From Alphaproteobacteria bacterium (GTDB taxonomy: Bacteria; Pseudomonadota; Alphaproteobacteria; RF32; CAG-239): a stretch of 64,000 nucleotides of DNA. The notes below the pieces were generated by a model. It saw only the letters and a list, made by a program, of their open reading frames with translations, had not been told where the DNA came from and made no database searches. Both the position numbers and the translations under genes were made by a program. Numbering within the stretch: position 1 is the stretch's first letter; every line of letters begins with the position of its first letter. Location of the stretch: contig JAQWBS010000007.1 of the NCBI GenBank assembly GCA_028706255.1, positions 1 through 64,000 on the forward strand, written 5' to 3'. This document shows positions 1 through 64,000 of this stretch, in pieces.

Positions 1-98
1 GATAAACTCATCGGTGCCAATAAACCATAAGCACTCGTGCTCTCTAATAAATAAAAACCCGCCGCAAATATCGTTACAGATAGTCTCTTCTTCGACAT
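1..98 (-). CDS. 5' end of a probable secreted or membrane protein (partial)
   Basis: Only the first 32 codons lie in the window and the frame is open to the left edge. The ATG at 96-98 is preceded on the minus strand by AGGGAA, a plausible ribosome-binding site. The protein begins Met-Ser-Lys-Lys-Arg, followed by a hydrophobic stretch (LSVTIFAAGFYLL) and small polar residues (STSAYG), which is the layout of a Sec signal peptide. No family can be named from this stub. Confidence 0.5.
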   Translation of the reverse strand, partial: MSKKRLSVTIFAAGFYLLESTSAYGLLAPMSL

Positions 99-224
99 TA
101 TATATTCCCTATAGATATCTAGTATATACTAAAGGAGAGTATAAAGCGTAATTCTTAAAATAGATTTAAAAAAGGCTAGAATAGAAGTGCTTTAGAATGA
201 TTTTATGGTTTTGAATAGAGGGAA

Positions 225-683
225 TTATTTTTTTCCACTTGACCCAAAACCGCCATCACTTCTTTTGGTGTTATCAGAAACGTTTGTTTCAATGATTTCT
301 GGTTTGTAAATGGGGCAAATTGCCATTTGAGCGATGCGATCCCCTGGGTTGATGGTGAGGTCTTCGTCGGAAGTGTTTATCATAATTGCACCAATTTCCC
401 CACGATAAGAAAAATCGATTGTGCCAATACCATTGACCATAGAAATGCCGTTTTTTGCAGCCAAACCACTTCTGGCACGTACTTGAATTTCTATCCAGTC
501 GTTATCTTCCTTGATGAGTTCGCATTTAATTCCTGTTGGCACAACAGCTCTTTGGTGTGCTTTCAAAATGAGTGGGGAAGAAATTGCAGCACGCATATCT
601 AAACAAGAATCTCCAGCATGGGCGTAAGTCATTCTAGGCCAATCTTGAGCATAGTTTTCTAAATATTCAATTTTAATTTTCAT
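225..683 (-). CDS. dut: dUTP diphosphatase (dUTPase)
   Basis: Hydrolyses dUTP to dUMP and pyrophosphate, which keeps uracil out of DNA and supplies dUMP for dTMP synthesis. The 152-residue protein shows the five motifs of the trimeric dUTPase family: LDMRAA (about 28-33), RSGLA (71-75), GIGTIDFSYRGEI (85-97, with Asp90 the expected catalytic residue), GDRIAQM (114-120) and a glycine-rich C-terminal arm GGFGSSG (144-150). An in-frame upstream ATG at 722 exists, but the ATG at 683 has AGGGG eight bases upstream and gives the normal family length. It appears to be a single-gene unit with no close partner. Confidence 0.95.
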   Translation of the reverse strand: MKIKIEYLENYAQDWPRMTYAHAGDSCLDMRAAISSPLILKAHQRAVVPTGIKCELIKEDNDWIEIQVRARSGLAAKNGISMVNGIGTIDFSYRGEIGAIMINTSDEDLTINPGDRIAQMAICPIYKPEIIETNVSDNTKRSDGGFGSSGKK

Positions 684-754
684 TTTCGTTCCCCTGTTTT
701 CCCAAATATGACATAGGTACACAGGTTTATCAATCTTTTAAAATTGTTTTGGGA

Positions 755-796
755 TAAAAAAAGACCACCGCTCCAATGGAGGGTGATCTTTATTTT
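755..796 (-). terminator. Rho-independent terminator
   Basis: Imperfect stem with arms at 761-769 and 782-790 around a CTCC/GGAG core. On the minus strand it is followed by a run of T. It lies just after the stop of the 811-1134 gene. Confidence 0.7.
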
Positions 797-810
797 TGAA
801 ATTATTCCGG

Positions 811-1134
811 TCAGGCTGTAACTTTTTCAGTTTTTCTTTCGAACCATTGGACGAAGTCGTTGAACTTGTCTTGCTCGGCCTTTTGTTGTTCTCCAAATTC
901 GATAGAAGAAATTGCCGTGGCAATAGCGTCTTTCTTTTTCAGAATGGCAGCTTGAATGTTTAACAAGTGTTTTTGCCATTTTTGAAGCATGCGGGGAGAT
1001 TTTCCACTTTCTTGCAATCTTACGACCTTTTTGGCTGTTAGATATTGGGTGATTAACTCTTTTGCAGTTGCGGTTTCTGAAATTGATTCGATTTTTGTCG
1101 AAATAGACACGGAAGATAATTTAAACTCTTTCAT
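811..1134 (-). CDS. Hypothetical small alpha-helical protein
   Basis: A 107-residue protein I do not recognise. It is rich in Lys, Glu, Gln and Ala, with no signal peptide or membrane segment. The spacing of hydrophobic residues suggests two or three amphipathic helices. It has its own minus-strand promoter (1184-1213) and a terminator directly after the stop, so it is probably a monocistronic gene. No good ribosome-binding site precedes the ATG. A small DNA- or RNA-associated protein would fit the composition, but nothing in the sequence shows this. Confidence 0.65.
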   Translation of the reverse strand: MKEFKLSSVSISTKIESISETATAKELITQYLTAKKVVRLQESGKSPRMLQKWQKHLLNIQAAILKKKDAIATAISSIEFGEQQKAEQDKFNDFVQWFERKTEKVTA

Positions 1135-1183
1135 AAATAATAAATTTTAATTAAACAAAAATAAATAATAACTTTGAACTTAT

Positions 1184-1213
1184 AAGATAGCATAAACTTT
1201 TAGACAAAATCAA
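1184..1213 (-). promoter_or_regulatory. Promoter of the 811-1134 gene, with TTTGTCTAA element
   Basis: Minus-strand -35 TTGATT (1208-1213) and -10 TATCTT (1184-1189) are separated by 18 bp. The spacer begins with TTGTCTAAAA, a word that recurs in several other promoters of this window. Confidence 0.5.
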
Positions 1214-1315
1214 GCTCTAATTTGAAGTTTTTTATAATCTTTTGAAAAATAGTGATTTTTAATTTGAAAAAACTAGGCTATACTGGTGAAAATCATCAGA
1301 ATCGGAGAGATGGAA

Positions 1316-1885
1316 ATGGATAAAGTTTTTCAAGCAATAGATTTCGCACAAATGGCTCATCAGGGGCAATATCGTAAAGGAAGTCGTGTGCCATACATTA
1401 TTCATCCGTTGGCAGTGATGGAATATCTTATTAGATTTCATTGCTCTGAAGAAGTTGTTATGGCTGGTGTGTTGCATGATGTTGTTGAAGACACTGCTTA
1501 TACGATAGAAGATATCAGAGAAAATTTTGGCAGCCGTGTTGCGGAGTTGGTCGACTTTGCCAGTGAGCCAGAACATGAAAGCAAAAGTTGGAGTGAGCGT
1601 AAAACACACACAGTTGAACTGTTGAAAAGCTTGCAAGACAAAGAGGTTCTTTATCTAACTTGTGCTGATAAGTTGCATAATGTTCGCAGTATGAAAGAAG
1701 ATTATAAAGTGATTGGTGATGAGCTTTGGAAAAAGTTTAAAGAAGGCAAAGAAAAGCAAAAATGGTATTATAACTCTATGAAAGAAGCTTATCTTTCTCA
1801 TTATGAGAATGAAAAAGATGAAATTTTCAAAGTTTTTGCACATGAAGTTGATCGATTGTTTGAGTTTTACGCTAAAGATTGTTAG
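1316..1885 (+). CDS. RelA/SpoT-like HD-domain small alarmone hydrolase
   Basis: Probably hydrolyses (p)ppGpp or a related pyrophosphorylated nucleotide, like the MESH1/small alarmone hydrolase group of stand-alone SpoT hydrolase domains. The Mn-binding HD signature is present in order: AHQGQ-RKG near the N terminus, PYIIHP, HDVVEDT and CADKLHN. No synthetase, TGS or ACT domain follows, and the 189-residue length matches a single-domain hydrolase. An upstream GTG (1286) and ATG (1310) are in frame; the ATG at 1316 is best spaced from GGAG at 1304-1307. It stands alone, in front of a glycosyltransferase gene. Confidence 0.85.
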   Translation: MDKVFQAIDFAQMAHQGQYRKGSRVPYIIHPLAVMEYLIRFHCSEEVVMAGVLHDVVEDTAYTIEDIRENFGSRVAELVDFASEPEHESKSWSERKTHTVELLKSLQDKEVLYLTCADKLHNVRSMKEDYKVIGDELWKKFKEGKEKQKWYYNSMKEAYLSHYENEKDEIFKVFAHEVDRLFEFYAKDC

Positions 1886-1966
1886 CAAATGCTTTTTTTC
1901 AGTGGGAAAGACAAGATTATATGTTAATCTCCCCTCATTAAAACTTAATTTTTTGAGGAAAATTTT

Positions 1967-3097
1967 ATGAAAATATTACTCGTTAGAGATAGAAATGTCT
2001 TAAACACAAACTGGCTAGTTTTTTATGCAAATTTGCTTGCGGAAAGAAATCATGAAGTCGTTATCGCTTGTGATACTTATTCAAAACTTGGAACTTTAGC
2101 AACGGGAACTTCTTTAGATAAAAGCATTAAGCTTGTCAATTTAAATGAAAAAACAAAAAATCCGTTAATCAATTTTTATCGCAAACTTAGAGGAAAAATT
2201 TTTCCTAGCTCTTTCAGATTCAAAAAGTTGATTAAACAAGAAAAACCTGATGTGATTGTGTGTTATTTTCCGGTTGATTTGTTCAATGTGACCAGATTTC
2301 AAAACCACAATATTCCAATTATTCAGATGATGCACTGTTTTCCGCCGCTCATCTTGGATAAATATTTGAAGAAAAATAAGCTCACAAGATGGGCATATAA
2401 CTATAGCTTCAAAAAAGTGAACACCTTCCAAGTTTTGATGGATTCATATATGGACAAAGTTGATCCATATTTTGAGCCTAAAAACATTGTCAGAATTGCG
2501 AATGCAGTTTATCAATTCCCAGAAGATGAACGTGTTGATTTAGATGTTGAGAAAAAGAAAATTATCTATGTAACACGCATTGAAAAGAAAATTAAAAGAC
2601 CTCATTTGCTCGTTGAAGCTTTTGCTCAAATTGCTAAAGATTTTCCAGATTGGACAGTAGAAATTTGGGGTTTGCAAAAATATCCTGCTTATGATGCAGA
2701 AATTTTGCAGTTGATTAAGGATAATGGCTTGGAAAAACAAGTTTTCTTAAAAGGCTACACAAAAGATGTGATTGCACTTTATCGCGAAGCAGATATTCAT
2801 GCGTTTCCTAGCATTGCGGAAGGATTTAGCTTGGCGATTGCAGACGGAATGGCGATTGGCTTGCCAACACTAGGCTTCAAAGAAGCTTTGTCTGTGAACG
2901 AGGTGATTGTTGATGGGCATAATGGTTTCTTAGCCGATGATGTGGATGACTTTGCTCAAAAGCTTAAACGCTTAATGCAGGATAAAAATTTGCGTAAAGA
3001 ATTTGGAGCAAATGCGATTGCGGATATGAAAAATTATTCTCCTGAAATTATCATCGGGAAATGGGAAGAACTTTTCAAACAAGTGACAAAAGCTTAA
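1967..3097 (+). CDS. GT4-family glycosyltransferase
   Basis: A retaining nucleotide-sugar-dependent glycosyltransferase with the GT-B two-Rossmann layout. The N-terminal half starts MKILLVRDR and contains a second beta-alpha unit (PDVIVCYFP). The C-terminal half has IIYVTRIEKKIKRPHLLVEA and the nucleotide-sugar motif FPSIAEGFSLAIADGMA, equivalent to the EX7E region of GT4 enzymes. Length 376 residues is typical. A good ribosome-binding site (GAGGAAAA) sets the start. The likely role is in surface polysaccharide or LPS assembly; the acceptor cannot be read from sequence. The stop codon overlaps that of the convergent sirtuin gene. Confidence 0.85.
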   Translation: MKILLVRDRNVLNTNWLVFYANLLAERNHEVVIACDTYSKLGTLATGTSLDKSIKLVNLNEKTKNPLINFYRKLRGKIFPSSFRFKKLIKQEKPDVIVCYFPVDLFNVTRFQNHNIPIIQMMHCFPPLILDKYLKKNKLTRWAYNYSFKKVNTFQVLMDSYMDKVDPYFEPKNIVRIANAVYQFPEDERVDLDVEKKKIIYVTRIEKKIKRPHLLVEAFAQIAKDFPDWTVEIWGLQKYPAYDAEILQLIKDNGLEKQVFLKGYTKDVIALYREADIHAFPSIAEGFSLAIADGMAIGLPTLGFKEALSVNEVIVDGHNGFLADDVDDFAQKLKRLMQDKNLRKEFGANAIADMKNYSPEIIIGKWEELFKQVTKA

Positions 3098-3804
3098 GTT
3101 CTTTTAAGAAGTTCTAAAACAAAGTCGGGGAAAGTTTCTCCGGCTTTGCCATATATATGGTGGTCAAAGAAGAAATTATTTGAGGTTTCTTCAAGTGTAA
3201 ATTCGTAAGTTTCAGCCTTGTTTTTCTTCGCAATTTGCACAAAATTTGCTGCAGGAAAAACAGTCCCTGATGTGCCGATAGAAAGAAATAAATCGCAAGT
3301 TTCCAAAAGTGTCTCAACTTTATCCATATAAAGCAAATTCTCTCCAAAGAAAACAATGTTTGGCTTTAAACGTCCTTTAACAAGACAATATGGGCAAGGG
3401 GTTTGCGGTGTGATATCATTCAGATTATGAAAAATATGACCACAATTCAAACAAACATATTGGTCGAATTGTCCGTGAATGTGATAGACATTTTCATTGC
3501 CTGCTTGCTCATGAAGGGTGTCAACATTTTGAGTGATGATAGAAACGTTTGCAGCATATTCTTTTTGAAGCTTTGTGATTGCTAAATGTGCAGCATTAGG
3601 CTTCGCTTTTAAGATTTCAGGACGAAGTTCATTATAAAATTGATGAACGAGGGTGGGGTTGCGGGCAAATCCTTCCACTGATGCCACATCTTGAACATTG
3701 TAATTATTCCATAAGCCATTAGCTCCTCTGAAAGTTGCTAAACCAGATTCTGCAGAAATTCCCGCGCCAGTTAAAATGACAATGTTTTGATAGCTTTTAT
3801 TCAT
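3094..3804 (-). CDS. cobB: SIR2-family NAD-dependent protein deacylase
   Basis: Sirtuin that removes acyl groups from protein lysines using NAD+. Visible motifs: GAGISAESG (13-21), TQNVDTLHEQAG (91-102), catalytic His110 in HIHG, and a four-cysteine zinc site (Cys118, Cys121, Cys137, Cys140). Length 236 matches bacterial CobB. Class III sirtuins carry a Tyr-x-x-Arg motif for succinyl or malonyl groups. Here Tyr57 is present but the nearest Arg is at 61, one place later than in E. coli CobB, so desuccinylase activity is uncertain. It is transcribed convergently with the glycosyltransferase. Confidence 0.9.
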   Translation of the reverse strand: MNKSYQNIVILTGAGISAESGLATFRGANGLWNNYNVQDVASVEGFARNPTLVHQFYNELRPEILKAKPNAAHLAITKLQKEYAANVSIITQNVDTLHEQAGNENVYHIHGQFDQYVCLNCGHIFHNLNDITPQTPCPYCLVKGRLKPNIVFFGENLLYMDKVETLLETCDLFLSIGTSGTVFPAANFVQIAKKNKAETYEFTLEETSNNFFFDHHIYGKAGETFPDFVLELLKRT

Positions 3805-3862
3805 TTTTTCTCTCCTATGGCGAGTATAAGTTATTTTTTTGAAAATTCAATTTGCTTTTTTA

Positions 3863-3891
3863 TTGACTTTTTTTGTCTAAAATTGTATTGT
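3863..3891 (+). promoter_or_regulatory. Sigma70-type promoter of the 3928/4392 gene pair
   Basis: -35 TTGACT (3863-3868), a 17-bp spacer and -10 TATTGT (3886-3891). The spacer contains TTTTTTGTCTAAAA, the same word seen in other promoters here. Confidence 0.6.
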
Positions 3892-3927
3892 ATTTTTATT
3901 GTTATAACTCTTAAAGCGAGAACCCTT

Positions 3928-4389
3928 ATGACTAAAAAACCAGAAAAAGCCTCTGAACATATTGCCCGTATGATTCAAGAAATTGGAGATTGGAAGCTCT
4001 TTCCTTGCGGAAAAGCAAACGAAGGAAAAAAGAGAAAATATTTCAGAGGGAGTCATGCTGTCGGACTCTGTTTAGGGATTCTGGCTCTTTCTAAAATGGA
4101 TAAGGATGAGACGGTTTCAAATAGTCTTCAAGGACTTGCTTATGGTGCAGCCTCTTTTTCAATGCTTACAAAAATTGATGGTAAAATTCTTTTAGCGGAA
4201 AGTATTAAATATGCTAATGAAAAAGCCAAAGAAATGCGTAAGAATTTTGTTCGAGGTGTTTCTAAGGATAAAAATGTTGCAAAATTAAAGAATTTTGCCC
4301 TTTCTATTATGAAATCTGCTACTAAAAAAACAGAAAATAAAGCAAAATCTTCCCAAATTTCTCGTAAAGATTCCAGAGGAGGAAGATAG
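3928..4389 (+). CDS. Hypothetical basic protein
   Basis: A 153-residue protein with no recognised family. The N-terminal part is charged, the middle has a moderately hydrophobic Ala/Gly/Leu segment (GSHAVGLCLGILAL) and the C terminus is very basic (many Lys, ending RKDSRGGR). The frame is open for 47 codons further upstream, but that stretch overlaps the promoter; the ATG at 3928 fits the promoter position. Only 2 bp separate it from the next gene, so the two are probably co-translated. Function unknown. Confidence 0.6.
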   Translation: MTKKPEKASEHIARMIQEIGDWKLFPCGKANEGKKRKYFRGSHAVGLCLGILALSKMDKDETVSNSLQGLAYGAASFSMLTKIDGKILLAESIKYANEKAKEMRKNFVRGVSKDKNVAKLKNFALSIMKSATKKTENKAKSSQISRKDSRGGR

Positions 4390-4391
4390 TT

Positions 4392-4715
4392 ATGCAAGAA
4401 TTAGATTTTTCTCCACTTAATAATTTTATGATTGCAGAGGGTTCTCGTGGAGAGCTCTATGTCTTTATGGAAGCTCGCAAAACAGAAACAACTTCTCCAC
4501 ACATTCTTTATGATGGTAAAGACCACGCAATTTTATTGATGAATGATAAGGAAGGCGTGATTTTAGACTATATCAATCCTGAAGTTAGGAAAAAATTGGC
4601 AAATTCTCGTGAGGTAATTGTGGTGGAAACCTTGTTGGAAAACATTAAAGACACTTATCACGCAGAGATGAAATTTGTGAATAAACTAGATTATGATTTT
4701 GGTGCTATTTCCTAA
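4392..4715 (+). CDS. Hypothetical protein, paralogue of the 18486-18800 gene
   Basis: A 107-residue protein predicted to be mostly beta strand. It shares a collinear pattern with the protein at 18486-18800: Gly-Glu-Leu/Ile start of a strand, Pro-x-Ile-x-Tyr-Asp-Gly (here PHILYDG), a hydrophobic strand, an Arg, Val-Val-Glu, then a Tyr and Met near the C terminus. The family is unknown to me. It is the second gene of a tight pair, 2 bp after the preceding stop, and is followed by a terminator. Confidence 0.7.
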   Translation: MQELDFSPLNNFMIAEGSRGELYVFMEARKTETTSPHILYDGKDHAILLMNDKEGVILDYINPEVRKKLANSREVIVVETLLENIKDTYHAEMKFVNKLDYDFGAIS

Positions 4716-4745
4716 GTTAGAACTTAGTTTTTTTGTTTTAGAAAG

Positions 4746-4766
4746 ACACCTTTAAGGTGTTTTTTT
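4746..4766 (+). terminator. Rho-independent terminator
   Basis: ACACC and GGTGT arms around TTTAA, followed by seven T, 30 bases after the stop at 4715. Confidence 0.75.
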
Positions 4767-4791
4767 ATTTATGAAGTTTTTTTTCATAAAA

Positions 4792-4820
4792 TTGTTGCGA
4801 AATAAAAATTTTGATATATT
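4792..4820 (+). promoter_or_regulatory. Candidate promoter for the tRNA-Glu transcript
   Basis: -35 TTGTTG (4792-4797), a 17-bp spacer and -10 TATATT (4815-4820). No protein gene follows before tRNA-Glu, so a roughly 180-nt structured leader would be transcribed first. Confidence 0.4.
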
Positions 4821-4833
4821 TTATGCCATGAAA

Positions 4834-5002
4834 TATCATTCCTTTGATGTTTTGTCTTTAAAGTGAGATGAGGTTTTATAGAAAACTTCGTTTTCTTCAC
4901 CTTAGGAACCTAAGTTCGTTTTTATTGCTGTCGCAATTTAACTCACTAAGGTTTTCTAAGCCTTTGCAGATAAAAAACATCATTCCTTTGATGTTTTTTA
5001 CT
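4834..5002 (+). other. Structured, non-coding leader upstream of tRNA-Glu
   Basis: No open frame is supported. It holds nested short palindromes: AGAAAAC/GTTTTCT with a TTC loop (4880-4896), CTTAGG-AA-CCTAAG (4901-4914), and AGTGAG (4862-4867) facing CTCACT (4942-4947). The word ATCATTCCTTTGATGTTTT occurs at both ends. The downstream copy lies in a hairpin with a T-run and could act as a terminator or processing site just before the tRNA. Confidence 0.35.
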
Positions 5003-5007
5003 TAACA

Positions 5008-5083
5008 GGTCCCATCGTCTAGAGGCCTAGGACAAGACCCTCTCAAGGTTTAAACACGGGTTCGAATCCCGTTGGGATCACCA
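5008..5083 (+). tRNA. tRNA-Glu (CTC)
   Basis: 76-nt cloverleaf with encoded CCA. The acceptor arms GGTCCCA and TGGGATC pair with one G-U. The D arm is typical of Glu tRNA, the anticodon loop is CTCTCAA (anticodon CTC) and the T arm contains GGGTTCGAATCCC. A long perfect inverted repeat starts inside its 3' end. Confidence 0.95.
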
Positions 5084-5133
5084 ACAACAAAAAAAGCACC
5101 ACAAAGGGTGCTTTTTTTGTTGTTGGTGATCCC
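5074..5133 (+). terminator. Terminator formed by a 27-bp perfect inverted repeat overlapping the tRNA-Glu 3' end
   Basis: Arms 5074-5100 and 5107-5133 are perfect reverse complements around ACAAAG. The left arm begins in the last ten bases of tRNA-Glu. The inner part, AAAAAAAGCACC facing GGTGCTTTTTTT, is a normal intrinsic terminator. Confidence 0.8.
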
Positions 5134-5756
5134 TTCAATCAAACATCGCACGTCGTGCTTGTTTTCTTGGAACGGGCGAGATTTCTGTAAAATTCAAAAG
5201 TTTTCTGTCGCAATCTTTTTCATTTAACACAAATCCGTGATACGCATTATGAAGCTGACATCTAGTCAGTTTCATAATGCTATCTGTTGGGATCACCAAT
5301 AACATAAAACCACCCTTTTATGGGTGGTTTTGTGTTATTGATATGTTCCCCCGAGAGTTGAACCCGAAAAAGGGTTCGAAAACAAGGAGCAGGGCTATCG
5401 GAGAGAGCCCGCACTTGCGACGCAGGTTCGGTGTAAAGAAAATTGCGGAGCAATTTTTAGCCAATCCCGTTGCTTCTATATAAAAAACCACCCTTTTATG
5501 GGTGGTTTTATGTTATTGATATGTTCTCCGAGATTTGAATCCGAAAAAGGGTTCGAAAACAAGGAGCAGGGCTATCGGAGGGAGCCCGCACTTGCGACGC
5601 AGGTTCGGCGTAAAGAAAATTGTGGAGCAATTTTTAGCCAATCCCGTTGCTTTTCTTTAGTCAATCCTGAAATATTATATTTAAGAGTTTTATAGACACT
5701 TAAAAATTATTCCCTATACTTTATATATAAAATTTTTGTAAAAAATGAGGTGTGGA
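5134..5756. repeat. Repeat-rich tRNA-adjacent gap with tandem duplication
   Basis: A 16-bp imperfect inverted repeat lies at 5244-5259/5265-5280. A copy of the tRNA-Glu 3' end (GTTGGGATCACCAA) lies at 5286-5299. Two near-identical tandem units follow at 5306-5475 and 5484-5652. Each starts with a hairpin (ACCACCC/GGGTGGT) and contains AAAATTGC-GGA-GCAATTTT or its one-base variant. The short open frames at 5277-5483 and 5498-5695 are this one repeat read in two different frames and are not convincing genes. Confidence 0.75.
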
Positions 5757-6281
5757 TTGAAGTTATATGCTTATGTTTACCCAACGATATTGGAACTTGT
5801 GCTGAAAGAGGGATATCTTTCCGCTTCAAAGCAGGAAAACCCTCCAATTTTGAGTGTTTACAGAAATTATGCAAAATCTGAGAAGAGAGAAGATGTCATT
5901 GAATACTTAGAAAACACATTCAAAGGGCGTTTTCGCTCAATCTCTTGCTTAACCGCACCAGCACCTATTGAGGATTATGAGCATCCATATTTGGATAATT
6001 TGGTAAAAAATTCCAGAGTTGTTTCCTTTGATGTTGAAGCAATGATGAAAGATGGCGTGATTGAGGCTATCTATTGTAAAGATTGTTCTGAAACAGCCAA
6101 AGAAGATATGGAATTTGAAAATATTTATAAAGTAGACGGCTTGTCGGGAATAGATTTTTCTCCGCTTAATTGGCATGGTTGTCATGTTCAATTTGGTTCA
6201 CCTTTTAACGTGATTAGGCATTATATGTTGGTTCTTAAAGAAGGGATTATTCCACCAAAATATATCACTGTTGAACATTAA
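5757..6281 (+). CDS. Hypothetical protein
   Basis: About 174 residues, no family recognised. It begins KLYAYVYPTILELVLKEGY and has Cys-x-x-Cys in IYCKDCSE, then a Trp-His-Gly-Cys-His segment near the C terminus, so a metal site is possible but unproven. There is no signal peptide or membrane helix. The start is uncertain: TTG at 5757 follows GAGGTG at good spacing, while the in-frame ATG at 5745 has no ribosome-binding site. It lies among orphan genes after the tRNA-Glu repeat region. Confidence 0.65.
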   Translation: MKLYAYVYPTILELVLKEGYLSASKQENPPILSVYRNYAKSEKREDVIEYLENTFKGRFRSISCLTAPAPIEDYEHPYLDNLVKNSRVVSFDVEAMMKDGVIEAIYCKDCSETAKEDMEFENIYKVDGLSGIDFSPLNWHGCHVQFGSPFNVIRHYMLVLKEGIIPPKYITVEH

Positions 6282-6290
6282 TTGAGTCCA

Positions 6291-6319
6291 AAAAAAATCC
6301 TAGAAATAAATCTAGGATT
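6291..6319 (-). terminator. Rho-independent terminator
   Basis: Arms 6296-6304 and 6311-6319 (AATCCTAGA/TCTAGGATT). The A-run at 6290-6297 becomes the T-run for the minus-strand gene 6342-6713. Confidence 0.75.
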
Positions 6320-6341
6320 GAGAAGGCGAAAGTTCTTTTTG

Positions 6342-6713
6342 TTATTCTTTGACCGTTTTGTCAGCTATCCGATTAGCTATTTTAAATTTCAAGGAAAGCA
6401 TTCCTGAGTATAAAACAGCGGCCATCGGTATTCCAACAACGTGTTCACAAAATTGAAATCCTAAAATCAAGAACAGAAGAGGAGAAACAACGAACGTATT
6501 TAGAGCAATAAAACTCCAAATTGTTCCTTTTATCTTTTTGCCATATGTCTTTCTTTTAAGGAAGGCATTATATTCATCTCTGTCAATCAGGGTTAGCAGA
6601 AAGAGAGAGAGTAAAATACTCATGCATAGAAGAAAAAGAACAAAGAAGATATTCTCTAAACCGATTTCGCCAAGAATTTGGTTAAAGAAATTTTTCATTT
6701 GGTAAGTGTTCAT
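6342..6713 (-). CDS. Hypothetical small inner-membrane protein
   Basis: A 123-residue protein with about three predicted membrane helices: around 21-42 (NIFFVLFLLCMSILLSLFLL), 66-86 (SFIALNTFVVSPLLFLILGF) and 93-108. Charged residues lie in the loop between the first two and at the C terminus. No family recognised. It is a single gene with its own terminator, and TTTGTCTAAAA (minus strand, near 6786-6796) lies in its upstream region. Confidence 0.65.
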   Translation of the reverse strand: MNTYQMKNFFNQILGEIGLENIFFVLFLLCMSILLSLFLLTLIDRDEYNAFLKRKTYGKKIKGTIWSFIALNTFVVSPLLFLILGFQFCEHVVGIPMAAVLYSGMLSLKFKIANRIADKTVKE

Positions 6714-6829
6714 AATAGTAATTTATAAAGTTAATAATTAGTAATTGTTCTTAGATATAACACTTTTTTTGATATTTTTCAATATATTTTTAGACAAAAA
6801 TTAAAATATTTTTCATTTTAAATACAAAA

Positions 6830-6854
6830 AAGCCGACATTATGCCGGCTTCTTT
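6830..6854 (-). terminator. Rho-independent terminator
   Basis: AAGCCG (6830-6835) pairs with CGGCTT (6845-6850). The A-run at 6825-6831 gives the T-run on the minus strand, directly after the 6868-7425 gene. Confidence 0.7.
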
Positions 6855-6867
6855 TAATTTTATTCTG

Positions 6868-7425
6868 TTAGAATGCTGTTTCTAACTGTTTTTCAGGGAA
6901 GGTGTCATAAACCTTGCCGTCAATAATTACTCTTTTTATTGGAGAATTCACAAACCAGAAAGATGAAGGCGTTACGTTCCCTTTGATTTCAAATGTTTCA
7001 ATTTCAGTGTTTCCGAAAATCCACAGAGAGGTCCAAACATTTTCAAGCAGAAGGTGACCAATTTTTGAGTCATAAAAGTTTATACCCCCTAAAGGTAAAT
7101 GGTTGCCACCTAAAACAGAGAAAGAGTCTATTTTACAATCCTTTACATTTAGAGCTAATTGGTTGTGAGAAGTTTTTATGCTCAGCTCTTTAATGATGCT
7201 TTCGACGAGAAGGCTGTTATAAAACTTTGTTTCTTCAATGTTAAAATTTTCAATTTTGCACTGCGAAATTTTGGCTTCTAAGTCTTTTGTGGAACAGTCA
7301 ATTTTTTGGACGGTTAAATTCGAAAATGAAACGGCTTTTTGCCTTTGTCCGTGAATTGTCAGTTCTTCAAGCGTTTGATTTGCCAGAGTTCTGATTGCAG
7401 AATTGTCATCTATAGTTTTTTTCAT
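6868..7425 (-). CDS. Hypothetical protein, beta-helix-like repeats
   Basis: A 185-residue protein without signal peptide. Short strands recur at roughly 20-25 residue intervals (for example FSNLTVQKIDC, ISQCKIENFNI, NVKDCKIDSFSV, FYDSKIGHLLL, FGNTEIETFEI). This resembles pentapeptide or right-handed beta-helix proteins, although the exact A(D/N)LXX code is missing. It has a strong promoter of its own and a terminator. Function unknown; a structural or binding role would fit. Confidence 0.65.
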   Translation of the reverse strand: MKKTIDDNSAIRTLANQTLEELTIHGQRQKAVSFSNLTVQKIDCSTKDLEAKISQCKIENFNIEETKFYNSLLVESIIKELSIKTSHNQLALNVKDCKIDSFSVLGGNHLPLGGINFYDSKIGHLLLENVWTSLWIFGNTEIETFEIKGNVTPSSFWFVNSPIKRVIIDGKVYDTFPEKQLETAF

Positions 7426-7458
7426 AATATAATAGTTTTAATAATTTAATTTGTGTTA

Positions 7459-7486
7459 ACTATATATGTTTAGACAAATTTGTCAA
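7459..7486 (-). promoter_or_regulatory. Promoter of the 6868-7425 gene with a palindromic spacer
   Basis: Minus-strand -35 TTGACA (7481-7486), a 16-bp spacer and -10 TATAGT (7459-7464). The 12-bp palindrome GACAAATTTGTC (7473-7484) overlaps the -35, and TTTGTCTAAA runs through the spacer, so a repressor site is possible. Confidence 0.6.
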
Positions 7487-7552
7487 TTATATTTCCTTGA
7501 TTAAAAATTAAATTAAAATTACACTTCATTACGTTTATAAAAGGAGAAGATA

Positions 7553-8170
7553 ATGCTTAAATATATTTCTATTGCAGTTTTAGGTTTGGTTGTTATTGTG
7601 GCTTTGATTGGGCTGTTTCATCTTTATCGTGTTTCTAATAAAAACAGGACAGAAATGAGTCAATATCAGGGTAAGACTGTGACGCTTAATCAAGATTTAG
7701 GCAAGGTTTTGGTTGTTTATTATTCTATGAGTGGTCATACAAAAGAGATTGCTGAAATAATTCAAGCAAAGACAGACGCTGACATTTATGAAATTAAAAC
7801 CCTTGAACAGATTAAACAAAATCCTAAGCTTCATTTAGCGGTTAGAGAACAATTGAAGACAAAGAGCTATCCTGAAATCCAAACAGATTTTCCGGACTTT
7901 ACATCTTATGATGTGATTTTTATTGGCTCTCCAGTGTGGTGGTACACGGCTGCGACTCCTTTCTATTCTTTCTTACAAAAAGCAGATTTTCAAAATAAAA
8001 ACGTTGCACTTTTTTCAACACAAGGGAGCAACGTTGGAACGTTTGAAGAAGATGTTAGATTAAATATCAAAAATGCTAATCTATTGAAATATGAGAAATT
8101 TAATAACCTTTCCAAAAAGTTTGATAAAGAAGTTGAAAATAAAATCACCACTTGGTTGAATGAATTATAG
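7553..8170 (+). CDS. Membrane-anchored flavodoxin-family protein
   Basis: A 205-residue protein with an N-terminal membrane anchor (about 4-25) followed by a flavodoxin-like FMN domain. The phosphate-binding loop is SMSGHTKEIA (58-67). IGSPVWWYTAATPFYSFL is the aromatic FMN-loop region found in the short-chain flavodoxin/NADPH-dependent FMN reductase group. The ribosome-binding site AAGGAG is strong. It probably carries electrons at the membrane; the partner is unknown. A lipoprotein gene follows after 52 bp. Confidence 0.8.
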   Translation: MLKYISIAVLGLVVIVALIGLFHLYRVSNKNRTEMSQYQGKTVTLNQDLGKVLVVYYSMSGHTKEIAEIIQAKTDADIYEIKTLEQIKQNPKLHLAVREQLKTKSYPEIQTDFPDFTSYDVIFIGSPVWWYTAATPFYSFLQKADFQNKNVALFSTQGSNVGTFEEDVRLNIKNANLLKYEKFNNLSKKFDKEVENKITTWLNEL

Positions 8171-8222
8171 TCTGATAGTTTTTTTAGTGATTTTAATTAA
8201 TTTTTTTATTCCAAGGCTTAAA

Positions 8223-8891
8223 ATGAAAAAATATTTCCTTGTTGTTATTTTATTTTCTCTTTCTTCTTGTATGGGATATATTCCTAAGTATTATGATGGA
8301 AAAACAGTATCTGTTCCAATTAATGGATTAGAAATAACGAAGGATGTTAAAGCTTATGTTGACGGAAAACCAGTTAAAATAGTAAGATCATGTTACAATG
8401 AAGAAGCTTTTACTTGGTGTCATGCAGATGAAGCATCTTGCAAAAAGAATCCAAAGTCTTCTGCCGAGTGTTTACCTGAAATTACTGTTGAACGTCTTCT
8501 AAAAGATAGAGAGTTGCGCTTAACTCGTGACGGGTATGAAGATCAAGTTTTTATATTGAAATATAAGTTAACAGGTGAGAAGTGGGCACGAGGCGGAGCT
8601 CCTGAATTATTTAAGAGTGGAGATAAATCAGGTTCTGTTTTGTTGTTACCAACGAATACTTATGGCGCTTTTTCATTGTTTGGAGAGGGCTTTGTGGGTA
8701 CTGTTCGTGGACAGAAACATGCCTGGGAGCTTATGTTTTTATCTGTTTCATTTCTTCCTCTGAATGTTGTTGTTGACGTTTATAATCTTTTTATAGGCTT
8801 GCCGAGTACAGTAGTAGTAAATCCTTGGTATGATTATAAAATAGAAAATGATCCTAGTGAAAAGATTACACTATGGAAAATAAATAACTAA
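8223..8891 (+). CDS. Hypothetical lipoprotein
   Basis: A 222-residue protein with a lipoprotein signal peptide: Met-Lys-Lys, a hydrophobic core and a lipobox ending LSSC. Several Cys pairs follow (SCYNEEAFTWC, ASCKKN), suggesting disulfides in the periplasm. A strongly aromatic C-terminal section includes VVDVYNLFIGLPS. The frame is open back to an ATG at 8160 that overlaps the flavodoxin stop, but the ATG at 8223 begins a standard lipoprotein signal. Family not recognised. Confidence 0.7.
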   Translation: MKKYFLVVILFSLSSCMGYIPKYYDGKTVSVPINGLEITKDVKAYVDGKPVKIVRSCYNEEAFTWCHADEASCKKNPKSSAECLPEITVERLLKDRELRLTRDGYEDQVFILKYKLTGEKWARGGAPELFKSGDKSGSVLLLPTNTYGAFSLFGEGFVGTVRGQKHAWELMFLSVSFLPLNVVVDVYNLFIGLPSTVVVNPWYDYKIENDPSEKITLWKINN

Positions 8892-9003
8892 AATGCTTGT
8901 GCTAAATTTACATTATTTGTGGGATGTTTTTCAGTATAAACAATTATTTGAAAAAAAATTCTTCGATTACATAAAAAAATATCAAAAAAGATAAAAAAAG
9001 TTC

Positions 9004-9032
9004 TTGACCTTTTGCTAAGATTTCTGTAAAAG
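9004..9032 (+). promoter_or_regulatory. Promoter-like sequence before a structured RNA and tRNA-Ser
   Basis: TTGACC (9004-9009), a 17-bp spacer and TAAAAG (9027-9032). The -10 match is weak, but no protein gene follows, and the next 200 bases hold a closed-stem RNA and tRNA-Ser. Confidence 0.4.
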
Positions 9033-9113
9033 TGCTTTCAGATTATGTGAGGGACTTGTTGAGTTCTGAATGTAGGTCGGCGAAGCCAGTATCGTCGTGG
9101 GTGGAAAGCACCT
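9031..9113 (+). ncRNA. Candidate structured RNA, family unknown
   Basis: About 83 nt closed by a perfect 8-bp helix: GTGCTTTC (9032-9039) pairs with GAAAGCAC (9104-9111). An internal hairpin GGC-GAA-GCC lies at 9079-9087. It sits between a promoter-like sequence and tRNA-Ser and has no open frame. Size and position would suit a 4.5S SRP RNA, but the conserved SRP core (GGAAGGAAGCAGCC-like) is absent, so I leave it unnamed. It shares an 11-base word, CGTCGTGGGTG, with the tRNA-Ser (9093-9103 and 9185-9195). Confidence 0.4.
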
Positions 9114-9143
9114 AAATATACAAGTTTGGCATTGATAACAAAT

Positions 9144-9233
9144 GGAGAGATGGCAGAGCGGTTTAATGCAGCGGTCTTGAAAACCGTCGTGGGTGCGAGC
9201 CCACCCTGAGTTCGAATCTCAGTCTCTCCGCCA
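9144..9233 (+). tRNA. tRNA-Ser (TGA)
   Basis: 90-nt class II tRNA with long variable arm and encoded CCA. The acceptor GGAGAGA pairs with TCTCTCC, the anticodon loop is CTTGAAA (anticodon TGA) and the T arm is GAGTTCGAATCTC. Confidence 0.95.
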
Positions 9234-9237
9234 CTTT

Positions 9238-9259
9238 AGAGCCTTCGGGCTCTTTTTTT
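9238..9259 (+). terminator. Rho-independent terminator of tRNA-Ser
   Basis: AGAGCC, loop TTCG, GGCTCT, then seven T. From here to the start of cstA (about 200 bp) I see no gene. Confidence 0.85.
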
Positions 9260-9464
9260 ATTCCAACTTTTTTACTCAAATCAACTCACATAGATTCAAA
9301 TACTTAGCAAAGCTAGTTGGAATGTTTTTCTCTGTCTAATCTCAGTCCTTTCGCTAACAACAAAAAATAATTTAAACTCGGCATAATATGTTCAAGAGAA
9401 GTTTTTATTTGTGATTTCAACAATCAGCAGTTTGAAATCAGGAATGTCATTTGCAGGGGATTTT

Positions 9465-11405
9465 ATGAAAAAAGTATATCCAGTTGTGCTGCTTTTCTTT
9501 GCGGCAATAGGAAGTGCCTATGCTCTTGTCTCAGGTGAAACTGTTGACAATGTAGGTGGCTTTTGGAGTTGGTTCGAGGGAATGAATGCTTTGACACTTG
9601 TTTTTGCATCTCTTGGTATCTTCGCAATTTTTTATCGTCTTTATGGTGTTTTTATAGCGAATAAAGTGTTAAGACTTGATGAAACAAGAATAACACCAGC
9701 GGTGAAATATGCTGACGGACATGATTATGTTGAAACAAATAAATATGTTCTTTTTGGACACCACTTTGCAGCAATTGCAGCTGCTGGTCCGCTTGTTGGT
9801 CCAGTTTTAGCTGCTCAATTTGGGTTTATGCCAAGTGCTTTGTGGATTATTTTTGGAACTGTTTTGGCAGGTGCCGTTCACGATATGGTGGTCTTATTTG
9901 CCTCTATGCGTCATAAGGCTCAAAGTTTGGCAACCATTGCCCATAAAGAAATCGGACCTGTTACTGGAAATGTAGCCGGTTTTGCTGTTTTGTTCATCTT
10001 GATTTTGACCTTAGCTGGGTTATCCCTTGCCTGTGTTGGGGCAATGCATAATGCACCATGGTCTTTGTTTATCGTCTTTATTACAATGCCGATTGCAATC
10101 ATTATGGGATTAATTATGAGATATAGAAAGAATAGTGTTTTATTTGCAAGCCTTCTCGGTTTGGTTTTATTAGTGATTGGTATTTTGGCAGGTCATTCAT
10201 TAACAAAACCAGATAATTTGGGTTGGATGTTTGACTGGGACAGAGACACTGTTGCCATTGCCATTGCGGTTTATGGCTTTTTTGCCTCAGTTTTGCCAGT
10301 TTGGTTTTTGCTTGTGCCACGTGATTATTTATCTACGTACTTAAAAATTGGAACAATTTTATTGCTTGCATTAGGAATCTTTTTTGTTAGACCAGATATG
10401 ATGATGCATTCTATTACTCCATTCATTCATGGGGGTGGACCTGTTATTAATGGACCTGTGACTCCATTCTTGTTCATCACAATTGCTTGTGGTGCAATTT
10501 CTGGTTTCCACGCCATTATTGGAACAGGAACAACACCTAAGATGATTGGAAATGAAAAAGAAGTTCTTTTCGTTGGTTATGGTGCAATGATTACTGAAGG
10601 TTTCGTGTCTATTATGGCTTTGATTGCTGCTTGTACGATGATGCCTGGTGACTATTTTGCAATCAATTCATCCATCGAAACATATAAGGATTTGATTTTA
10701 CATTATCCTGAATTTGCAGTGACAGACCTTCCTTTCTATGAAGAACATATTGGTTTAAACTTGCATGGACGTACAGGTGGTGCGGTTTCTCTTGCTGTTG
10801 GTATGGCTCATATCTTTAAAAACCTTCCATATATGGAAAATTTGGTTGCTTATTGGTATAACTTTGCGGTGATGTTTGAAGCAGTGTTTATCTTGACAGC
10901 AATTGATGCAGGAACACGTGTCGGTCGTTTCTTCTTACAAGAAATGCTTGGAAAAGCTGTGCCTAAATTCAATGATAAAAATTGGATGCCTGGTGTGGTT
11001 ATCACAAGTTTTATCTTCACTTTCTGCTGGGGATATTTGGTTTATACAGGAAATATTGGAAGTATTTGGCCATTGTTTGGAATGAGTAACCAGTTGCTTG
11101 CAGCTTGTGCGTTGATTGTTTGTACAACAATGCTCATTCGTATGAATCGTGGAAAATATGCCCTTTGTGCTGCTATCCCAGGATTATTCCTTGGATGTGT
11201 AACTTTCTGGGCTGGGTATTTGCAAATAACAGAGATATACATTCCAAAAGAACAATACCTGCTTACAGGTATGGCAATTTTGGTTATGATTTTGATGATC
11301 TTTGTTTTAAGTTCTGCCTTTATGAAATGGGCGTCTTTAATGAAAATTAAGACAAATGTTAAAGATGCTTACGGAGAAGAAGTGAAAATGATTGTGGTTG
11401 AATAA
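9465..11405 (+). CDS. cstA: CstA-family carbon starvation transporter
   Basis: A 646-residue polytopic inner-membrane protein of the CstA/BtsT family, known for import of peptides or pyruvate. Family signatures: FGHHFAAIAAAGPLVGPVLA in the N-terminal third, GAVHDMVVLFASMRHK, GAISGFHAIIGTGTTPKM, and late segments FEAVFILTAIDAGTRVGRFF and WPLFGMSNQLLAACAL. More than ten membrane helices are evident. A GTG 54 bp upstream is in frame, but the ATG at 9465 follows AGGGGA and starts a clean N terminus. It is alone and followed by a strong terminator. Which substrate it carries cannot be read from sequence. Confidence 0.92.
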   Translation: MKKVYPVVLLFFAAIGSAYALVSGETVDNVGGFWSWFEGMNALTLVFASLGIFAIFYRLYGVFIANKVLRLDETRITPAVKYADGHDYVETNKYVLFGHHFAAIAAAGPLVGPVLAAQFGFMPSALWIIFGTVLAGAVHDMVVLFASMRHKAQSLATIAHKEIGPVTGNVAGFAVLFILILTLAGLSLACVGAMHNAPWSLFIVFITMPIAIIMGLIMRYRKNSVLFASLLGLVLLVIGILAGHSLTKPDNLGWMFDWDRDTVAIAIAVYGFFASVLPVWFLLVPRDYLSTYLKIGTILLLALGIFFVRPDMMMHSITPFIHGGGPVINGPVTPFLFITIACGAISGFHAIIGTGTTPKMIGNEKEVLFVGYGAMITEGFVSIMALIAACTMMPGDYFAINSSIETYKDLILHYPEFAVTDLPFYEEHIGLNLHGRTGGAVSLAVGMAHIFKNLPYMENLVAYWYNFAVMFEAVFILTAIDAGTRVGRFFLQEMLGKAVPKFNDKNWMPGVVITSFIFTFCWGYLVYTGNIGSIWPLFGMSNQLLAACALIVCTTMLIRMNRGKYALCAAIPGLFLGCVTFWAGYLQITEIYIPKEQYLLTGMAILVMILMIFVLSSAFMKWASLMKIKTNVKDAYGEEVKMIVVE

Positions 11406-11439
11406 TCAATCTCATTTATCCTTTTCTTCAGAGAAGAGA

Positions 11440-11475
11440 AAAATGCTAGATGCTTTTGTATCTGGCATTTTTTTT
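11440..11475 (+). terminator. Rho-independent terminator of cstA
   Basis: Arms 11440-11451 and 11460-11471 (AAAATGCTAGAT/ATCTGGCATTTT), ending in a T-run. Confidence 0.8.
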
Positions 11476-11588
11476 GCTGAATTGTTTTATCACCTAAGTT
11501 AGTGTTTACAATCATAAAAGATGATTTGATTTTAATTATCAAATGAGTATACTTTCTTAATAAATTGTTAATTTTTAAGGAAATTTTG

Positions 11589-14500
11589 ATGCGTAAAATT
11601 ATATTTTCTCTGTTTCTTCTTGTTTGTTTGTTTAGTTTTGAAGCTTTGGCAATGGTTCCACCAAAAATTTTGCCTTATCCTTCAACAGCTTCAAGTTCTT
11701 TCACGCCTGAGGCAGATTCCCTTAAGCCTTTTCCTGAACAAGATTTGCCGAAAGGACTACAAACTTGGGCAAAATGGGTGCTAGATGGTGAGAAAAAACA
11801 AGCTTGTGATTTTGCTTATAATGATTTTGCGCAAAAATATTGCTATTATATTTCCAATTTAGATATTGAAATTGTGAATGATAGTGCTTCTTTTGAAATG
11901 AATGTTACGACAAGAGAAAAGGGTTATGTTCGTTTACCTGGTTCTGCCGAAGTTTTTCCACAACAAGTTTTTGTAAATGGCACAGCTAAAAACATTATTT
12001 CTAAAGCAGGTATTCCCTATATCCACTTAGGACAAGGCGAGTTTGTCGTTAAAGGTATGGCGAAATCTAAAGAAAATATTAGATATTTGTTTATTCCTCA
12101 AAATGCGGCTTTAATTAATCTTAAAAAAGATGGCAAAACAATTGATTATATCACTTTAGATAATGATGGTGTGTTGAAATTTGAAGGCATTGAAACTGCC
12201 AAAAATGAAACAGATGATTTAAGTGTCTTTGCATATCGTAAAATTCAAGATGGCATTCCTTTGATGATGACTTTAAATCTTAATTTGAATGTGACAGGCA
12301 AAGAGCGTATTGAAAATTTGGGCAAGGTTATTCCTGAAAATTTTGCACTTTATTCAATTGCCTCTGATGTGTCTGCATATGTGCAAAAAAATGGAGATTT
12401 AATTGTTGAGGTGAAGCCTGGGAATTTGAGCATTAATCTTGAAATGCGTCAAGAAAAAGACAGTTTGAATTTTGTGCTTAATAATTCTCCAGTTAATCAG
12501 GAAGTTTGGGTTTTGGAAAGCGACAAGGCTTTGCGTGTGATACAAGCTCCGAAAGATTTATATAGTGTTCAAACGCAAAATATTCCAATGCCTGTGGCTT
12601 GGAAAAGGCTTCCCGCTTATGAAGTGAATAAGGGTGAAGAAGTTGCCTTGAAAGCAATTTATTATGATAAACAAAATCAAGATTCCTTAACGCTTAATCG
12701 TAAGATTAAATTGGCGTTTGATGGCTCTTCTTATTCTCTTGAAGATAATATTTCTGCTGATTTTAAAGAAGATGGCAGACTTTCTTTGGAAAGACCATTT
12801 GTTTTTTATTCTTCAAAAATTAATGGACAGCCACAAGCCATCACTTATACATCTGAAGATAAAAATGCGGGCATTGAAGTGCGTAAAGGCAATGTTTCCG
12901 TGGAAAATATTTTAAGAATTGCCAATGGAGGCAAGAAAATTTCCGCCACGGGTTATAACCGAAGCTTTGAAAATGTGAATTGGGTTTTATCTCTTGCCCC
13001 TGGCTATAAACTTTTATACGCTTCTGGCTTTGATAATGTTAATGGGTCTTGGGTGAGCCACTGGAATTTGCTTCAAGTCTTTATTGTTTCTTTGCTTGTG
13101 GTTTCAATGTATTCTCTTTTTGGGTGGAAAAAGGCTGGTTTAGGCTTGATTTTATTCGTGTTGATTAATCCGATTTTCCCGCAATTTATTTATGCTTCTT
13201 TTGTTTTATGTGGGCTTTTGTTCTTGCAAAGAAATCTTAAAAAAGACAATAATTTCTATAATCTCCTTACTTTCTTGAGATATTCTCTCTTTGCATTGTT
13301 GGTTGCTTCAACCTTCTTTTTCATTGTTCAACACATTAGAGGAGCAATGTATCCTGTTTTAAGTGCAGACACATATTATAGTCCTCTGTTGAGCTTGTCG
13401 TTCTTGATTGGCTTTTATGCAGTGCTTTTGGTGCTTTATGTGATGTATCACATTGCGCTCAATCCGAAATCCTCAAAAACTCAAAAAACTTTATCTGTGA
13501 TTGGGGTGTTCATTCTTGCTTTATGTGCAGTGAGCATCATCAAAGCTGTTTTGGGCGGATTTTATTTGATTGGAACTTCTGCTTCAAGAATGAATTATGC
13601 CGTTTCTGATTATGCTGAAAGTAGTTATGATTCTCCTGTGTTTGAAGTGGCTTCATCAAGAAAGATGATGAAGGCTAGTTATGGTGCATTAGGCGTGAGT
13701 CAAGCTTTAGTTCCTCAAAAGGTTGATAGCAAATATCAAAGTATTGATGTGGCAAAAAATATTGCACAAACAGGCATTGGTTTTCCAAACTGGAGAGGGG
13801 GCAAAGACGTTTCACTTTCCATTAAAGGACCTGTGAGTAGTAATGACTTTGTCAGAATTTATTTACTCTCACCACTCGTTAATTTGTGTTTGGCTTTGTT
13901 AAGTGTTTGTTTGAGTGTGTTAACGCTTTATTGGTTGCTTGATTTCAAATATACAAAGCCTAATGTTTCTGCGAAAGGGAAAAACTTTATGAGAAAAATT
14001 TTCACCGCTTCTTTATTCACTTTCATGCTTTTTGGGGCTTCATCAAAAGTGAATGCTAGTGAAGTTTCTCCTGTTGCAAAAGTTCCAACGCCTGAAATTT
14101 TGCAAGAGATGAAAGGAAAATTGGCTCGTGAAAAAATACCTTCTTGCTTGCCAGATTGCGTTTCCATTCCTAAAGCGGAAATTTCTAATGATGAAAATCT
14201 TTTGAAAATTTCATATGAAGTGCATAGTGATGCGGATTTAGTTTTGCCTTTGCCAAGTTTGATGCCTGATGGCTCTGGTTATTTGAAGCTTAAAGCAATC
14301 AGTATTGATGGGGGGGTAACAAAGAATCTTGTTAAAGAAAATAATCAGGTTTATGCGTTTTTTAAGAAAGGCATAAACAAAGTTGAGATGACTTATTTGC
14401 TTGATGCCAATTCGGATAGATTTATTCTTTCTTCTGTGGTACGTATCGGCTATATGGAAAGTCGTTTGAGTGGCTTGGCAATTAGTGAAAATAAATCGCA

Positions 14501-15911
14501 AGTGCAAAGTTTTCAAATCAATCGCACGGTGATTAAGGCTGTTACTAGTGAAGAGGTTTCAACGAAATCTAAAATGAACATCGACACCTTTTTTAAGGTG
14601 CAACGAGTGTTCAGAATTAATACGACATGGCAACTAGAAACAATTATCACCAGAAGCAACAATCTTTCTGAGGCGGTTACCTTTGAGATTGAGCTAATGC
14701 CAATGGAAAAAGTTTTAAGCCCTGTTGAAATTTTGCCAAATAATAAGGTGAGGGTTTCTTTTGCCCCTTCTGAAGCTTATAAGAGCTTTACTTCTTTGTT
14801 GCCTGTGGAAGAAGATATTGTACTTTCTGCTGCACCTGAAGGCGGAAATTATAACGAAGAATGGAGCTTTGATGTCGATTATTCTTGGAGCTTTAAGTTT
14901 AGTGGCATTAATCCGATTGTTTCCTCTGCAAAAAGCTTGGTTTTTAAGCCAAGAGCAGGCGAAACATTGACGATGGATTTCTTCAAACCAAACAATGTTG
15001 ATGGCTATATTTTGACCTTTGATAAAGTGACTTATGAACTTTCTCAAGGGCGTGGCTCAATGGATGTGTTTATGAGACTCAATTTCAGAGCCTCTGATTC
15101 TGGCGTTCATTCCATTGTCTTGCCAAACGATTTTGAAGTGACAGAAGTTTTGGTCGGTGGGGTTTCATATCCGATAACGGTTAATGAAAACAAACTTACG
15201 CTTCCAGTTATCCAAGGACAAAATAATGTCGATTTTAAAGGCACTATGAAAAAACCAATTGGGGTGATAATGTCTTTCCCTAAGTTTGACTTGAATGCAC
15301 CAGCGGTGAATATTGAACAATTTGCTTCTGTTCCATTAAGTCGTTGGGTTCTCTTCGTTTCAGGGCCTGTAAAAGGACCTGTGGTGCTCTTTTGGAGCAC
15401 GGTTGCGGCATGGATTTTATTCTCATTGCTCTTGAGCCGTGTGAAGATAATTCCGCTTGGCTTCGTCTCATGGTTCATTTTACTCATCGGTTTAACACAA
15501 GTGAACAGCATTTTTAGTTTGGTTGTGATTACTTGGTTTGTGGCTCTGGGCTTAAGAGATGCTTTCTCAGAACAACTGAGTGGAAAAAAGTTGATACAAA
15601 TTATCATTCCTTGTTTGACATTTATCTTTGTTTTTAGTTTATTTAAGGGAATCTATAACGGATTGCTCGGACATTGGAATATGAAAATTGTTGGTGATTC
15701 TGTGCAAGCAGCAGCTTCATATGTCAAATTAGGGTGGTATCAAGATGCTGTCATGGGTGAACTTCCTTCTCCAAAGGTTTTCTCTCTGCCAGTGTGGGTA
15801 TATAGACTTGTGATGGTTGTTTGGGCAACTTGGCTCTCTATCTCCTTTGTGAAGTGGATGAAATGGGGCTTTAAGGCTTACACAAAAGATGAAAATTGGA
15901 TTAGCAAATAG
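11589..15911 (+). CDS. Very large membrane-anchored extracytoplasmic protein
   Basis: 1440 residues. A Sec signal peptide (MRKIIFSLFLLVCLFSFEALA) is followed by a beta-rich periplasmic region with the segment LPKGLQTWAKWVLDG near residues 50-65. A block of about six membrane helices lies around 495-680, with another near 760-785. At residue 801 an internal signal-like stretch begins (MRKIFTASLFTFMLFG). A second beta-rich region follows with Cys-x-x-x-Cys (SCLPDC), and then several C-terminal helices. From memory, large uncharacterised proteobacterial membrane proteins share the LPxGLxxWxxWVLDG pattern, but I cannot name the family. The Fur-type gene follows 10 bp later. Confidence 0.75.
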   Translation: MRKIIFSLFLLVCLFSFEALAMVPPKILPYPSTASSSFTPEADSLKPFPEQDLPKGLQTWAKWVLDGEKKQACDFAYNDFAQKYCYYISNLDIEIVNDSASFEMNVTTREKGYVRLPGSAEVFPQQVFVNGTAKNIISKAGIPYIHLGQGEFVVKGMAKSKENIRYLFIPQNAALINLKKDGKTIDYITLDNDGVLKFEGIETAKNETDDLSVFAYRKIQDGIPLMMTLNLNLNVTGKERIENLGKVIPENFALYSIASDVSAYVQKNGDLIVEVKPGNLSINLEMRQEKDSLNFVLNNSPVNQEVWVLESDKALRVIQAPKDLYSVQTQNIPMPVAWKRLPAYEVNKGEEVALKAIYYDKQNQDSLTLNRKIKLAFDGSSYSLEDNISADFKEDGRLSLERPFVFYSSKINGQPQAITYTSEDKNAGIEVRKGNVSVENILRIANGGKKISATGYNRSFENVNWVLSLAPGYKLLYASGFDNVNGSWVSHWNLLQVFIVSLLVVSMYSLFGWKKAGLGLILFVLINPIFPQFIYASFVLCGLLFLQRNLKKDNNFYNLLTFLRYSLFALLVASTFFFIVQHIRGAMYPVLSADTYYSPLLSLSFLIGFYAVLLVLYVMYHIALNPKSSKTQKTLSVIGVFILALCAVSIIKAVLGGFYLIGTSASRMNYAVSDYAESSYDSPVFEVASSRKMMKASYGALGVSQALVPQKVDSKYQSIDVAKNIAQTGIGFPNWRGGKDVSLSIKGPVSSNDFVRIYLLSPLVNLCLALLSVCLSVLTLYWLLDFKYTKPNVSAKGKNFMRKIFTASLFTFMLFGASSKVNASEVSPVAKVPTPEILQEMKGKLAREKIPSCLPDCVSIPKAEISNDENLLKISYEVHSDADLVLPLPSLMPDGSGYLKLKAISIDGGVTKNLVKENNQVYAFFKKGINKVEMTYLLDANSDRFILSSVVRIGYMESRLSGLAISENKSQVQSFQINRTVIKAVTSEEVSTKSKMNIDTFFKVQRVFRINTTWQLETIITRSNNLSEAVTFEIELMPMEKVLSPVEILPNNKVRVSFAPSEAYKSFTSLLPVEEDIVLSAAPEGGNYNEEWSFDVDYSWSFKFSGINPIVSSAKSLVFKPRAGETLTMDFFKPNNVDGYILTFDKVTYELSQGRGSMDVFMRLNFRASDSGVHSIVLPNDFEVTEVLVGGVSYPITVNENKLTLPVIQGQNNVDFKGTMKKPIGVIMSFPKFDLNAPAVNIEQFASVPLSRWVLFVSGPVKGPVVLFWSTVAAWILFSLLLSRVKIIPLGFVSWFILLIGLTQVNSIFSLVVITWFVALGLRDAFSEQLSGKKLIQIIIPCLTFIFVFSLFKGIYNGLLGHWNMKIVGDSVQAAASYVKLGWYQDAVMGELPSPKVFSLPVWVYRLVMVVWATWLSISFVKWMKWGFKAYTKDENWISK

Positions 15912-15921
15912 GAAATAGAAG

Positions 15922-16329
15922 ATGGATTTTGACGAATTTATTGAAATTCTGAAAGGAATTAACATTAAAATCACACCGGCGAGGCTTGCCATTCTCTCCA
16001 TTTTTGATAAGGCGGAAAAGCACTTGTCAATTGATGAGATTTATATGATGGCTAAAAAAGATGTGCCAAATTTGGGCATCGCCACAACTTATCGCACGGT
16101 GAAGCTTCTTTGCGATGCAGGAATTATTGAAAAACATAATTTCGAAGATTGCGAAACACTCTATGAAAAAAAGACTGTGAAAAACCATAGTCATATTATT
16201 GATATGGAGAGCAAGGAAGTTGAAGAATTTACCAGTGAAAAAATCAAGAAAGCAATTTTAGAAATTGCGCAAGACTTGGGATATGACTTGGTGAATTATC
16301 GTTTAGAGCTTTATTGTCATAAGAAATAA
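15922..16329 (+). CDS. Fur-family transcriptional regulator
   Basis: A 135-residue protein with the Fur winged helix at the N terminus: ITPARLAILSIFDKAEKHLSIDEIY and ATTYRTVKLLCDAGII. The dimerisation half keeps a shortened metal region (NHSHIIDMESKEVEEF, about 102-117), but the CxxC zinc pair seen after HHDH in classical Fur is replaced by Met-Glu-Ser. It may be a diverged Fur, PerR or Irr-like regulator, sensing a metal, peroxide or heme; the signal cannot be set from sequence. It lies 10 bp after the giant membrane-protein gene, so the two may be co-transcribed. Confidence 0.85.
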   Translation: MDFDEFIEILKGINIKITPARLAILSIFDKAEKHLSIDEIYMMAKKDVPNLGIATTYRTVKLLCDAGIIEKHNFEDCETLYEKKTVKNHSHIIDMESKEVEEFTSEKIKKAILEIAQDLGYDLVNYRLELYCHKK

Positions 16330-16334
16330 GCCAT

Positions 16335-16365
16335 AAAAAAGCCTCTTTTTATAAGAGGCTTTTTT
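16335..16365. terminator. Bidirectional terminator
   Basis: AAAAAAGCCTCTT and AAGAGGCTTTTTT around TTTAT. It serves the Fur gene and the convergent HD gene. Confidence 0.85.
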
Positions 16366-16374
16366 GTTGTGAGC

Positions 16375-17748
16375 TTATGCTCTTCCTTTTGGGTTTTGAA
16401 CAAACAGTAGTGCAGGGCGTGTTTTCATTTCAGGGGCATATTTCAATTGCGCATAATATTTTTGCTTATTCTCACTAATTTTAAGAAGCGTTTGAGCTTT
16501 CTCAAATTGTTCCTGAGGAATATATGCCCTGAAAATGCGTTTTGAGAGGTTTTGAACGTTATTAATGGAAACTTCTGAAAGCTCATAAACTTTGCCACCG
16601 TCACGATTATCAATGATTTTAATGGGCATTTCTTTGCCGTTTGGATTATAAGCTTTAATTGTCGTTTCTTCAAATGCCACGCCTTCAATTTTTGATAAGA
16701 CTTGCTTCGTTTGCTTGATTTTTGCATCAGCATCTTTCGTTGTGGTCATTGTTTCTTTGACTTCGTAAGCATTACGATTCAAGATTTTTTCTGCGGCAAG
16801 AGCAATTTCTGGGTCGTTTGATTCCGCCATACGCACGAATAACTCATCAAAGTTAGAGTCTCTGGTTTTGAGATAGTTATCAAGGCTCATTTCTCCGTTA
16901 AGCATTTTTTCAAGCGGGTTATGAGGATTGTCAAAAAGGTGTTGAGGGTTTTTCTTTAAAGCAATTTGAAAGAAATTATCAACAGCGAGGGTGTAAGCAA
17001 ATTCTCTTTTTTGACGATAAATTTCGGAATATAAATTCATTCTTGAGGTTAAATATTCTTCAATTTGAGATTGTGCATTCGCTTTGATGCCAAAATAAAG
17101 CTTGTTATCTTTATCGTCTCGATAGATGTCGAGCGAATTCATAATGCGGGTTTTATCAACGGCAGAACCACTAATGCCACACATTTGCCTATCTCTTATC
17201 ATATAATCCATTCTATCCGCATCAAAAGCCCCTGAAATGATTGAAGGATATAAATCTCTTTCATCTTTGTTCATGGTGATGTAATTGGCGACCTCATTGG
17301 CAAAATTTGGACGATAATTGTTCAAAAGGTTGCTAATTTCAGGGTGTTGAGTGATGATTTCAGCACTCCAAAGTTCGTGTTTTTTATTTTTCCCCGTTGC
17401 TTTGTGCATAATACGTTCAAAGATGTGGCTATGCGGACCGTGTCCGATGTCGTGTAATAATGCAGCAATGAGGGTGGTGTCTCTTTTTGATTTGTCTTCA
17501 TATCCAAGTTTTTGAACCAAGTCGCACATTTCTCTGGCAACAAAAAAGGTTCCGATTGAATGTGTGAAACGTGTGTGAGTAGCACTTGGAAAAATAAGCG
17601 AAACAACGCCCAGCTGTTGAATGTTTCTAAGCCGTTGGAAGGCTTTAGTATCAATTAAGTCCAGAGCTAAATGTTCTAAAGGATCGTTCTTATTAAACTT
17701 AATAAAGCCGTGCACAGGGTCGGTTATGGAGCGATTAGTTTCTGCCAT
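16375..17748 (-). CDS. HD-domain phosphohydrolase (dNTPase-like)
   Basis: 457 residues. The N terminus reads ITDPVHGFI and QRLRNIQQLG, followed by the metal-binding HD core: HTRFTHSIGT, LLHDIGHGPHSH and a later DADRMDYM. This order is typical of the SAMHD1/YwfO type of HD enzymes that remove triphosphate or other phosphates from (deoxy)nucleotides. The C-terminal third is family specific. The ATG at 17748 has GAGGAAGA upstream; a TTG 15 bp earlier is in frame but less likely. Substrate unknown. It is a single gene sharing a terminator with the Fur gene. Confidence 0.85.
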   Translation of the reverse strand: MAETNRSITDPVHGFIKFNKNDPLEHLALDLIDTKAFQRLRNIQQLGVVSLIFPSATHTRFTHSIGTFFVAREMCDLVQKLGYEDKSKRDTTLIAALLHDIGHGPHSHIFERIMHKATGKNKKHELWSAEIITQHPEISNLLNNYRPNFANEVANYITMNKDERDLYPSIISGAFDADRMDYMIRDRQMCGISGSAVDKTRIMNSLDIYRDDKDNKLYFGIKANAQSQIEEYLTSRMNLYSEIYRQKREFAYTLAVDNFFQIALKKNPQHLFDNPHNPLEKMLNGEMSLDNYLKTRDSNFDELFVRMAESNDPEIALAAEKILNRNAYEVKETMTTTKDADAKIKQTKQVLSKIEGVAFEETTIKAYNPNGKEMPIKIIDNRDGGKVYELSEVSINNVQNLSKRIFRAYIPQEQFEKAQTLLKISENKQKYYAQLKYAPEMKTRPALLFVQNPKGRA

Positions 17749-17804
17749 ATGATTCTTCCTCAAAAAAGATTATACTGAATTTTAGGCACGAGGCATTTTT
17801 TTGT

Positions 17805-18185
17805 CAAATGGATATAAATTTTATCAAGAGAGAGTTTGTGTTTATTGTATTTTTTTGTTATCTCGACTGAGGGTTCTGCCCGAATGGAGAGATATTGCTA
17901 TTCAGATTTATTGTTTGATTGGATTGCCACGCTTCGCTCGCAATGACAAAGTATGGTAGTCATATTCGGGCTTGACCCGAATATCAAGACAGGATTACTC
18001 CCCCGTTGGTCGAGTTGTACGGGAAAATATAGAAAGACAGGATTGGCTGTTCGCTTTTTCAAAGCTCACGGACGCCGACCTTGAGCAATTTTGCTTCGCA
18101 AAAGCGGTGTACACGTTCACCTTTGCTCTGCGGTTCAAACCTGTGACTTCACAGCTTCGACCTTCTGACGAAACGCTAATGAAAT
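17805..18185. repeat. Intergenic palindromes and decayed repeat next to tRNA-Lys
   Basis: No convincing gene. ATATTCGGG-CTTGA-CCCGAATAT forms a 9-bp stem (17962-17970/17976-17984). It is preceded by a GATTGCCACG...CTCGCAATGAC element (from about 17922) of the kind repeated between genes in several alphaproteobacteria and Legionella. GACAGGATT occurs twice (17989 and about 18034), and GGTTCAAACCTGTGAC (about 18132) resembles the T-arm end of the neighbouring tRNA-Lys. The open frame at 17972-18187 simply reads this material. Confidence 0.55.
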
Positions 18186-18186
18186 A

Positions 18187-18219
18187 AAATCCCCTAAGCC
18201 ATAAAGGCTAGGGGATTTT
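18187..18219 (-). terminator. Rho-independent terminator of tRNA-Lys
   Basis: AAAATCCCCTAAGCC pairs with GGCTAGGGGATTTT, with one bulge. The T-run falls on the minus strand. Confidence 0.7.
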
Positions 18220-18225
18220 ATTTAA

Positions 18226-18301
18226 TGGTGAGCCCGACAGGATTCGAACCTGTGACCCTTTGATTAAAAGTCAAATGCTCTACCAACTGAGCTACGGGCC
18301 C
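18226..18301 (-). tRNA. tRNA-Lys (TTT)
   Basis: 76-nt cloverleaf with encoded CCA. The acceptor GGGCCCG pairs with CGGGCTC, the anticodon loop is CTTTTAA (anticodon TTT) and the T arm is ACAGGTTCGAATCCTGT. Confidence 0.95.
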
Positions 18302-18485
18302 TCAACATCTGGGGAGATGTATATAAGATTAAAAAAGCGAAGTCAACAAAAAAAAGCACAAAATTTGAAAAAAAATTAAATTTGTTAAAAATGCTAAAAA
18401 AATGCAAATTTTGGTTTATTTGTTAACTTTTATGTGCTAGCATACCGTAAAGTTGAATTTTATATTCTATTGAGGTGTTAAAACT

Positions 18486-18800
18486 ATGGCTGATGCTAGA
18501 AATTCTGATGAAAAACGTTATGATATCTTACAAAACGCTAAGGGTGAAATCTTGATTATGATTGGATATCGTGAAGGTGGTCCAGAAAACCCTAGAATTG
18601 TTTACGATGGCAGTGATGTCGCTGTTTTATATAGAAGTCGTGAAAGCGTTGTGGTGCTTTCTGAAATCCATAAAGACGCTAGAAGCCCAATTAAGGCTGT
18701 GAATGAAGTTCTGGTCGTTGAAATTGAAAATGATGATGTTGCCAGAGAATATAAAGTTCCGATGAGAATTGTAAAAAATATTGAAGCTTTGATGCAGTAA
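18486..18800 (+). CDS. Hypothetical protein, paralogue of the 4392-4715 gene
   Basis: A 104-residue protein, probably beta rich and soluble. It aligns along its length with the 4392-4715 product: GEILIMIGYRE against GELYVFMEARK, PRIVYDG against PHILYDG, EVLVVE against EVIVVE, and a closing Tyr-x-x-x-Met-x-x-Val. The ribosome-binding site GAGGTG lies upstream, and AT-rich DNA precedes it. Unlike its paralogue it has no operon partner and ends in its own terminator. Function unknown. Confidence 0.75.
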   Translation: MADARNSDEKRYDILQNAKGEILIMIGYREGGPENPRIVYDGSDVAVLYRSRESVVVLSEIHKDARSPIKAVNEVLVVEIENDDVAREYKVPMRIVKNIEALMQ

Positions 18801-18830
18801 AAAGCGTTGTTTTATTGCTGAAATAAGATT

Positions 18831-18861
18831 AAACTCACATTAATTTCAATGTGAGTTTTTT
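18831..18861 (+). terminator. Rho-independent terminator
   Basis: AAACTCACATT pairs with AATGTGAGTTT around AATTTC, followed by T. The birA start is only about 14 bases further on. Confidence 0.8.
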
Positions 18862-18874
18862 ATATGGTCATTTG

Positions 18875-19618
18875 ATGAATAAAATTGAAAATTATATCTG
18901 GGAAGATTTTGACGAATTAGGCAGTACGAATGATGCTGCAAAAGAAAAATCAGCCACCGTTTCGGGGCAAAATTTCATTATTACCACCCGAAAACAAACA
19001 AACGGCAGAGGAAGACGTGGCAGAACATGGATTGGGCTTGAGGGTAACTTATTTGCCTCTCTAGGGCTTGAATTTGAACTTAGATATCTTGGTCAACTTT
19101 CCATTGTCATTTCTTTGAGTTTGTTTGAAACCATTAAAAAACTTAATCCAAATGTTTTAGTGCAAACGAAATGGCCAAATGATATTTTGATTAATCATGC
19201 GAAAGCAATTGGGGTTTTGATTGAAAAAGGTGAGGGTGATTATCTGATTATTGGTATTGGGGTTAATGTCTGCAACGCTCCAGAAACTAAAAATTTGCTT
19301 TATCTATCAACAAGCTTAAAAGATACTAATATTCAAATAGATAGAATTGAATTTTTAAAGTTGTTTATGAATATTTTTAATCAAAATATTCATCTATTGC
19401 AGACAAATGGATTTGAAAATTTGAGAGAAAAATGGCAAGCAAATGTTTATGGGTTAAATAAAAAAATTGTAGTAAATATGGAAAATGAGAAATTGGAAGG
19501 CATATTTAAAGGGATAGATGAAAACGGCACACTTTTGTTGCAAACAACTGAAGCACTTAAAAAAGTTTATGCCGGAGATGTTTTTTTGATAGATGAGGAA
19601 AAAGATGCAAGGATTTGA
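18875..19618 (+). CDS. birA: Biotin-protein ligase, class I
   Basis: Activates biotin with ATP and transfers it to the biotin carrier protein of acetyl-CoA carboxylase. The 247-residue protein shows the biotinyl-5'-AMP loop GRGRRGRTW, KWPNDILI and the strand GIGVNV. The N-terminal DNA-binding domain of E. coli BirA is absent, so it is enzyme only. The start ATG at 18875 lacks a clear ribosome-binding site; an earlier start at 18851 would fall inside the terminator stem. Its 3' end overlaps the RNase J gene by 14 bp. In many alphaproteobacteria a type III pantothenate kinase gene sits between these two; here it is missing. Confidence 0.9.
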   Translation: MNKIENYIWEDFDELGSTNDAAKEKSATVSGQNFIITTRKQTNGRGRRGRTWIGLEGNLFASLGLEFELRYLGQLSIVISLSLFETIKKLNPNVLVQTKWPNDILINHAKAIGVLIEKGEGDYLIIGIGVNVCNAPETKNLLYLSTSLKDTNIQIDRIEFLKLFMNIFNQNIHLLQTNGFENLREKWQANVYGLNKKIVVNMENEKLEGIFKGIDENGTLLLQTTEALKKVYAGDVFLIDEEKDARI

Positions 19619-21275
19619 TAAAGAAGGAATATATTTTCTGCCTTTAGGTGGTGCAGAAGAAGTTGGTTTTAATTTATATGTTTATGCTGTGAATGGGAAG
19701 CTGATTGTTGTTGACTGTGGGTTTGGCTTTTTAAATGATGATTTCCCTGGGATGGATATGGGAATGGCGGATTCCTCTTTTCTGGATAATTATGTTGATG
19801 AAATTGAAGCTCTATTTATTACTCATGCGCATGAAGACCACTTTGGTGCAATTGCTCACCTTTTGCCAAAGTTAAAATGCCCTGTTTATGCCACTGAATT
19901 TACGTTAAAACACATTCGTCGCCGTCTTGATGAACGAAAAGTTCATTATGACGATAATCGTCTGATTGAAGTGGCAGATAATGGAGTGGTTAAGCTTCCT
20001 GATTTTGAAGTAAAGTTTGCATATATGGTTCACACGACCCCTCAGAACGCTTGTTTATTGATTAAGAGCAAATATGGCAATGTGGTTCACGCAACAGATT
20101 GGCGTCTTGATGATGAAGCGCTTGCAGAGCTTGGAAAAACGAATTTCACCGCTTTGGAAGAATTTGGAAGACTTGGGGTTGACTTGTTGGTGGGAGATTC
20201 GACCAATTTGGCAACGGAAAAAGTTCAATTGACGGAAATGGATATTCGCAAAAGCTTAATTAACCTTGTTCCTCAGTTTAAAAATACGCTTGTAGCGACT
20301 TGTTTTGCCTCAAATGTTATGCGTTTAGAGAGTTTGTTGATTGCGGCAGATAAGGCAGGAAGAACGCCAGTGATTTCTGGAATGAGCCTTATTCAAAATG
20401 CGAAAATTGCTAAAGAATGTGGATATTTGCAAAATGCACCCAAATTTTTGGAAGCCAGAGAAGCAACGGATATTCCTTTAGATAAGGTTCTTTATATTTG
20501 TGCGGGTTCACAAGGAAACTATAAAAGTGGGCTTTATCGCATTGTTAATGAAGAAAATAAAAATGTTTCTTTGGGTAACGGTGATGCGATTATTTTCTCT
20601 TCTGAAATCATCCCTGGAAATGAAGATAAGATTGAAGCAATGCAAGAAAAGCTTCGTTTGCGTGGTGTTGAAGTGATTAGCAAAGAAGAATATACGGTTC
20701 ATACCACAGGGCACGGTGGTAAGGCAGAAATTAAAATTATGTATGATTTGCTGAAGCCTCGTGTTGTGTTGCCAGTTCATGGAGATAAGCGATATTTGCG
20801 TGAGCATGCTCGCTTTGCAAAATCATTAGGTGTGGAGCAAGTTGTAAATGCGCTTAATGGTGATGTGATGCTTTATCATCAAGGTAAAATTGAACGTGTT
20901 GAACAAGTTTCAACAGATATTATTGGGATTGATAGGAAGCAACTCACCTCGCTTAATTCTCAATTGGTCAAGAATCGTCGTCGATTAATGTATAATTGTA
21001 GTCTTTTTGTGAGTGTGGTTTTTGCTTCCGATTGGACTTTGGAAGATTTACAAATCTCTTCAATCGACATTATTGACGAATCGGATTTTAATGTTTTGGT
21101 TGAGGAAATTAAAGCTAAAATGTTGGTGGAAATTCCTGTTCATGTTGAGTTGTTGAAGCATAAGGAAGCGGCAATTATTGACTATATCAAGTCTCGCATT
21201 CGTAAATATGTCTTTAATCAGACGGATATTAAGCCAGTGATGTTTATGCATTTTTACAAAAAAGAAGAAAAATAA
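19605..21275 (+). CDS. rnj: Ribonuclease J
   Basis: Endo- and 5'-3' exoribonuclease of the metallo-beta-lactamase, beta-CASP fold, acting in mRNA turnover and rRNA maturation. The zinc motif HAHEDH lies at 74-79. Further metal ligands are in HATDW and in the late VLPVHGDKRYL, and GSQG with CFASN belongs to the beta-CASP part. Length 556 matches the family. The ATG at 19605 has GAGGAAAAAG upstream, located inside birA, so translation is probably coupled. Confidence 0.93.
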   Translation: MQGFDKEGIYFLPLGGAEEVGFNLYVYAVNGKLIVVDCGFGFLNDDFPGMDMGMADSSFLDNYVDEIEALFITHAHEDHFGAIAHLLPKLKCPVYATEFTLKHIRRRLDERKVHYDDNRLIEVADNGVVKLPDFEVKFAYMVHTTPQNACLLIKSKYGNVVHATDWRLDDEALAELGKTNFTALEEFGRLGVDLLVGDSTNLATEKVQLTEMDIRKSLINLVPQFKNTLVATCFASNVMRLESLLIAADKAGRTPVISGMSLIQNAKIAKECGYLQNAPKFLEAREATDIPLDKVLYICAGSQGNYKSGLYRIVNEENKNVSLGNGDAIIFSSEIIPGNEDKIEAMQEKLRLRGVEVISKEEYTVHTTGHGGKAEIKIMYDLLKPRVVLPVHGDKRYLREHARFAKSLGVEQVVNALNGDVMLYHQGKIERVEQVSTDIIGIDRKQLTSLNSQLVKNRRRLMYNCSLFVSVVFASDWTLEDLQISSIDIIDESDFNVLVEEIKAKMLVEIPVHVELLKHKEAAIIDYIKSRIRKYVFNQTDIKPVMFMHFYKKEEK

Positions 21276-21304
21276 TTGACAAAATTTCCAAAACAAATTA
21301 TCTT
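21276..21304 (+). promoter_or_regulatory. Sigma70-type promoter of the 21343 lipoprotein gene
   Basis: -35 TTGACA (21276-21281) directly follows the rnj stop codon. A 17-bp spacer and -10 TATCTT (21299-21304) follow. Confidence 0.65.
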
Positions 21305-21342
21305 TTTTTCAACTAATGATTATTAATTAAAACTATTATAGT

Positions 21343-21789
21343 ATGAAAACAAAAATTTTATTTCTTGTTTTTTCGCTTGTTTTAGGTTTATCTTCTTGTG
21401 GGTCTTATGGTCATATTGAGAAAGTGAAAAATGCTTATAAAACAGCTGATGATGTTTTGAAAGCACTTTCTGAAAATGACGACATTGAAATTGTTAATCC
21501 TTTCTTTTATCAGCCATACACAAACATCTTATTTGTGCATGTGAAAGAAAAGGGGGAAAATGTCATCTATGTTGTAGAGGGTTCAGATTACAATCTTGAT
21601 GTGGTGAAAGTCACGGGACTTTCTGCTGAAGACAAAGGGGTTGGCGAAATGAAAAGGATTTATAAATTCAATTATTGCAGTTCCACCGGTGAAGAATCTG
21701 GCAGATTCTTTGAACTCTGGGTTCGAGGAAAATCTGTGGCGATTTTTACCAATCATGGTCGGGTGATGGTTGAGTATGAAATGAAGTAA
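21343..21789 (+). CDS. Hypothetical lipoprotein
   Basis: A 148-residue protein with a lipoprotein signal (MKTKILFLVFSLVLGLSSC, lipobox LSSC). The mature part is predicted to be mixed alpha/beta, with YVVEGSDYNLDVVKV and FFELWVRGKSVAIFTNHG as strand-like segments. No family recognised. It has its own promoter and shares a bidirectional terminator with the convergent histidine kinase gene. Confidence 0.7.
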   Translation: MKTKILFLVFSLVLGLSSCGSYGHIEKVKNAYKTADDVLKALSENDDIEIVNPFFYQPYTNILFVHVKEKGENVIYVVEGSDYNLDVVKVTGLSAEDKGVGEMKRIYKFNYCSSTGEESGRFFELWVRGKSVAIFTNHGRVMVEYEMK

Positions 21790-21790
21790 A

Positions 21791-21826
21791 AAAAAGGGAT
21801 TATGTTTTAAAGCATAATCCCTTTTT
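21791..21826. terminator. Bidirectional terminator
   Basis: AAAAAGGGATTATG pairs with CATAATCCCTTTTT around an 8-base loop, between convergent genes. Confidence 0.85.
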
Positions 21827-21832
21827 CTTGTC

Positions 21833-23263
21833 TTAGCTCTGTTTTAATGGTAGGTAAATGGTGAAGGTTGTGCCATTGTAAGAGGTTGAGGTTACGGTGA
21901 GATTGCCACGGTGTCGCATGATGATATGTTTGGCAATAGAAAGTCCAAGCCCTGTTCCTTTGATGTTTAAGTCTTTATGCTCTTGTAGGCGATAAAACCG
22001 CTCTGTAATGCGTGCCAATTGTTCTGCGGGAATCTTTGGTCCTTTATTGTTGATTGAAATGCTGATGCCTTCGCTTGGTGAAACAGTGAAACTCTTAGAA
22101 GGTGGAATTTGTGGCACTCGGGCAATTTTCAACACAACATCACTTGGGCTGACCGCATATTTAATCGCATTATCAGTCAAGTTTTGAATGACTTGCCTGA
22201 TTTGATGGTTATCTGCAATAATAGAAGGGATTTTGCCGTCAACATCAATGATTAAATTCATTTCTCTGGCTTCAGCTTTCATTTTAAGGGAATCAATCAC
22301 TTCTTCAGCAACTTTTTGAAGTGAAATTTTGTCAGCAGGAGGTTGGTCTTGGCTGAGTTCAATTTTAGAAAGAGACAGCAAATTTTCAATGAGGGCAGAC
22401 ATATATTCTGTTTGTTCCGACATCATTTTCAAAAACATTTCACGGGCTTTTTCATCGTTTTTTGCACTTGATTGTAAGGTTTCAATGCAGCCTGAGATAA
22501 CAGAAAGTGGGGTTCTTAATTCGTGAGAAGCATTTGCAACGAAATCTGATTGCATTTTCTCAATTTTCATAGCTTTTGTGAGGTCATAAAGTGAGATAAC
22601 GGCAACGGCTCTTCCTTTGGAAATCCATGGAAGTTGCTTGATGTGGGCATAGAGCTTTTTCTGTTTTGGTTTGCGAACATAAAAGATGAGATTTTCGGCT
22701 TCACTTTCTTTTGCCAAAACTTTGGAAACAGCAGTGATAAAGTTGTTTGAGTCGAAAATGCCCTCAATGTTGCGGTCGATGATATTCTTTTCAAGAAGCC
22801 CATGCGCTGAAAGGTTTGCGCCAATAATTTTACCGTAAGTGTCAATCATAATTACAGGGTCGGGAAGGGAGTCAAGAACGGCCGTGTCTGAGATGGTTCT
22901 GGCTTCAAGTTCTTCGTGCTTTTCTGACCAAAAACGGTGCATTGCATTAACGGCATCGGCAATTTCTTGTGCTTCTTTTTCAGATAAATTCATCTTTGAA
23001 AGGTCAAAATCAGCTCCTTTAGCAAGCGAAGAAATATAGCGTTTAATCATTTGAATTTCAAAGCTTAAGGGGAAAAGAAACGCAATGTTGAAAATGATGA
23101 TAGTGATGTAGGAGATAATGGCTAAAATAGGCGTGATGAGTTTAAGTGCCACAAGCATCAGAAAAACAAGCGCCGCTGGAAAAGAGAGAAAAACAACTCT
23201 TTCTGCAAATTGGGTGTTCTTATCAATGTCAAAAATTTTTTGTTTTTTCGGTAGTTTAAACAT
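21833..23263 (-). CDS. PhoR-like sensor histidine kinase
   Basis: Membrane-bound histidine kinase of 476 residues. Two membrane helices lie at about 24-43 and 45-66, a PAS-type domain at about 125-225 (LDSLPDPVIMIDTYGKIIGAN), then the dimerisation helix with FVANASHELRTPL, in which His247 is the expected phosphorylation site. An ATPase domain follows with NLTDNAIKYA, a G1-type region and GTGLGLSIAKHI. This matches the PhoR/PhoB phosphate-sensing or VicK architecture. No response regulator lies next to it, so the partner must be encoded elsewhere. Confidence 0.85.
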   Translation of the reverse strand: MFKLPKKQKIFDIDKNTQFAERVVFLSFPAALVFLMLVALKLITPILAIISYITIIIFNIAFLFPLSFEIQMIKRYISSLAKGADFDLSKMNLSEKEAQEIADAVNAMHRFWSEKHEELEARTISDTAVLDSLPDPVIMIDTYGKIIGANLSAHGLLEKNIIDRNIEGIFDSNNFITAVSKVLAKESEAENLIFYVRKPKQKKLYAHIKQLPWISKGRAVAVISLYDLTKAMKIEKMQSDFVANASHELRTPLSVISGCIETLQSSAKNDEKAREMFLKMMSEQTEYMSALIENLLSLSKIELSQDQPPADKISLQKVAEEVIDSLKMKAEAREMNLIIDVDGKIPSIIADNHQIRQVIQNLTDNAIKYAVSPSDVVLKIARVPQIPPSKSFTVSPSEGISISINNKGPKIPAEQLARITERFYRLQEHKDLNIKGTGLGLSIAKHIIMRHRGNLTVTSTSYNGTTFTIYLPLKQS

Positions 23264-23354
23264 CTAATATCTCTTAAAAAAATCTGGACTAATCCTTGTT
23301 AAGTATATAGGATATCAAAAGATTGTTTAAAATTAATAAATATATGGTCTTTCT

Positions 23355-26039
23355 ATGCAAGAAGAAAAAATAACATCCGCTCCAACGCCGATGATGGCGC
23401 AATATTTGAAAATTAAAAAAGAAACTCAAGATTGTCTTCTTTTCTATCGAATGGGAGATTTTTATGAACTGTTTTTTGAAGACGCTATAACAGCGTCTAA
23501 GGCGTTAGATATTGCCTTAACCAAAAGAGGGAAACACGAAGGCGAAGATATTCCAATGTGTGGCGTGCCTTTTCATGCTTATGAAAGCTATCTTTCAAAG
23601 CTCATTCGTCAGGGCTATAAAGTTGCGGTTTGTGAACAAGTGGAAGACCCTAAAGAAGCGAAGAAAAGAGGTTCAAAGGCGGTTGTAAAAAGAGAGGTTA
23701 TCCGCATTGTCACGCAAGGCACCATCACAGAAGATAATTTGCTTGATGCAAGAAAGAACAACTTTTTGCTTTGTTTAGCAAAGAATGGAGAGGTTTTAGC
23801 CGCTTCTTGGGTGGATTTGTCAACCGCAGAGTTTTATACGCAAGCATTAGACCTCAAAGGACGTGCTGAAGATGTTGTGTTGAGCAGTCTTTTGGCTCGT
23901 TTGTCGCCAGTTGAGATTGTGCTTTCAGATTCATATTTGCAAAATTCTCAAGTTTTTTCAGTTTTGAATGAATATCGTGAGATGTTAAGCGTTTTGCCTC
24001 AGGCGAGATTTAACTCAGAAAATGCGAAAAAAAGACTTTTAACCTTGTTTGGGGTTGAAACGCTAGATTCCTTTGGTAGTTTTTCTAAGCCAGAAGTGAC
24101 AGCAGCAGGGGTTTTGATTGACTATGTTGAAAACACGCAAAAAGGCAATATGCCACGCCTTGAAAACCCTGTGCGGATTTATGAAAATAATGTGATGGAA
24201 ATTGACGGGGCAAGCCGTAAGAATTTAGAGCTTTTGGAATCTGCCGTCGGGGATAAAGGGGCAACGTTGTTTTCAGTTGTTGACCGAACCATTACAGGGG
24301 CAGGGGCAAGATTGCTTTATAGCCGCATTGCGAACCCACTTTTAGATAAGCATGAAATTAATCAACGTTTGGATATGGTTGAGTTCTTTATTGCTCAGGA
24401 AAATGTTCGTTGTGATTTGCGGGAAATCTTAAAATCTTGTCCTGATGTGGAGCGTGCTGTTTCAAGATTGAGCTTGGGAAGAGGTGGTCCGAGAGATATA
24501 AATAACATCAAAGAAACATTATCTAAAATACCTAAAATCAAAAATATAATTAATTTAGTTAATGAAAAACATAAAGATATTAAAGGGCTTCCTCAGAGTT
24601 TGTCTGATGTTTTATTGAAGCTTGGTAATTATTCAAACTTGGTCGAAAATATTGAAAGTGCTTTGAAAGAGGAATTGCCTCTTTTAGCAAGAGATGGTGG
24701 CTTCATTAAACGGGGATATTATGCCCCTTTGGATGAGTTGAAATCAATTAAAGAAGATAGTAATAAACTGATTCTTGAGTTGCAGAAAAAATATGCCGAG
24801 CAAACAAAGATTTCCAGCCTGAAAGTTAAATATAATAATGTAATTGGCTATTTTATTGAAGTTCCGACTAAGTTTTCAATGGAAATGCTTGAAAATCCAA
24901 ATTTCATTCACAGACAATCTATTTCAACAGCTGCCAGATTTACCACGGTTGACTTGACGGAACTTGAAAATAAAATCATTGGGGCATCTGATAAGTCTGT
25001 GGCATTAGAGTTGGAGCTTTATGCTGAACTCGTGACCCAGATTTTAGCTCATGCCGATGAAATTTCTAAAACAGCGAAAGCTTTGGCGGAAATTGATGTC
25101 GCAATGGGCTTGGCGGAATTAGCAATTGATAAGAATTATTGTCGTCCGTTGATTGATGATAGTCTTGCTTTTGATGTCAAAGACGGTCGCCACCCTGTGG
25201 TTGAGGAAGCCATTGAACGAGAACATAAAACCCAATTTGTGGCAAATGATTGTCTTTTGGGTGAAAAAAGTAGTATGCTTTGGTTGTTAACAGGTCCAAA
25301 TATGGCAGGTAAATCCACCTTCTTAAGGCAAAATGCGATTATTGCCATTATGGCGCAAATGGGCTCTTATGTGCCTTGTTCTTCAGCACATATCGGCGTG
25401 ATTGATAAGATTTTTTCCCGTGTTGGGGCGAGTGATGACCTTGCTAGAGGGCGTTCAACCTTTATGGTGGAAATGGTGGAAACGGCAAGCATTTTGAACC
25501 AAGCAACGCCTAATTCTTTTGTTATCTTAGATGAAATTGGACGTGGCACAGCAACCTTTGACGGGCTTTCTATTGCTTGGGCAGTGATTGAACATTTGCA
25601 CGAGGTGAACCAATGTCGTTCGCTTTTTGCCACGCATTATCACGAATTAACGGCACTTGTTTCAAAGCTTAAAAAGATGTCGCTTCATTGTATGAAAATT
25701 AAGGAATATAATGGCGAAGTTGTGTTTATGCATGAGGTGATTTTAGGCGTTGCCGACCGTTCTTATGGGATTCATGTGGCAAAAATTGCTGGTTTGCCAA
25801 GTGTTGTGGTGAAGCGTGCTGAACAGGTTTTGAGCTCGCTTGAAAATGATAATAAGAGTGTGAATGTGTCTAATTTGGTTGGTGATTTGCCTTTGTTCTC
25901 AGTAGTGAGAGAAAAGGAAGAGATTGAACACAAAAAATCGCCTGTGGTTGAAGCAATTAAACTCGTTAACCCTGATGAGCTCACGCCGAGAGAAGCTTTA
26001 GATAAGCTTTATGAAATCAAAGGGCTTATAAAAAATTAA
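23355..26039 (+). CDS. mutS: DNA mismatch repair protein MutS
   Basis: Recognises mismatches and small loops and starts repair with MutL. The 894-residue protein has the N-terminal mismatch-binding domain with the Phe-x-Glu type motif (GDFYELF, about 35-41). It also has connector, core and clamp regions, and an ABC-type ATPase with Walker [10 protein letters not shown] (647-655) and Walker B with DEIGRGT (726-732). The C-terminal helix-turn-helix dimerisation region is also present. No ribosome-binding site is obvious before the ATG. It appears to be a single gene. Confidence 0.96.
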
Positions 26040-26189
26040 ATTATTATTTATCACATTGAATTTGCTTAATTATTTATTTTTGGAAAAGTTTGATTTTATT
26101 TTTCATAAGAATCTAGTTAATTCAATGTGTTAGATAGAGGTAATTAAATACCATAATTTATCTTATTGTTTTTACAGTGTAAATTTGTG

Positions 26190-26217
26190 TTGACAACAAA
26201 TGTTTTTCAAGCATAAT
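26190..26217 (+). promoter_or_regulatory. Promoter of rplM-rpsI
   Basis: -35 TTGACA (26190-26195), a 16-bp spacer and -10 CATAAT (26212-26217). The AT-rich 150 bases before it, back to mutS, show nothing else. Confidence 0.6.
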
Positions 26218-26258
26218 GTCCGAGAATTTTAATTCTAACATTAAAGAGTGAAAAATAA

Positions 26259-26732
26259 ATGATTAGTAATACACATGTAACAAAACCTACCGATATCGAA
26301 AGAAAATGGTATGTTGTTGATGCGAAGGGTGTTGTTCTCGGAAGACTTTCTGCAGAAATTTCAAAAATCCTTCGTGGTAAACACAAAACTTATTATACAC
26401 CTAACTTAGACTGTGGTGACTATGTTGTTGTTATCAATGCTGACAAAGTTAAACTTACTGGCAACAAATTGGCTGACAAAGCATATCACAAACACACTGG
26501 CTATATTGGTGGAATCAAAACAACAACTGCGGGCAAAATTTTGTCTGGTCGCTTCCCTGAAAGAGTGATTGAAAAGGCTGTTGAAAGAATGATTACTCGC
26601 AGTCCTATGGGTCGTCAACAAATGACTAAATTGAAAGTTTATGCTGGTGATGTTCACCCTCATACTGCTCAAAACCCTGAAATTTTGGATATTGCTTCTC
26701 AAAATCCTAAGAACAAAAGGAGTGCATCATAA
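26259..26732 (+). CDS. rplM: 50S ribosomal protein L13
   Basis: 157 residues with the L13 signature order: [28 protein letters not shown] in three pieces, [18 protein letters not shown], and [27 protein letters not shown]. Slightly longer than the usual 142-150. It forms the standard operon with rpsI: its TAA stop overlaps the rpsI ATG by one base. Confidence 0.97.
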
Positions 26733-27220
26733 TGGCTAAATTAGAATCTTTGAAAGATTTGAAATCTGCTTCTTCAGAAACTTCTACTCCTGCAACTGCT
26801 AAAGTTGAAGTTCGTAAAGCGAATCGTGATAAATTCGGTCGTTCTTATGCAACAGGCAAGAGAAAAGACGCTGTTGCTCGTGTTTGGGTTAAACCTGGTA
26901 AAGGCAACATCATCATCAACACAAAGACAATTGATCAATATTTTGCACGTCCAGTTTTGAAGATGATTATCAATCAACCTTTCCAAGTAACAAACCGTGA
27001 AGGTGAATTTGATGTGATTTGTACAGTTAAAGGTGGCGGACTTTCTGGTCAAGCTGGAGCTATCAAACATGGTATCTCTAAAGCCCTTAACGAATATGAA
27101 CCTGAACTTAGAGCTGCTTTGAAAAAGGCTGGTTTCTTAACTCGTGACGCACGTGTTGTTGAACGTAAGAAATTCGGTAGAGCAAAAGCTCGTAGATCTT
27201 ACCAATTCTCTAAACGTTAA
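26732..27220 (+). CDS. rpsI: 30S ribosomal protein S9
   Basis: 162 residues: a variable N-terminal extension of about 40 residues, then the conserved [17 protein letters not shown], the [15 protein letters not shown] segment and the C-terminal tail ending YQFSKR, which reaches toward the P-site tRNA in the ribosome. The last 21 bases of the gene are the left boundary (attL) of an integrative element. The same six residues plus stop are encoded again at 30018-30038 with one synonymous change, so the insertion left the protein intact. Confidence 0.96.
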
Positions 27221-27222
27221 TT
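27200..27222 (+). repeat. attL of the integrative element
   Basis: Last 21 bases of rpsI plus TT. Matches 30018-30040 in 22 of 23 positions (A against G at the third position of a Gln codon). Confidence 0.85.
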
Positions 27223-27250
27223 TGGTATTATCAAAAATTACGAAAAATCA

Positions 27251-27281
27251 ATGGGTTGTATTTATTTACAACCCATTTTTT
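27251..27281 (+). terminator. Terminator carried by the element, now serving rpsI
   Basis: ATGGGTTGTA (27251-27260) pairs with TACAACCCAT (27267-27276), followed by six T. It lies just inside attL, so it belongs to the inserted DNA. Confidence 0.8.
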
Positions 27282-27283
27282 GT

Positions 27284-27301
27284 ATTCACAAAAAATTCAC
27301 A
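27284..27301 (+). repeat. 18-bp direct repeat, left copy (candidate integrase arm site)
   Basis: ATTCACAAAAAATTCACA, identical to 29950-29967 near the right end. A third partial copy, ATTCACAAAA, lies at 27347-27356, before the integrase gene. Confidence 0.6.
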
Positions 27302-27306
27302 ATCCC

Positions 27307-27348
27307 TTGACAGTCTTGAATTACTAATTTACAGTTTTCACATATAAT
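27307..27348 (+). promoter_or_regulatory. Candidate integrase promoter
   Basis: TTGACA (27307-27312), 17 bp, then TACAGT (27330-27335). TATAAT at 27343-27348 is an alternative -10 and overlaps a partial ATTCACAAAA repeat, so integrase binding could repress its own gene. Confidence 0.45.
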
Positions 27349-27371
27349 TCACAAAATGAGGTGTTTTTTTT

Positions 27372-28868
27372 ATGGTGAAAAAGATAGATACTAAATATTA
27401 TCAAGATGTAAATGAATATCGTGATGGTATGATATTAATATATAAAAGAGAAGGCTCCCCGAACTATCAATGCCGATTAAAAATTGATGAAGGAAAAGGT
27501 AAGGCTTACGAGGTTAAATCCTGTAAAACTCGTAATCTAGGTATAGCGCAAAAATTAGCCGAAGATTGGTTTGATGATTATCGTTATAAAGTAAAAAATA
27601 AACTACCTCTTAAAACTAAAACTTTCAAAGAAATATATAAAGATTGGATAAATCAAGCAGAAAAATCTCAAAATAGACAGAAGTTTTATGAGGGTAGGGC
27701 AAATTTGTATCTATTGGAATATTTCGGCAATTATAAAATTGATGAGATAAATGAAGATATCGTAAGAGGATATTGGCAATGGAGAAAAGATTATTATAAA
27801 AATAACCCTAATAAAATTAAAGGTAATGTTGCAGTTGAACCATCTCCTACATCATTAAAGATGGAAAGAACTGCAATAGAGGAAGTATTTAAGTATGCTC
27901 AACGAAAGAGGTATATTTCTATCATTCCTTTTGATGGTTATAAAATAAGAGGTGAAACGGAATGCAGAGATGAGTTCAAGTTAGATGAATTGACTAAGTT
28001 AAAACAAGAATTTTTTCTATCAACGCTTGATTCAAATCAAAAAAAGAGCATCGAATATCAAAAAAAGATGTTATACAATCTTGTTGTTTTTTTAGTAAAT
28101 ACAGGAATTAGGCCAACAAATGAAGTTTATGGTATTAAATGGAAGCATATTAAAGTTTCCAAAGACAATGAGGGAAGATATATTCTGCAAATTGATATTA
28201 TGCCAAATAATAAGACAGGAGCAAGAATAGTAATCAGTAATCCAGAAGCATATGATGTTTATAATAATATTAAGGGATTTTCTAAATATAAAGATGCTGA
28301 TGATTATTTTTTTAATAATTATAACAATGGTAGCCCAGTAAAAAATATCAGCAAAACGTTTATTGAAAAACTTAAAGAGTTAAATCTTTATATAAGTGAA
28401 AATGGCAAAAAAAGGCCACTATATTCTCTGCGACACACTTATGCTACACAAAGATTGCTAGCAGGTGTAGAAGTGTATAATTTAGCAAAAAATATGGGAA
28501 CATCAGTAAAAGAAATTGAAAAACATTATGGGCATACAACCAATCCTCAACTCACAGATAAATTAGTTAAAAACACTGAAATTTCTAGTATTCAGGAATA
28601 TATGAAAAGTGATAGATATAAAAAAAAGCAAAAAGAAAGAGAAAGAGAAAGAGAAATTAATAAACAAAAAGCTATAGAAAAAGAAATAGAAGAGGTTCGT
28701 TTATTGCTTGAAAAAGATGAAGAGGCATTTTCATTATTTACTGAAGAAATTAAGAATGCTAAAAATATGGATGAATCTAATAAAATTTATGAAAAATACT
28801 TTAGCAAAAAAGCAAAACCATTTTCAAAATCAAAAATGATTACATTTTTTAATCATTTTAATAAATAA
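27372..28868 (+). CDS. Tyrosine-type site-specific integrase
   Basis: Catalyses integration and, with helpers, excision at the rpsI end. 498 residues: an N-terminal arm-binding region, a SAM-like core-binding domain (about 70-180) and a catalytic domain. The catalytic Arg247 is in NTGIRPTNE, the second Arg354 with His355 in YSLRHTYAT, and the Tyr386 nucleophile in IEKHYGH. The first box histidine is replaced by Tyr, as in many phage integrases. A long Lys/Glu-rich coiled tail of about 80 residues (around 415-498) follows the usual end. The start has GAGGTG upstream. It faces away from attL, the normal orientation for an element of this kind. Confidence 0.92.
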   Translation: MVKKIDTKYYQDVNEYRDGMILIYKREGSPNYQCRLKIDEGKGKAYEVKSCKTRNLGIAQKLAEDWFDDYRYKVKNKLPLKTKTFKEIYKDWINQAEKSQNRQKFYEGRANLYLLEYFGNYKIDEINEDIVRGYWQWRKDYYKNNPNKIKGNVAVEPSPTSLKMERTAIEEVFKYAQRKRYISIIPFDGYKIRGETECRDEFKLDELTKLKQEFFLSTLDSNQKKSIEYQKKMLYNLVVFLVNTGIRPTNEVYGIKWKHIKVSKDNEGRYILQIDIMPNNKTGARIVISNPEAYDVYNNIKGFSKYKDADDYFFNNYNNGSPVKNISKTFIEKLKELNLYISENGKKRPLYSLRHTYATQRLLAGVEVYNLAKNMGTSVKEIEKHYGHTTNPQLTDKLVKNTEISSIQEYMKSDRYKKKQKEREREREINKQKAIEKEIEEVRLLLEKDEEAFSLFTEEIKNAKNMDESNKIYEKYFSKKAKPFSKSKMITFFNHFNK

Positions 28869-28919
28869 AAATGAGTTCATTTTATTTTTGCATTTTAAAT
28901 ATTGGTTGATGTAAAATGA

Positions 28920-28978
28920 TTTCATATTGTTAGTGGTGAATGGGATTTCTACCACTAACTGAAATCCCAATTTCATAT
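28920..28978. repeat. Interleaved inverted repeats flanked by TTTCATAT
   Basis: GTTAGTGGT (28929-28937) is complementary to ACCACTAAC (28951-28959), and TGGGATTTC (28941-28949) is complementary to GAAATCCCA (28961-28969). The two perfect 9-bp pairs interlock. TTTCATAT sits on both sides (28920-28927 and 28971-28978). The block ends directly at the ATG of the Rep-like gene. It could be a rolling-circle origin, an operator or a switchable RNA. Confidence 0.75.
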
Positions 28979-29515
28979 ATGAAAAAAACAATAGGTAAGC
29001 GTAGTTATTCTCCTTGCTATTTATTACAAAAAAAAGTGCCAGAATGGCGCTATAAAATTTTATTACTTAAAGATATTATTAAAGGATTAGATAAACAAAT
29101 GACTAAATTATTATATACGATTCAACCAAATAAATATTGTTGTTCAAGATTAAAATTGATAAAAGATTTTCAATCAGTTTTAAAAAAATATTATAGAAAA
29201 ACTCTTGGGCCAAGATATTATAAACACAAAGATAAACAATATCCTATGTTTATTTATCTTTCAAACGGTGATGATGGAAAAATCACACACCCTCACTTTC
29301 ATATAATTATTAATGATATTGATGTTGAAAAAACGGGTGAATTTCATTTTCATATGTATAGAGAAATGAAGAAATTGTATCCATCTTTGACTTCTGATAT
29401 GCAAGATTTACCAACAGTGGAAGATGAAGTCAATGCACACAAATATTCCGCTGACCAAAGCCAATCCTTATTCATTCACAAAGATTTATACGGAATGATT
29501 ACGTCAATTAATTGA
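28979..29515 (+). CDS. HUH-motif replication-initiator-like protein
   Basis: A 178-residue protein. HPHFHIII at 104-111 gives the His-hydrophobic-His pair (His106, His108) that binds the metal in rolling-circle Rep proteins and relaxases. A preceding beta strand, YPMFIYLSNGDDG, fits the same fold. Candidate nucleophile tyrosines follow (Tyr in HKYSADQS and KDLYGMI), but I cannot choose between them. It resembles the YagK/YfjJ and inovirus Gp2 type of small Rep proteins. An earlier in-frame ATG at 28940 lies inside the interleaved repeats, so 28979 is preferred even though its ribosome-binding site is weak. Probably nicks the element's origin. Confidence 0.65.
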   Translation: MKKTIGKRSYSPCYLLQKKVPEWRYKILLLKDIIKGLDKQMTKLLYTIQPNKYCCSRLKLIKDFQSVLKKYYRKTLGPRYYKHKDKQYPMFIYLSNGDDGKITHPHFHIIINDIDVEKTGEFHFHMYREMKKLYPSLTSDMQDLPTVEDEVNAHKYSADQSQSLFIHKDLYGMITSIN

Positions 29516-29542
29516 TAAATATATTCATATCAAGGAGAAAAT

Positions 29543-29743
29543 ATGGATATTAAGAATAATCAAATTAAATCAATGAATGAAAGAATAAAGGGGTTAATGA
29601 GCAAGAATAAGGAACTAAATAGTCAACTTGAACAAGAGCCTCTGGAACAACAAGAACAGAAAATTAAGCAAGATAAACTTGATAATAATAATGAATTAAG
29701 AAAGCAAAGAACTCAAAAATATGAGTTATATTGCCATTGTTGA
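29543..29743 (+). CDS. Small coiled-coil protein of the element
   Basis: A 66-residue, highly charged protein rich in Lys, Glu, Gln and Asn, probably one long helix or coiled coil over residues 5-58, ending CHC. AAGGAG lies at a good distance before the ATG, and it follows the Rep-like gene by 27 bp in the same direction. It could be an accessory factor for replication or excision; nothing in the sequence decides. Its 3' end overlaps the small minus-strand gene at 29713-29844. Confidence 0.5.
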   Translation: MDIKNNQIKSMNERIKGLMSKNKELNSQLEQEPLEQQEQKIKQDKLDNNNELRKQRTQKYELYCHC

Positions 29744-29844
29744 TTAGCATATTCATCATATATCGTTTGTATAAAAGATGTGATTGGATTTAATCCAGTA
29801 ATCCCTTTAATTACTGCTTTCCCACCACTTAAAGCTTTACTCAT
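29713..29844 (-). CDS. Very small protein of the element (43 residues)
   Basis: Starts Met-Ser-Lys-Ala-Leu-Ser-Gly-Gly and contains GITGLNPITSFIQTIYDEY. AAGGA stands at good distance before the ATG on the minus strand. Its last ten codons overlap the end of the plus-strand coiled-coil gene. It may be a true small protein or the stub of a longer phage-type protein. Family unknown. Confidence 0.4.
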   Translation of the reverse strand: MSKALSGGKAVIKGITGLNPITSFIQTIYDEYANQQWQYNSYF

Positions 29845-29949
29845 TGTTTTTTTCCTTATTATTTAAGTTCATTATTATTTAGGAATTTTTATTGACTAAT
29901 GCAATAGTCGTAATTAAGGCATAATTTATAGAAATAAAAATTAATTAAC

Positions 29950-29967
29950 ATTCACAAAAAATTCACA
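29950..29967 (+). repeat. 18-bp direct repeat, right copy
   Basis: ATTCACAAAAAATTCACA, identical to 27284-27301, 51 bases inside attR. The 100 bases before it (29845-29949) are AT-rich with a short GACTA...TAGTC palindrome at about 29894 and no gene. Confidence 0.6.
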
Positions 29968-30017
29968 CTGATTTTTTATTGTAATTAACTTATTGTTTTA
30001 ACATATATAAAAAACAA

Positions 30018-30040
30018 TACCAGTTCTCTAAACGTTAATT
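30018..30040 (+). repeat. attR of the integrative element
   Basis: Second copy of the rpsI terminus, coding Tyr-Gln-Phe-Ser-Lys-Arg-stop with CAG instead of CAA for Gln. Confidence 0.85.
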
Positions 30041-30064
30041 CGTTTTACAGAATTCGAAGTCAGA

Positions 30065-30094
30065 AAAGAGGAAGTTTTTACTTTCTCTTTTTTT
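30065..30094 (+). terminator. Probable original rpsI terminator, displaced by the element
   Basis: AAAGAGGAAGT pairs with ACTTTCTCTTT (one G-U) around TTTT, followed by T. It begins 24 bases after attR and would have followed rpsI before the insertion. Confidence 0.65.
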
Positions 30095-30129
30095 GTTGCC
30101 TTTTTTAAGGAAGATGTTATTCCTTTAAG

Positions 30130-30237
30130 TCTTATATCAAAGGGAAGTTTTATGAGGTTGTTGGCGTTGCTCGTTATTCTGAAGATATTGAACGAGATGG
30201 TAAAAAGTTTAAGCGGTTTGAGTTTGTGGGTGAGTAA
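30130..30237 (+). pseudogene. Fragment of a DUF1653-like protein
   Basis: About 35 codons read SYIKGKFYEVVGVARYSED and end KFKRFEFVGE-stop. The pattern HYKGxxYxVxGVARHSE is the core of small DUF1653 proteins. No start codon exists in this frame after the in-frame TAA near 30112, and the C-terminal half is missing. A decayed gene is the simplest reading; a frameshifted small protein is the alternative. Confidence 0.4.
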
Positions 30238-30265
30238 GTCTTTGCTTTTAATTTAGATAAAATTA

Positions 30266-30298
30266 AAGAGGTATAATCTTTGTGGGATTATACCTCTT
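30266..30298. terminator. Strong inverted repeat, probable terminator
   Basis: AAGAGGTATAATC (30266-30278) pairs perfectly with GATTATACCTCTT (30286-30298). It lies at the end of the minus-strand gene 30302-30589. The T-run is short. Confidence 0.6.
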
Positions 30299-30301
30299 AC
30301 G

Positions 30302-30589
30302 TTATGAAGCAGAAGGAATGGTATATGGCATAAGAATTTCCATATCTTCAATATTTTCACCAAGAATAAACTCTCTTATCACTTTTTGAATTTGTGAGGC
30401 GAGGCAAGTTTCGACGATTTTATTGTTCTCATCATATATTCTTTCAATGAGGATATTGGTGTTGGTAATGTTTACGGCAATTTGAGTGTTTAATCGTGAA
30501 TTACGAACAGCAATACCTTTTCCGCCATTTAAGAAAAAATTTTCTACAATTTGATCTCTTTTAATTCTGTTGTTGTGTGCTTCGTTCAT
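30302..30589 (-). CDS. Hypothetical protein
   Basis: A 95-residue soluble protein with an N-terminal basic region and strand-like segments (IAVNITNTNILIERIYDE). It has no signal peptide and no family I recognise. The composition is ordinary for this genome, unlike the element upstream. A single gene. The 246 bases between it and the lipoprotein pair (30590-30835) are AT-rich, with TATGAT near 30735 as a possible -10 for the plus-strand genes. Confidence 0.6.
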   Translation of the reverse strand: MNEAHNNRIKRDQIVENFFLNGGKGIAVRNSRLNTQIAVNITNTNILIERIYDENNKIVETCLASQIQKVIREFILGENIEDMEILMPYTIPSAS

Positions 30590-30835
30590 TGTTTTAGTTG
30601 CTAGTAATTAGTAATAATAATTTAATTTAAACGCCAATATTACTGATTTTTATTACTTTGTACAGCAATAATTTACATTATTTATGATTTTTTTGATGTC
30701 ACAAAAATTTAATGCAAAAACAAATACTTTGTGCTATGATGGGAGTACCAAAAATTATTTATTTTATTATTTTAGCAATATTCGGTGTTTTGCTGGAATA
30801 GTTTTTCATTTTAAAAATTAAAAAATATATATTAT

Positions 30836-31267
30836 ATGAAAAAGATTTTATTCATGTTAATTGCATTCCTAGGGATTGCGTTAACGCAAACGTCTTGTAC
30901 GGTTCAGCAATTAGGTAGAGCTAACCAATCGATGCAAATTTATGAAAGATATGAAGCGAATGCTCGTGTCTGGCAATCTCGAAATCCAAAGAGATTAAGT
31001 TCAACAGGAGCTCGGATCATCAAATCGGGGAACATTGTTTCCTCTATTGAGTGGGATAATGCGCTTTTAAGAGGTGAGAATGGCTATGTTGTGCTTTATA
31101 AAAGAGCAAAAAATGGTTGGCTTGTTGTGAGAAAATTTCATCCTCGTAGTGGAGGGAGCTATTCATTTGATGGCATCACTCGTTACGGGACTGATGATGT
31201 AAAAGTTGTTGCAACTGCTGGTCGGATTGATGTTTACATGAATCGAGAAAGTCATCGAATGAGGTAA
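30836..31267 (+). CDS. Lipoprotein, first of a tandem paralogous pair
   Basis: 143 residues with a lipoprotein signal (MKKILFMLIAFLGIALTQTSC). The mature part shares SIEWDNALLRGENGYVVLY with FEWDNAIIQNEEGFIVLY of the next gene, and a later Lys-Val-x-x-x-Ser/Ala-Thr-x-Gly pattern. Predicted all-beta. It precedes its paralogue by 20 bp in the same direction, so both come from one transcript. Function unknown; surface or periplasmic side of a membrane. Confidence 0.7.
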   Translation: MKKILFMLIAFLGIALTQTSCTVQQLGRANQSMQIYERYEANARVWQSRNPKRLSSTGARIIKSGNIVSSIEWDNALLRGENGYVVLYKRAKNGWLVVRKFHPRSGGSYSFDGITRYGTDDVKVVATAGRIDVYMNRESHRMR

Positions 31268-31287
31268 ATTACTAAAAAAATATCATT

Positions 31288-31701
31288 ATGAAAAAAACAA
31301 TGTTATTTATCATCACCATTCTAGGAATGGTGATGATTTCTTGCTCTGTGGGGCAGATGTATTCTTCATATAATGTTATGCGGCATTACAAGGGAAATCC
31401 TCGTGTTGTCTCGAAACAATATAGTGAAGTTTATGCGGAGAAGACAACGGGAAATTACTTTACTTATTTTGAATGGGATAATGCAATCATCCAGAACGAG
31501 GAAGGCTTTATTGTTCTCTACACAAGGGCAGGAAATGGGCAGTTTCTTTTCACAAAGGAATTTGCTCGTTTGAAAAAATCTTCTCATTCTTTCAATGGTG
31601 AAATTGGAGGGAAGAAGGATAAAGTAAAAATCATCTCCTCCACAGGAGGGGCGATTACCGTCAATATTAATGGAAAAGTCTATTATATGATGGGAAAATA
31701 A
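31288..31701 (+). CDS. Lipoprotein, second of a tandem paralogous pair
   Basis: 137 residues, lipoprotein signal ending MISC. Similar to the preceding gene across the WDNA core and the C-terminal strands (KVKIISSTGGAITVNING), but clearly diverged, so the duplication is old. It ends at a shared bidirectional terminator. Confidence 0.7.
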   Translation: MKKTMLFIITILGMVMISCSVGQMYSSYNVMRHYKGNPRVVSKQYSEVYAEKTTGNYFTYFEWDNAIIQNEEGFIVLYTRAGNGQFLFTKEFARLKKSSHSFNGEIGGKKDKVKIISSTGGAITVNINGKVYYMMGK

Positions 31702-31705
31702 AAAA

Positions 31706-31742
31706 AAGAGAGGAGATTTTTAATTAAAAAATCTTCTCTCTT
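31706..31742. terminator. Bidirectional terminator
   Basis: AAGAGAGGAGATTTTT pairs with AAAAATCTTCTCTCTT, with one mismatch, between convergent genes. It overlaps the last codons of the minus-strand gene. Confidence 0.75.
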
Positions 31743-32179
31743 ATTTTTTGAACTCTTGCTTTTGTTTCTTCTTCAAGAGCTTTTTGTCTTTCAAGCGCTT
31801 TCGCTTTATATTCCGCTTCTTTGCGTTCTAGCTCAGCTTTTTCTTTCTTTTCAATTTCTCTTTTTTCAGCTTCTTGTTTATCTTTTTCTATCAAATTTTG
31901 ATAAAAAACCACCATATGTTCATTGTTTTTGATTTGTTTCTTGAAATGGTTGATTTCCATATTCAAAAATTCAATCTCTTTGGCTTTAACAGCAGGCGAA
32001 AAAACAGAATCTGAAAATTGGCTAATCATCTCAATTCGTTTTTCCTTAATAGGAATCATTAAAACGAATTCTTTGTTTTCCTGTTCAAGTTTCTCAATTC
32101 TTTTCTCCCATAAGTCTTGTGCAAAAGATGAAATGGAAAAAAGAATCAACGAAAACAGGGTAATAATAATCTGTTTCAT
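31724..32179 (-). CDS. Secreted coiled-coil protein
   Basis: 151 residues. A signal peptide (MKQIIITLFSLILFSISSFAQ) is followed by a charged helical domain. Residues about 95-150 are a dense Lys/Glu/Ala coiled coil (EKREIEKKEKAELERKEAEY). Probably periplasmic. No family recognised; charged coiled coils give false matches easily. Confidence 0.65.
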   Translation of the reverse strand: MKQIIITLFSLILFSISSFAQDLWEKRIEKLEQENKEFVLMIPIKEKRIEMISQFSDSVFSPAVKAKEIEFLNMEINHFKKQIKNNEHMVVFYQNLIEKDKQEAEKREIEKKEKAELERKEAEYKAKALERQKALEEETKARVQKIREKIF

Positions 32180-32273
32180 TTTATTTTGTTTAATTTGTAA
32201 ATAATTGTTTTATGGCAAGAGGATAACATTAAATTGGTATTTTGTAAATATAACAAAAGTTATTATTTTATAG

Positions 32274-32308
32274 AAAGAAGACCAAGTTTTGTGCTTGGTC
32301 TTCTTTTT
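32274..32308. terminator. Terminator of prfC
   Basis: AAAGAAGACCAAG pairs with CTTGGTCTTCTTT around TTTTGTG, with T or A runs on both sides. Confidence 0.85.
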
Positions 32309-32310
32309 GA

Positions 32311-33897
32311 TTATTTATTAAATGTTTGTTCTCTGGTTTTGTTGAGCACAAGTTTTGGAAAATCTTCTTGTATTTTACTCAAGTGCCAAGCATTTCTCGC
32401 CAAGAACACAACTTCGCTGTCATGGTCTTCGGCAATTGAGCCTTGGTTTGTTTCCATAAACTTTTTCATTACGGCTGAATCATCACAAGAAACCCAACGT
32501 GCGGTGTAATATTGTGTTTGTTCGAAAATCACAGGAATATTAAACTCATTCTTGATTCTGTCTGCCATTACGTCAAATTGCAATGTTCCAACCACGCCAA
32601 CAATCCATTCTGAGCCAATGACTGGCTTGAAAATGCTTGCACCGCCTTCTTCGGCAATTTGTTGCAAGGCATTGCCTAAATGTTTAGATTTAAGCGGGTC
32701 TGTGGCTCGAACAGATTTTAAGAGTTCTGGTGCAAAAGTTGGAATGCCCGTGAAGCTGAATTTTTCACCTTCGGAAAGGGTGTCGCCAATTCTGAGTTGT
32801 CCATGGTTTGGAATGCCAATAATATCACCAGCAAAAGCATCTTCTGCAAGCTCTCTATCTTGTGCCATAAACATCACAGGGGTAGGGACTTTGATGTCTT
32901 TTCCGCTGCGAACTTGAAGAAGTTTCATTCCTCTTTTGAAGTGTCCTGAGCAAATTCTCATAAAAGCAATGCGGTCACGGTGTTTAGGGTCCATATTCGC
33001 TTGAATTTTGAAAATAAACCCTGAAACTTTATCTTCCTCAGGCGAAACTTCTCTGGTTGTTGTTGGTGCAGGTCTTGGAGTTGGTGCAAATTTTAATAGC
33101 CCATCTAAAACTTCCTTAACCCCAAAATTATTCATGGCACTTCCGAAGAAAACAGGTGTAAGCGAACCGTCGAGATAAGACTGAACATCAAATGCAGGGC
33201 AAAGCTCTTTAACCATCATGATATCTTCACGCAATTTTTCAGCGAGGTAACTTGGAATAAGTTTATCAATTTTAGGGTCGTCAATGCCCTTGATGACTTC
33301 AATGGTTGAGTTGATGTGTGATTTGTCATTTTTATTCATCAAAATCAATTGGTCATTGATGAGGTCATAACAGCCCATAAATTCTTTGCCTGAGCCAATT
33401 GGCCAGCTAGCAGGGGTCACATCAAGGGCAAGTGTTTTTTCAATATCATCAAGCAATAGGAACGTGTCTAAAGATTCACGGTCGAGTTTGTTGATGAAAG
33501 TGAGAATTGGGATGTTTCGTAAGCGACAAACTTCAAAGAGTTTCTTTGTTTGAGTTTCAATACCTTTTGCACCGTCAAGCACCATCACAGCAGAGTCAAC
33601 AGCGGTTAGCACACGATAAGTGTCTTCAGAGAAGTCTTCGTGTCCTGGAGTGTCTAAGAGGTTGAATTTTGTTTTCTCATATTCAAAAGTCATGACAGAG
33701 GAAGCAACGGAGATGCCTCGTTCTTGTTCAACTTTCATCCAGTCTGAACGAGCACGACGGCGTTCACCACGAGCTTTCACTTCACCAGCTTGTTGAATTG
33801 CACCACCGAACAAGAGTAGCTTTTCGGTAAGAGTCGTCTTACCTGCGTCTGGGTGGGCAATGATTGCGAAACATTTTCTTGTATATTCTGTTGTCAT
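32311..33897 (-). CDS. prfC: Peptide chain release factor 3
   Basis: GTPase that removes RF1/RF2 from the ribosome after termination. The 528-residue length equals the E. coli protein. The GTPase motifs are AHPDAGKTT, the switch region RGISVASSVM, DTPGHEDF and NKLD. Then come the RF3-specific domain 2 (FIFKIQANMDPKHRDRIAFMR in parts) and the C-terminal domain with EWIVGVVGTLQFDVM. A TTG 24 bp upstream is in frame, but the ATG at 33897 is the normal start. Confidence 0.95.
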   Translation of the reverse strand: MTTEYTRKCFAIIAHPDAGKTTLTEKLLLFGGAIQQAGEVKARGERRRARSDWMKVEQERGISVASSVMTFEYEKTKFNLLDTPGHEDFSEDTYRVLTAVDSAVMVLDGAKGIETQTKKLFEVCRLRNIPILTFINKLDRESLDTFLLLDDIEKTLALDVTPASWPIGSGKEFMGCYDLINDQLILMNKNDKSHINSTIEVIKGIDDPKIDKLIPSYLAEKLREDIMMVKELCPAFDVQSYLDGSLTPVFFGSAMNNFGVKEVLDGLLKFAPTPRPAPTTTREVSPEEDKVSGFIFKIQANMDPKHRDRIAFMRICSGHFKRGMKLLQVRSGKDIKVPTPVMFMAQDRELAEDAFAGDIIGIPNHGQLRIGDTLSEGEKFSFTGIPTFAPELLKSVRATDPLKSKHLGNALQQIAEEGGASIFKPVIGSEWIVGVVGTLQFDVMADRIKNEFNIPVIFEQTQYYTARWVSCDDSAVMKKFMETNQGSIAEDHDSEVVFLARNAWHLSKIQEDFPKLVLNKTREQTFNK

Positions 33898-34020
33898 TTT
33901 TAAATCTCTAAAACAAATCAAATTTGCCTTTATTTAACATAAGGATAAAAATAAATCCAGTTGTTTTTTATAGAATCAAAAAGAAGGGAAAGAGTTTCCC
34001 TTCTTTTTTAATATTCATTT

Positions 34021-34545
34021 TTAGAAATTATATCTGATTGTGAGGTATATTTGGTCGTCGGAGTAGTTTGAGCGAGTATCTCTGGCATATCCGAGGTTGA
34101 AGGCGAAAGGGGTATAGATATTGTTGATTTTCAAGTTTGCGCTTGTTCTAAAGCTGTTTCGGCTTTCGTCTGCACCTCTCATCAACCAAGGAGCGTTTGG
34201 ATTACCCACGAAATAGCTCTCAACTTCAGAAGTTCTATCGCCGACACTTCTTGCATAAGCAAGCTCAATTGATGGCGTTAAAATGTAGCTATCAAGTGCC
34301 ATTCATGGATATTTAACAATATTATTAGGGAGTTTAACTTCAACTGTGTTGGTTCCGCTCTTGTCAACTTCTTCCCACGAGATTTGAGGAGAATTGGTTA
34401 TTTCTCCAAGATTGAGCGCAATATTATAATATTCGTTGAGCAAACTATTCGCATCATCGGTTTCAATGCTCATTTGGGCGTGAGCTTGAGAGGCGATTGA
34501 AAGAAGAGGAATGGTCGTCATAAGTCTTAAAAACATTCTGTTCAT
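34021..34545 (-). pseudogene. Decayed autotransporter: signal peptide and barrel end only
   Basis: A strong AGGAGG precedes an ATG at 34545, then a signal peptide (MNRMFLRLMTTIPLLSIASQAHA) and only about 57 further residues. An in-frame TGA (34303-34305) follows, and directly after it, in the same frame, comes the last part of an autotransporter beta-barrel (SYILTPSIELAYARSVGD to IYLTIRYNF, with the typical terminal Phe). Normal autotransporters need a passenger and about 270 barrel residues. So a large internal deletion has occurred, plus a stop codon. UGA is used as a true stop elsewhere here (birA), so readthrough is unlikely. Confidence 0.7.
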
Positions 34546-34666
34546 AGTCTTTCCTCCTGATAGTGCGTAAATAATATTCATTTCTATTTTATAATGTAAC
34601 ATATTTGTAACAATTGTTAAAGAAAAAACATATAACTTGATATATGTTTTTTAGCAATAAAAAAAT

Positions 34667-34696
34667 ATCCTTAGAAAGGGTTATCTCTCTAAGGAT
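34667..34696 (-). terminator. Terminator of the TPR lipoprotein gene
   Basis: ATCCTTAGA pairs with TCTAAGGAT. An A-run before it gives the T-run on the minus strand. Confidence 0.75.
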
Positions 34697-34719
34697 AAGT
34701 TTTTGAACAATTATTTTAT

Positions 34720-36000
34720 TTAGAAAGGACTACTGACGTTAGGGTCACCAGGAAATTCACGCATTGTGCCTTTAATTTCCACTTTCTTTTCAATAAAAGG
34801 CTTCTTTTCTGCTGGAGCTGGTTCAGGAGCTGTTGCAGAAGCTTGAGCTTGTGTTTGTGGAACAGAAACCAAAGGTTTTGGAGCTGTTGGTTTTTGAGGT
34901 TTTGTTGGAGCTTTCTTCGGAGTTGGTTTTGCAGCACTAGAAGTTTTGACAGCTCTTTCAATTGCTCTTTGCTCTGCTTCTTTTTCTTTTGGTGTAATTA
35001 ATCCAAGTTCGGCAATCACTTCAAGCTTTCTTAAGTCTTTTGCAGCGCCCAAGATATCACGAGAAGGGGCTTTGTTTTTGGCTCTTTCACGAGGATTTGC
35101 AGGTAAAATAGCATCAACAATCATATCTCTTTCTGCAGAAAATTCTTTCGGAGAAATCGCTCTTTCTTCAACACCAAGTTTTAAGGCATCGATTCGGTCA
35201 AGGACAACATCGGCAGAAGGCACTGGTTCGCCAATGCCTAATGCTGGAGCTTTATTGCTTAAAGGTAAAAGTCCGCCAAGATTTTGATTTCTGGCAGCCA
35301 AAAATTCTTCTTTAGTGACCATATCTTTTTCAGCGAGTTCTTTTAAGATGAGAAAACGAGAAATTACGTTCTTTTCATTATCATCAAACAAAATTTCAAC
35401 CGCTTTGAGGTTGGCTTCTGCTGTGGCTTTGTTATTAAATTCAATTTTTTCGCTTCTAAGGAACAACGCTTCTTCCATTGCCGATTTGCCTTGTTTGTCA
35501 GCAATTTCTTGAGAAATTTTGAAGGTTTTATTGCCAAATTTGTCTTCAACGATGATTTGAGTTTGAGTGAGGGTGATATTTCTCAATCTTTGTTGTGCAA
35601 CTTCGGTCATCTTATGTGGCAAGCCGTCTGTTGTGCCAAGAACGGTTGTTTTGTCGCCGCCGATAATGATGATATCTTCATAATAAGCACGAGCTTTGTT
35701 CAACTTACCTTCTTTTTCATAAGTCAATGCACCAACCATGAGGGCTTGTTGGTTTTTCGGGTTATCGCTTAAGGCTTTTAGAAAATGTTTTTCGGCAATT
35801 GCAAAATTTCCTTGAGAATAAGAAAGGGTTGCTTTTTGTGCTTCTTCGTTGCCGAGTTCTTCATTACTAATTCCTAAAAACCAGTTTGTTGTTGAGCTAT
35901 ATTCGGCGTTTTGCTTAAACATACCACAAGAGGAGAGCATTGCTGCCATTGCGGTTGTCATTAAGATTTTTTTGGTCAGTCGTTTTTGAAACACAAGCAT
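34720..36000 (-). CDS. TPR-containing lipoprotein with Pro/Ala-rich tail
   Basis: 426 residues. The signal peptide ends in lipobox LSSC at about 22-25. A tetratricopeptide pair lies at about 60-125 (YSQGNFAIAEKHFLKALSDNP and LNKARAYYEDI). A helical middle follows, then a low-complexity Pro/Lys/Ala segment at about 350-405 that may span the periplasm or bind other proteins. Similar lipoproteins take part in envelope assembly or type IV pili, but there is no context here for that. An in-frame ATG 13 codons downstream is an alternative start. Confidence 0.7.
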   Translation of the reverse strand: MLVFQKRLTKKILMTTAMAAMLSSCGMFKQNAEYSSTTNWFLGISNEELGNEEAQKATLSYSQGNFAIAEKHFLKALSDNPKNQQALMVGALTYEKEGKLNKARAYYEDIIIIGGDKTTVLGTTDGLPHKMTEVAQQRLRNITLTQTQIIVEDKFGNKTFKISQEIADKQGKSAMEEALFLRSEKIEFNNKATAEANLKAVEILFDDNEKNVISRFLILKELAEKDMVTKEEFLAARNQNLGGLLPLSNKAPALGIGEPVPSADVVLDRIDALKLGVEERAISPKEFSAERDMIVDAILPANPRERAKNKAPSRDILGAAKDLRKLEVIAELGLITPKEKEAEQRAIERAVKTSSAAKPTPKKAPTKPQKPTAPKPLVSVPQTQAQASATAPEPAPAEKKPFIEKKVEIKGTMREFPGDPNVSSPF

Positions 36001-36158
36001 ACTCCCTCTAAAATTGCTTAGAATCTTTGATATTTATTTGCTCATATTATAAAAGAATCTCAGAGAATACAATAATTTTATTTAGATTGTGAATTTTCTG
36101 CTTGCATTTAAGTTTTTTTTGTATTAATTATGCTCACACAACGCAAGTTGTTTGATGT

Positions 36159-36243
36159 GCGGGTGTGGCGAAATTGGTAGACGCACTTGACTTAGGATCA
36201 AGCGCCGCAAGGTATGGGGGTTCAAGTCCCTCCACCCGCACCA
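36159..36243 (+). tRNA. tRNA-Leu (TAG)
   Basis: 85-nt class II tRNA with encoded CCA. The acceptor GCGGGTG pairs with CACCCGC, the anticodon loop is CTTAGGA (anticodon TAG), and a long variable arm and a T arm with GGTTCAAGTCC are present. Confidence 0.95.
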
Positions 36244-36247
36244 TTTC

Positions 36248-36275
36248 AGACCCACATTGTTGGGTCTTTATTTTT
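36248..36275 (+). terminator. Terminator of tRNA-Leu
   Basis: AGACCCA pairs with TGGGTCT around CATTGT, then a T-rich tail. Confidence 0.75.
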
Positions 36276-36321
36276 AATAAAGCGTAAGTTTCAATTTCAA
36301 TAATAAACTCAAGAGAGAAAT

Positions 36322-37746
36322 ATGGATATTAAAGAAGTAAAATCAGAAGGCTTGAATAAGGAATATAAAGTCACTATTCCAAGCAAAAAATTTGATGAAA
36401 AAGTTGCCGAACAATTGGCTAAAATTGCGAAGACTGTTAAAATCCAAGGTTTCAGACCAGGAAAAGCACCAAAAGCTATGGTGGAAAAGCAATATAAGTC
36501 TTCTGTCGTCGGTGAAGCTTTGGAAACAATGATTCAAGAGGCAACAGCAGAATTAATTGATTCTAAAAAATTAAACCCTGCAACGATGCCTAATGTTAAA
36601 ATTTCTAAGTTTGAGGAAGGAAAAGACATTGAAGTTGAGATTTCTGTTGAAAATCTTCCTGAAATTAAACTTGGTGATTTTGCAAAAATCAATCTTGACC
36701 GCTTTAAAGCAGAAGTTTCTGCTGAAGAAGTTGAAAAAGCTTTGAAGTATATGGCTGAATCTCGCAGAGAAACAACTAAAGCTCCTGAAGGCAAAAAAGC
36801 TGAGAAGAACGACACTGTTGTCATTAACTTTGTTGGTTCTATTGATGGTGTTGAATTCCAAGGCGGAAAAGGTGAAAAATATCCTTTGGTTCTTGGTAGC
36901 AACTCTTTCATTCCTGGTTTTGAAGACCAATTGATTGGTTCAAAAACAGGTGATAAGGTTGACGTTAAAGTTAAATTCCCTGAAAATTATCAAGCAAAAG
37001 AACTTGCTAGCAAAGACAGTGTGTTTGCTGTTGAAGTTTTAGACGTTCTTGAACCTAAGAAAGTGGAAGTTAACGAAGATTTCGCAAAATCTATGGGTGA
37101 AAAATCTTTGGAAGACTTGAAGAAGAAAATTTCTGAAAGAATTGCTGAAGACTATGACCGTGCAACAAGAATGAAATTAAAACGCACTTTGTTTGATGTT
37201 TTGGACAAGGAATATACTTTCCAAGCTCCTAAATCTTTGCTTGACCAAGAATATGATGTGATTGTTAAACAATATGAACAAGCAAAAAAATTCAACCAAC
37301 TTGATGAAGACGAAAAAAATCGTTCTGAAAAAGACATTTTGGCTGAGTATAAAGAAATTGCGCTCAGAAGAGTTAAACTTGGTCTTTTGCTTTCTGAAAT
37401 TGCAAAAGGTGCTGATGTTAAAGTTGAAGCTGATGACATTAATAAGGCAATTATGGCTGAAGCCAGAAAATATCCTGGTCAAGAACAAGCTGTTTTGCAA
37501 TATTACCTTCAAAACAAGCAAGCAGTTGAATCTTTGCGTGCACCAATTTATGAAGACAAAATTGTTGACCATATCTTGGCAAAAGTAAGCTTCAATGATG
37601 TCGTTGTTTCTGTTGAAGAATTATTTGACTTCAATGAAAAAGGTGAAAAGCCTGCGAAAAAAGCAACTAAAAAAGCTGAACCTAAGGCAGAAGCTAAAGA
37701 AGAAAAAACTTCTAAGCCAGCTGCTAAAAAAACAGCAAAAAAATAG
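36322..37746 (+). CDS. tig: Trigger factor, ribosome-bound chaperone and prolyl isomerase
   Basis: Binds nascent chains at the ribosome exit. 474 residues. The N-terminal ribosome-binding domain has the signature VKIQGFRPGKAPKAMVEKQY in two pieces. The FKBP-like isomerase domain lies at about 155-245 (DTVVINFVGSIDGVEF and FIPGFEDQLIGSKTGD). The helical C-terminal chaperone arms follow. A Lys/Ala/Glu-rich tail of about 40 residues makes it longer than E. coli Tig (432). In alphaproteobacteria tig usually sits next to clpP; here 2.4 kb of other genes lie between them. Confidence 0.95.
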   Translation: MDIKEVKSEGLNKEYKVTIPSKKFDEKVAEQLAKIAKTVKIQGFRPGKAPKAMVEKQYKSSVVGEALETMIQEATAELIDSKKLNPATMPNVKISKFEEGKDIEVEISVENLPEIKLGDFAKINLDRFKAEVSAEEVEKALKYMAESRRETTKAPEGKKAEKNDTVVINFVGSIDGVEFQGGKGEKYPLVLGSNSFIPGFEDQLIGSKTGDKVDVKVKFPENYQAKELASKDSVFAVEVLDVLEPKKVEVNEDFAKSMGEKSLEDLKKKISERIAEDYDRATRMKLKRTLFDVLDKEYTFQAPKSLLDQEYDVIVKQYEQAKKFNQLDEDEKNRSEKDILAEYKEIALRRVKLGLLLSEIAKGADVKVEADDINKAIMAEARKYPGQEQAVLQYYLQNKQAVESLRAPIYEDKIVDHILAKVSFNDVVVSVEELFDFNEKGEKPAKKATKKAEPKAEAKEEKTSKPAAKKTAKK

Positions 37747-37783
37747 TTCTTTTAGAACAAATTTGATTGCTTTGAAATAAAGC

Positions 37784-37818
37784 AAAAAAGCCTCACTGAA
37801 AACAGCGGGGCTTTTTTT
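37784..37818 (+). terminator. Terminator of tig
   Basis: AGCCTC-ACTG pairs with CAG-CGGGGCT, with G-U and a bulge, followed by seven T. Confidence 0.75.
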
Positions 37819-37819
37819 G

Positions 37820-37836
37820 TTGACTTTTTGTCTAAG
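37820..37836 (+). promoter_or_regulatory. Partial promoter with TTTGTCTAA element
   Basis: TTGACT (37820-37825) directly before TTTTGTCTAAG. A clear -10 is not obvious; TGATAG (37845-37850) is 19 bp away. Confidence 0.35.
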
Positions 37837-37899
37837 ATGGCTGGTGATAGGCTGAAAATTTATTATTATTCATTTATTGTTTTATTAAACGGATTGGTT

Positions 37900-38874
37900 A
37901 TGAAAAAAATTAAAATTGGTTTTGTTGGACTTGGTGACCATGCTTTGCAATCGCATTTAGAATTATTGCTGGAAAATCATCATGTTGAAATTGTGGGGGC
38001 TTTTGACCCTGATATCGCTTCTTTTGAACGTGTTAAAAAAGAATATGATGTTCAACTGACTCGCTTTGAAACATATCCTGAGCTTTTGGAAGTTGTTGAG
38101 GCAGTGTTTATTTGTTCGCCTGATAAATTTCATTTTGAACAAATGAGAGAGGCCGTTAAAGCCGGTGTACATGTGTTTTGTGAAAAACCAATGTGTTGTG
38201 ATGTGATGGAATTTGGTTTGTTACATGCTGTTTTCAGACATGCAGAGGAAAATAACCTAGTTGTTTCAACCTGTCATCCACGTCGCTTTGATCCACCTTA
38301 TTTATTCGTAAAAGAAAATTTGGAAAACTGGAAAAAAAATTATGGAGATGTGATTTCTCTTACATTGGATTTCACTTATCATAAGCCTGACGGTGTAAAA
38401 GACTTGCACGGCGGAAGTATGCTTCAGGACCATATCAACCACGAGCTGGATTATATGAACTTCATTTTCGGTGTTGAAAAACTGACTGCTTATAAGCTTA
38501 TTGATGAGTTTGACCGCTATCAGGTTTCTGGTATCAGAGAAGACAAAATTGCCTTCACCTTTGGTGGCACACGTCGTTTGGATTGTCGTCTTTATTCTGA
38601 AAGCATAGAGATACGCTTTGAAAAAGGGACAGTTCATATTGAAACGAAAAGTGCTGACTCTTATTTCTACTATCATGACAATAATGAGAATCCTACAAGG
38701 TTTATTAACATTTATCCACCTCAAACGGACTATGATGTTCGTTTCAAAGGGCTGAATGATAATTTTATCAACGCAATCCTCGGAAAAGAAGAAAGTTATA
38801 TTTCTTATGACGAGATGTTGCTGAACAGTAAGGCTTCAGTCATCTTCAGAGAAAGACATATTATTTCCCTCTAA
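37900..38874 (+). CDS. Gfo/Idh/MocA-family oxidoreductase
   Basis: 324 residues. The N-terminal Rossmann fold has IGFVGLGDHALQSHLELL, the acidic end of the second strand AFDPD, and the family signature FCEKPMCC (EKP motif, about 100-107). A C-terminal substrate domain contains the HxxxH-like segment DHINHELDYM. The family reduces or oxidises sugars and sugar derivatives with NAD(P). The substrate cannot be told; an envelope sugar is possible. The start ATG at 37900 is preferred over an upstream in-frame ATG because it opens the Rossmann fold directly. Confidence 0.85.
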   Translation: MKKIKIGFVGLGDHALQSHLELLLENHHVEIVGAFDPDIASFERVKKEYDVQLTRFETYPELLEVVEAVFICSPDKFHFEQMREAVKAGVHVFCEKPMCCDVMEFGLLHAVFRHAEENNLVVSTCHPRRFDPPYLFVKENLENWKKNYGDVISLTLDFTYHKPDGVKDLHGGSMLQDHINHELDYMNFIFGVEKLTAYKLIDEFDRYQVSGIREDKIAFTFGGTRRLDCRLYSESIEIRFEKGTVHIETKSADSYFYYHDNNENPTRFINIYPPQTDYDVRFKGLNDNFINAILGKEESYISYDEMLLNSKASVIFRERHIISL

Positions 38875-38892
38875 AAAGTTATTAAGCCTTTT

Positions 38893-38926
38893 AAACAACC
38901 TCTTGCATTTGTAAGGGGTTGTTTTT
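38893..38926 (+). terminator. Rho-independent terminator
   Basis: AAACAACC pairs with GGTTGTTT, with a CTT/AAG inner pair and a T-run. Confidence 0.75.
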
Positions 38927-38949
38927 ATATTGGGGCAGGGAGTTTTTTT

Positions 38950-39567
38950 ATGGAATCTGAGAATAAATTTAGAATTTATGTTCTGTTTCTGTCGACGGTG
39001 ATTTTGTTTTCACTGTCTTGGCTCTCTGTGTCCTATCGTGATACATATCTCACTTTATGGGCAACGAAGAATAATTTTCAGGAAAAAATTGCCCGTCGAA
39101 TGAAGTTTGTTTATCTGGATTATATGAATGATGAGCAGGTTGTGGCATGTGAAGCACTTTATAATCACCTCAAAGCAAACAATGATAAATTAAAATTTTT
39201 AATTCCTGTTTTTTCTTTAAATATTAATCAGTTAAACAACAACCTTAATCTTAACTGTGAAGCTGTTTCAAGCTTAAAAGCACCTTATAAGTCATATCTT
39301 TTGGAAGATGATTTATTCTTGATTATGGGAAAAAATGACGAAGATGGCTTGCTTTATCAATATGTTAACGGCAAAACTTGTCAGCCTGAATTGGGTTTGG
39401 AAAATCGCAACATTATGGTTTCTAAAAATAATGTGGTTGTGGAAGTTTATGGGAAGAAATATTTGATTTCCGAGTGGTTTTCTAAAGATAAATTTGTCTT
39501 TTTCTATTTAGATAAAGATAGAAAGTTCGATGAAGTTGTTTGTCGTTTTGATGTTGTTGTGAATTAA
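38950..39567 (+). CDS. Hypothetical protein with N-terminal membrane anchor
   Basis: 205 residues. One membrane helix at about 9-28 (IYVLFLSTVILFSLSWLSV) is followed by an extracytoplasmic domain with three to four Cys and strand-like segments. AGGGAG lies before the ATG. No family recognised. The stop is two bases from the stop of the convergent HAD gene. Confidence 0.65.
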   Translation: MESENKFRIYVLFLSTVILFSLSWLSVSYRDTYLTLWATKNNFQEKIARRMKFVYLDYMNDEQVVACEALYNHLKANNDKLKFLIPVFSLNINQLNNNLNLNCEAVSSLKAPYKSYLLEDDLFLIMGKNDEDGLLYQYVNGKTCQPELGLENRNIMVSKNNVVVEVYGKKYLISEWFSKDKFVFFYLDKDRKFDEVVCRFDVVVN

Positions 39568-39568
39568 T

Positions 39569-40024
39569 TTAACTTAAAATTTCTTTGAGTTTAGCAATTG
39601 TTTCAATGCTTGAGGTGTGCAAGATTCCAATTCCGCCAGCATTTTCCCAGTCACTAATCATTCTTTTTCTATCATCAATGAGGATATCTGCTTTTTTACA
39701 ATAAAGATGTTTATCTCTGCTTAGGCAACAGATAACGGGTAAATGTTTGCCGATGTGTTTTTCAATCCATAGCTTTTTCTCTTTTTCAGCTTTGTCATAG
39801 CCACTGATTGGTAACCCTGTTAGAATTTTATAGTCATAATTTGCAAGGAAGTTTATGAGTGTCATTGCGTCCGGTTTTTGAGGGAGGTCTAACCAATGAT
39901 TTTCATTTGCGGAGATAAGTTGCCACATTTCATGACGGGGTAATTCTGAAGGATATTTTCCATTGATTTCATAAAAGCCTTCATCAAAATCGACCAACAC
40001 GCCATCCATATCACAATAAATCAT
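39569..40024 (-). CDS. HAD-family 5'(3')-nucleotidase-like protein
   Basis: 151 residues. It starts with the HAD motif I, CDMDGVLVDF, with Asp5 and Asp7 as nucleophile and acid. Motif II is TGLP, and motif III/IV is ADILIDDRKRMISDWENAGG. The layout matches the 5'(3')-deoxyribonucleotidase (NT5C) group, which removes phosphate from dNMPs. A different phosphate ester substrate cannot be excluded. It lies between tig and clpP on the opposite strand. Confidence 0.82.
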   Translation of the reverse strand: MIYCDMDGVLVDFDEGFYEINGKYPSELPRHEMWQLISANENHWLDLPQKPDAMTLINFLANYDYKILTGLPISGYDKAEKEKKLWIEKHIGKHLPVICCLSRDKHLYCKKADILIDDRKRMISDWENAGGIGILHTSSIETIAKLKEILS

Positions 40025-40152
40025 CGCTCACACCCTTTCTTTTTACGCTTTCAGTTTCTATTTTTACTGAATTAAGAAAAAAGTCAATATTAACTATTTG
40101 TTGAAGAAATGTATATATTGTGATAAGTAATACTAAAATTATAGGTTAGGAA

Positions 40153-40788
40153 ATGAATATGTTTAGAAAAGACGGTTTGGAAGTTTATGATGGCACGCTT
40201 GTTCCTATGGTCATTGAACAAACAGCTAGAGGAGAGCGTTCTTTTGATATTTACTCAAGATTGCTCAAAGAGAGAATTATCTTTCTCACTGGTGAAGTGA
40301 ACGATGATGTTTCTTCGCTTGTTTGTGCTCAGCTTTTGTTTTTAGAAGCAGAAAATCCAAACAAAGACATCTTTTTCTATATTAATTCCCCAGGGGGTGT
40401 GGTCACTTCAGGGATGGCGATGTATGACACAATGCAATATATCTCTTGCGATGTGAACACAATGTGTATTGGTCAGGCTTGTTCTATGGGGTCTCTTTTG
40501 CTTGCTGGTGGGGCTAAGGGAAAAAGATTTTCTTTGCCAAATTCTCGCATTATGATTCACCAACCTTCGGGTGGCTTTAGAGGACAGGCGACAGATATTG
40601 AAATTCATGCCAAAGAAATTTTGGGAATGAAAAAACGCCTGAATGAAATTTATGCGCACCACACAGGCAAAGACATTAAGAAAATTGAAGCTGCTATGGA
40701 AAGAGATAATTTTATGAATCCACAGGAAGCTTTGAAATTCGGCTTGATTGACAGCATTGTCAGTTCAAGAAACGAAATTATGAAATAA
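40153..40788 (+). CDS. clpP: ATP-dependent Clp protease proteolytic subunit
   Basis: Serine peptidase that forms the tetradecameric ClpP barrel. 211 residues with the catalytic triad Ser111 ([10 protein letters not shown]), His136 (MIHQPSGG) and Asp185 (MERDNFM). The usual GQAASMGA is changed to GQACSMGS. There is little or no propeptide. clpX follows after 14 bp, so both subunits are made together. Confidence 0.96.
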
Positions 40789-40802
40789 AAGAGAGTAAGA
40801 CT

Positions 40803-42062
40803 ATGGTAGATAAAAACGACGAAGTTCTCCACTGTTCATTTTGCGGTAAAAGTCAAGATGAAGTCAAAAAGCTGATTGCAGGTCGTGGGGTCTATATTTG
40901 TGATGAATGTATTGAAGTTTGCGTCAATATTCTTTCTGATGAAATTCCTGAACTTAAAGGCGAAAAGAACCTTGCTAGTTCAGAACACTTGCCAACCCCT
41001 TCAAAGCTTAAAGAGTTTTTGGATCAATATGTGATTGGTCAAGACCATGCGAAAAAAGTTTTGTCAGTTGCTGTTTATAATCACTATAAAAGACTTAATA
41101 GCAATGTGTCTAACAAAGATGTTGAAGTGTCAAAATCAAACGTTATTCTCATTGGGTCAACAGGTAGTGGCAAGACTTTATTGGCTCAAACTTTAGCGAA
41201 GATTTTGGATGTGCCTTTTGCAATTGCCGACGCAACAACCTTGACAGAAGCTGGTTATGTGGGTGAAGATGTTGAAAATATTGTGTTGAAATTGGTTCAA
41301 TCTGCCAATTATGACATCGAGAAAGCACAGAGAGGGATTATCTATATTGATGAAATTGATAAAATTTCTCGCAAAACAGATAGCCCATCTATCACCAGAG
41401 ATGTTTCAGGTGAGGGCGTGCAACAAGCTTTGTTGAAAATTATTGAAGGAACAGTTGCCAATGTTCCACCTCAAGGCGGTAGAAAACATCCTCAACAAGA
41501 ATTTTTGCATGTTGATACAACAAATGTGTTGTTTATTTGTGGTGGTGCTTTTGCAGGGCTTGAGAAGATTGTTTCTAAAAGAGGTAAAGAAGGTTCAATT
41601 GGGTTTGGAGCAAAAGTTGTTGGTGAAGACAAACGTGGTGTTGGTGAAATTTTGCGTGATGTTCAACCTGAAGACTTGCTCAGATTTGGCTTGATTCCTG
41701 AATTTGTCGGCAGACTTCCTGTGATTGCAACCTTGAATGATTTAGATGAAGCTGCTTTGGTTAAAGTTTTAACAGAGCCTAAGAATGCCATTATGAAGCA
41801 ATATAAAACGTTGTTTGAAATGGAAGATGTTAAGCTTGAAGTTACAGATGATGCTTTGATTGCAATTGCTAAGAAAGCCATTGAGAGAAAGACTGGTGCT
41901 CGTGGACTTCGTTCAATTATGGAAGAAAACTTGCTTGAGTTGATGTATGATGTGCCTGATAAGAAAGATTTGAGCGAAATTATCATTAATGCAGATGTTA
42001 TTGAAAAAAATGCTGAGCCTAAGTTCATCTTTGATAAGAAAAAGAAAGAGAAAATTGCTTAA
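40803..42062 (+). CDS. clpX: ClpX ATPase subunit
   Basis: AAA+ unfoldase that feeds substrates to ClpP. 419 residues. The N-terminal zinc-binding domain has Cys11, Cys14, Cys33 and Cys36. Walker A is GSTGSGKT, Walker B is IIYIDEIDK, the GYVGEDVE pore-loop region is present, and sensor and arginine-finger segments are visible ([11 protein letters not shown]). In related bacteria lon often follows; here a terminator and two minus-strand orphan genes follow instead. Confidence 0.97.
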
Positions 42063-42080
42063 GGCTCAGGCTTAAAAAAT

Positions 42081-42114
42081 AAAAAACACCGAAGTTCTAT
42101 TCGGTGTTTTTTTT
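42081..42114 (+). terminator. Terminator of clpPX
   Basis: AAACACCGAA pairs with TTCGGTGTTT around GTTCTA, then a long T-run. Confidence 0.85.
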
Positions 42115-42149
42115 GGGGAGAAGATAAATTTTATAGGGGAATAAAATTT

Positions 42150-42554
42150 TTAGTTTGCTTCTTCTGAAACTGGTTGAGTATATAAAATTTCGCTTACATC
42201 AAATTTGAAGTTTTCATCATAAAATGCTCTCATTTTTTCATCACTCTTAACATCAACAGCCACAGGTTTATAATTAGGGTCTTTTTCTTTATTTATATGG
42301 TTCATAATCTGAACAGAAACATTTCGTTGATAAACATCTTGGTTTTTTACATCACGTCTGATTTTGTTGTTATGTTCTGCCTGAATTTTTCCGCTGACCT
42401 CAGGAGGAATAATCTCTGCCTTTTTAAGCTCTTTTTCAATTCTCTTGCGAGTCAATTCATCTTCATAGCTCTCATCAAAAGAAATTTGAGCTTGAACAAC
42501 TGTTGTTGCCAAAGAAAGAGAAAGAACTAACAAGAACGGTTTCAGCATTGGCAT
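42150..42554 (-). CDS. Hypothetical secreted protein
   Basis: 134 residues. A signal peptide (MLKPFLLVLSLSLATTVVQAQ) precedes a charged helical mature part. The C-terminal third has VAVDVKSDEKMRAFYDENF. Two ATGs six bases apart could start it. It follows the 42574-43188 gene by 19 bp on the same strand, so the two secreted proteins are probably made together and may act together. Family unknown. Confidence 0.65.
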   Translation of the reverse strand: MPMLKPFLLVLSLSLATTVVQAQISFDESYEDELTRKRIEKELKKAEIIPPEVSGKIQAEHNNKIRRDVKNQDVYQRNVSVQIMNHINKEKDPNYKPVAVDVKSDEKMRAFYDENFKFDVSEILYTQPVSEEAN

Positions 42555-42573
42555 AAAATCCTTTTTCTAAATT

Positions 42574-43188
42574 CTAATCGGTGCCTAAAATGTCTAAGCT
42601 ATTGAAGAGCAAGTTGTCAAAGTCTAAGCCAGTTCCTGCTTCAACATCTGTCATAATGCGATAGAATGATTGGCTGAGCGGATCGGTTGCACTTGGAATG
42701 TTGTTCATGCTATCTTGCAACATAGAACGATAAGCTTTAGGCATATCTTTAATTTTTTGGTCGTAAGACTTAGGGATTTTATAGCCCATATTTCTTAAAT
42801 GGTCAGTCATCACCAACATATTATGGCGGTTCACTTCTGGCGCAATCATTTCTTGTCCCATTGCTGTGCCCCAAGTTGTTGCTTCACCGATATAGTTTAA
42901 TTCGCCATGTTTTCCACTGCCACGCCAAGTTCTAACACCTGAGCGATCGCGCGCTCTTGCCCATGGGTCAACGGGAAGCACTTCACCATTGGTGATGCTA
43001 TTGTTCACATATGCAGGAGCATCAGGAGAGTTATAATCTAGAGGTTCTGATGCATTCGCCCCAAAATCCCCATCATTGGGGGTTGGGGGTTGTGGTGTCC
43101 ATGGATTTGCAGGAAGTTGCGCCGAAACAGCAGAAGCCATTAGGAATGTTCCTACAAAAAATGCGGAAAAATATAGATATCTTTTCAT
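42574..43188 (-). CDS. Hypothetical secreted protein
   Basis: 204 residues. A signal peptide (MKRYLYFSAFFVGTFLMASAVSAQ) is followed by a Pro/Asn/Asp-rich linker (PANPWTPQPPTPNDGD) and a helical C-terminal domain (HNMLVMTDHLRNMGYKIP). GGAGGTCGCC before the ATG at 43188 is a strong ribosome-binding site. First gene of a two-gene operon with 42150-42554. The linker is typical of proteins that reach across the periplasm or sit at the surface. Family unknown. Confidence 0.7.
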   Translation of the reverse strand: MKRYLYFSAFFVGTFLMASAVSAQLPANPWTPQPPTPNDGDFGANASEPLDYNSPDAPAYVNNSITNGEVLPVDPWARARDRSGVRTWRGSGKHGELNYIGEATTWGTAMGQEMIAPEVNRHNMLVMTDHLRNMGYKIPKSYDQKIKDMPKAYRSMLQDSMNNIPSATDPLSQSFYRIMTDVEAGTGLDFDNLLFNSLDILGTD

Positions 43189-43266
43189 GGCGACCTCCAT
43201 AATTCTTTGCCTATATCTTATCTTACAATAAAATTTATTAAAATAATAGTTACAATATGGTTACAA

Positions 43267-43944
43267 TCAATGTTCTTTTTTCAGCTTTTCAATTTCTTTT
43301 TTAAGAGATGAAATCTCGGCAGAAAGTTTTTCAATATTATAGCTTGTGTTGTCTTCTTGCCCTTGGCAAATGCCGTAAGCCTGAAAATATTGTCCTTTTT
43401 TATTGATTTGTTCAACTTTATGAGCCGCTAAGCCAACAACAGTGGTGTTGGCGGCAACATTTTTGGTGATAATGGCGTTTGAGCCAATCTTAGCGTTTTT
43501 ACCAATTGTGATTGGTCCTAAGATTTGTGCTCCAGAGCCAATGATGACATTATCTTCAAGAGAAGGGTGTCTTTTGTTCATCACTTTACCAGAAGCATCA
43601 AAGACTGTTGTTCCACCTAAGGTGACATCGTGATATAAGGTGACGTTTTTGCCAATTTCAGTTGTTTCACCAATAACGACCCCCATTCCGTGGTCAATAA
43701 AAAAACCTTCGCCGATTCGGGCAGCAGGGTGGATTTCAATGCCCGTGAGAAATCTGGAAAATCCTGAAAGAATTCGAGCCATGAGTTTAAAGTTTTTCTG
43801 CCAAAGCTTGTGGCTGATGCGGTGCAAGACAACGGCATGAAAACCTGAAGAGCAAATTACTGCTTCAATTTTTGAGTTTGTGGCAGGGTCTCTTTCAAGG
43901 ATGGAAGAGAGATCTTTAAGAATTATCTTGTAAAAGGATGTCAT
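43267..43944 (-). CDS. cysE: Serine O-acetyltransferase
   Basis: First step of cysteine synthesis: serine plus acetyl-CoA gives O-acetylserine. 225 residues: a helical N-terminal region and a left-handed beta-helix with hexapeptide repeats. The latter holds the signature [28 protein letters not shown] in pieces, followed by [12 protein letters not shown] and the [20 protein letters not shown] segment. A short coiled coil (about 200-225, [18 protein letters not shown]) replaces the usual tail and may aid oligomerisation. A single gene. Confidence 0.93.
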
Positions 43945-44041
43945 TATATGTTATTGTCCTCATAAAATTTTAACTTTTAATCAGTATTATAGTGTAAAAT
44001 AACTTAACTTTTGTTAAATTAAAATGAAAAAAGAGAGCTAA

Positions 44042-44842
44042 ATGTCTGAAGTAATTTTTAATGGCTATGCAGGACGTCTTGAAGGACGATATCACCAAAG
44101 TGAAAATCCGGGTGCTCCTGTTGCTTTAATCCTCCACCCACACCCACAATATGGCGGCACGATGAATAATAAGGTTGTTTACACCTTGTTTAACTGCTTC
44201 CAAAAACTTGGCTTTTCAGTTTTACGATTTAATTTTCGTAGTGTTGGGCGTTCTCAAGGTGAGTTTGAAGATGGTCCTGGTGAGCTTTCAGATGCAACTA
44301 TCGCTTTAGATTGGCTTCAATCTGTTAACCCTGAAGCAAGACAATGCTGGGTTGCTGGTTATTCTTTCGGGGCTTGGATTGGACTTCAATTGTTGATGAG
44401 AAGACCTGATATTAACAATTTTGTGGCCATTTGCCCACCTGCAGATGAAAAAGATTTTACGTTTTTAGCACCTTGTCCAACTTCTGGACTGATTATTCAA
44501 GGTGAAGCAGATGAAATTGGGAATCCAAAAAGTGTGGAAGCTTTGGCGAAAAAACTTAATTCGCAAAGAAGCGTTCAAGTTGATTTTGCTATGATTGAAG
44601 ATGCTGACCATGTCTATAATAATCATCTGGTCGATTTATATAAAATCGTTGGCAATTATGTGATTGATGCCATGAAGAAAAAAACACCTCAGAAGAAGAG
44701 AAGGGGACGCCGTAGAAAATCTGAAATTCTCGAGGGAGAAGAAAGAGAAAATATGGCTTTAGGTCATGACGAGGAAGATGATTTTGAAGATAATGAAGAA
44801 AATTATCACGAAGGATTTGAAGACGACGATGATGATTTTTAA
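44042..44842 (+). CDS. Alpha/beta hydrolase with basic and acidic tail
   Basis: 266 residues. The core resembles the dienelactone-hydrolase or dipeptidyl-peptidase type alpha/beta fold: LILHPHPQYGGTMNNK, FNFRSVGRSQG, nucleophile elbow GYSFGAW and a closing acid/His region (IQGEADEIGNP, DADHVYNN). After about residue 212 comes a strongly basic stretch (KKKTPQKKRRGRRRK) and then a very acidic C terminus ending DDDDDF. This tail is not part of the usual fold and may bind nucleic acid or another protein. The physiological substrate is unknown. It ends at a shared terminator. Confidence 0.8.
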   Translation: MSEVIFNGYAGRLEGRYHQSENPGAPVALILHPHPQYGGTMNNKVVYTLFNCFQKLGFSVLRFNFRSVGRSQGEFEDGPGELSDATIALDWLQSVNPEARQCWVAGYSFGAWIGLQLLMRRPDINNFVAICPPADEKDFTFLAPCPTSGLIIQGEADEIGNPKSVEALAKKLNSQRSVQVDFAMIEDADHVYNNHLVDLYKIVGNYVIDAMKKKTPQKKRRGRRRKSEILEGEERENMALGHDEEDDFEDNEENYHEGFEDDDDDF

Positions 44843-44856
44843 AATGTATTAAACCA

Positions 44857-44888
44857 AAAAAGAGAGAAGATTTCTTCTCTCTTTTTTT
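44857..44888. terminator. Bidirectional terminator
   Basis: AAAAAGAGAGAAGA pairs with TCTTCTCTCTTTTT, between convergent genes. Confidence 0.8.
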
Positions 44889-44927
44889 GGGTAAATAAGA
44901 AAAAATGTGCAACTAAATATGTGTTTT

Positions 44928-46679
44928 TTAATTTTTTAAAAAAGCAGAATAATATAAACAGCCTTTAACATCTTCTCCATTCTCAGTTCTTAAGTTGAGA
45001 ATCATTTTTTCAATCGTTGGAAACCCTAAACTTTCTAAAAGATTTTCAATATATTGGGAATTATGTAAATATCGACCGCTTTCGGAAAGGGTATAATCTT
45101 TTTCAGAATTTTCAAGAATTTCAATTGAAAAACAAATCTTTTTGTTTTGACATTGTTTTAAAATTTCTGAAACATCCCCTATGTAATTAAAAACATCTAG
45201 GGCAAAAAGCCAATCAAAATCTTTATTTTCTTTAAGATAAGAGAGAGCATCTGTTTTAATCAATTCATCATAAACATTCTTTTCTGCTGCAAGCGTTAAC
45301 ATATTTTGTGATAAATCGATTCCAATAAATTCATTCTCAGAAGTTTTAATTGATTCACCCAAAAGCCCTGTGCCACAGCCCAAGTCTATCACTTTACCAT
45401 TAACGTTAAGATTTAATTCTTTGATTTTATTTATTAAATTATATTCTATGTTTTTTAGTGTTTCTTCATATCTCTCGGCAAAATTATCAAATAAAATATT
45501 ATTATAGGTTTCATTTGATGCAATTTCTTGCCCACTCAAAGCGGCAAAAGCTTGTTTGGAAAACAAATTATCAGGATATGATTTTAGCCAGTTTTCAGCA
45601 ATTTTCAGCGCTTCTTCTTTTTTATTGCTTTGCACCAAAAGATAAAGCGTTTCAATGATATTTAAGCCAAATTCTGCTTGTTGAGGGGCTTTGTTAAATG
45701 CATTAAAAAAAAGTCCTAATGCCTCTTCAAATTCGCCTAAATCTCGTAAAATGAGAGCAATATTATTACTCGCTTCTGGCATTTCTGGTTGCAAGATAAC
45801 GGCTTGACGATATTCTTCAAGTGCTTCGTGAAGTCTTTTTTGTTGATAGAGTAGGGTGGCATAATTCAAATGTGCCGCAAGATTTTGATTATCTAAGCGA
45901 ATGGCTTTTTTATAAAGTTCTTCTGCTTTTTGAAAGTTCTTTTCTTCCGCTTCCAAAAGCCCAAGATTAATTAGCGCTTCAAGATGGTTAGGATTAAGCT
46001 TAATAACGCTTTCAAACGTGGCTTTTGCTTTTTGAGAATGTTCTAAGAGAAGGTCAAGATAGGCTTTTTCAAAAAGAATTAAGTCTGAGTTTTGACAAAG
46101 CTCATTTGCCTTTTCAATGTTTTGATAAGCTTTTTGAATGTTTTTCTGCTGATAAAGTTTTGCTAAGAAATAATATATTGAAGCTTCCATTGAATATTGA
46201 CCTTTTAAAGCTTCTAATTGTTCAATATCTTTTTTTAGGAAACAAATGTTTGCTTTTGCTTCTGCATAATCAGGAGCGATTTGAAGTGCTTTCTGAAAGT
46301 TCTCAATGGCTTCTGTTCTTTTGCCAAGAGAAAGATAGATGTTAGCAATATTCAAGTAAGCCTCGGGAATTGCAGGTTGAAATTTAAGGGCCTGCAAAAA
46401 AGCATCTATGGCTTCATAAGGTTTTCCCCAAGCTTGCAAAGAAATTGCTAGGTTATAGTGAAATGGGGCATGGGTGGAAATTTGCTTAATGGCTTGATAG
46501 AAAAGTGTTACAGCTTCACCATGAATGCCTTGAGCTTGAGCAATTAGCCCCAATAAGTTCAAGATATCAGGATTATTTGGCGTTGTTTCTAAAATTTTGC
46601 GATATATTTTTTCAGCTTCTATCAAACGACCATCTTCGTGCAATTTTAGTGCTTGCTGAAAGAGAATATCATAGCCCAT
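44928..46679 (-). CDS. TPR protein fused to a SAM-dependent methyltransferase
   Basis: 583 residues. About ten tetratricopeptide repeats fill residues 1-370 (for example ALKLHEDGRLIEAEKIYRKIL, YLNIANIYLSLGKRTEAIENF and LNYATLLYQQKRLHEALEEY). A class I methyltransferase follows at about 400-583 with the SAM loop VIDLGCGTGLLG, the acidic strand end FIGIDLS and LFALDVFNYIGD. AGGAG before the ATG at 46679 sets the start; the upstream in-frame ATG is less likely. Such fusions methylate proteins or glycans bound by the TPR part. The target is unknown. Confidence 0.85.
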   Translation of the reverse strand: MGYDILFQQALKLHEDGRLIEAEKIYRKILETTPNNPDILNLLGLIAQAQGIHGEAVTLFYQAIKQISTHAPFHYNLAISLQAWGKPYEAIDAFLQALKFQPAIPEAYLNIANIYLSLGKRTEAIENFQKALQIAPDYAEAKANICFLKKDIEQLEALKGQYSMEASIYYFLAKLYQQKNIQKAYQNIEKANELCQNSDLILFEKAYLDLLLEHSQKAKATFESVIKLNPNHLEALINLGLLEAEEKNFQKAEELYKKAIRLDNQNLAAHLNYATLLYQQKRLHEALEEYRQAVILQPEMPEASNNIALILRDLGEFEEALGLFFNAFNKAPQQAEFGLNIIETLYLLVQSNKKEEALKIAENWLKSYPDNLFSKQAFAALSGQEIASNETYNNILFDNFAERYEETLKNIEYNLINKIKELNLNVNGKVIDLGCGTGLLGESIKTSENEFIGIDLSQNMLTLAAEKNVYDELIKTDALSYLKENKDFDWLFALDVFNYIGDVSEILKQCQNKKICFSIEILENSEKDYTLSESGRYLHNSQYIENLLESLGFPTIEKMILNLRTENGEDVKGCLYYSAFLKN

Positions 46680-46752
46680 TTTTAACTCCTTTTTCTGTTG
46701 GTGCTTATTATTAGGCATAAGTATCTAAAAATCTACATCTTTTTTGAAGATT

Positions 46753-46780
46753 TTGCTTGAAATTATTATTTTTTTATAAT
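46753..46780 (+). promoter_or_regulatory. Promoter of rpsD
   Basis: -35 TTGCTT (46753-46758), a 16-bp spacer and a perfect -10 TATAAT (46775-46780). Confidence 0.65.
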
Positions 46781-46786
46781 AGATTG

Positions 46787-46886
46787 CACTCACTTCCGAG
46801 AAAGTGGGCTTTTATGCCCCGTTTGAAATTCATTTCAAAACTATCGGGACAATAATGAAATGTAATAAATAAAAGGAAATTTTATA
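46787..46886 (+). promoter_or_regulatory. Structured 5' leader of rpsD
   Basis: About 100 nt between promoter and ATG. Contains CACTT/AAGTG, GGGC-TTTTAT-GCCC and a larger hairpin in which TTTGAAAT-TC-ATTTCAAA is enclosed by CCCG and CGGG (46817-46850). The last 25 bases hold AAGGAA. It may be a site for autoregulation by S4, which represses its own mRNA in several bacteria. That role is inferred only. Confidence 0.4.
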
Positions 46887-47501
46887 ATGAAAAGTATTGT
46901 TTCTGCAAAGAAAAAAGTTTGCCGTACTTATGGGGTTAACCTTTGGGGTGATGCAAATAGTTCTTTCGTGAAAAGAGAAAATGTTCCTGGACAACATGGT
47001 GCCAGAAGAAAAAAACCAACTGATTATGGTGAACAGCTTTATGCTAAACAAAGATTGAAAACATATTATGGTAATTTGACCGAAAAGCAATTCCATAAAT
47101 GTTATGTTGAAGCTAATAGAAGAAAAGGCGATACTGCTGAAAACCTTATAGGTATTTTAGAATCTCGTTTGGATAACGTTGTTTATAAAGCAAAGTTCGT
47201 TCCAACAATTTTTGCGGCTCGTCAATTTGTTAACCATGGTCACATTCTTGTGAATGGTCAAAAAGTAAACATCCCTTCATTTGTTGTTAAAGCTGGTGAT
47301 GTTGTTGAAATTGCTGAAGGTTCAAGACAAATCCCTATGGTTATCTCAGCTCTCGAATCTAGTTCAAGAGAAGTTCCTGGATATATTGAACTAGATGCAA
47401 AAAAATGCACAGCTAAATATACATTTATTCCAAAATTTGAAGATGTGCCTTATGCTTCTTTGATGGAACCAAACCTTGTTATCGAATTCTATTCAAGATA
47501 G
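46887..47501 (+). CDS. rpsD: 30S ribosomal protein S4
   Basis: Primary 16S rRNA-binding protein that nucleates assembly of the 30S body. 204 residues with the S4 N-terminal domain ([34 protein letters not shown] in pieces) and the S4 RNA-binding domain with [38 protein letters not shown] in pieces. It ends in the usual EFYSR. The alphaproteobacterial arrangement, a stand-alone gene outside the alpha operon, fits what is seen. Confidence 0.97.
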
Positions 47502-47517
47502 TCGAACAAAGTTTTAC

Positions 47518-47549
47518 AAAAGCCTCGTTTCATACGGGGCTTTTTTTTA
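47518..47549 (+). terminator. Terminator of rpsD
   Basis: AAAAGCCTCGT pairs with ACGGGGCTTTT around TTCAT, then T. The 150 bases after it contain TTTGTCTAATT (about 47604) and no gene. Confidence 0.8.
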
Positions 47550-47698
47550 TATTTTATTATATATTTTTTGTGTTTATTTCGCTTTCTTCTTCTTATTTAA
47601 TATATTTGTCTAATTAGTTGGCTTTTTTACTTTATTTCTTGATGAAGAGTAGTTATACTTAGCACTTGTTTAGATAACTTCTTGAATAGTGAATTGCA

Positions 47699-49912
47699 AT
47701 GTTTATAAAAAGTAAGCCTAAAGCCCCAATGAAAGCAGAGAGTTATAAAAGATTCTCTCTTTATAAAAAATGTGAAAAAAGAGATATCTTTGAGTTTTTC
47801 TTTGACTGGCTGATAAAAGGTTTTTTTGTGGGCATTTTTATCAGTATTAACTTTCTTTTGTTTGCAAGTTCTGCTAACTATTCGCTCTTTTTGGAAGGCT
47901 TTAATGTTGTTCCGCACATCTTTCTTCCTGTTGCTATCATTTTTGCTTTATCCATTTTGATTATGTTTCTTATCTCTTTTTCAGCACTTTTAGAAGATTT
48001 ATTTGTTTCTCTGGTTGTGTCTTTAATGATTTATGCAATGCTTAATCAATATATGACTTTGTCACCAGATTCTTTTCTTTATTCCATTTTTTATAATCTT
48101 GTTTCTCCTGAATTTGCTAAAAACTTTATCACAGGTTCAGATGTGATTGCCGCTGTTTTTGCGTTTATTGTTACCTTCGTTTTTCTGCTGTTTGCTAATA
48201 AAAAGCTTGAGTTATATGTTACTTCCTTGTTGGTGCTTATTTTTGCGGGAATTTTCGCTGATGAATATATTAATCAAAGACACAAAAAAGAATTTATTAC
48301 AGTTTATGAAAATGGTCAAAAACTTGAACAAGCTCAAGGCAATAAATTTATTTATGTGATGTTGCCAAATGCCACCTCTCATAATTATCTTTCAGCAGTG
48401 GAAGATTCTGAGGTCGCTTCTCAAGCAGCAAAGAAAACAAAAGACATTATGCAAGGCTTCTATGCCAAAAACAATTTTTCAATTTATCCCAATGCTTATG
48501 TTGAAGAAAAAGATCCTTTTTTGAATATTGTTAGTCAGTTTAATATTTTGAATAGTAAACCTAGTGAGGAAGCTGTTCTTGATAATGTGATGATTGATGG
48601 CTATATGAAATTCAAGAATCGTAATGAAAAACATATTTATCTTGAAGAAAATGAGCTTTTTGACAATTTCAAACATGCAAATTATCGTATTAATGTTTAT
48701 CAGTCTCACGGCATTGAACTTTGCCATAAAAACAATCAAGAATTAGCTGATAAATGTGTTGAAAAAATTAGTCGTCCTTTTAATTTTAATGGGATGAATA
48801 TTTCAGAATGTCAAAAGTCTAAATTGTTGATTTTACAGTGGATTGATAGTACAAAACTTTTCAGCAATCTCTCTTGGCTCTATGGTTTTTTAGGAAATTT
48901 CACTGACCCTAACAAAGTTGCTTTAGTGGGAATTCCATATGATAATCTCTATGTGATTAATTCCGTGAGAACATTTGATGTCATTTTTGATGACATTCTC
49001 AAAGACACAGGAAATGCCACCTATTTTACATTAATTGATGCTCCAGGTGAAATGTTTGTTTATGACGAATATTGCGCTATTAAACCAACAACGGAATGGT
49101 TAAGCAAAAAGAACTTACCTTGGGTTAAAAAACTTGACCCATATTATAAAAAAGTGGCTTATCTCAATCAGATGAACTGTGTTTATGGAAAGCTTCAAGA
49201 GTTTATTGATAAGCTTGAGGCCTTTGGTTTGGATAAGAATACGGTTATTGTTGTGCAAGGAATTAGTGGCTTAGACGATAAAGATGACACATATTCTCTT
49301 TATGACAGAATTAGAAGTGAAAAAGCTGTGACGATGGCAATTAAAGACCCAAAACAAAGCTCTTATAATGTCAACTATGGTTTTTGCCCTGTTTCTTCTT
49401 TCTTGATTAACTATCTATATAGCAAGAAGGTTTGTAATCAGTCCATTCTTAAAAATGCGGGTTCTGCTTTGAAATATGAACTATCCACCAAATTGGCAAA
49501 AACAATTATTTCACCGCAAGAAATGGAAGATTCTAAAAATCAATTTAATCTCTGGTACATTGAGTGGTTGAGAAATAACAGTAAAATTGATGATGTGGCA
49601 AAAATGCAACAAAAACAAAAAGAATTTGCTGAAAAAATGGCTCAAGTTAAAGCCGTGGAAACAATTGAAGAAAAAGTTGTACAAGAGGCAATTCCTGAAA
49701 CTCAAGCACCTGCTTTGAGTGAAAAAGCAGAAAAAATTTCTGAAGCACCAGTTGAAGAAATTGAAGAAGATGGGTTTGTTGATGAAGTTGTCAATGATGA
49801 AGTTGATGTGGTTGAAGAACCTAAAAAAGAAAATGTAAAGCAGATCATTAACAAGGCGGTTGTTGAAGATGATGGCGGAGAGATTCTTCTCGATATTGAA
49901 CATCTATTATAA
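47699..49912 (+). CDS. Sulfatase-like inner-membrane protein
   Basis: 737 residues. About five membrane helices lie in residues 35-190, followed by a large periplasmic domain. The layout resembles phosphoethanolamine or glycerol-phosphate transferases of the alkaline phosphatase/sulfatase superfamily: KFIYVMLPNATSHNYL could hold the first strand, TYFTLIDAPGEMF and NTVIVVQGISGLDD later strands. I do not see the canonical nucleophile and metal motifs intact, so it may be a diverged or inactive member. The last 110 residues are acidic and repetitive. yejE follows after 20 bp. The start is uncertain because no ribosome-binding site is visible. Confidence 0.6.
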   Translation: MFIKSKPKAPMKAESYKRFSLYKKCEKRDIFEFFFDWLIKGFFVGIFISINFLLFASSANYSLFLEGFNVVPHIFLPVAIIFALSILIMFLISFSALLEDLFVSLVVSLMIYAMLNQYMTLSPDSFLYSIFYNLVSPEFAKNFITGSDVIAAVFAFIVTFVFLLFANKKLELYVTSLLVLIFAGIFADEYINQRHKKEFITVYENGQKLEQAQGNKFIYVMLPNATSHNYLSAVEDSEVASQAAKKTKDIMQGFYAKNNFSIYPNAYVEEKDPFLNIVSQFNILNSKPSEEAVLDNVMIDGYMKFKNRNEKHIYLEENELFDNFKHANYRINVYQSHGIELCHKNNQELADKCVEKISRPFNFNGMNISECQKSKLLILQWIDSTKLFSNLSWLYGFLGNFTDPNKVALVGIPYDNLYVINSVRTFDVIFDDILKDTGNATYFTLIDAPGEMFVYDEYCAIKPTTEWLSKKNLPWVKKLDPYYKKVAYLNQMNCVYGKLQEFIDKLEAFGLDKNTVIVVQGISGLDDKDDTYSLYDRIRSEKAVTMAIKDPKQSSYNVNYGFCPVSSFLINYLYSKKVCNQSILKNAGSALKYELSTKLAKTIISPQEMEDSKNQFNLWYIEWLRNNSKIDDVAKMQQKQKEFAEKMAQVKAVETIEEKVVQEAIPETQAPALSEKAEKISEAPVEEIEEDGFVDEVVNDEVDVVEEPKKENVKQIINKAVVEDDGGEILLDIEHLL

Positions 49913-49932
49913 GCTCATAAGGGAATTTTACC

Positions 49933-50976
49933 TTGAATGAAGCAGAAAATAAATTGGATAATTCTTCTTTAGTCAAAAGAAAGATAAGCGCTTTCAAAAA
50001 AAATAAAAGAGCTTACGTTTCTTTGTTTTTGTTTCTTGTTTTGTTTTTCTTAAGTCTATTCTCAGAGCTTATTGCAAACGATAAACCTTATTTCTTAAAA
50101 TATGATGGGAATTTATATTTTCCAGTTTTTAAAACTTATAATGAAACAGTATTTGGGGGTGATTTTCCAACCCCAACCAATTATAAAGACCCATATATTT
50201 TGAAAAACATTCAAGAAAAAGGCTGGATGATTATGCCTCCAATTCCTTTTTCTTTTAACACAGTTGATTATGAAATTGGTAGGCCGACCCCTTCTGCACC
50301 AGATGCTAAACATCTTTTGGGAACAGATATGGAGGGAAGGGATATCTTGGCAAGAATTTTATATGGTATTCGCATTTCAATTTTCTTTGCTTTTGTTCTC
50401 ACGCTTGTTTCAAGTGTTATTGGTATCTTTATTGGGGCAATTCAAGGCTATTTTGGTGGAAAAATTGATATTCTCTTACAAAGATTTTTAGAAATTTGGG
50501 ATTCCTTACCACAACTTTTCATTCTCATTATCATTTCGAGCATTTTCTTACCGACCTTTTGGTCGCTCTTGTTCATTCTTTTGCTCTTTTCATGGTCAAG
50601 TTTGACAGGAATGGTGCGGGCAGAGTTTTTGCGGGCTAGAAATTTGGAATTTGTTAGGGCTGCTCAAGCTTTAGGCGTGAGTGATATGCGAATCATCTAT
50701 CGCCATATTCTCCCTAATGCTGTGGTCACAACCATCACTTTTGTGCCATTTATTATGTCTGAAGCAATTGTGGCGCTGACGGCTCTTGATTTTTTGGGCT
50801 TAGGGCTTTCTCACGAATATCCATCTCTGGGAGATTTAGTCAGAGAAGGTAAGGATAATTTGCAATCTCCATGGATTGGACTTTCTATTTTTATTGTTCT
50901 CTCAACACTCTTAACCGTTTTGATTTTTATTGGAGAAGGGGTGAGAGATGTTTTTGACACGAGGAAAAATAAATGA
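49933..50976 (+). CDS. yejE: Oligopeptide ABC transporter permease, YejE-like
   Basis: 347 residues. An N-terminal helix and a long periplasmic insert (NGLYFPV-type region, 60-125) typical of YejE are followed by five to six membrane helices. The permease loop ARNLEFVRAAQALGVSDMRIIYRHILPN in pieces is the EAA motif that docks to the ATPase. It starts at TTG (49933), with AAGGGA upstream. Its stop overlaps the yejF start (ATGA). The usual partners yejA and yejB are not next to it. Confidence 0.88.
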   Translation: MNEAENKLDNSSLVKRKISAFKKNKRAYVSLFLFLVLFFLSLFSELIANDKPYFLKYDGNLYFPVFKTYNETVFGGDFPTPTNYKDPYILKNIQEKGWMIMPPIPFSFNTVDYEIGRPTPSAPDAKHLLGTDMEGRDILARILYGIRISIFFAFVLTLVSSVIGIFIGAIQGYFGGKIDILLQRFLEIWDSLPQLFILIIISSIFLPTFWSLLFILLLFSWSSLTGMVRAEFLRARNLEFVRAAQALGVSDMRIIYRHILPNAVVTTITFVPFIMSEAIVALTALDFLGLGLSHEYPSLGDLVREGKDNLQSPWIGLSIFIVLSTLLTVLIFIGEGVRDVFDTRKNK

Positions 50977-52562
50977 GTTTACTTAATGTCAAAAATTTAT
51001 CCGTTCATTTTAAGCGTGAGCAGGGAGCAGATGTCAAAGCAGTTGATAATGTTTCCTTTCAATTAAATCAAAATGAAGTTTTAGGAATTGTTGGTGAATC
51101 TGGTTCAGGAAAATCTGTGACATCACTGTCTATTTTAGGTTTATTGCCTTATCCCAAAGCATATCACACCGAGCAATCATCTATTTTATTTGAAAATCAA
51201 GAGTTATGTGGCGTTGCGGAAGAAAAGCTCCAAAAAATTAGAGGAAGAGATATCTCGTTCATTTTTCAAGAGCCAATGTCTTCCTTAAATCCGCTACACA
51301 AGATTGGAAAGCAAATTGCTGAGATTATTTCAACTCATAACAAAATAAGTTCTCAGAAGGCTCAGGAAGAGGTTTTGAGACTTCTCAAGCTAACAGGCAT
51401 TCAAAATGCTGAGGAGAGGGTGAATAGTTATCCTTTTGAGCTTTCAGGGGGGCAAAGACAAAGGGTGATGATTGCTATGGCGATTGCCAACAATCCTAAA
51501 ATTTTGATTGCAGATGAACCAACAACAGCACTCGATGTGACAGTTCAAAAGCAAATTCTTGATTTGTTACTTGAAATTAAGAAACAAACGAAGATGTCTA
51601 TCATTTTCATCAGTCATGATTTATCAGTGATTAAAAAAATGTCTGACCGAGTTTGCGTGATGAAAGATGGAAAAATTATTGAAACTGGGGCAACGGAAGA
51701 TGTTTTTAATAAACCGCAAAAAAGTTACACTAAAAAATTAATATCATCTTATAATAGGTTGATAAATAATGACAATACAACAAACAAGTCTTGTTTAAAA
51801 GTTGAAAACATTAAGGTTTCTTTCCCAATCAAAAAGAGCGTTTTTGGAAAGGTTTTGCAAAAAATTGATGCCGTAGACGATGTTTCTTTTGAGCTAAAAG
51901 AAAATGAAACACTTGGAATTGTTGGCGAATCTGGTTCAGGAAAAACCACGCTAGGGCTTTGTGTGGCACAGCTTATCAAGTTTTCAGGGAATATTCAGAT
52001 AAATGAGCATAAGTTTGACTTAAAACAAAGAAAAGATTTGTTGGCATTTCGTTCTCAAGTGCAAATCGTTTTTCAAGACCCTTATAATTCACTTAATCCA
52101 CGTATGACTGTTGAACAAATTGTGGGTGAAGGACTTAAAATTCATTATAAAAATATAGATAAAAACAAATATAAATCAATAGTTTATAGTGTAATTTGTG
52201 ATGTAGGACTTAAACCTGAAGATTTAACAAAATATCCTCATGAATTTTCAGGGGGACAAAGGCAGAGAATAGCCATTGCTAGAGCTTTAATCTTAAAACC
52301 GAAGATTTTAATTCTTGATGAGCCAACTTCAGCGCTTGATGTAACAATTCAGAAGCAAATCATTGATTTATTGATAAAATTACAAAAAGAAAAAGGTTTA
52401 AGTTATCTTTTTATCTCTCATGATATGCGCGTTATTCATGCGCTTTCCCATCGAGTTATGGTGATGAAAGACGGAAAAATTATTGAACAGGGCTCTGTGC
52501 AAGAAATTTTTACCGCTCCAAAAGAAAAATATACTCAAAATTTAATCTCTTCGCTTCTCTAA
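50973..52562 (+). CDS. yejF: ABC transporter ATPase with two nucleotide-binding domains, YejF-like
   Basis: 529 residues with two complete ATPase domains: Walker A GESGSGKSVTS and GESGSGKTTLG, signatures LSGGQRQRV and FSGGQRQRIA, Walker B ILIADEPTTALD and ILILDEPTSALD. Each half carries the C-terminal extension of the Opp/Dpp subfamily. It energises peptide import through YejB/YejE; in known cases this gives uptake of microcin C-type peptides. It overlaps yejE by four bases. Confidence 0.92.
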   Translation: MSLLNVKNLSVHFKREQGADVKAVDNVSFQLNQNEVLGIVGESGSGKSVTSLSILGLLPYPKAYHTEQSSILFENQELCGVAEEKLQKIRGRDISFIFQEPMSSLNPLHKIGKQIAEIISTHNKISSQKAQEEVLRLLKLTGIQNAEERVNSYPFELSGGQRQRVMIAMAIANNPKILIADEPTTALDVTVQKQILDLLLEIKKQTKMSIIFISHDLSVIKKMSDRVCVMKDGKIIETGATEDVFNKPQKSYTKKLISSYNRLINNDNTTNKSCLKVENIKVSFPIKKSVFGKVLQKIDAVDDVSFELKENETLGIVGESGSGKTTLGLCVAQLIKFSGNIQINEHKFDLKQRKDLLAFRSQVQIVFQDPYNSLNPRMTVEQIVGEGLKIHYKNIDKNKYKSIVYSVICDVGLKPEDLTKYPHEFSGGQRQRIAIARALILKPKILILDEPTSALDVTIQKQIIDLLIKLQKEKGLSYLFISHDMRVIHALSHRVMVMKDGKIIEQGSVQEIFTAPKEKYTQNLISSLL

Positions 52563-52683
52563 GTCTCTGTTTTACTAACTAAAGTATAGTTAGTAATTAA
52601 TCTAATCTTGTTCTACATAAATTCACAAGCTGTTATTCTTGGACTGTTTAAGATGTTTAATGTATTTTTATAGGAGAAAATTG

Positions 52684-53034
52684 ATGGCTTTGAATAAAAT
52701 TATTACAGCTTACAAAAAAGCTGTATTTGAAAATTACGCAAATTTTAAGGGACGAAGTCCAGTAGGTGACTATTGGTGGTTTTTCTTGGGTAACTTTATA
52801 CTTTCTTTGGGATTTTCAGTGGTTGATAATTTAACTGCTCGTCTTTTAGGGTTTGTTATCTTCGGCACAATCTATTCTTTGGCTGTTTTAGTTCCAGGAA
52901 TTGCAGCGGGTGTTCGCAGACTTCATGATATGGGTAAATGTGGTTGGTGGCTTCTTGCTCCAATTTACAATATTTATCTTTTGATTCAATCATCACAATC
53001 AGGTAAAAATGATTATGGTGATGAAGTAAAATAG
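52684..53034 (+). CDS. DUF805-family inner-membrane protein
   Basis: 116 residues with three to four predicted membrane helices. The family signature is clear: FKGRSPVGDYWWFFLGNFIL in two pieces, VPGIAAGVRRLHDMGKCGWW, and an ending like SQSGKNDYGDE. AGGAGAAAA before the ATG at 52684 sets the start; the upstream in-frame start is not supported. Function of DUF805 proteins is not well defined. The 250 bases after it (53035-53284) are AT-rich with no gene. Confidence 0.88.
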   Translation: MALNKIITAYKKAVFENYANFKGRSPVGDYWWFFLGNFILSLGFSVVDNLTARLLGFVIFGTIYSLAVLVPGIAAGVRRLHDMGKCGWWLLAPIYNIYLLIQSSQSGKNDYGDEVK

Positions 53035-53284
53035 AAAATATTTTATAAATGTTGTAAAAACCTGTGTTTTGGATAAGCATGGGTTTTTCTTTTGAATAAC
53101 AATAAGATAATTCTTTTGTATTGAGTATGCATAATATACATTATGCGACAAATATATATTATTAAAAGCACTCTTTTCTTTATATGATATTATAAATTAT
53201 TATTGTTTTTCAATATGTAAATACATATAAGTTAATGTTATTTTCTTGTCTTCTTTCTCAAAAAAAATAAAATCAAATTTATAT

Positions 53285-53491
53285 TTAAAATGCTTCAGCC
53301 TCTGCAATTTGGTGATTGATATTGGTAAGTTGCTGTTTTTTGATTTCGCTTGAGCGGTATCCTTTCATGTAATAACCATCTTCACGAAATCTGGCAGCAA
53401 TACCATTTAACTTATCAGTGAAACCAAGTTCTTGACGTTGCTTAGCTGTAAGACCTTTTTGACCGTTTGATAAAGCTTTTCTTTTAGACAT
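53285..53491 (-). CDS. Hypothetical small basic protein
   Basis: 68 residues, strongly basic (KRKALSNGQKGLTAKQRQELGFTDKLN), soluble, possibly nucleic-acid binding. There is no good ribosome-binding site, but a promoter with -10 TATAGT lies 43 bases upstream. No family recognised. Confidence 0.5.
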   Translation of the reverse strand: MSKRKALSNGQKGLTAKQRQELGFTDKLNGIAARFREDGYYMKGYRSSEIKKQQLTNINHQIAEAEAF

Positions 53492-53533
53492 AATTGTAAT
53501 ATTAAGTTAATAAATAATTTGTTATAGAACTTG

Positions 53534-53563
53534 ACTATACCACATAAAAGCCTGCTCAGACAA
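53534..53563 (-). promoter_or_regulatory. Promoter of the 53285-53491 gene
   Basis: Minus strand: TTGTCT (53558-53563), an 18-bp spacer and TATAGT (53534-53539). Confidence 0.5.
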
Positions 53564-53615
53564 GAAAAATTTAAATTTAGCCATAAAAAATGCCGATTTC
53601 TCGGCATTAAATTTT

Positions 53616-54170
53616 TTAAGCTCCCAACTGACCTTTGAGTTTATATTTATTTTTTTCATATAAATCAACTGCTTCAAGAATAACTTTCTTTGCTTCCTTT
53701 GCATCGAGGAAAGTTTCAATTTTCACTTCTTTGTTTTCTAAAACTTTATAGTCTTCAAAGAATCGTTGCAACATCTTCAGATAATGTGGTGGAAGTTCGT
53801 TGATGTCATTATAGTGATTATATTCAGGGTCGTCCATATGAACAGCAATAATCTTATCATCCGCCTCACCTTGGTCAACCATCTTCATCACACCGATTGG
53901 TTTTGCACGCATCATTGAAAGCGGATTAACCGTTTCTTGACAAAGCACCAAAATATCCAGCGGGTCATTGTCATCGCAATAACTTTGTGGAATGAAACCA
54001 TAATTTGCAGGATAGTGAACAGAGCTGAACAAAATTCTATCAACTTTGAGCAAACCTGTTGGTTTATCTAATTCATATTTAATTTTAGAACCTTTCGGAA
54101 CTTCAATCACTGCTGTAACAATATCTGGAGCTTCAACCCCAAAACTAACACCATGCCATGGATGTAACAT
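53616..54170 (-). CDS. ppa: Inorganic pyrophosphatase
   Basis: Hydrolyses pyrophosphate and drives biosynthetic reactions forward. 184 residues of family [19 protein letters not shown] in the N-terminal third, [25 protein letters not shown] in two pieces, with the Asp cluster that binds Mg2+, and [10 protein letters not shown] later. Length is normal. It follows the DHH gene by 6 bp and ends the minus-strand block. Confidence 0.96.
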
Positions 54171-54176
54171 CTTTTT

Positions 54177-55040
54177 TTATCCTCTAATACCTTTTTTCAA
54201 AAACTCCGGAAGTTCTTTTAAACCCGAAGCACCTGCTGCTTTTTGGTGACCGCCGCCGCCAAAAAGTCCCATCAACTTGGAAACATCAACATCATCTTTT
54301 TGGGTGTATGCTGTGAGTTTCCACAAATTTTTCTTATCCATGTAAAAGTTAACCATAAAGTCATATTTTTTCAAGTTTTCCACGGAATCAAAAAACTCTG
54401 AATAACCTTGTGGCATATTAGCACAAATACAAAGCATGCCGTTAAATTCGCTTTCAAAAGCCATACCATAAGCCAAACGATAGTTTCTGATTTGAATCCA
54501 AGACAAAATTGCTCTGCCTTTTTCAACAGTTTCTGCAATATCAAGCTTATTTTCAATTAAGTCTGTCCAAATTTTTTCGTCAGGACGATTAATTCCCATA
54601 GATTGAATGGCATATTCAAACGGACGCACTCTGTCATCACGCAAATCAAAAATATCGTTTAATGCCAGAAGTTTAATACCTTCAGGAATTTCTTTGTTAG
54701 GGTGAAAATATTCCCAAGTGAGTTCAATTGCCGCTGTCCCTACTCTTCTTAACCCCTTGATTTCTTTATATTGTCCTGTTTTCATATATTCTGCATATTC
54801 ATCAATCACAGAAATATGGTGATCAATCCAAATCAAGTTTTTCTTTTGGTTGATTTCAAACATCAAATCCATTGGCAATGAGATATCACAAACAATAATG
54901 TCATTGTGTTTTTCAATGAGTTCATAAGGAGGGCGCATATCGTGGTTGAAGCCGTAAGTTTCCGCATGCGGATAAATATTTTTAACAATTCCCGCAGAAC
55001 CTTTACCATCATGGTCTGCGACGTGATAAATACATAACAT
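54177..55040 (-). CDS. DHH-family phosphoesterase
   Basis: 287 residues. N-terminal HVADHDGKGSAG and WIDHHIS are the DHH metal motifs. The C terminus ends in GGGGHQKAAGAS, the DHHA1 substrate loop (RNA, oligonucleotide or cyclic dinucleotide ends). It may be a nanoRNase or a cyclic-di-nucleotide hydrolase; the membrane segments of GdpP are absent. The ATG at 55040 follows GGAAAGA. The frame extends further upstream into the next gene, which makes the later start preferable. Confidence 0.82.
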   Translation of the reverse strand: MLCIYHVADHDGKGSAGIVKNIYPHAETYGFNHDMRPPYELIEKHNDIIVCDISLPMDLMFEINQKKNLIWIDHHISVIDEYAEYMKTGQYKEIKGLRRVGTAAIELTWEYFHPNKEIPEGIKLLALNDIFDLRDDRVRPFEYAIQSMGINRPDEKIWTDLIENKLDIAETVEKGRAILSWIQIRNYRLAYGMAFESEFNGMLCICANMPQGYSEFFDSVENLKKYDFMVNFYMDKKNLWKLTAYTQKDDVDVSKLMGLFGGGGHQKAAGASGLKELPEFLKKGIRG

Positions 55041-55059
55041 ATATTCTTTCCAATCTTTT

Positions 55060-55845
55060 CTAAAATTCAACTATCATATTATCGAAAGCAGGAGAAACAT
55101 TTTCAGGCGTTTCTGAATCGACAGAATCATAATCGCTTTCCGTTGCCATATGGTTTATTATTACCCTTTCCGCCCCTATCTTGTCAATATACTTTAAGAT
55201 AACTTCCAAACCCGCATGACGAGGCTGTGGCTCTGGAGTGGTTAAAGGAAGAATTAAAATTTTCGGCTTAACCTTAATGAGTGAGAAAAGCCTTTCATCA
55301 ATTTCCTTAAAATCTGGGATATAAACAACTTCACCATCATTAAAAACATATCCTAAAGTTTCGTCGCAATGTCCATAAACTTCAAAAGGTACAAGCTTTG
55401 TTTTGCCAATCATAACAGCTTGGTAAGGAACAACAATGTGAGGAATTAAACTTCCGCCATATCGACGATTTAAGGCAAAATCCGCACCAACTAAATAAGG
55501 AAACATCATCTTCAAAGTCTGTGTCGTTTTCTCGCCTGCATAAATGTCTATACCTTCCCCAGTAATGCGATTGATTTCTCTGAGATAATCTGTTCCTAAG
55601 ATGTGATCGCCATGAGCATGTGTGTAAACAACACCGTCCAGTTGTTTAATTTGATGTGTGAGGAGTTGTTCTCTCACATCGGGAGAAGCGTCTATGAGAA
55701 TTTTACTTCCTTCATATTCGAAATAAACAGAAGTTCTTAAGCGTTTATTCTTTGGGTTTTGAGGGTTACAATCTCCCCACCCATTTGATAAACTAGGAAC
55801 TCCAGGTGATGCACCAGCTCCTAAAATGATAAGGCGATTAGACAT
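55060..55845 (-). CDS. MBL-fold metal hydrolase (PhnP/RNase Z-like)
   Basis: 261 residues. The zinc motif THAHGDH is at about 74-80. The N terminus LGAGASPGVP and the conserved GDCNPQNPKN loop with Arg-Thr-Ser match the PhnP-like phosphodiesterase group found next to tatD in alphaproteobacteria. Further ligands are in PDFKEID and INHMA. It overlaps tatD by one base (TAATG). Confidence 0.85.
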   Translation of the reverse strand: MSNRLIILGAGASPGVPSLSNGWGDCNPQNPKNKRLRTSVYFEYEGSKILIDASPDVREQLLTHQIKQLDGVVYTHAHGDHILGTDYLREINRITGEGIDIYAGEKTTQTLKMMFPYLVGADFALNRRYGGSLIPHIVVPYQAVMIGKTKLVPFEVYGHCDETLGYVFNDGEVVYIPDFKEIDERLFSLIKVKPKILILPLTTPEPQPRHAGLEVILKYIDKIGAERVIINHMATESDYDSVDSETPENVSPAFDNMIVEF

Positions 55846-56639
55846 TAAAAGTCATATCTCCCCTTGTCGCTTGCCTTTCTAAACAAAGCAAAGAAGTTAT
55901 CACTGGTGATTTCGGTGATTTCTTCATAAGAAACATCTTTAATTTGAGCAAGTTTTTCAGCAGTATATTTCACATTCGCAGGCTGATTGCGTTGTCCACG
56001 CTTAGGAACGGGTGCAAGATATGGCGCATCTGTTTCCACGAGCAAACGGTCGAGCGGAACATTTTCAAAAATATCTCGCAATTCGCCAGACTTATTAAAA
56101 GTTATTATGCCTGAAGCTGAGAGGTAAAAGCCAATTGACAAGGCAAAATCTGCCAATTTTTTTGAAGAAGAAAAACAATGAATTTCCCCTGTGAAAGGCG
56201 CAATTTTATAATGTTCGTCTAAAAGCTTAATCATATCTTCATCGCTGTCACGATTATGAATAATCAGCGGAAGTCCTGTTTTTTGAGCGGCTTTAATATG
56301 TTCAATGAAAACCTTGATTTGTGTTTCACGAGGTGAATAGTCATAGTAATAATCCAGACCACATTCGCCAATGCCGACAACTTTTTTATGTTCTGTTTTG
56401 GCAATAATTTCTTCTGCAGTGATATTTTCATATTCATGCGCATTATGAGGATGAACGCCCGCCGCAGTGTAAATAAACGGAAATTTCTCGGAAATTTGGA
56501 GCTGATTTTCAAGCTCACCAATATTATTTCCGGCGTTCAAAATTGCACTCACGCCGTTTTCTTTCGCGTTCTCAATAATTTCTTCCAAATCACCCTCAAA
56601 ATCGTCAAAATCGAGGTGACAATGACTGTCGACTAACAT
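55845..56639 (-). CDS. tatD: TatD-family metal-dependent DNase
   Basis: 264 residues. Metal ligands: DSHCHLDF (4-11), GECGLDYYYD, HNRDSDED, EIHCFSSS and VETDAPYLAP. This is the full TatD amidohydrolase set, giving 3'-exonuclease activity in known members. It lies between holB and the MBL gene, with gaps of 7 bp and a one-base overlap. In related bacteria metG stands between holB and tatD, but it is missing here. Confidence 0.93.
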   Translation of the reverse strand: MLVDSHCHLDFDDFEGDLEEIIENAKENGVSAILNAGNNIGELENQLQISEKFPFIYTAAGVHPHNAHEYENITAEEIIAKTEHKKVVGIGECGLDYYYDYSPRETQIKVFIEHIKAAQKTGLPLIIHNRDSDEDMIKLLDEHYKIAPFTGEIHCFSSSKKLADFALSIGFYLSASGIITFNKSGELRDIFENVPLDRLLVETDAPYLAPVPKRGQRNQPANVKYTAEKLAQIKDVSYEEITEITSDNFFALFRKASDKGRYDF

Positions 56640-56646
56640 ATTCCTC

Positions 56647-57693
56647 CTAAATTGCTTTTATAATGTTATAGACTATATTAACAAATGTTTGTTTTTTATC
56701 AAGGTTTAGTCTATCACATTCATCAAATATTTTTACGGCATAGTCCCAAGAAGCCGCTAATTCCTTGACATTTTCTGTGTTTTTGATGTTTTCATTAATA
56801 AATTTCAAAATCATTTCTTTGCCAAGAGCAAATAAGTCTTCATCTTTGCTGTAATCTGCTGCAAACTTGAGTAAATCTGCGGTTGAGAAGCTGTTTTTGG
56901 CATAGATAATTTCGCAAAGTTTCTTATAAATATCTGTTGCTTTGTGGTCGGCATAAGTCATGGCTCTGCCAATGCTTCCACCTGAAAAACTAATCAGTTC
57001 TTTGATTTCCGCTTCGGAAAGCTCAGGGCGGTAACGTCTGAGGAGTGTTGCTACATGGTTATCTTGCAAAGGCTTAAAAGAAAGCTTAGCACAACGAGAA
57101 AGAATGGTCGGCAAAAGCTTGTTTGGATTGTGAGAAATCAAAATCAAAATCGATTGATGTGGCGGTTCTTCTAAAACCTTCAAAATGGCATTTGCACCAG
57201 CGTTGTTCAATTCGTCAACACTATCAACAATCACCACACGCCACCCATCATTTGAAGCACTTTTGCTCATAAATTCATTGATGGTTCGCACGTCATCAAC
57301 CCTGATGAATGCCGATTTTTTCAAATCTTTCAATTCATCATCGGAAAGCTGTTCCCCACTTTTAATCGCTTTTTGGATTTTTCTTTTTTCGGTGTCGGTG
57401 TAATCTCTTTCAATAATTTTCAAATCTGGATGAGAATTGTTGGTCACCAAGTGAAAAATTTTACTATCTGGACTAATATCAAGACTAGAAGTCGTTTCTT
57501 TATTTAGTTCTGCTTCATTCAACAAAAATCTGGCAAATTTATAAGCCAGTGTTGACTTACCAATTCCCTCAACCCCACAAAACAACCAAGAATTATGCAA
57601 AGAATTGGCTCTCCAAGCTTCAAGAAGAACTTTTTCTTCCTGTTCATGCCCAATTAGATAAGGGTTGTTTCTTGGTTTTATATCAGTTTCCAT
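56647..57693 (-). CDS. holB: DNA polymerase III subunit delta'
   Basis: Part of the clamp loader. 348 residues. The AAA+ N terminus contains LFCGVEGIGKSTLAYKFARFL in two pieces (P-loop GxxGxGKS), then VVIVDSVDELNNAGANAILKVLEEPP with sensor ISHNPNKLLPTILSRC. The zinc-binding cysteines of DnaX/HolB types are reduced. It overlaps tmk by 16 bp. Confidence 0.9.
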   Translation of the reverse strand: METDIKPRNNPYLIGHEQEEKVLLEAWRANSLHNSWLFCGVEGIGKSTLAYKFARFLLNEAELNKETTSSLDISPDSKIFHLVTNNSHPDLKIIERDYTDTEKRKIQKAIKSGEQLSDDELKDLKKSAFIRVDDVRTINEFMSKSASNDGWRVVIVDSVDELNNAGANAILKVLEEPPHQSILILISHNPNKLLPTILSRCAKLSFKPLQDNHVATLLRRYRPELSEAEIKELISFSGGSIGRAMTYADHKATDIYKKLCEIIYAKNSFSTADLLKFAADYSKDEDLFALGKEMILKFINENIKNTENVKELAASWDYAVKIFDECDRLNLDKKQTFVNIVYNIIKAI

Positions 57694-58340
57694 TGCTTTC
57701 CTATAAACCTCTGCTCAACGAGTTCAACAATCTCTTTGTGCATTTCTTCAATTGTTTTATTTGCATCTAAAACAACATAACGTTGTGGATTTTCTTTGGC
57801 AATTTCCAGAAATCCTCGACGCATATTTTGGTGAAATTCAAGCCCAATGCTTTCAAAACGAGTTTCTTTAACGGCCATGCCATCTGCTTTACTAAAAGAA
57901 CGTCTTAAGCCAATTTCAGGGTCAATATCTAAAATGATTGTCAAGTCAGGCTCAAACGTGCCAACAGCAAGTTTATAAATGGCCTTTAAGTCCGCCATTT
58001 CAATTTTTTTGCCGTGACCATAAAATTGATAAGCAGTGGTTGAATCGGCAAAACGGTCACTAATCACCCAAGTTCCTTCTTTCAGAGCAGGCCAAATTTT
58101 ATTGGTGAGGTGAATTCTTCTGTCAGCAAAATAAAGCAAGGTTTCAGCAACGCCATCAAACTTTGATTTGTCACCAGTAACTAAAATTCGGCGAAGTTCT
58201 GCGCCAATTTCCGTTCCTCCAGGCTCTCTCGTGGAGATAGACTGAATGCCTTGTTCGTTTAGATAGTCATTCAAAAGCTTGATTTGAGTTGATTTTCCAC
58301 AGCCCTCACCGCCTTCAAAGGTGATAAAAATTCCCGACAT
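57678..58340 (-). CDS. tmk: Thymidylate kinase
   Basis: Makes dTDP from dTMP. 220 residues with P-loop FEGGEGCGKST (8-18), TREPGGTEIG and the lid/Asp motif ISDRFADSTTAYQ. It overlaps the carboxypeptidase stop by one base and holB by 16 bp, so translation is coupled. It is part of the dTTP-supply and replication part of this block. Confidence 0.95.
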   Translation of the reverse strand: MSGIFITFEGGEGCGKSTQIKLLNDYLNEQGIQSISTREPGGTEIGAELRRILVTGDKSKFDGVAETLLYFADRRIHLTNKIWPALKEGTWVISDRFADSTTAYQFYGHGKKIEMADLKAIYKLAVGTFEPDLTIILDIDPEIGLRRSFSKADGMAVKETRFESIGLEFHQNMRRGFLEIAKENPQRYVVLDANKTIEEMHKEIVELVEQRFIGKQWKLI

Positions 58341-59482
58341 TATTCTTTTGCTCCAAAGAGAAGGTAGTTCAAATTGAACATTACACGACTGAAAAAGCCT
58401 TTTTTATAAACCGTATCACTTGCAACTAATGGGATATTAATTGTTTCTTTTTCAGGAATTTCAATACGAATTTGTCCTAAAACATCACCTTGTTTAATTG
58501 GCGCTTTTACAGGTGTGTCATAAACAATTGTCATTTTCACTCTGTTTGCGTCGAGTTTACTCAAGCTCATTGTCACATCTCTTTGAGGATAAACAGAAAC
58601 CATTTTGCGGTCACCCATCCAAACTGGGATATCTTTGATTTTTTTGTCTTTAGTAAGGAGTTGATAATTGTCAAAATTTCTAAAGCCCCAAGACATTAAT
58701 TTTTCAGATTCTTCTGAACGTTCTTTCATGCTTGACATTCCGCTTAAAACCCCAATTAAACGGCGTCCATCACGCACCACTGATGAGGTTAAACCATATC
58801 CTGCTTCTTCCGTATGTCCTGTTTTTAAGCCATCTGCTCCATACATATTTTGCAAAAGTGGGTTGCGGTTGTGTTGCTTAATGCCATTATAAACAAAAAC
58901 TTTTTCTGAAAAAATTTCATAAAATTCAGGGAATTTTTTGATGATGTGTTGAGAAACAAGTGCTAAGTCTTCAACAGACATTCTTTGGTCAGGATGTGGT
59001 AGTCCTGTTGAGTTCACAAAGCTACTATTTTCCATGCCTAATTCTTTAGCTTTTTTAGTCATTTCAACTGCAAAACTTTCTTCTGAACCAGACACATTTT
59101 CAGCAACCACAATACAAGCATCATTACCAGATTGGATGATAATGCCTCTGAGTAAATCTGAAACTTTAACTTTAGCACCAATTGGCAAAAACATGGTTGA
59201 TCCGCCTGTTGCTGCACCACCTTTACGCCAAGCATTTTCACTAACAACAAATTCATCATCAAGAGAAATTTCACCATTTTGAATTTTCTCTAACAGCACA
59301 TAAACGGTCATTAATTTACTCATAGAAGCAGGTGGCATCATCACTTTATGGTCTTTGGTGAAAAGATAATCTCCCGTGTCATAATCCATCAAAATCGCAT
59401 ATTTCGCTTTTGTTTCCATAGCCTGTGCATTAAAGACAACACCAGAAGCCAATAACAAACCCAAAACAACTTTTTTAAACAT
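58340..59482 (-). CDS. D-alanyl-D-alanine carboxypeptidase (DacA/DacC type)
   Basis: Low-molecular-weight penicillin-binding protein that trims pentapeptides of peptidoglycan in the periplasm. 380 residues. A signal peptide (to Ala21), then the active-site triad Ser53-Met-Ser-Lys56, SGN in IIQSGNDACI, and KTG in GLKTGHTEEAG. A C-terminal PBP5-type beta domain and a hydrophobic end (SRVMFNLNYLLFG) that may anchor it amphipathically. It sits between rlpA and tmk, the normal alphaproteobacterial order. Confidence 0.93.
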   Translation of the reverse strand: MFKKVVLGLLLASGVVFNAQAMETKAKYAILMDYDTGDYLFTKDHKVMMPPASMSKLMTVYVLLEKIQNGEISLDDEFVVSENAWRKGGAATGGSTMFLPIGAKVKVSDLLRGIIIQSGNDACIVVAENVSGSEESFAVEMTKKAKELGMENSSFVNSTGLPHPDQRMSVEDLALVSQHIIKKFPEFYEIFSEKVFVYNGIKQHNRNPLLQNMYGADGLKTGHTEEAGYGLTSSVVRDGRRLIGVLSGMSSMKERSEESEKLMSWGFRNFDNYQLLTKDKKIKDIPVWMGDRKMVSVYPQRDVTMSLSKLDANRVKMTIVYDTPVKAPIKQGDVLGQIRIEIPEKETINIPLVASDTVYKKGFFSRVMFNLNYLLFGAKE

Positions 59483-59494
59483 TTCTACCCTTTC

Positions 59495-60346
59495 CTATTC
59501 TGTGACAATTTTTGCATTATAAATGCCATAATCCATAACTTCATCTAAGACATAATTTGCTTCAGACTCAGACTTATATGGTCCAATTCTAACCCGATAA
59601 AATTTCGTACCATCAACTTTCGTTGTGTAAATTCCTGTCTTGCCATATTTGCTTAAACGGTTTTTCAAATCATTTGCTGTGTCATAATTTGAAAAAGACC
59701 CTGCTTGAACAAACTTCATGCCACTTTTATAAGAGCTTTTTTGGGTTTTCACAACATTATTATAAGACTTTCCAACAGATGAAGAAGCCGTTTGCGAAAT
59801 GCCTTGTTTTTGAAGCATTGCCGCTTTAAGTTTTTGGCTTTCTTTTGCCATAATTTCGACACGAACACGAGCTGTTCCTTGGTTTTGATAACCTAAAATT
59901 TCTGCCCCTTTTTTGGAAATGTCGATAATTCTGTTTTTAGCATAAGGACCTCTATCGTTCACTCTCAAGATGACTGAGCGTCCGTTTTCAAGATTGGTCA
60001 CTTTGACAATTGATGGCAGAGGAAGGGTTCTGTGTGCCGCAGTGAGCGAGTTCATATTATATTTTTCGCCATTAGCTGTGGATTTTGCATGAAAATCTCT
60101 TCCATACCAAGAGGCCGTTCCTGTTTCAACATAGTTATAATCTTCTTTAGGATAATACCATGTGCCAAAGATTTTATAAGGATTTCCAACCTTATATGTG
60201 CCACCTTCACTGCTAATTCTATAAATGTGAGAGTTTTTGGTGCGATTACCGCTGAAACTCAAAATTTCATCATCGCTGCTTGTTGTGCAGCCAGCTATAA
60301 AAAAAACTAGGAAAAGAACCGTCAATTTCTTGTTTAAAAAACGCAT
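59495..60346 (-). CDS. rlpA: RlpA-family septal lytic lipoprotein
   Basis: 283 residues. Lipoprotein signal (lipobox FIAGC). A double-psi beta-barrel at about 75-165 has GTASWYGRDFHAKSTANGE, VTNLENGRSVILRVNDRGPY and RIIDISKKGAEILGY in pieces, with the Asp and His of lytic RlpA. A C-terminal SPOR domain at about 210-283 (MKFVQAGSFSNYDTANDLKNRL) binds denuded glycan at the septum. The ATG pair at 60347-60349 and 60344-60346 are both possible starts. Confidence 0.92.
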   Translation of the reverse strand: MRFLNKKLTVLFLVFFIAGCTTSSDDEILSFSGNRTKNSHIYRISSEGGTYKVGNPYKIFGTWYYPKEDYNYVETGTASWYGRDFHAKSTANGEKYNMNSLTAAHRTLPLPSIVKVTNLENGRSVILRVNDRGPYAKNRIIDISKKGAEILGYQNQGTARVRVEIMAKESQKLKAAMLQKQGISQTASSSVGKSYNNVVKTQKSSYKSGMKFVQAGSFSNYDTANDLKNRLSKYGKTGIYTTKVDGTKFYRVRIGPYKSESEANYVLDEVMDYGIYNAKIVTE

Positions 60347-60418
60347 CATACTCTCAATTAAATTAATAAAGGACAAAACAATTTAACCCGTTTTTTTTAT
60401 CTAGTAAAGAAAGAATAA

Positions 60419-61687
60419 TCACTTATGAAGTTTTTTAGGTTGAACAGGAATTGCAAAGCCAATATTGGGGTTATATTTGTTAATTTTATTCAAAAGTTGA
60501 TAGTCAGGATAACCATCTTGAGGCATTCTTGCCTCTTTTTGAAGTTTTTTAATTGCTTCTCTCGTTTTAGAGCCAAACATTCCATCTTCATCTAACTGCA
60601 CTAATCCTAGTTGATTGATGAATTTTTGAATTTTTAAAATATGTTCTGTTTTAATTTCATACGTTGGATTAGTTTTTTCTTCTTTCCAAGATTCTCCAGA
60701 AAGGATGTAGTCTGAAAGCTTGGCAACTGCCAAAGCATAGTTTTCTGACCTATTCCACATCATAATTTTTCTAAAGTTATTCAACACAAGATAGGCTTTT
60801 CCTCTCCTGCCTTCAGGAAGAAGAATTGAGCCATAGACTTGTTCATTTAAGTTGATTCTTTTGCCATCTTTGGTGCGAACACCCAATTTGTTCCATTCGC
60901 TCATCGGTTTCATATTATTATAACCAGCAGAGGAATAATCAAAATTATAAGTGAGTGAAACTTCCATTCCCCAAGTTTCATTTTTCTTCCAACCAATTTG
61001 GGTTAGATAATTTGCGGCGGAAGCAATTGCATCTTCAAAGGTGTGCCAGAGGTCAATGTAACCGTCTCCATCATAGTCTATGGCATAATTATTAAAGGTT
61101 GAAGGCATAAATTGAAAATGCCCCATTGCCCCTGCCCAAGAACCTTTCATATTTTCTGGTTCAAGTTGATATTTATCCATAATTTTCAAAGCTTGATAAA
61201 GCTCTTCTCTAAAAAAAACAGCTCTTCTGGTGTCGTAGCTCAAATTGGTGAGAGATTCTATAATTTCCAAATTGCCAAAATTTGACCCAAAATTTGTTTC
61301 AACTGCCCAAAAAGCAATCAGATAATTCACAGGAACGTTATATTTTTGCTCCATATCCTTAAACAAAGGATAAAGTTCCGTATATTTTGTTTGGGCTTCT
61401 TTAACTCTTTTTGCAGTGATGACACGATTTAGATAATCTGTTGTGGTCATAACAAATTCAGGCTGTTTGCGATCACTGGCAACAGCTTCGGATTGGGGGT
61501 GGTAATAACTTCTTTTATATGCTTTTTTGATGGTTTTCTTAGAAATTCCCTTAGAAATCATTTCTTCTTTCAAGGTTTTTAGCCAATCTTGATATTCTTG
61601 AGGTGGTTTAATTGCTTCCTTTGCCGCCAAAGCATCAAGAGGGAATGTGAGCGTAAAAAGTAAAGTCAAAACCTTAAGAAACCTCAT
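60419..61687 (-). CDS. Lytic murein transglycosylase, MltB type
   Basis: 422 residues. A signal peptide (MRFLKVLTLLFTLTFPLDALAA) is followed by the SLT_2/MltB domain at about 30-325: the catalytic Glu in FWAVETNFGSNFG, then GSWAGAMGHFQFMPSTF, YDGDGYIDLWHTFEDAIASAANYL and NYALAVAKLSD, all in the expected order. A C-terminal peptidoglycan-binding domain follows (about 350-410, LVQLDEDGMFGSKTREAI). It cleaves glycan strands in the periplasm. No lipobox, so it is soluble. Confidence 0.92.
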   Translation of the reverse strand: MRFLKVLTLLFTLTFPLDALAAKEAIKPPQEYQDWLKTLKEEMISKGISKKTIKKAYKRSYYHPQSEAVASDRKQPEFVMTTTDYLNRVITAKRVKEAQTKYTELYPLFKDMEQKYNVPVNYLIAFWAVETNFGSNFGNLEIIESLTNLSYDTRRAVFFREELYQALKIMDKYQLEPENMKGSWAGAMGHFQFMPSTFNNYAIDYDGDGYIDLWHTFEDAIASAANYLTQIGWKKNETWGMEVSLTYNFDYSSAGYNNMKPMSEWNKLGVRTKDGKRINLNEQVYGSILLPEGRRGKAYLVLNNFRKIMMWNRSENYALAVAKLSDYILSGESWKEEKTNPTYEIKTEHILKIQKFINQLGLVQLDEDGMFGSKTREAIKKLQKEARMPQDGYPDYQLLNKINKYNPNIGFAIPVQPKKLHK

Positions 61688-61766
61688 TTTATTCTATCTT
61701 CTTTTGAAAGTTTTATGTTGAAGACAGATTATCAAACTATCTTTTATAAAGAGTTAATTTCAGATT

Positions 61767-62129
61767 TTATTTTTCTAAAAGTTTCAACCATTCCTCAGGA
61801 TTAAACCCTAAGGCAATACCTTTTTCAGTGATGATAATTGGTCTTTTCACTAACATACCATTACTTGCTAAAAGTTCGATTAATTCTTTTTCAGTCAAAA
61901 CACCAAATTTTTCTTTAATATTCATAGATTTATAAAGAAGCCCAGAGGTGTTGAAAAATTTCTTTATGGGAAACCGTGAAAGATTAATCCAATGGGTTAG
62001 CTCTTCAAATGTTGGATTTTTTTCAACAATATGTCTTTTGTTTACACCAACCTTTTTCTCTTCAAGCCACTTTTCAGCTTTGCGACAAGTTGAACATTTA
62101 GGATAATAAATAAAATGACGTTCTGACAT
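61767..62129 (-). CDS. ArsC/Spx-family thioredoxin-fold protein
   Basis: 120 residues. The N-terminal CSTCRKAEKWLEEK has the CxxC pair of Spx/YffB-like proteins of the ArsC family, and a later NGMLVKRPIII gives the conserved Arg-Pro. True ArsC has CxxxxxR with a catalytic Cys; here CSTCR fits that as well. Whether it is an arsenate reductase or a redox regulator cannot be decided. It ends 6 bp before the rsmB start in the same transcript. Confidence 0.8.
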   Translation of the reverse strand: MSERHFIYYPKCSTCRKAEKWLEEKKVGVNKRHIVEKNPTFEELTHWINLSRFPIKKFFNTSGLLYKSMNIKEKFGVLTEKELIELLASNGMLVKRPIIITEKGIALGFNPEEWLKLLEK

Positions 62130-62135
62130 AGTAGG

Positions 62136-63347
62136 CTATTCCTTTTTTTCTAAAATGGTTATAAAAAACCCATCACAGTCTGTTTGATAAGGTGAAAGTC
62201 TGAGCATAAATTCGTCTTGAGATGGATATTCTGTCTTAATTTTTTTATTCCAAATCTCTTTAATATTCACTAGGTTAATATGAGTTTCTTTATCTAAAAA
62301 ATTAAGTATAATTTGCTCGTTTTCATCTTTTAAGACTGAACAAGTTATATATATTATCTTGCCACCAATTTTTGTATGTTCAAAAGCTGTTTTTAATAAA
62401 TTTTCTTGAATTTTATTCAGTTCTTTAACTTTTTCAGGCGTTAGTCTAAATTTCGCATCAGGGCTTCTCCGCCATGTACCCGTGCCCGAACAAGGGGCAT
62501 CAATGATGAATTTGTCATAATCTTTATCTGTAATTTCTCGACAAATTTCAATGTTTTGAACACCTAATCTCTCAAGTCGGGGTTTAATTTGTTCAAGACG
62601 GTGCCAATTGATGTCATGAGCTTCAATCTTTCCTTTATTTTTCAAAAGATAAGCAAGGGTGAGTGCTTTACCACCTGCCCCACAACAATAATCGACAATT
62701 TTTTCATCTTCTTTTACATCGCAAAGCAAAGAAACAAGCTGAGATGCTTCATCTTGCACTTCAATTTGACCTTCTTTATAGGCCAAACAATTTGCGAGGT
62801 TTATGCGATTTTCTGAACGAATTCCTAAGGGAGAATATGGTGTTTTGATAAAATCATATCCTTCAGCTTTCAACGTTTCAATCACCCCGTCTCTGCTTGC
62901 AACATTAATTCTAAAATCTGCACAAGCTGTTGTTGTTAACGCTCTTAAGAGCTTTTCATCTTTAATTTTTTCATAAAGCCAAAGCGGGGTTTCTAATTCA
63001 ATATGAAGGGGATATGCTGCTTCGTTTATTTCTGCCAATTTCTTATGTTGAACAGCTGTTAATTTAGGTAATCCATAAGGACTTCCATCATAAATCTCGT
63101 CCAAATTTTCATCTTTTACGAAACAGAGTAAAAGATTTTCAGGCTTTTTAGAATTAATATCAAACTCAAGTTTCATTCTATTTCTAATGATTTTCCAAAC
63201 GGTTTCAGTAATAAAACGCCTGTCTTTTGAGCCAATATATTTTCTGGCACGCAAATACTCATTTATCAGATTATCCGCAGGCTTTGCATCTTCAAAAATT
63301 TCTTTAAGCAGGTCCAAAACTGCCATATATCTTGCACTGGTTTGCAT
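62136..63347 (-). CDS. rsmB: 16S rRNA (cytosine-5)-methyltransferase, RsmB type
   Basis: 403 residues. An N-terminal NusB-like helical part (YMAVLDLLKEIFEDAKPADNLINEYLRA in pieces) is followed by a SAM methyltransferase: VDYCCGAGGKALTLA (SAM loop), DAPCSGTGTWRRSPD (motif IV with the first Cys) and YITCSVLKDEN (motif VI with the catalytic Cys). The order matches RsmB/Sun, which methylates C967 of 16S rRNA. It lies 2 bp after the small membrane protein gene, so they share a transcript. Confidence 0.9.
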   Translation of the reverse strand: MQTSARYMAVLDLLKEIFEDAKPADNLINEYLRARKYIGSKDRRFITETVWKIIRNRMKLEFDINSKKPENLLLCFVKDENLDEIYDGSPYGLPKLTAVQHKKLAEINEAAYPLHIELETPLWLYEKIKDEKLLRALTTTACADFRINVASRDGVIETLKAEGYDFIKTPYSPLGIRSENRINLANCLAYKEGQIEVQDEASQLVSLLCDVKEDEKIVDYCCGAGGKALTLAYLLKNKGKIEAHDINWHRLEQIKPRLERLGVQNIEICREITDKDYDKFIIDAPCSGTGTWRRSPDAKFRLTPEKVKELNKIQENLLKTAFEHTKIGGKIIYITCSVLKDENEQIILNFLDKETHINLVNIKEIWNKKIKTEYPSQDEFMLRLSPYQTDCDGFFITILEKKE

Positions 63348-63349
63348 TG

Positions 63350-63583
63350 CTAGTCTTTCACGAAAATCTTTTTAATATGTCGCCAAAGCACATAAAGCCC
63401 AATTAAAACAACAGAAGAGGCAATTACCTCTGTGGGATAAATGCCATAAAGGAAATATAACATTGCACCAACAACAAGAATGATGAGCAATTTAACGAGA
63501 AATGAAATGGATTTGAGCAACAACACAACCAAAATGATGCCAACAACAATTAGTCCAATTAGGTACAATGGATTTTCAAGCAT
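63350..63583 (-). CDS. Hypothetical small membrane protein
   Basis: 77 residues with three predicted membrane segments: LYLIGLIVVGIILVVLLL, LVKLLIILVVGAMLYFLYG and EVIASSVVLIGLYVLW. It ends in a basic tail. AAGGAG before the ATG is strong. First gene of the transcript that continues into rsmB. Family unknown. Confidence 0.75.
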   Translation of the reverse strand: MLENPLYLIGLIVVGIILVVLLLKSISFLVKLLIILVVGAMLYFLYGIYPTEVIASSVVLIGLYVLWRHIKKIFVKD

Positions 63584-63654
63584 TTTTATCTCCTTTTAAT
63601 TTTTTTAAGATTAAAAGACTCTCAAAGCAGAGTCAAACAGAAAAGACTTCTACA

Positions 63655-63683
63655 CAAAAAAAGAACCCTCAGAGAGGATTCTT
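63655..63683 (-). terminator. Terminator of the bactofilin gene
   Basis: AAGAACCCTC pairs with GAGGATTCTT around AGA, with one mismatch. An A-run before it gives the minus-strand T-run. Confidence 0.7.
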
Positions 63684-63709
63684 TCTTAATTTTTTATCTA
63701 AAAGAAGGT

Positions 63710-64000
63710 TTAGCCCACTTTTTTATCTTTGCTTGAAACTTTTTGCAATATTGGTTGTTCGTTTTCTTTTTCAAGAATTGCACCGGCTGAAGAAGAGTGA
63801 GAACAATGTCCGTCAATATATGCTCCTGGTTCAATTGCAATTGAATTATGTGTTGCATCCCCAATGAGTTTTGCTGTTTTAGCAATAAACAAACTGTCAA
63901 CTTTTGCTTTTCCTTGAAGAAGTCCGTAAATTTGCAGATTATTAGCAATTACAGATCCAACCACAGAACCTTTAACGCCAATAATAAGTTCTTCACAAGT
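63710..64000 (-). CDS. Bactofilin (polymer-forming cytoskeletal protein), 5' end outside window
   Basis: At least 96 residues; the frame runs off the right edge. The sequence TCEELIIGVKGSVVGS, LQIYGLLQGKAKVDSL and IEPGAYIDGHC shows the regular short strands of the bactofilin beta-helix, in which residues repeat about every 18. Bactofilins form filaments at the inner membrane and often place peptidoglycan enzymes. The C-terminal tail is charged and short. An in-frame GTG at 63964 is not a real start because the bactofilin pattern continues upstream. Confidence 0.88.
   Translation of the reverse strand, partial: TCEELIIGVKGSVVGSVIANNLQIYGLLQGKAKVDSLFIAKTAKLIGDATHNSIAIEPGAYIDGHCSHSSSAGAILEKENEQPILQKVSSKDKKVG

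Follow-up and report, generated by a model that had tools for sequence, protein, structure and literature searches.

The interlocked inverted repeats upstream of a small HUH-type rep gene in this alphaproteobacterial DNA are a real folding element, probably one undescribed so far, and its most likely function, judged from sequence comparison, would be that of an RNA switch acting on rep. We consider it reasonably probable that the repeats form a structured, bistable 5' leader of pseudoknot topology in the rep mRNA of small integrative elements. Coordinates refer to the window, i.e., the whole 64,000-nucleotide stretch that was analyzed, and are collected in Table 1.

Table 1. Features of the integrative element in the window
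Feature	Positions	Strand	Remarks
Left att half	27200..27222	+	rpsI 3' end, TACCA[A]TTCTCTAAACGTTAATT; direct repeat of 30018-30040
Tyrosine integrase of the element	27372..28868	+	PHROG integrase, E 3.8e-6; weak Pfam Phage_integrase match
Predicted -35, TTGCAT	28888..28893	+	TTG-N3-18-TAnnnT pattern
Predicted -10, TAAAAT	28912..28917	+	conserved 18-bp spacing to -35
Arm A, 5' strand	28929..28937	+	28928-28938 in the family-wide 11-position frame
Arm B, 5' strand	28941..28949	+	
Arm A', 3' strand of stem A	28951..28959	+	11-position frame: 28950-28960
Arm B', 3' strand of stem B	28961..28969	+	
Second leader motif, GTAGTTATTCTCC	29001..29013	+	ATTCYCC-type end common to most homolog leaders
Short leader hairpin, GTGCCA-gaa-TGGCGC	29036..29050	+	fold; hairpin at the matching place before rep in most homologs
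Likely ribosome-binding site, AAGGA	29082..29086	+	AAGGA in homolog leaders
rep, 138-aa HUH-type Rep-like protein	29099..29515	+	conserved T, P, HxH, and Tyr positions; start ATG 29099
Truncated DUF6626-type protein	29543..29743	+	downstream of rep in the elements; matches the first third of a 157-aa homolog
Right att half	30018..30040	+	copy of rpsI 3' end; repeat of left half

The 41 bases at 28929-28969 read GTTAGTGGT-gaa-TGGGATTTC-t-ACCACTAAC-t-GAAATCCCA, giving two 9-bp pairs in the order A, B, A', B', with spacers of 3, 1, and 1; both pairs are perfect on rereading of the letters, exactly as an earlier, sequence-only reading of this DNA had described them. That reading also placed TTTCATAT on both sides of the arms, where it indeed lies (28920-28927 and 28971-28978), and took it as part of the feature, a view we abandon because homologs do not share these flanks. 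A perfect 14-bp palindrome (TTTCATATATGAAA, 28972-28985) directly follows arm B' and was not seen in the homologs. The claim that so tight an interlock is rare by chance was borne out. Arms of at least 9 in A-B-A'-B' order within ~90 nt occur a single time in the 64-kb window. With a tight perfect interlock defined as perfect arms of at least 8 and spacers of at most 4, 2, and 2, there is one in the window and there are seven in 258 kb (the window plus related loci), and every one of the seven precedes a rep homolog. The window has an interlock score of 34.4, and a score of 33 was reached by 0 of 1,200 shuffles; 15 of the 16 loci read as motif bearing, L054 being the exception, score higher than each of 60 dinucleotide shuffles of their own sequence.

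The downstream gene had been called HUH Rep-like, and this identification stands: the HxH motif is invariant in 12 of 12 aligned Reps, the tyrosine is found in 10 of them (the column lacks a Tyr in two divergent members), and the structure model is ferredoxin-like, with moderate confidence (pLDDT 74). Its start had been read as codon 28979, directly after the motif; alignment with 11 homologs instead places it at ATG 29099, which leaves the motif 129 nt upstream. The profile match to REP_ORF2-G2P is weak and below the cutoff (the best is that of homolog L025, E 6e-4), and AAV Rep domains appear only among weak fold matches. Among 152 genomes from the bacterial family, 24 carry Rep homologs; the nearest named relative is an uncultured Alphaproteobacteria genome. 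Searches of IMG/VR, plasmids, and phages returned no relatives except a microvirus Rep, matched weakly (E 0.04). Among Pseudomonadota, an even draw of 398 gave a match only in the window's own genome, and an even draw of Alphaproteobacteria gave two weak Rep relatives, upstream of which no clear motif was seen by eye. The window's genome also holds a second rep copy (L061, G000:C4:277844-278257), its frame broken by one stop, which carries its own intact interlocked motif in letters unrelated to those of the window.

A search for the same arrangement before homologous Rep genes yielded 17 distinct motifs at rep-bearing loci of the bacterial family (distinct motifs are counted because some near-identical loci share one), with the A-B-A'-B' order kept and spacers of nearly zero. 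Most often the geometry is 11-3-9-0-11-0-9, and the majority of the rest lie within one or two bases of it, with looser spacing in L028, L030, and L056. Arm identity between loci is just 33 to 39%; native arms pair at 98 to 100% and swapped arms at 46 to 55%. Watson-Crick pairs fill 302 of the 324 paired positions, the remainder being 19 G-T, 1 A-C, and 2 other. G-T had in part been allowed when the arms were chosen, so a fairer count takes only deviations inside a stem that have two or more Watson-Crick pairs beyond them, and it gives 7 G-T, 0 A-C, and 1 other; G-T lengthens the arms in many loci, and A-C does so marginally in one locus only.

Covarying arms among relatives, on which the sequence-only reading had staked its interpretation, were found in both stems. 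When 14 motifs were brought into one frame by manual padding with N, a placement that favors the named structure, paired cells amounted to 98.9%, versus 58% after shuffling, and there were 117 double-change cells, spread over 20 of 22 pairs, versus 35 after shuffling (0 of 500 shuffles). The cluster 1 subset of six motifs shows double changes in 14 of 20 pairs, again with 0 of 500 shuffles. Sliding the partners by 1 to 3 columns makes the signal collapse, a single column dropping the pairing to ~40%.

The two full hairpins are mutually exclusive, as had been proposed: there is almost no spacer between A' and B', and a third loop of 0 to 1 nt cannot span 9 to 11 bp, so full stems A and B cannot coexist. 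Since both stems covary over nearly their whole length, either at least two alternative states appear to be selected or a hybrid pseudoknot is selected together with the full A hairpin. The orientation is constant, and A is the longer, first stem in most loci; predicted stabilities are -8 to -15 kcal/mol for A and -5 to -13 kcal/mol for B, with A the more stable in 14 of 17. The within-stem deviations are G-U and not A-C, which indicates that it is the sense strand that folds; G-T pairs form in sense single-stranded DNA too and do not alone separate RNA from single-stranded DNA.

A sigma-70-type TTG-N3-18-TAnnnT pattern ends 6 to 17 nt before arm A in 12 of the 17 loci (shuffle mean, 0.4), a count that takes in related, non-independent loci; the other five lack the exact pattern. 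Because the loci are related and the window's own promoter is missing from a general promoter scan, this support is family-level evidence. If the prediction is real, arm A begins within ~10 nt of the transcript start, which would be expected near 28924. The sequence-only reading had raised an RNA switch at the start codon as one option; the switch is favored by the G-U strand bias and the predicted transcript start, but its position at the start codon is not, given the rep start above. A leader peptide was considered and rejected: short frames sharing an [FI]-[RH]-P start were seen by eye in several leaders, and the frame shifts between close relatives.

Other structures accompany the motif in these leaders. 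A second hairpin, with a varying outer stem round a conserved GAATGTTRAATAACTAC, is present in L034, L052, L053, L061, L062, L056, L051, and L035 and, where its distance was measured, lies ~230 to 270 nt ahead of the Rep domain; in L051/L035 its inner GTT/AAC pairs become GCT/GGC and GCC/GGC. The GAATAACTAC of this hairpin is the reverse complement of the GTAGTTATTC found at 29001-29010 in the window and also in L038. The leaders of L025-L033 have a hairpin and then a CTATTATNAACTATTAYC-like sequence immediately ahead of the ribosome-binding site of rep. Although the rep genes of L025 and L038 are nearly the same, their leaders differ, and the changeover falls in the vicinity of this structure, which could be a nick or recombination point.

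The arms themselves do not track Rep identity. Near-identical Reps are preceded by different arms (L025/L026, 97% identity; L025/L038, 99%), and diverged Reps are preceded by identical arms (L033/L049, 75%; L053/L062, 73%). Leader and rep seem, from these comparisons, to reassort, and what is kept would be a shape rather than letters read by Rep. Rep thus seems indifferent to the letters of the arms, and this weakens both the nick site and the operator that the sequence-only reading had also proposed; neither survives as a site read by its sequence. A double-stranded operator, with two interleaved palindromes downstream of the promoter bound by a repressor or by Rep for autoregulation, would suit a motif just past the -10 whose arm centers lie 20 to 23 bp apart, about two helical turns. 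Yet a double-stranded dyad has no strand sense, and the deviations stand at 7 G-T to 0 A-C on the sense strand; nor is a repressor gene seen in the window's 2.8-kb element. Together with the different arms of near-identical Reps, these points make an operator improbable.

A DNA-level role retains more weight, although we still consider it unlikely. Hairpins in the rep-sense strand would here be part of a rolling-circle origin, double or single strand, and help to expose or load the nick region; their shape would be what Rep or host proteins recognize. The motif lies upstream of an HUH Rep-like gene, a frequent place for such origins, and strand-specific G-T pairs suit sense single-stranded DNA equally. 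The further leader hairpins and their conserved loop motifs (GTAGTTATTC in cluster 1 and its reverse complement, GAATAACTAC, in cluster 2) suggest DNA-level sites nearby. HUH initiators are also known to have nick sites exposed in hairpin-like structures (PMC5714925), which we count in favor of an origin. Against it, the arm sequence is neither conserved nor follows Rep (a nick-site test on the arms only), and neither the single orientation nor the predicted transcript-start position is required of an origin. The motif is, moreover, absent from six rep relatives (L031, L032, L055, L057, L058, and L059), two of which, L031 and L032, retain the promoter-like region and the neighboring ATTCCCC hairpin. 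The relatives that lack it share the Rep fold, so the motif is evidently dispensable.

For the two-state leader RNA that we prefer, events might run as follows. Transcription would begin at ~28924, a few bases before arm A, and in the nascent RNA, A would pair with A' first, giving a hairpin of 9 to 11 bp with B held in its loop. The emerging B' would then pair with B, and because B, A', and B' abut, stem B could grow only while stem A opens. With roughly half of A open, an H-type pseudoknot could form, and the RNA would shift among the A hairpin, a half-A/full-B H-type pseudoknot, and the B hairpin. Its state would probably set the amount of Rep, e.g., with the 5' end hidden from or exposed to decay or with the downstream leader refolded. 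That 5' stem-loops protect bacterial mRNA is established, and such protection is one plausible route to the Rep level. The transcription start, the switching, and the effect on the Rep level are steps that we infer. Counting against this reading are the five loci without the exact promoter pattern, the rep relatives that do without the motif, and the failure to find an antisense promoter or a terminator of the kind that a classic attenuator would have.

Action in trans is a further alternative. That the motif is a separate small RNA, or an RNA acting between element copies instead of controlling rep in cis, would fit a motif that starts at the promoter and changes while Rep stays nearly constant, as well as the unrelated arms of the two copies in one genome (the window and L061). 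In the window, however, the stretch from the motif to rep has no terminator, and no convincing motif was found near DUF6626 loci without rep, and we regard this as the most improbable of the alternatives. There is a slim chance that the motif represents a new class of bistable leader, in which zero-spacer, full-length hairpins exchange by branch migration and the diversified arms serve as type-specific pairing signals; same-type copies would then sense or exclude each other in trans, with one sense RNA as the incompatibility determinant.

The element in the window spans 2.8 kb, and its integrase, motif, rep, and truncated DUF6626-type gene are flanked on either side by a copy of the rpsI 3' end; the att repeat is 17 bp exact or 23 bp with one mismatch. 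L035, from another genome, carries at this rpsI site an integrase and a rep related to those of the window, and the full-length 157-aa homolog of the truncated protein matches DUF6626. Other members are larger elements with resolvase, tyrosine, or large serine recombinases. L025-L035 represent an integrative-element family of gut Alphaproteobacteria with rep, a DUF6626 gene, a 63-aa gene, ankyrin-repeat cargo, and a resolvase, in which integrases are exchangeable and sit at tRNA or rpsI sites. An 18-bp direct repeat (ATTCACAAAAAATTCACA) lies inside both ends of the window's element, at 27284-27301 and 29950-29967; these repeats are possibly integrase arm sites. The motif was rejected as an att site or integrase-linked repeat, as it travels with rep and the integrases differ and sit elsewhere.

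Among known systems, the pT181 repC attenuator and the IncI/B/K repY-repZ leader pseudoknot are structured leaders before replication initiator genes, controlled by antisense RNA and using long-range pairing. Like them, the motif would be an untranslated structured leader that precedes a replication initiator gene and in which pairing is alternative or pseudoknotted. It differs from them in that two full stems of 8 to 12 bp cross with almost zero spacers and that rep here encodes a small HUH protein of integrative elements. An antisense-controlled attenuator of the pT181 type was rejected, no consistent antisense promoter being found over the leader, as was a transcription attenuator, with 0 terminator-like sites in 28600-30100. 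The A-B-A'-B' topology and alternative hairpins of similar stability are shared with H-type pseudoknots and engineered bistable RNAs; in H-type pseudoknots, however, the third loop is long enough to cross stem 1, whereas here it is 0 to 1 nt in most loci and the full stems cannot form together. Rolling-circle double-strand origins of HUH replicons likewise have hairpins upstream of the HUH rep gene, but they keep a Rep-matched nick sequence, unlike the arms here. No Rfam covariance model matched over the motif at the gathering score, the best weak match being a microRNA model (E 0.06).

The motif marks an integrative-element family in gut Alphaproteobacteria whose Rep had no confident counterpart among the phage and plasmid collections that were searched. 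It is short (~43 nt), with a nearly constant geometry and many natural sequence versions, which makes switching, expression, and copy control directly testable. Two crossing, fully covarying, and mutually exclusive stems constitute strong comparative evidence for a natural two-state nucleic acid switch.
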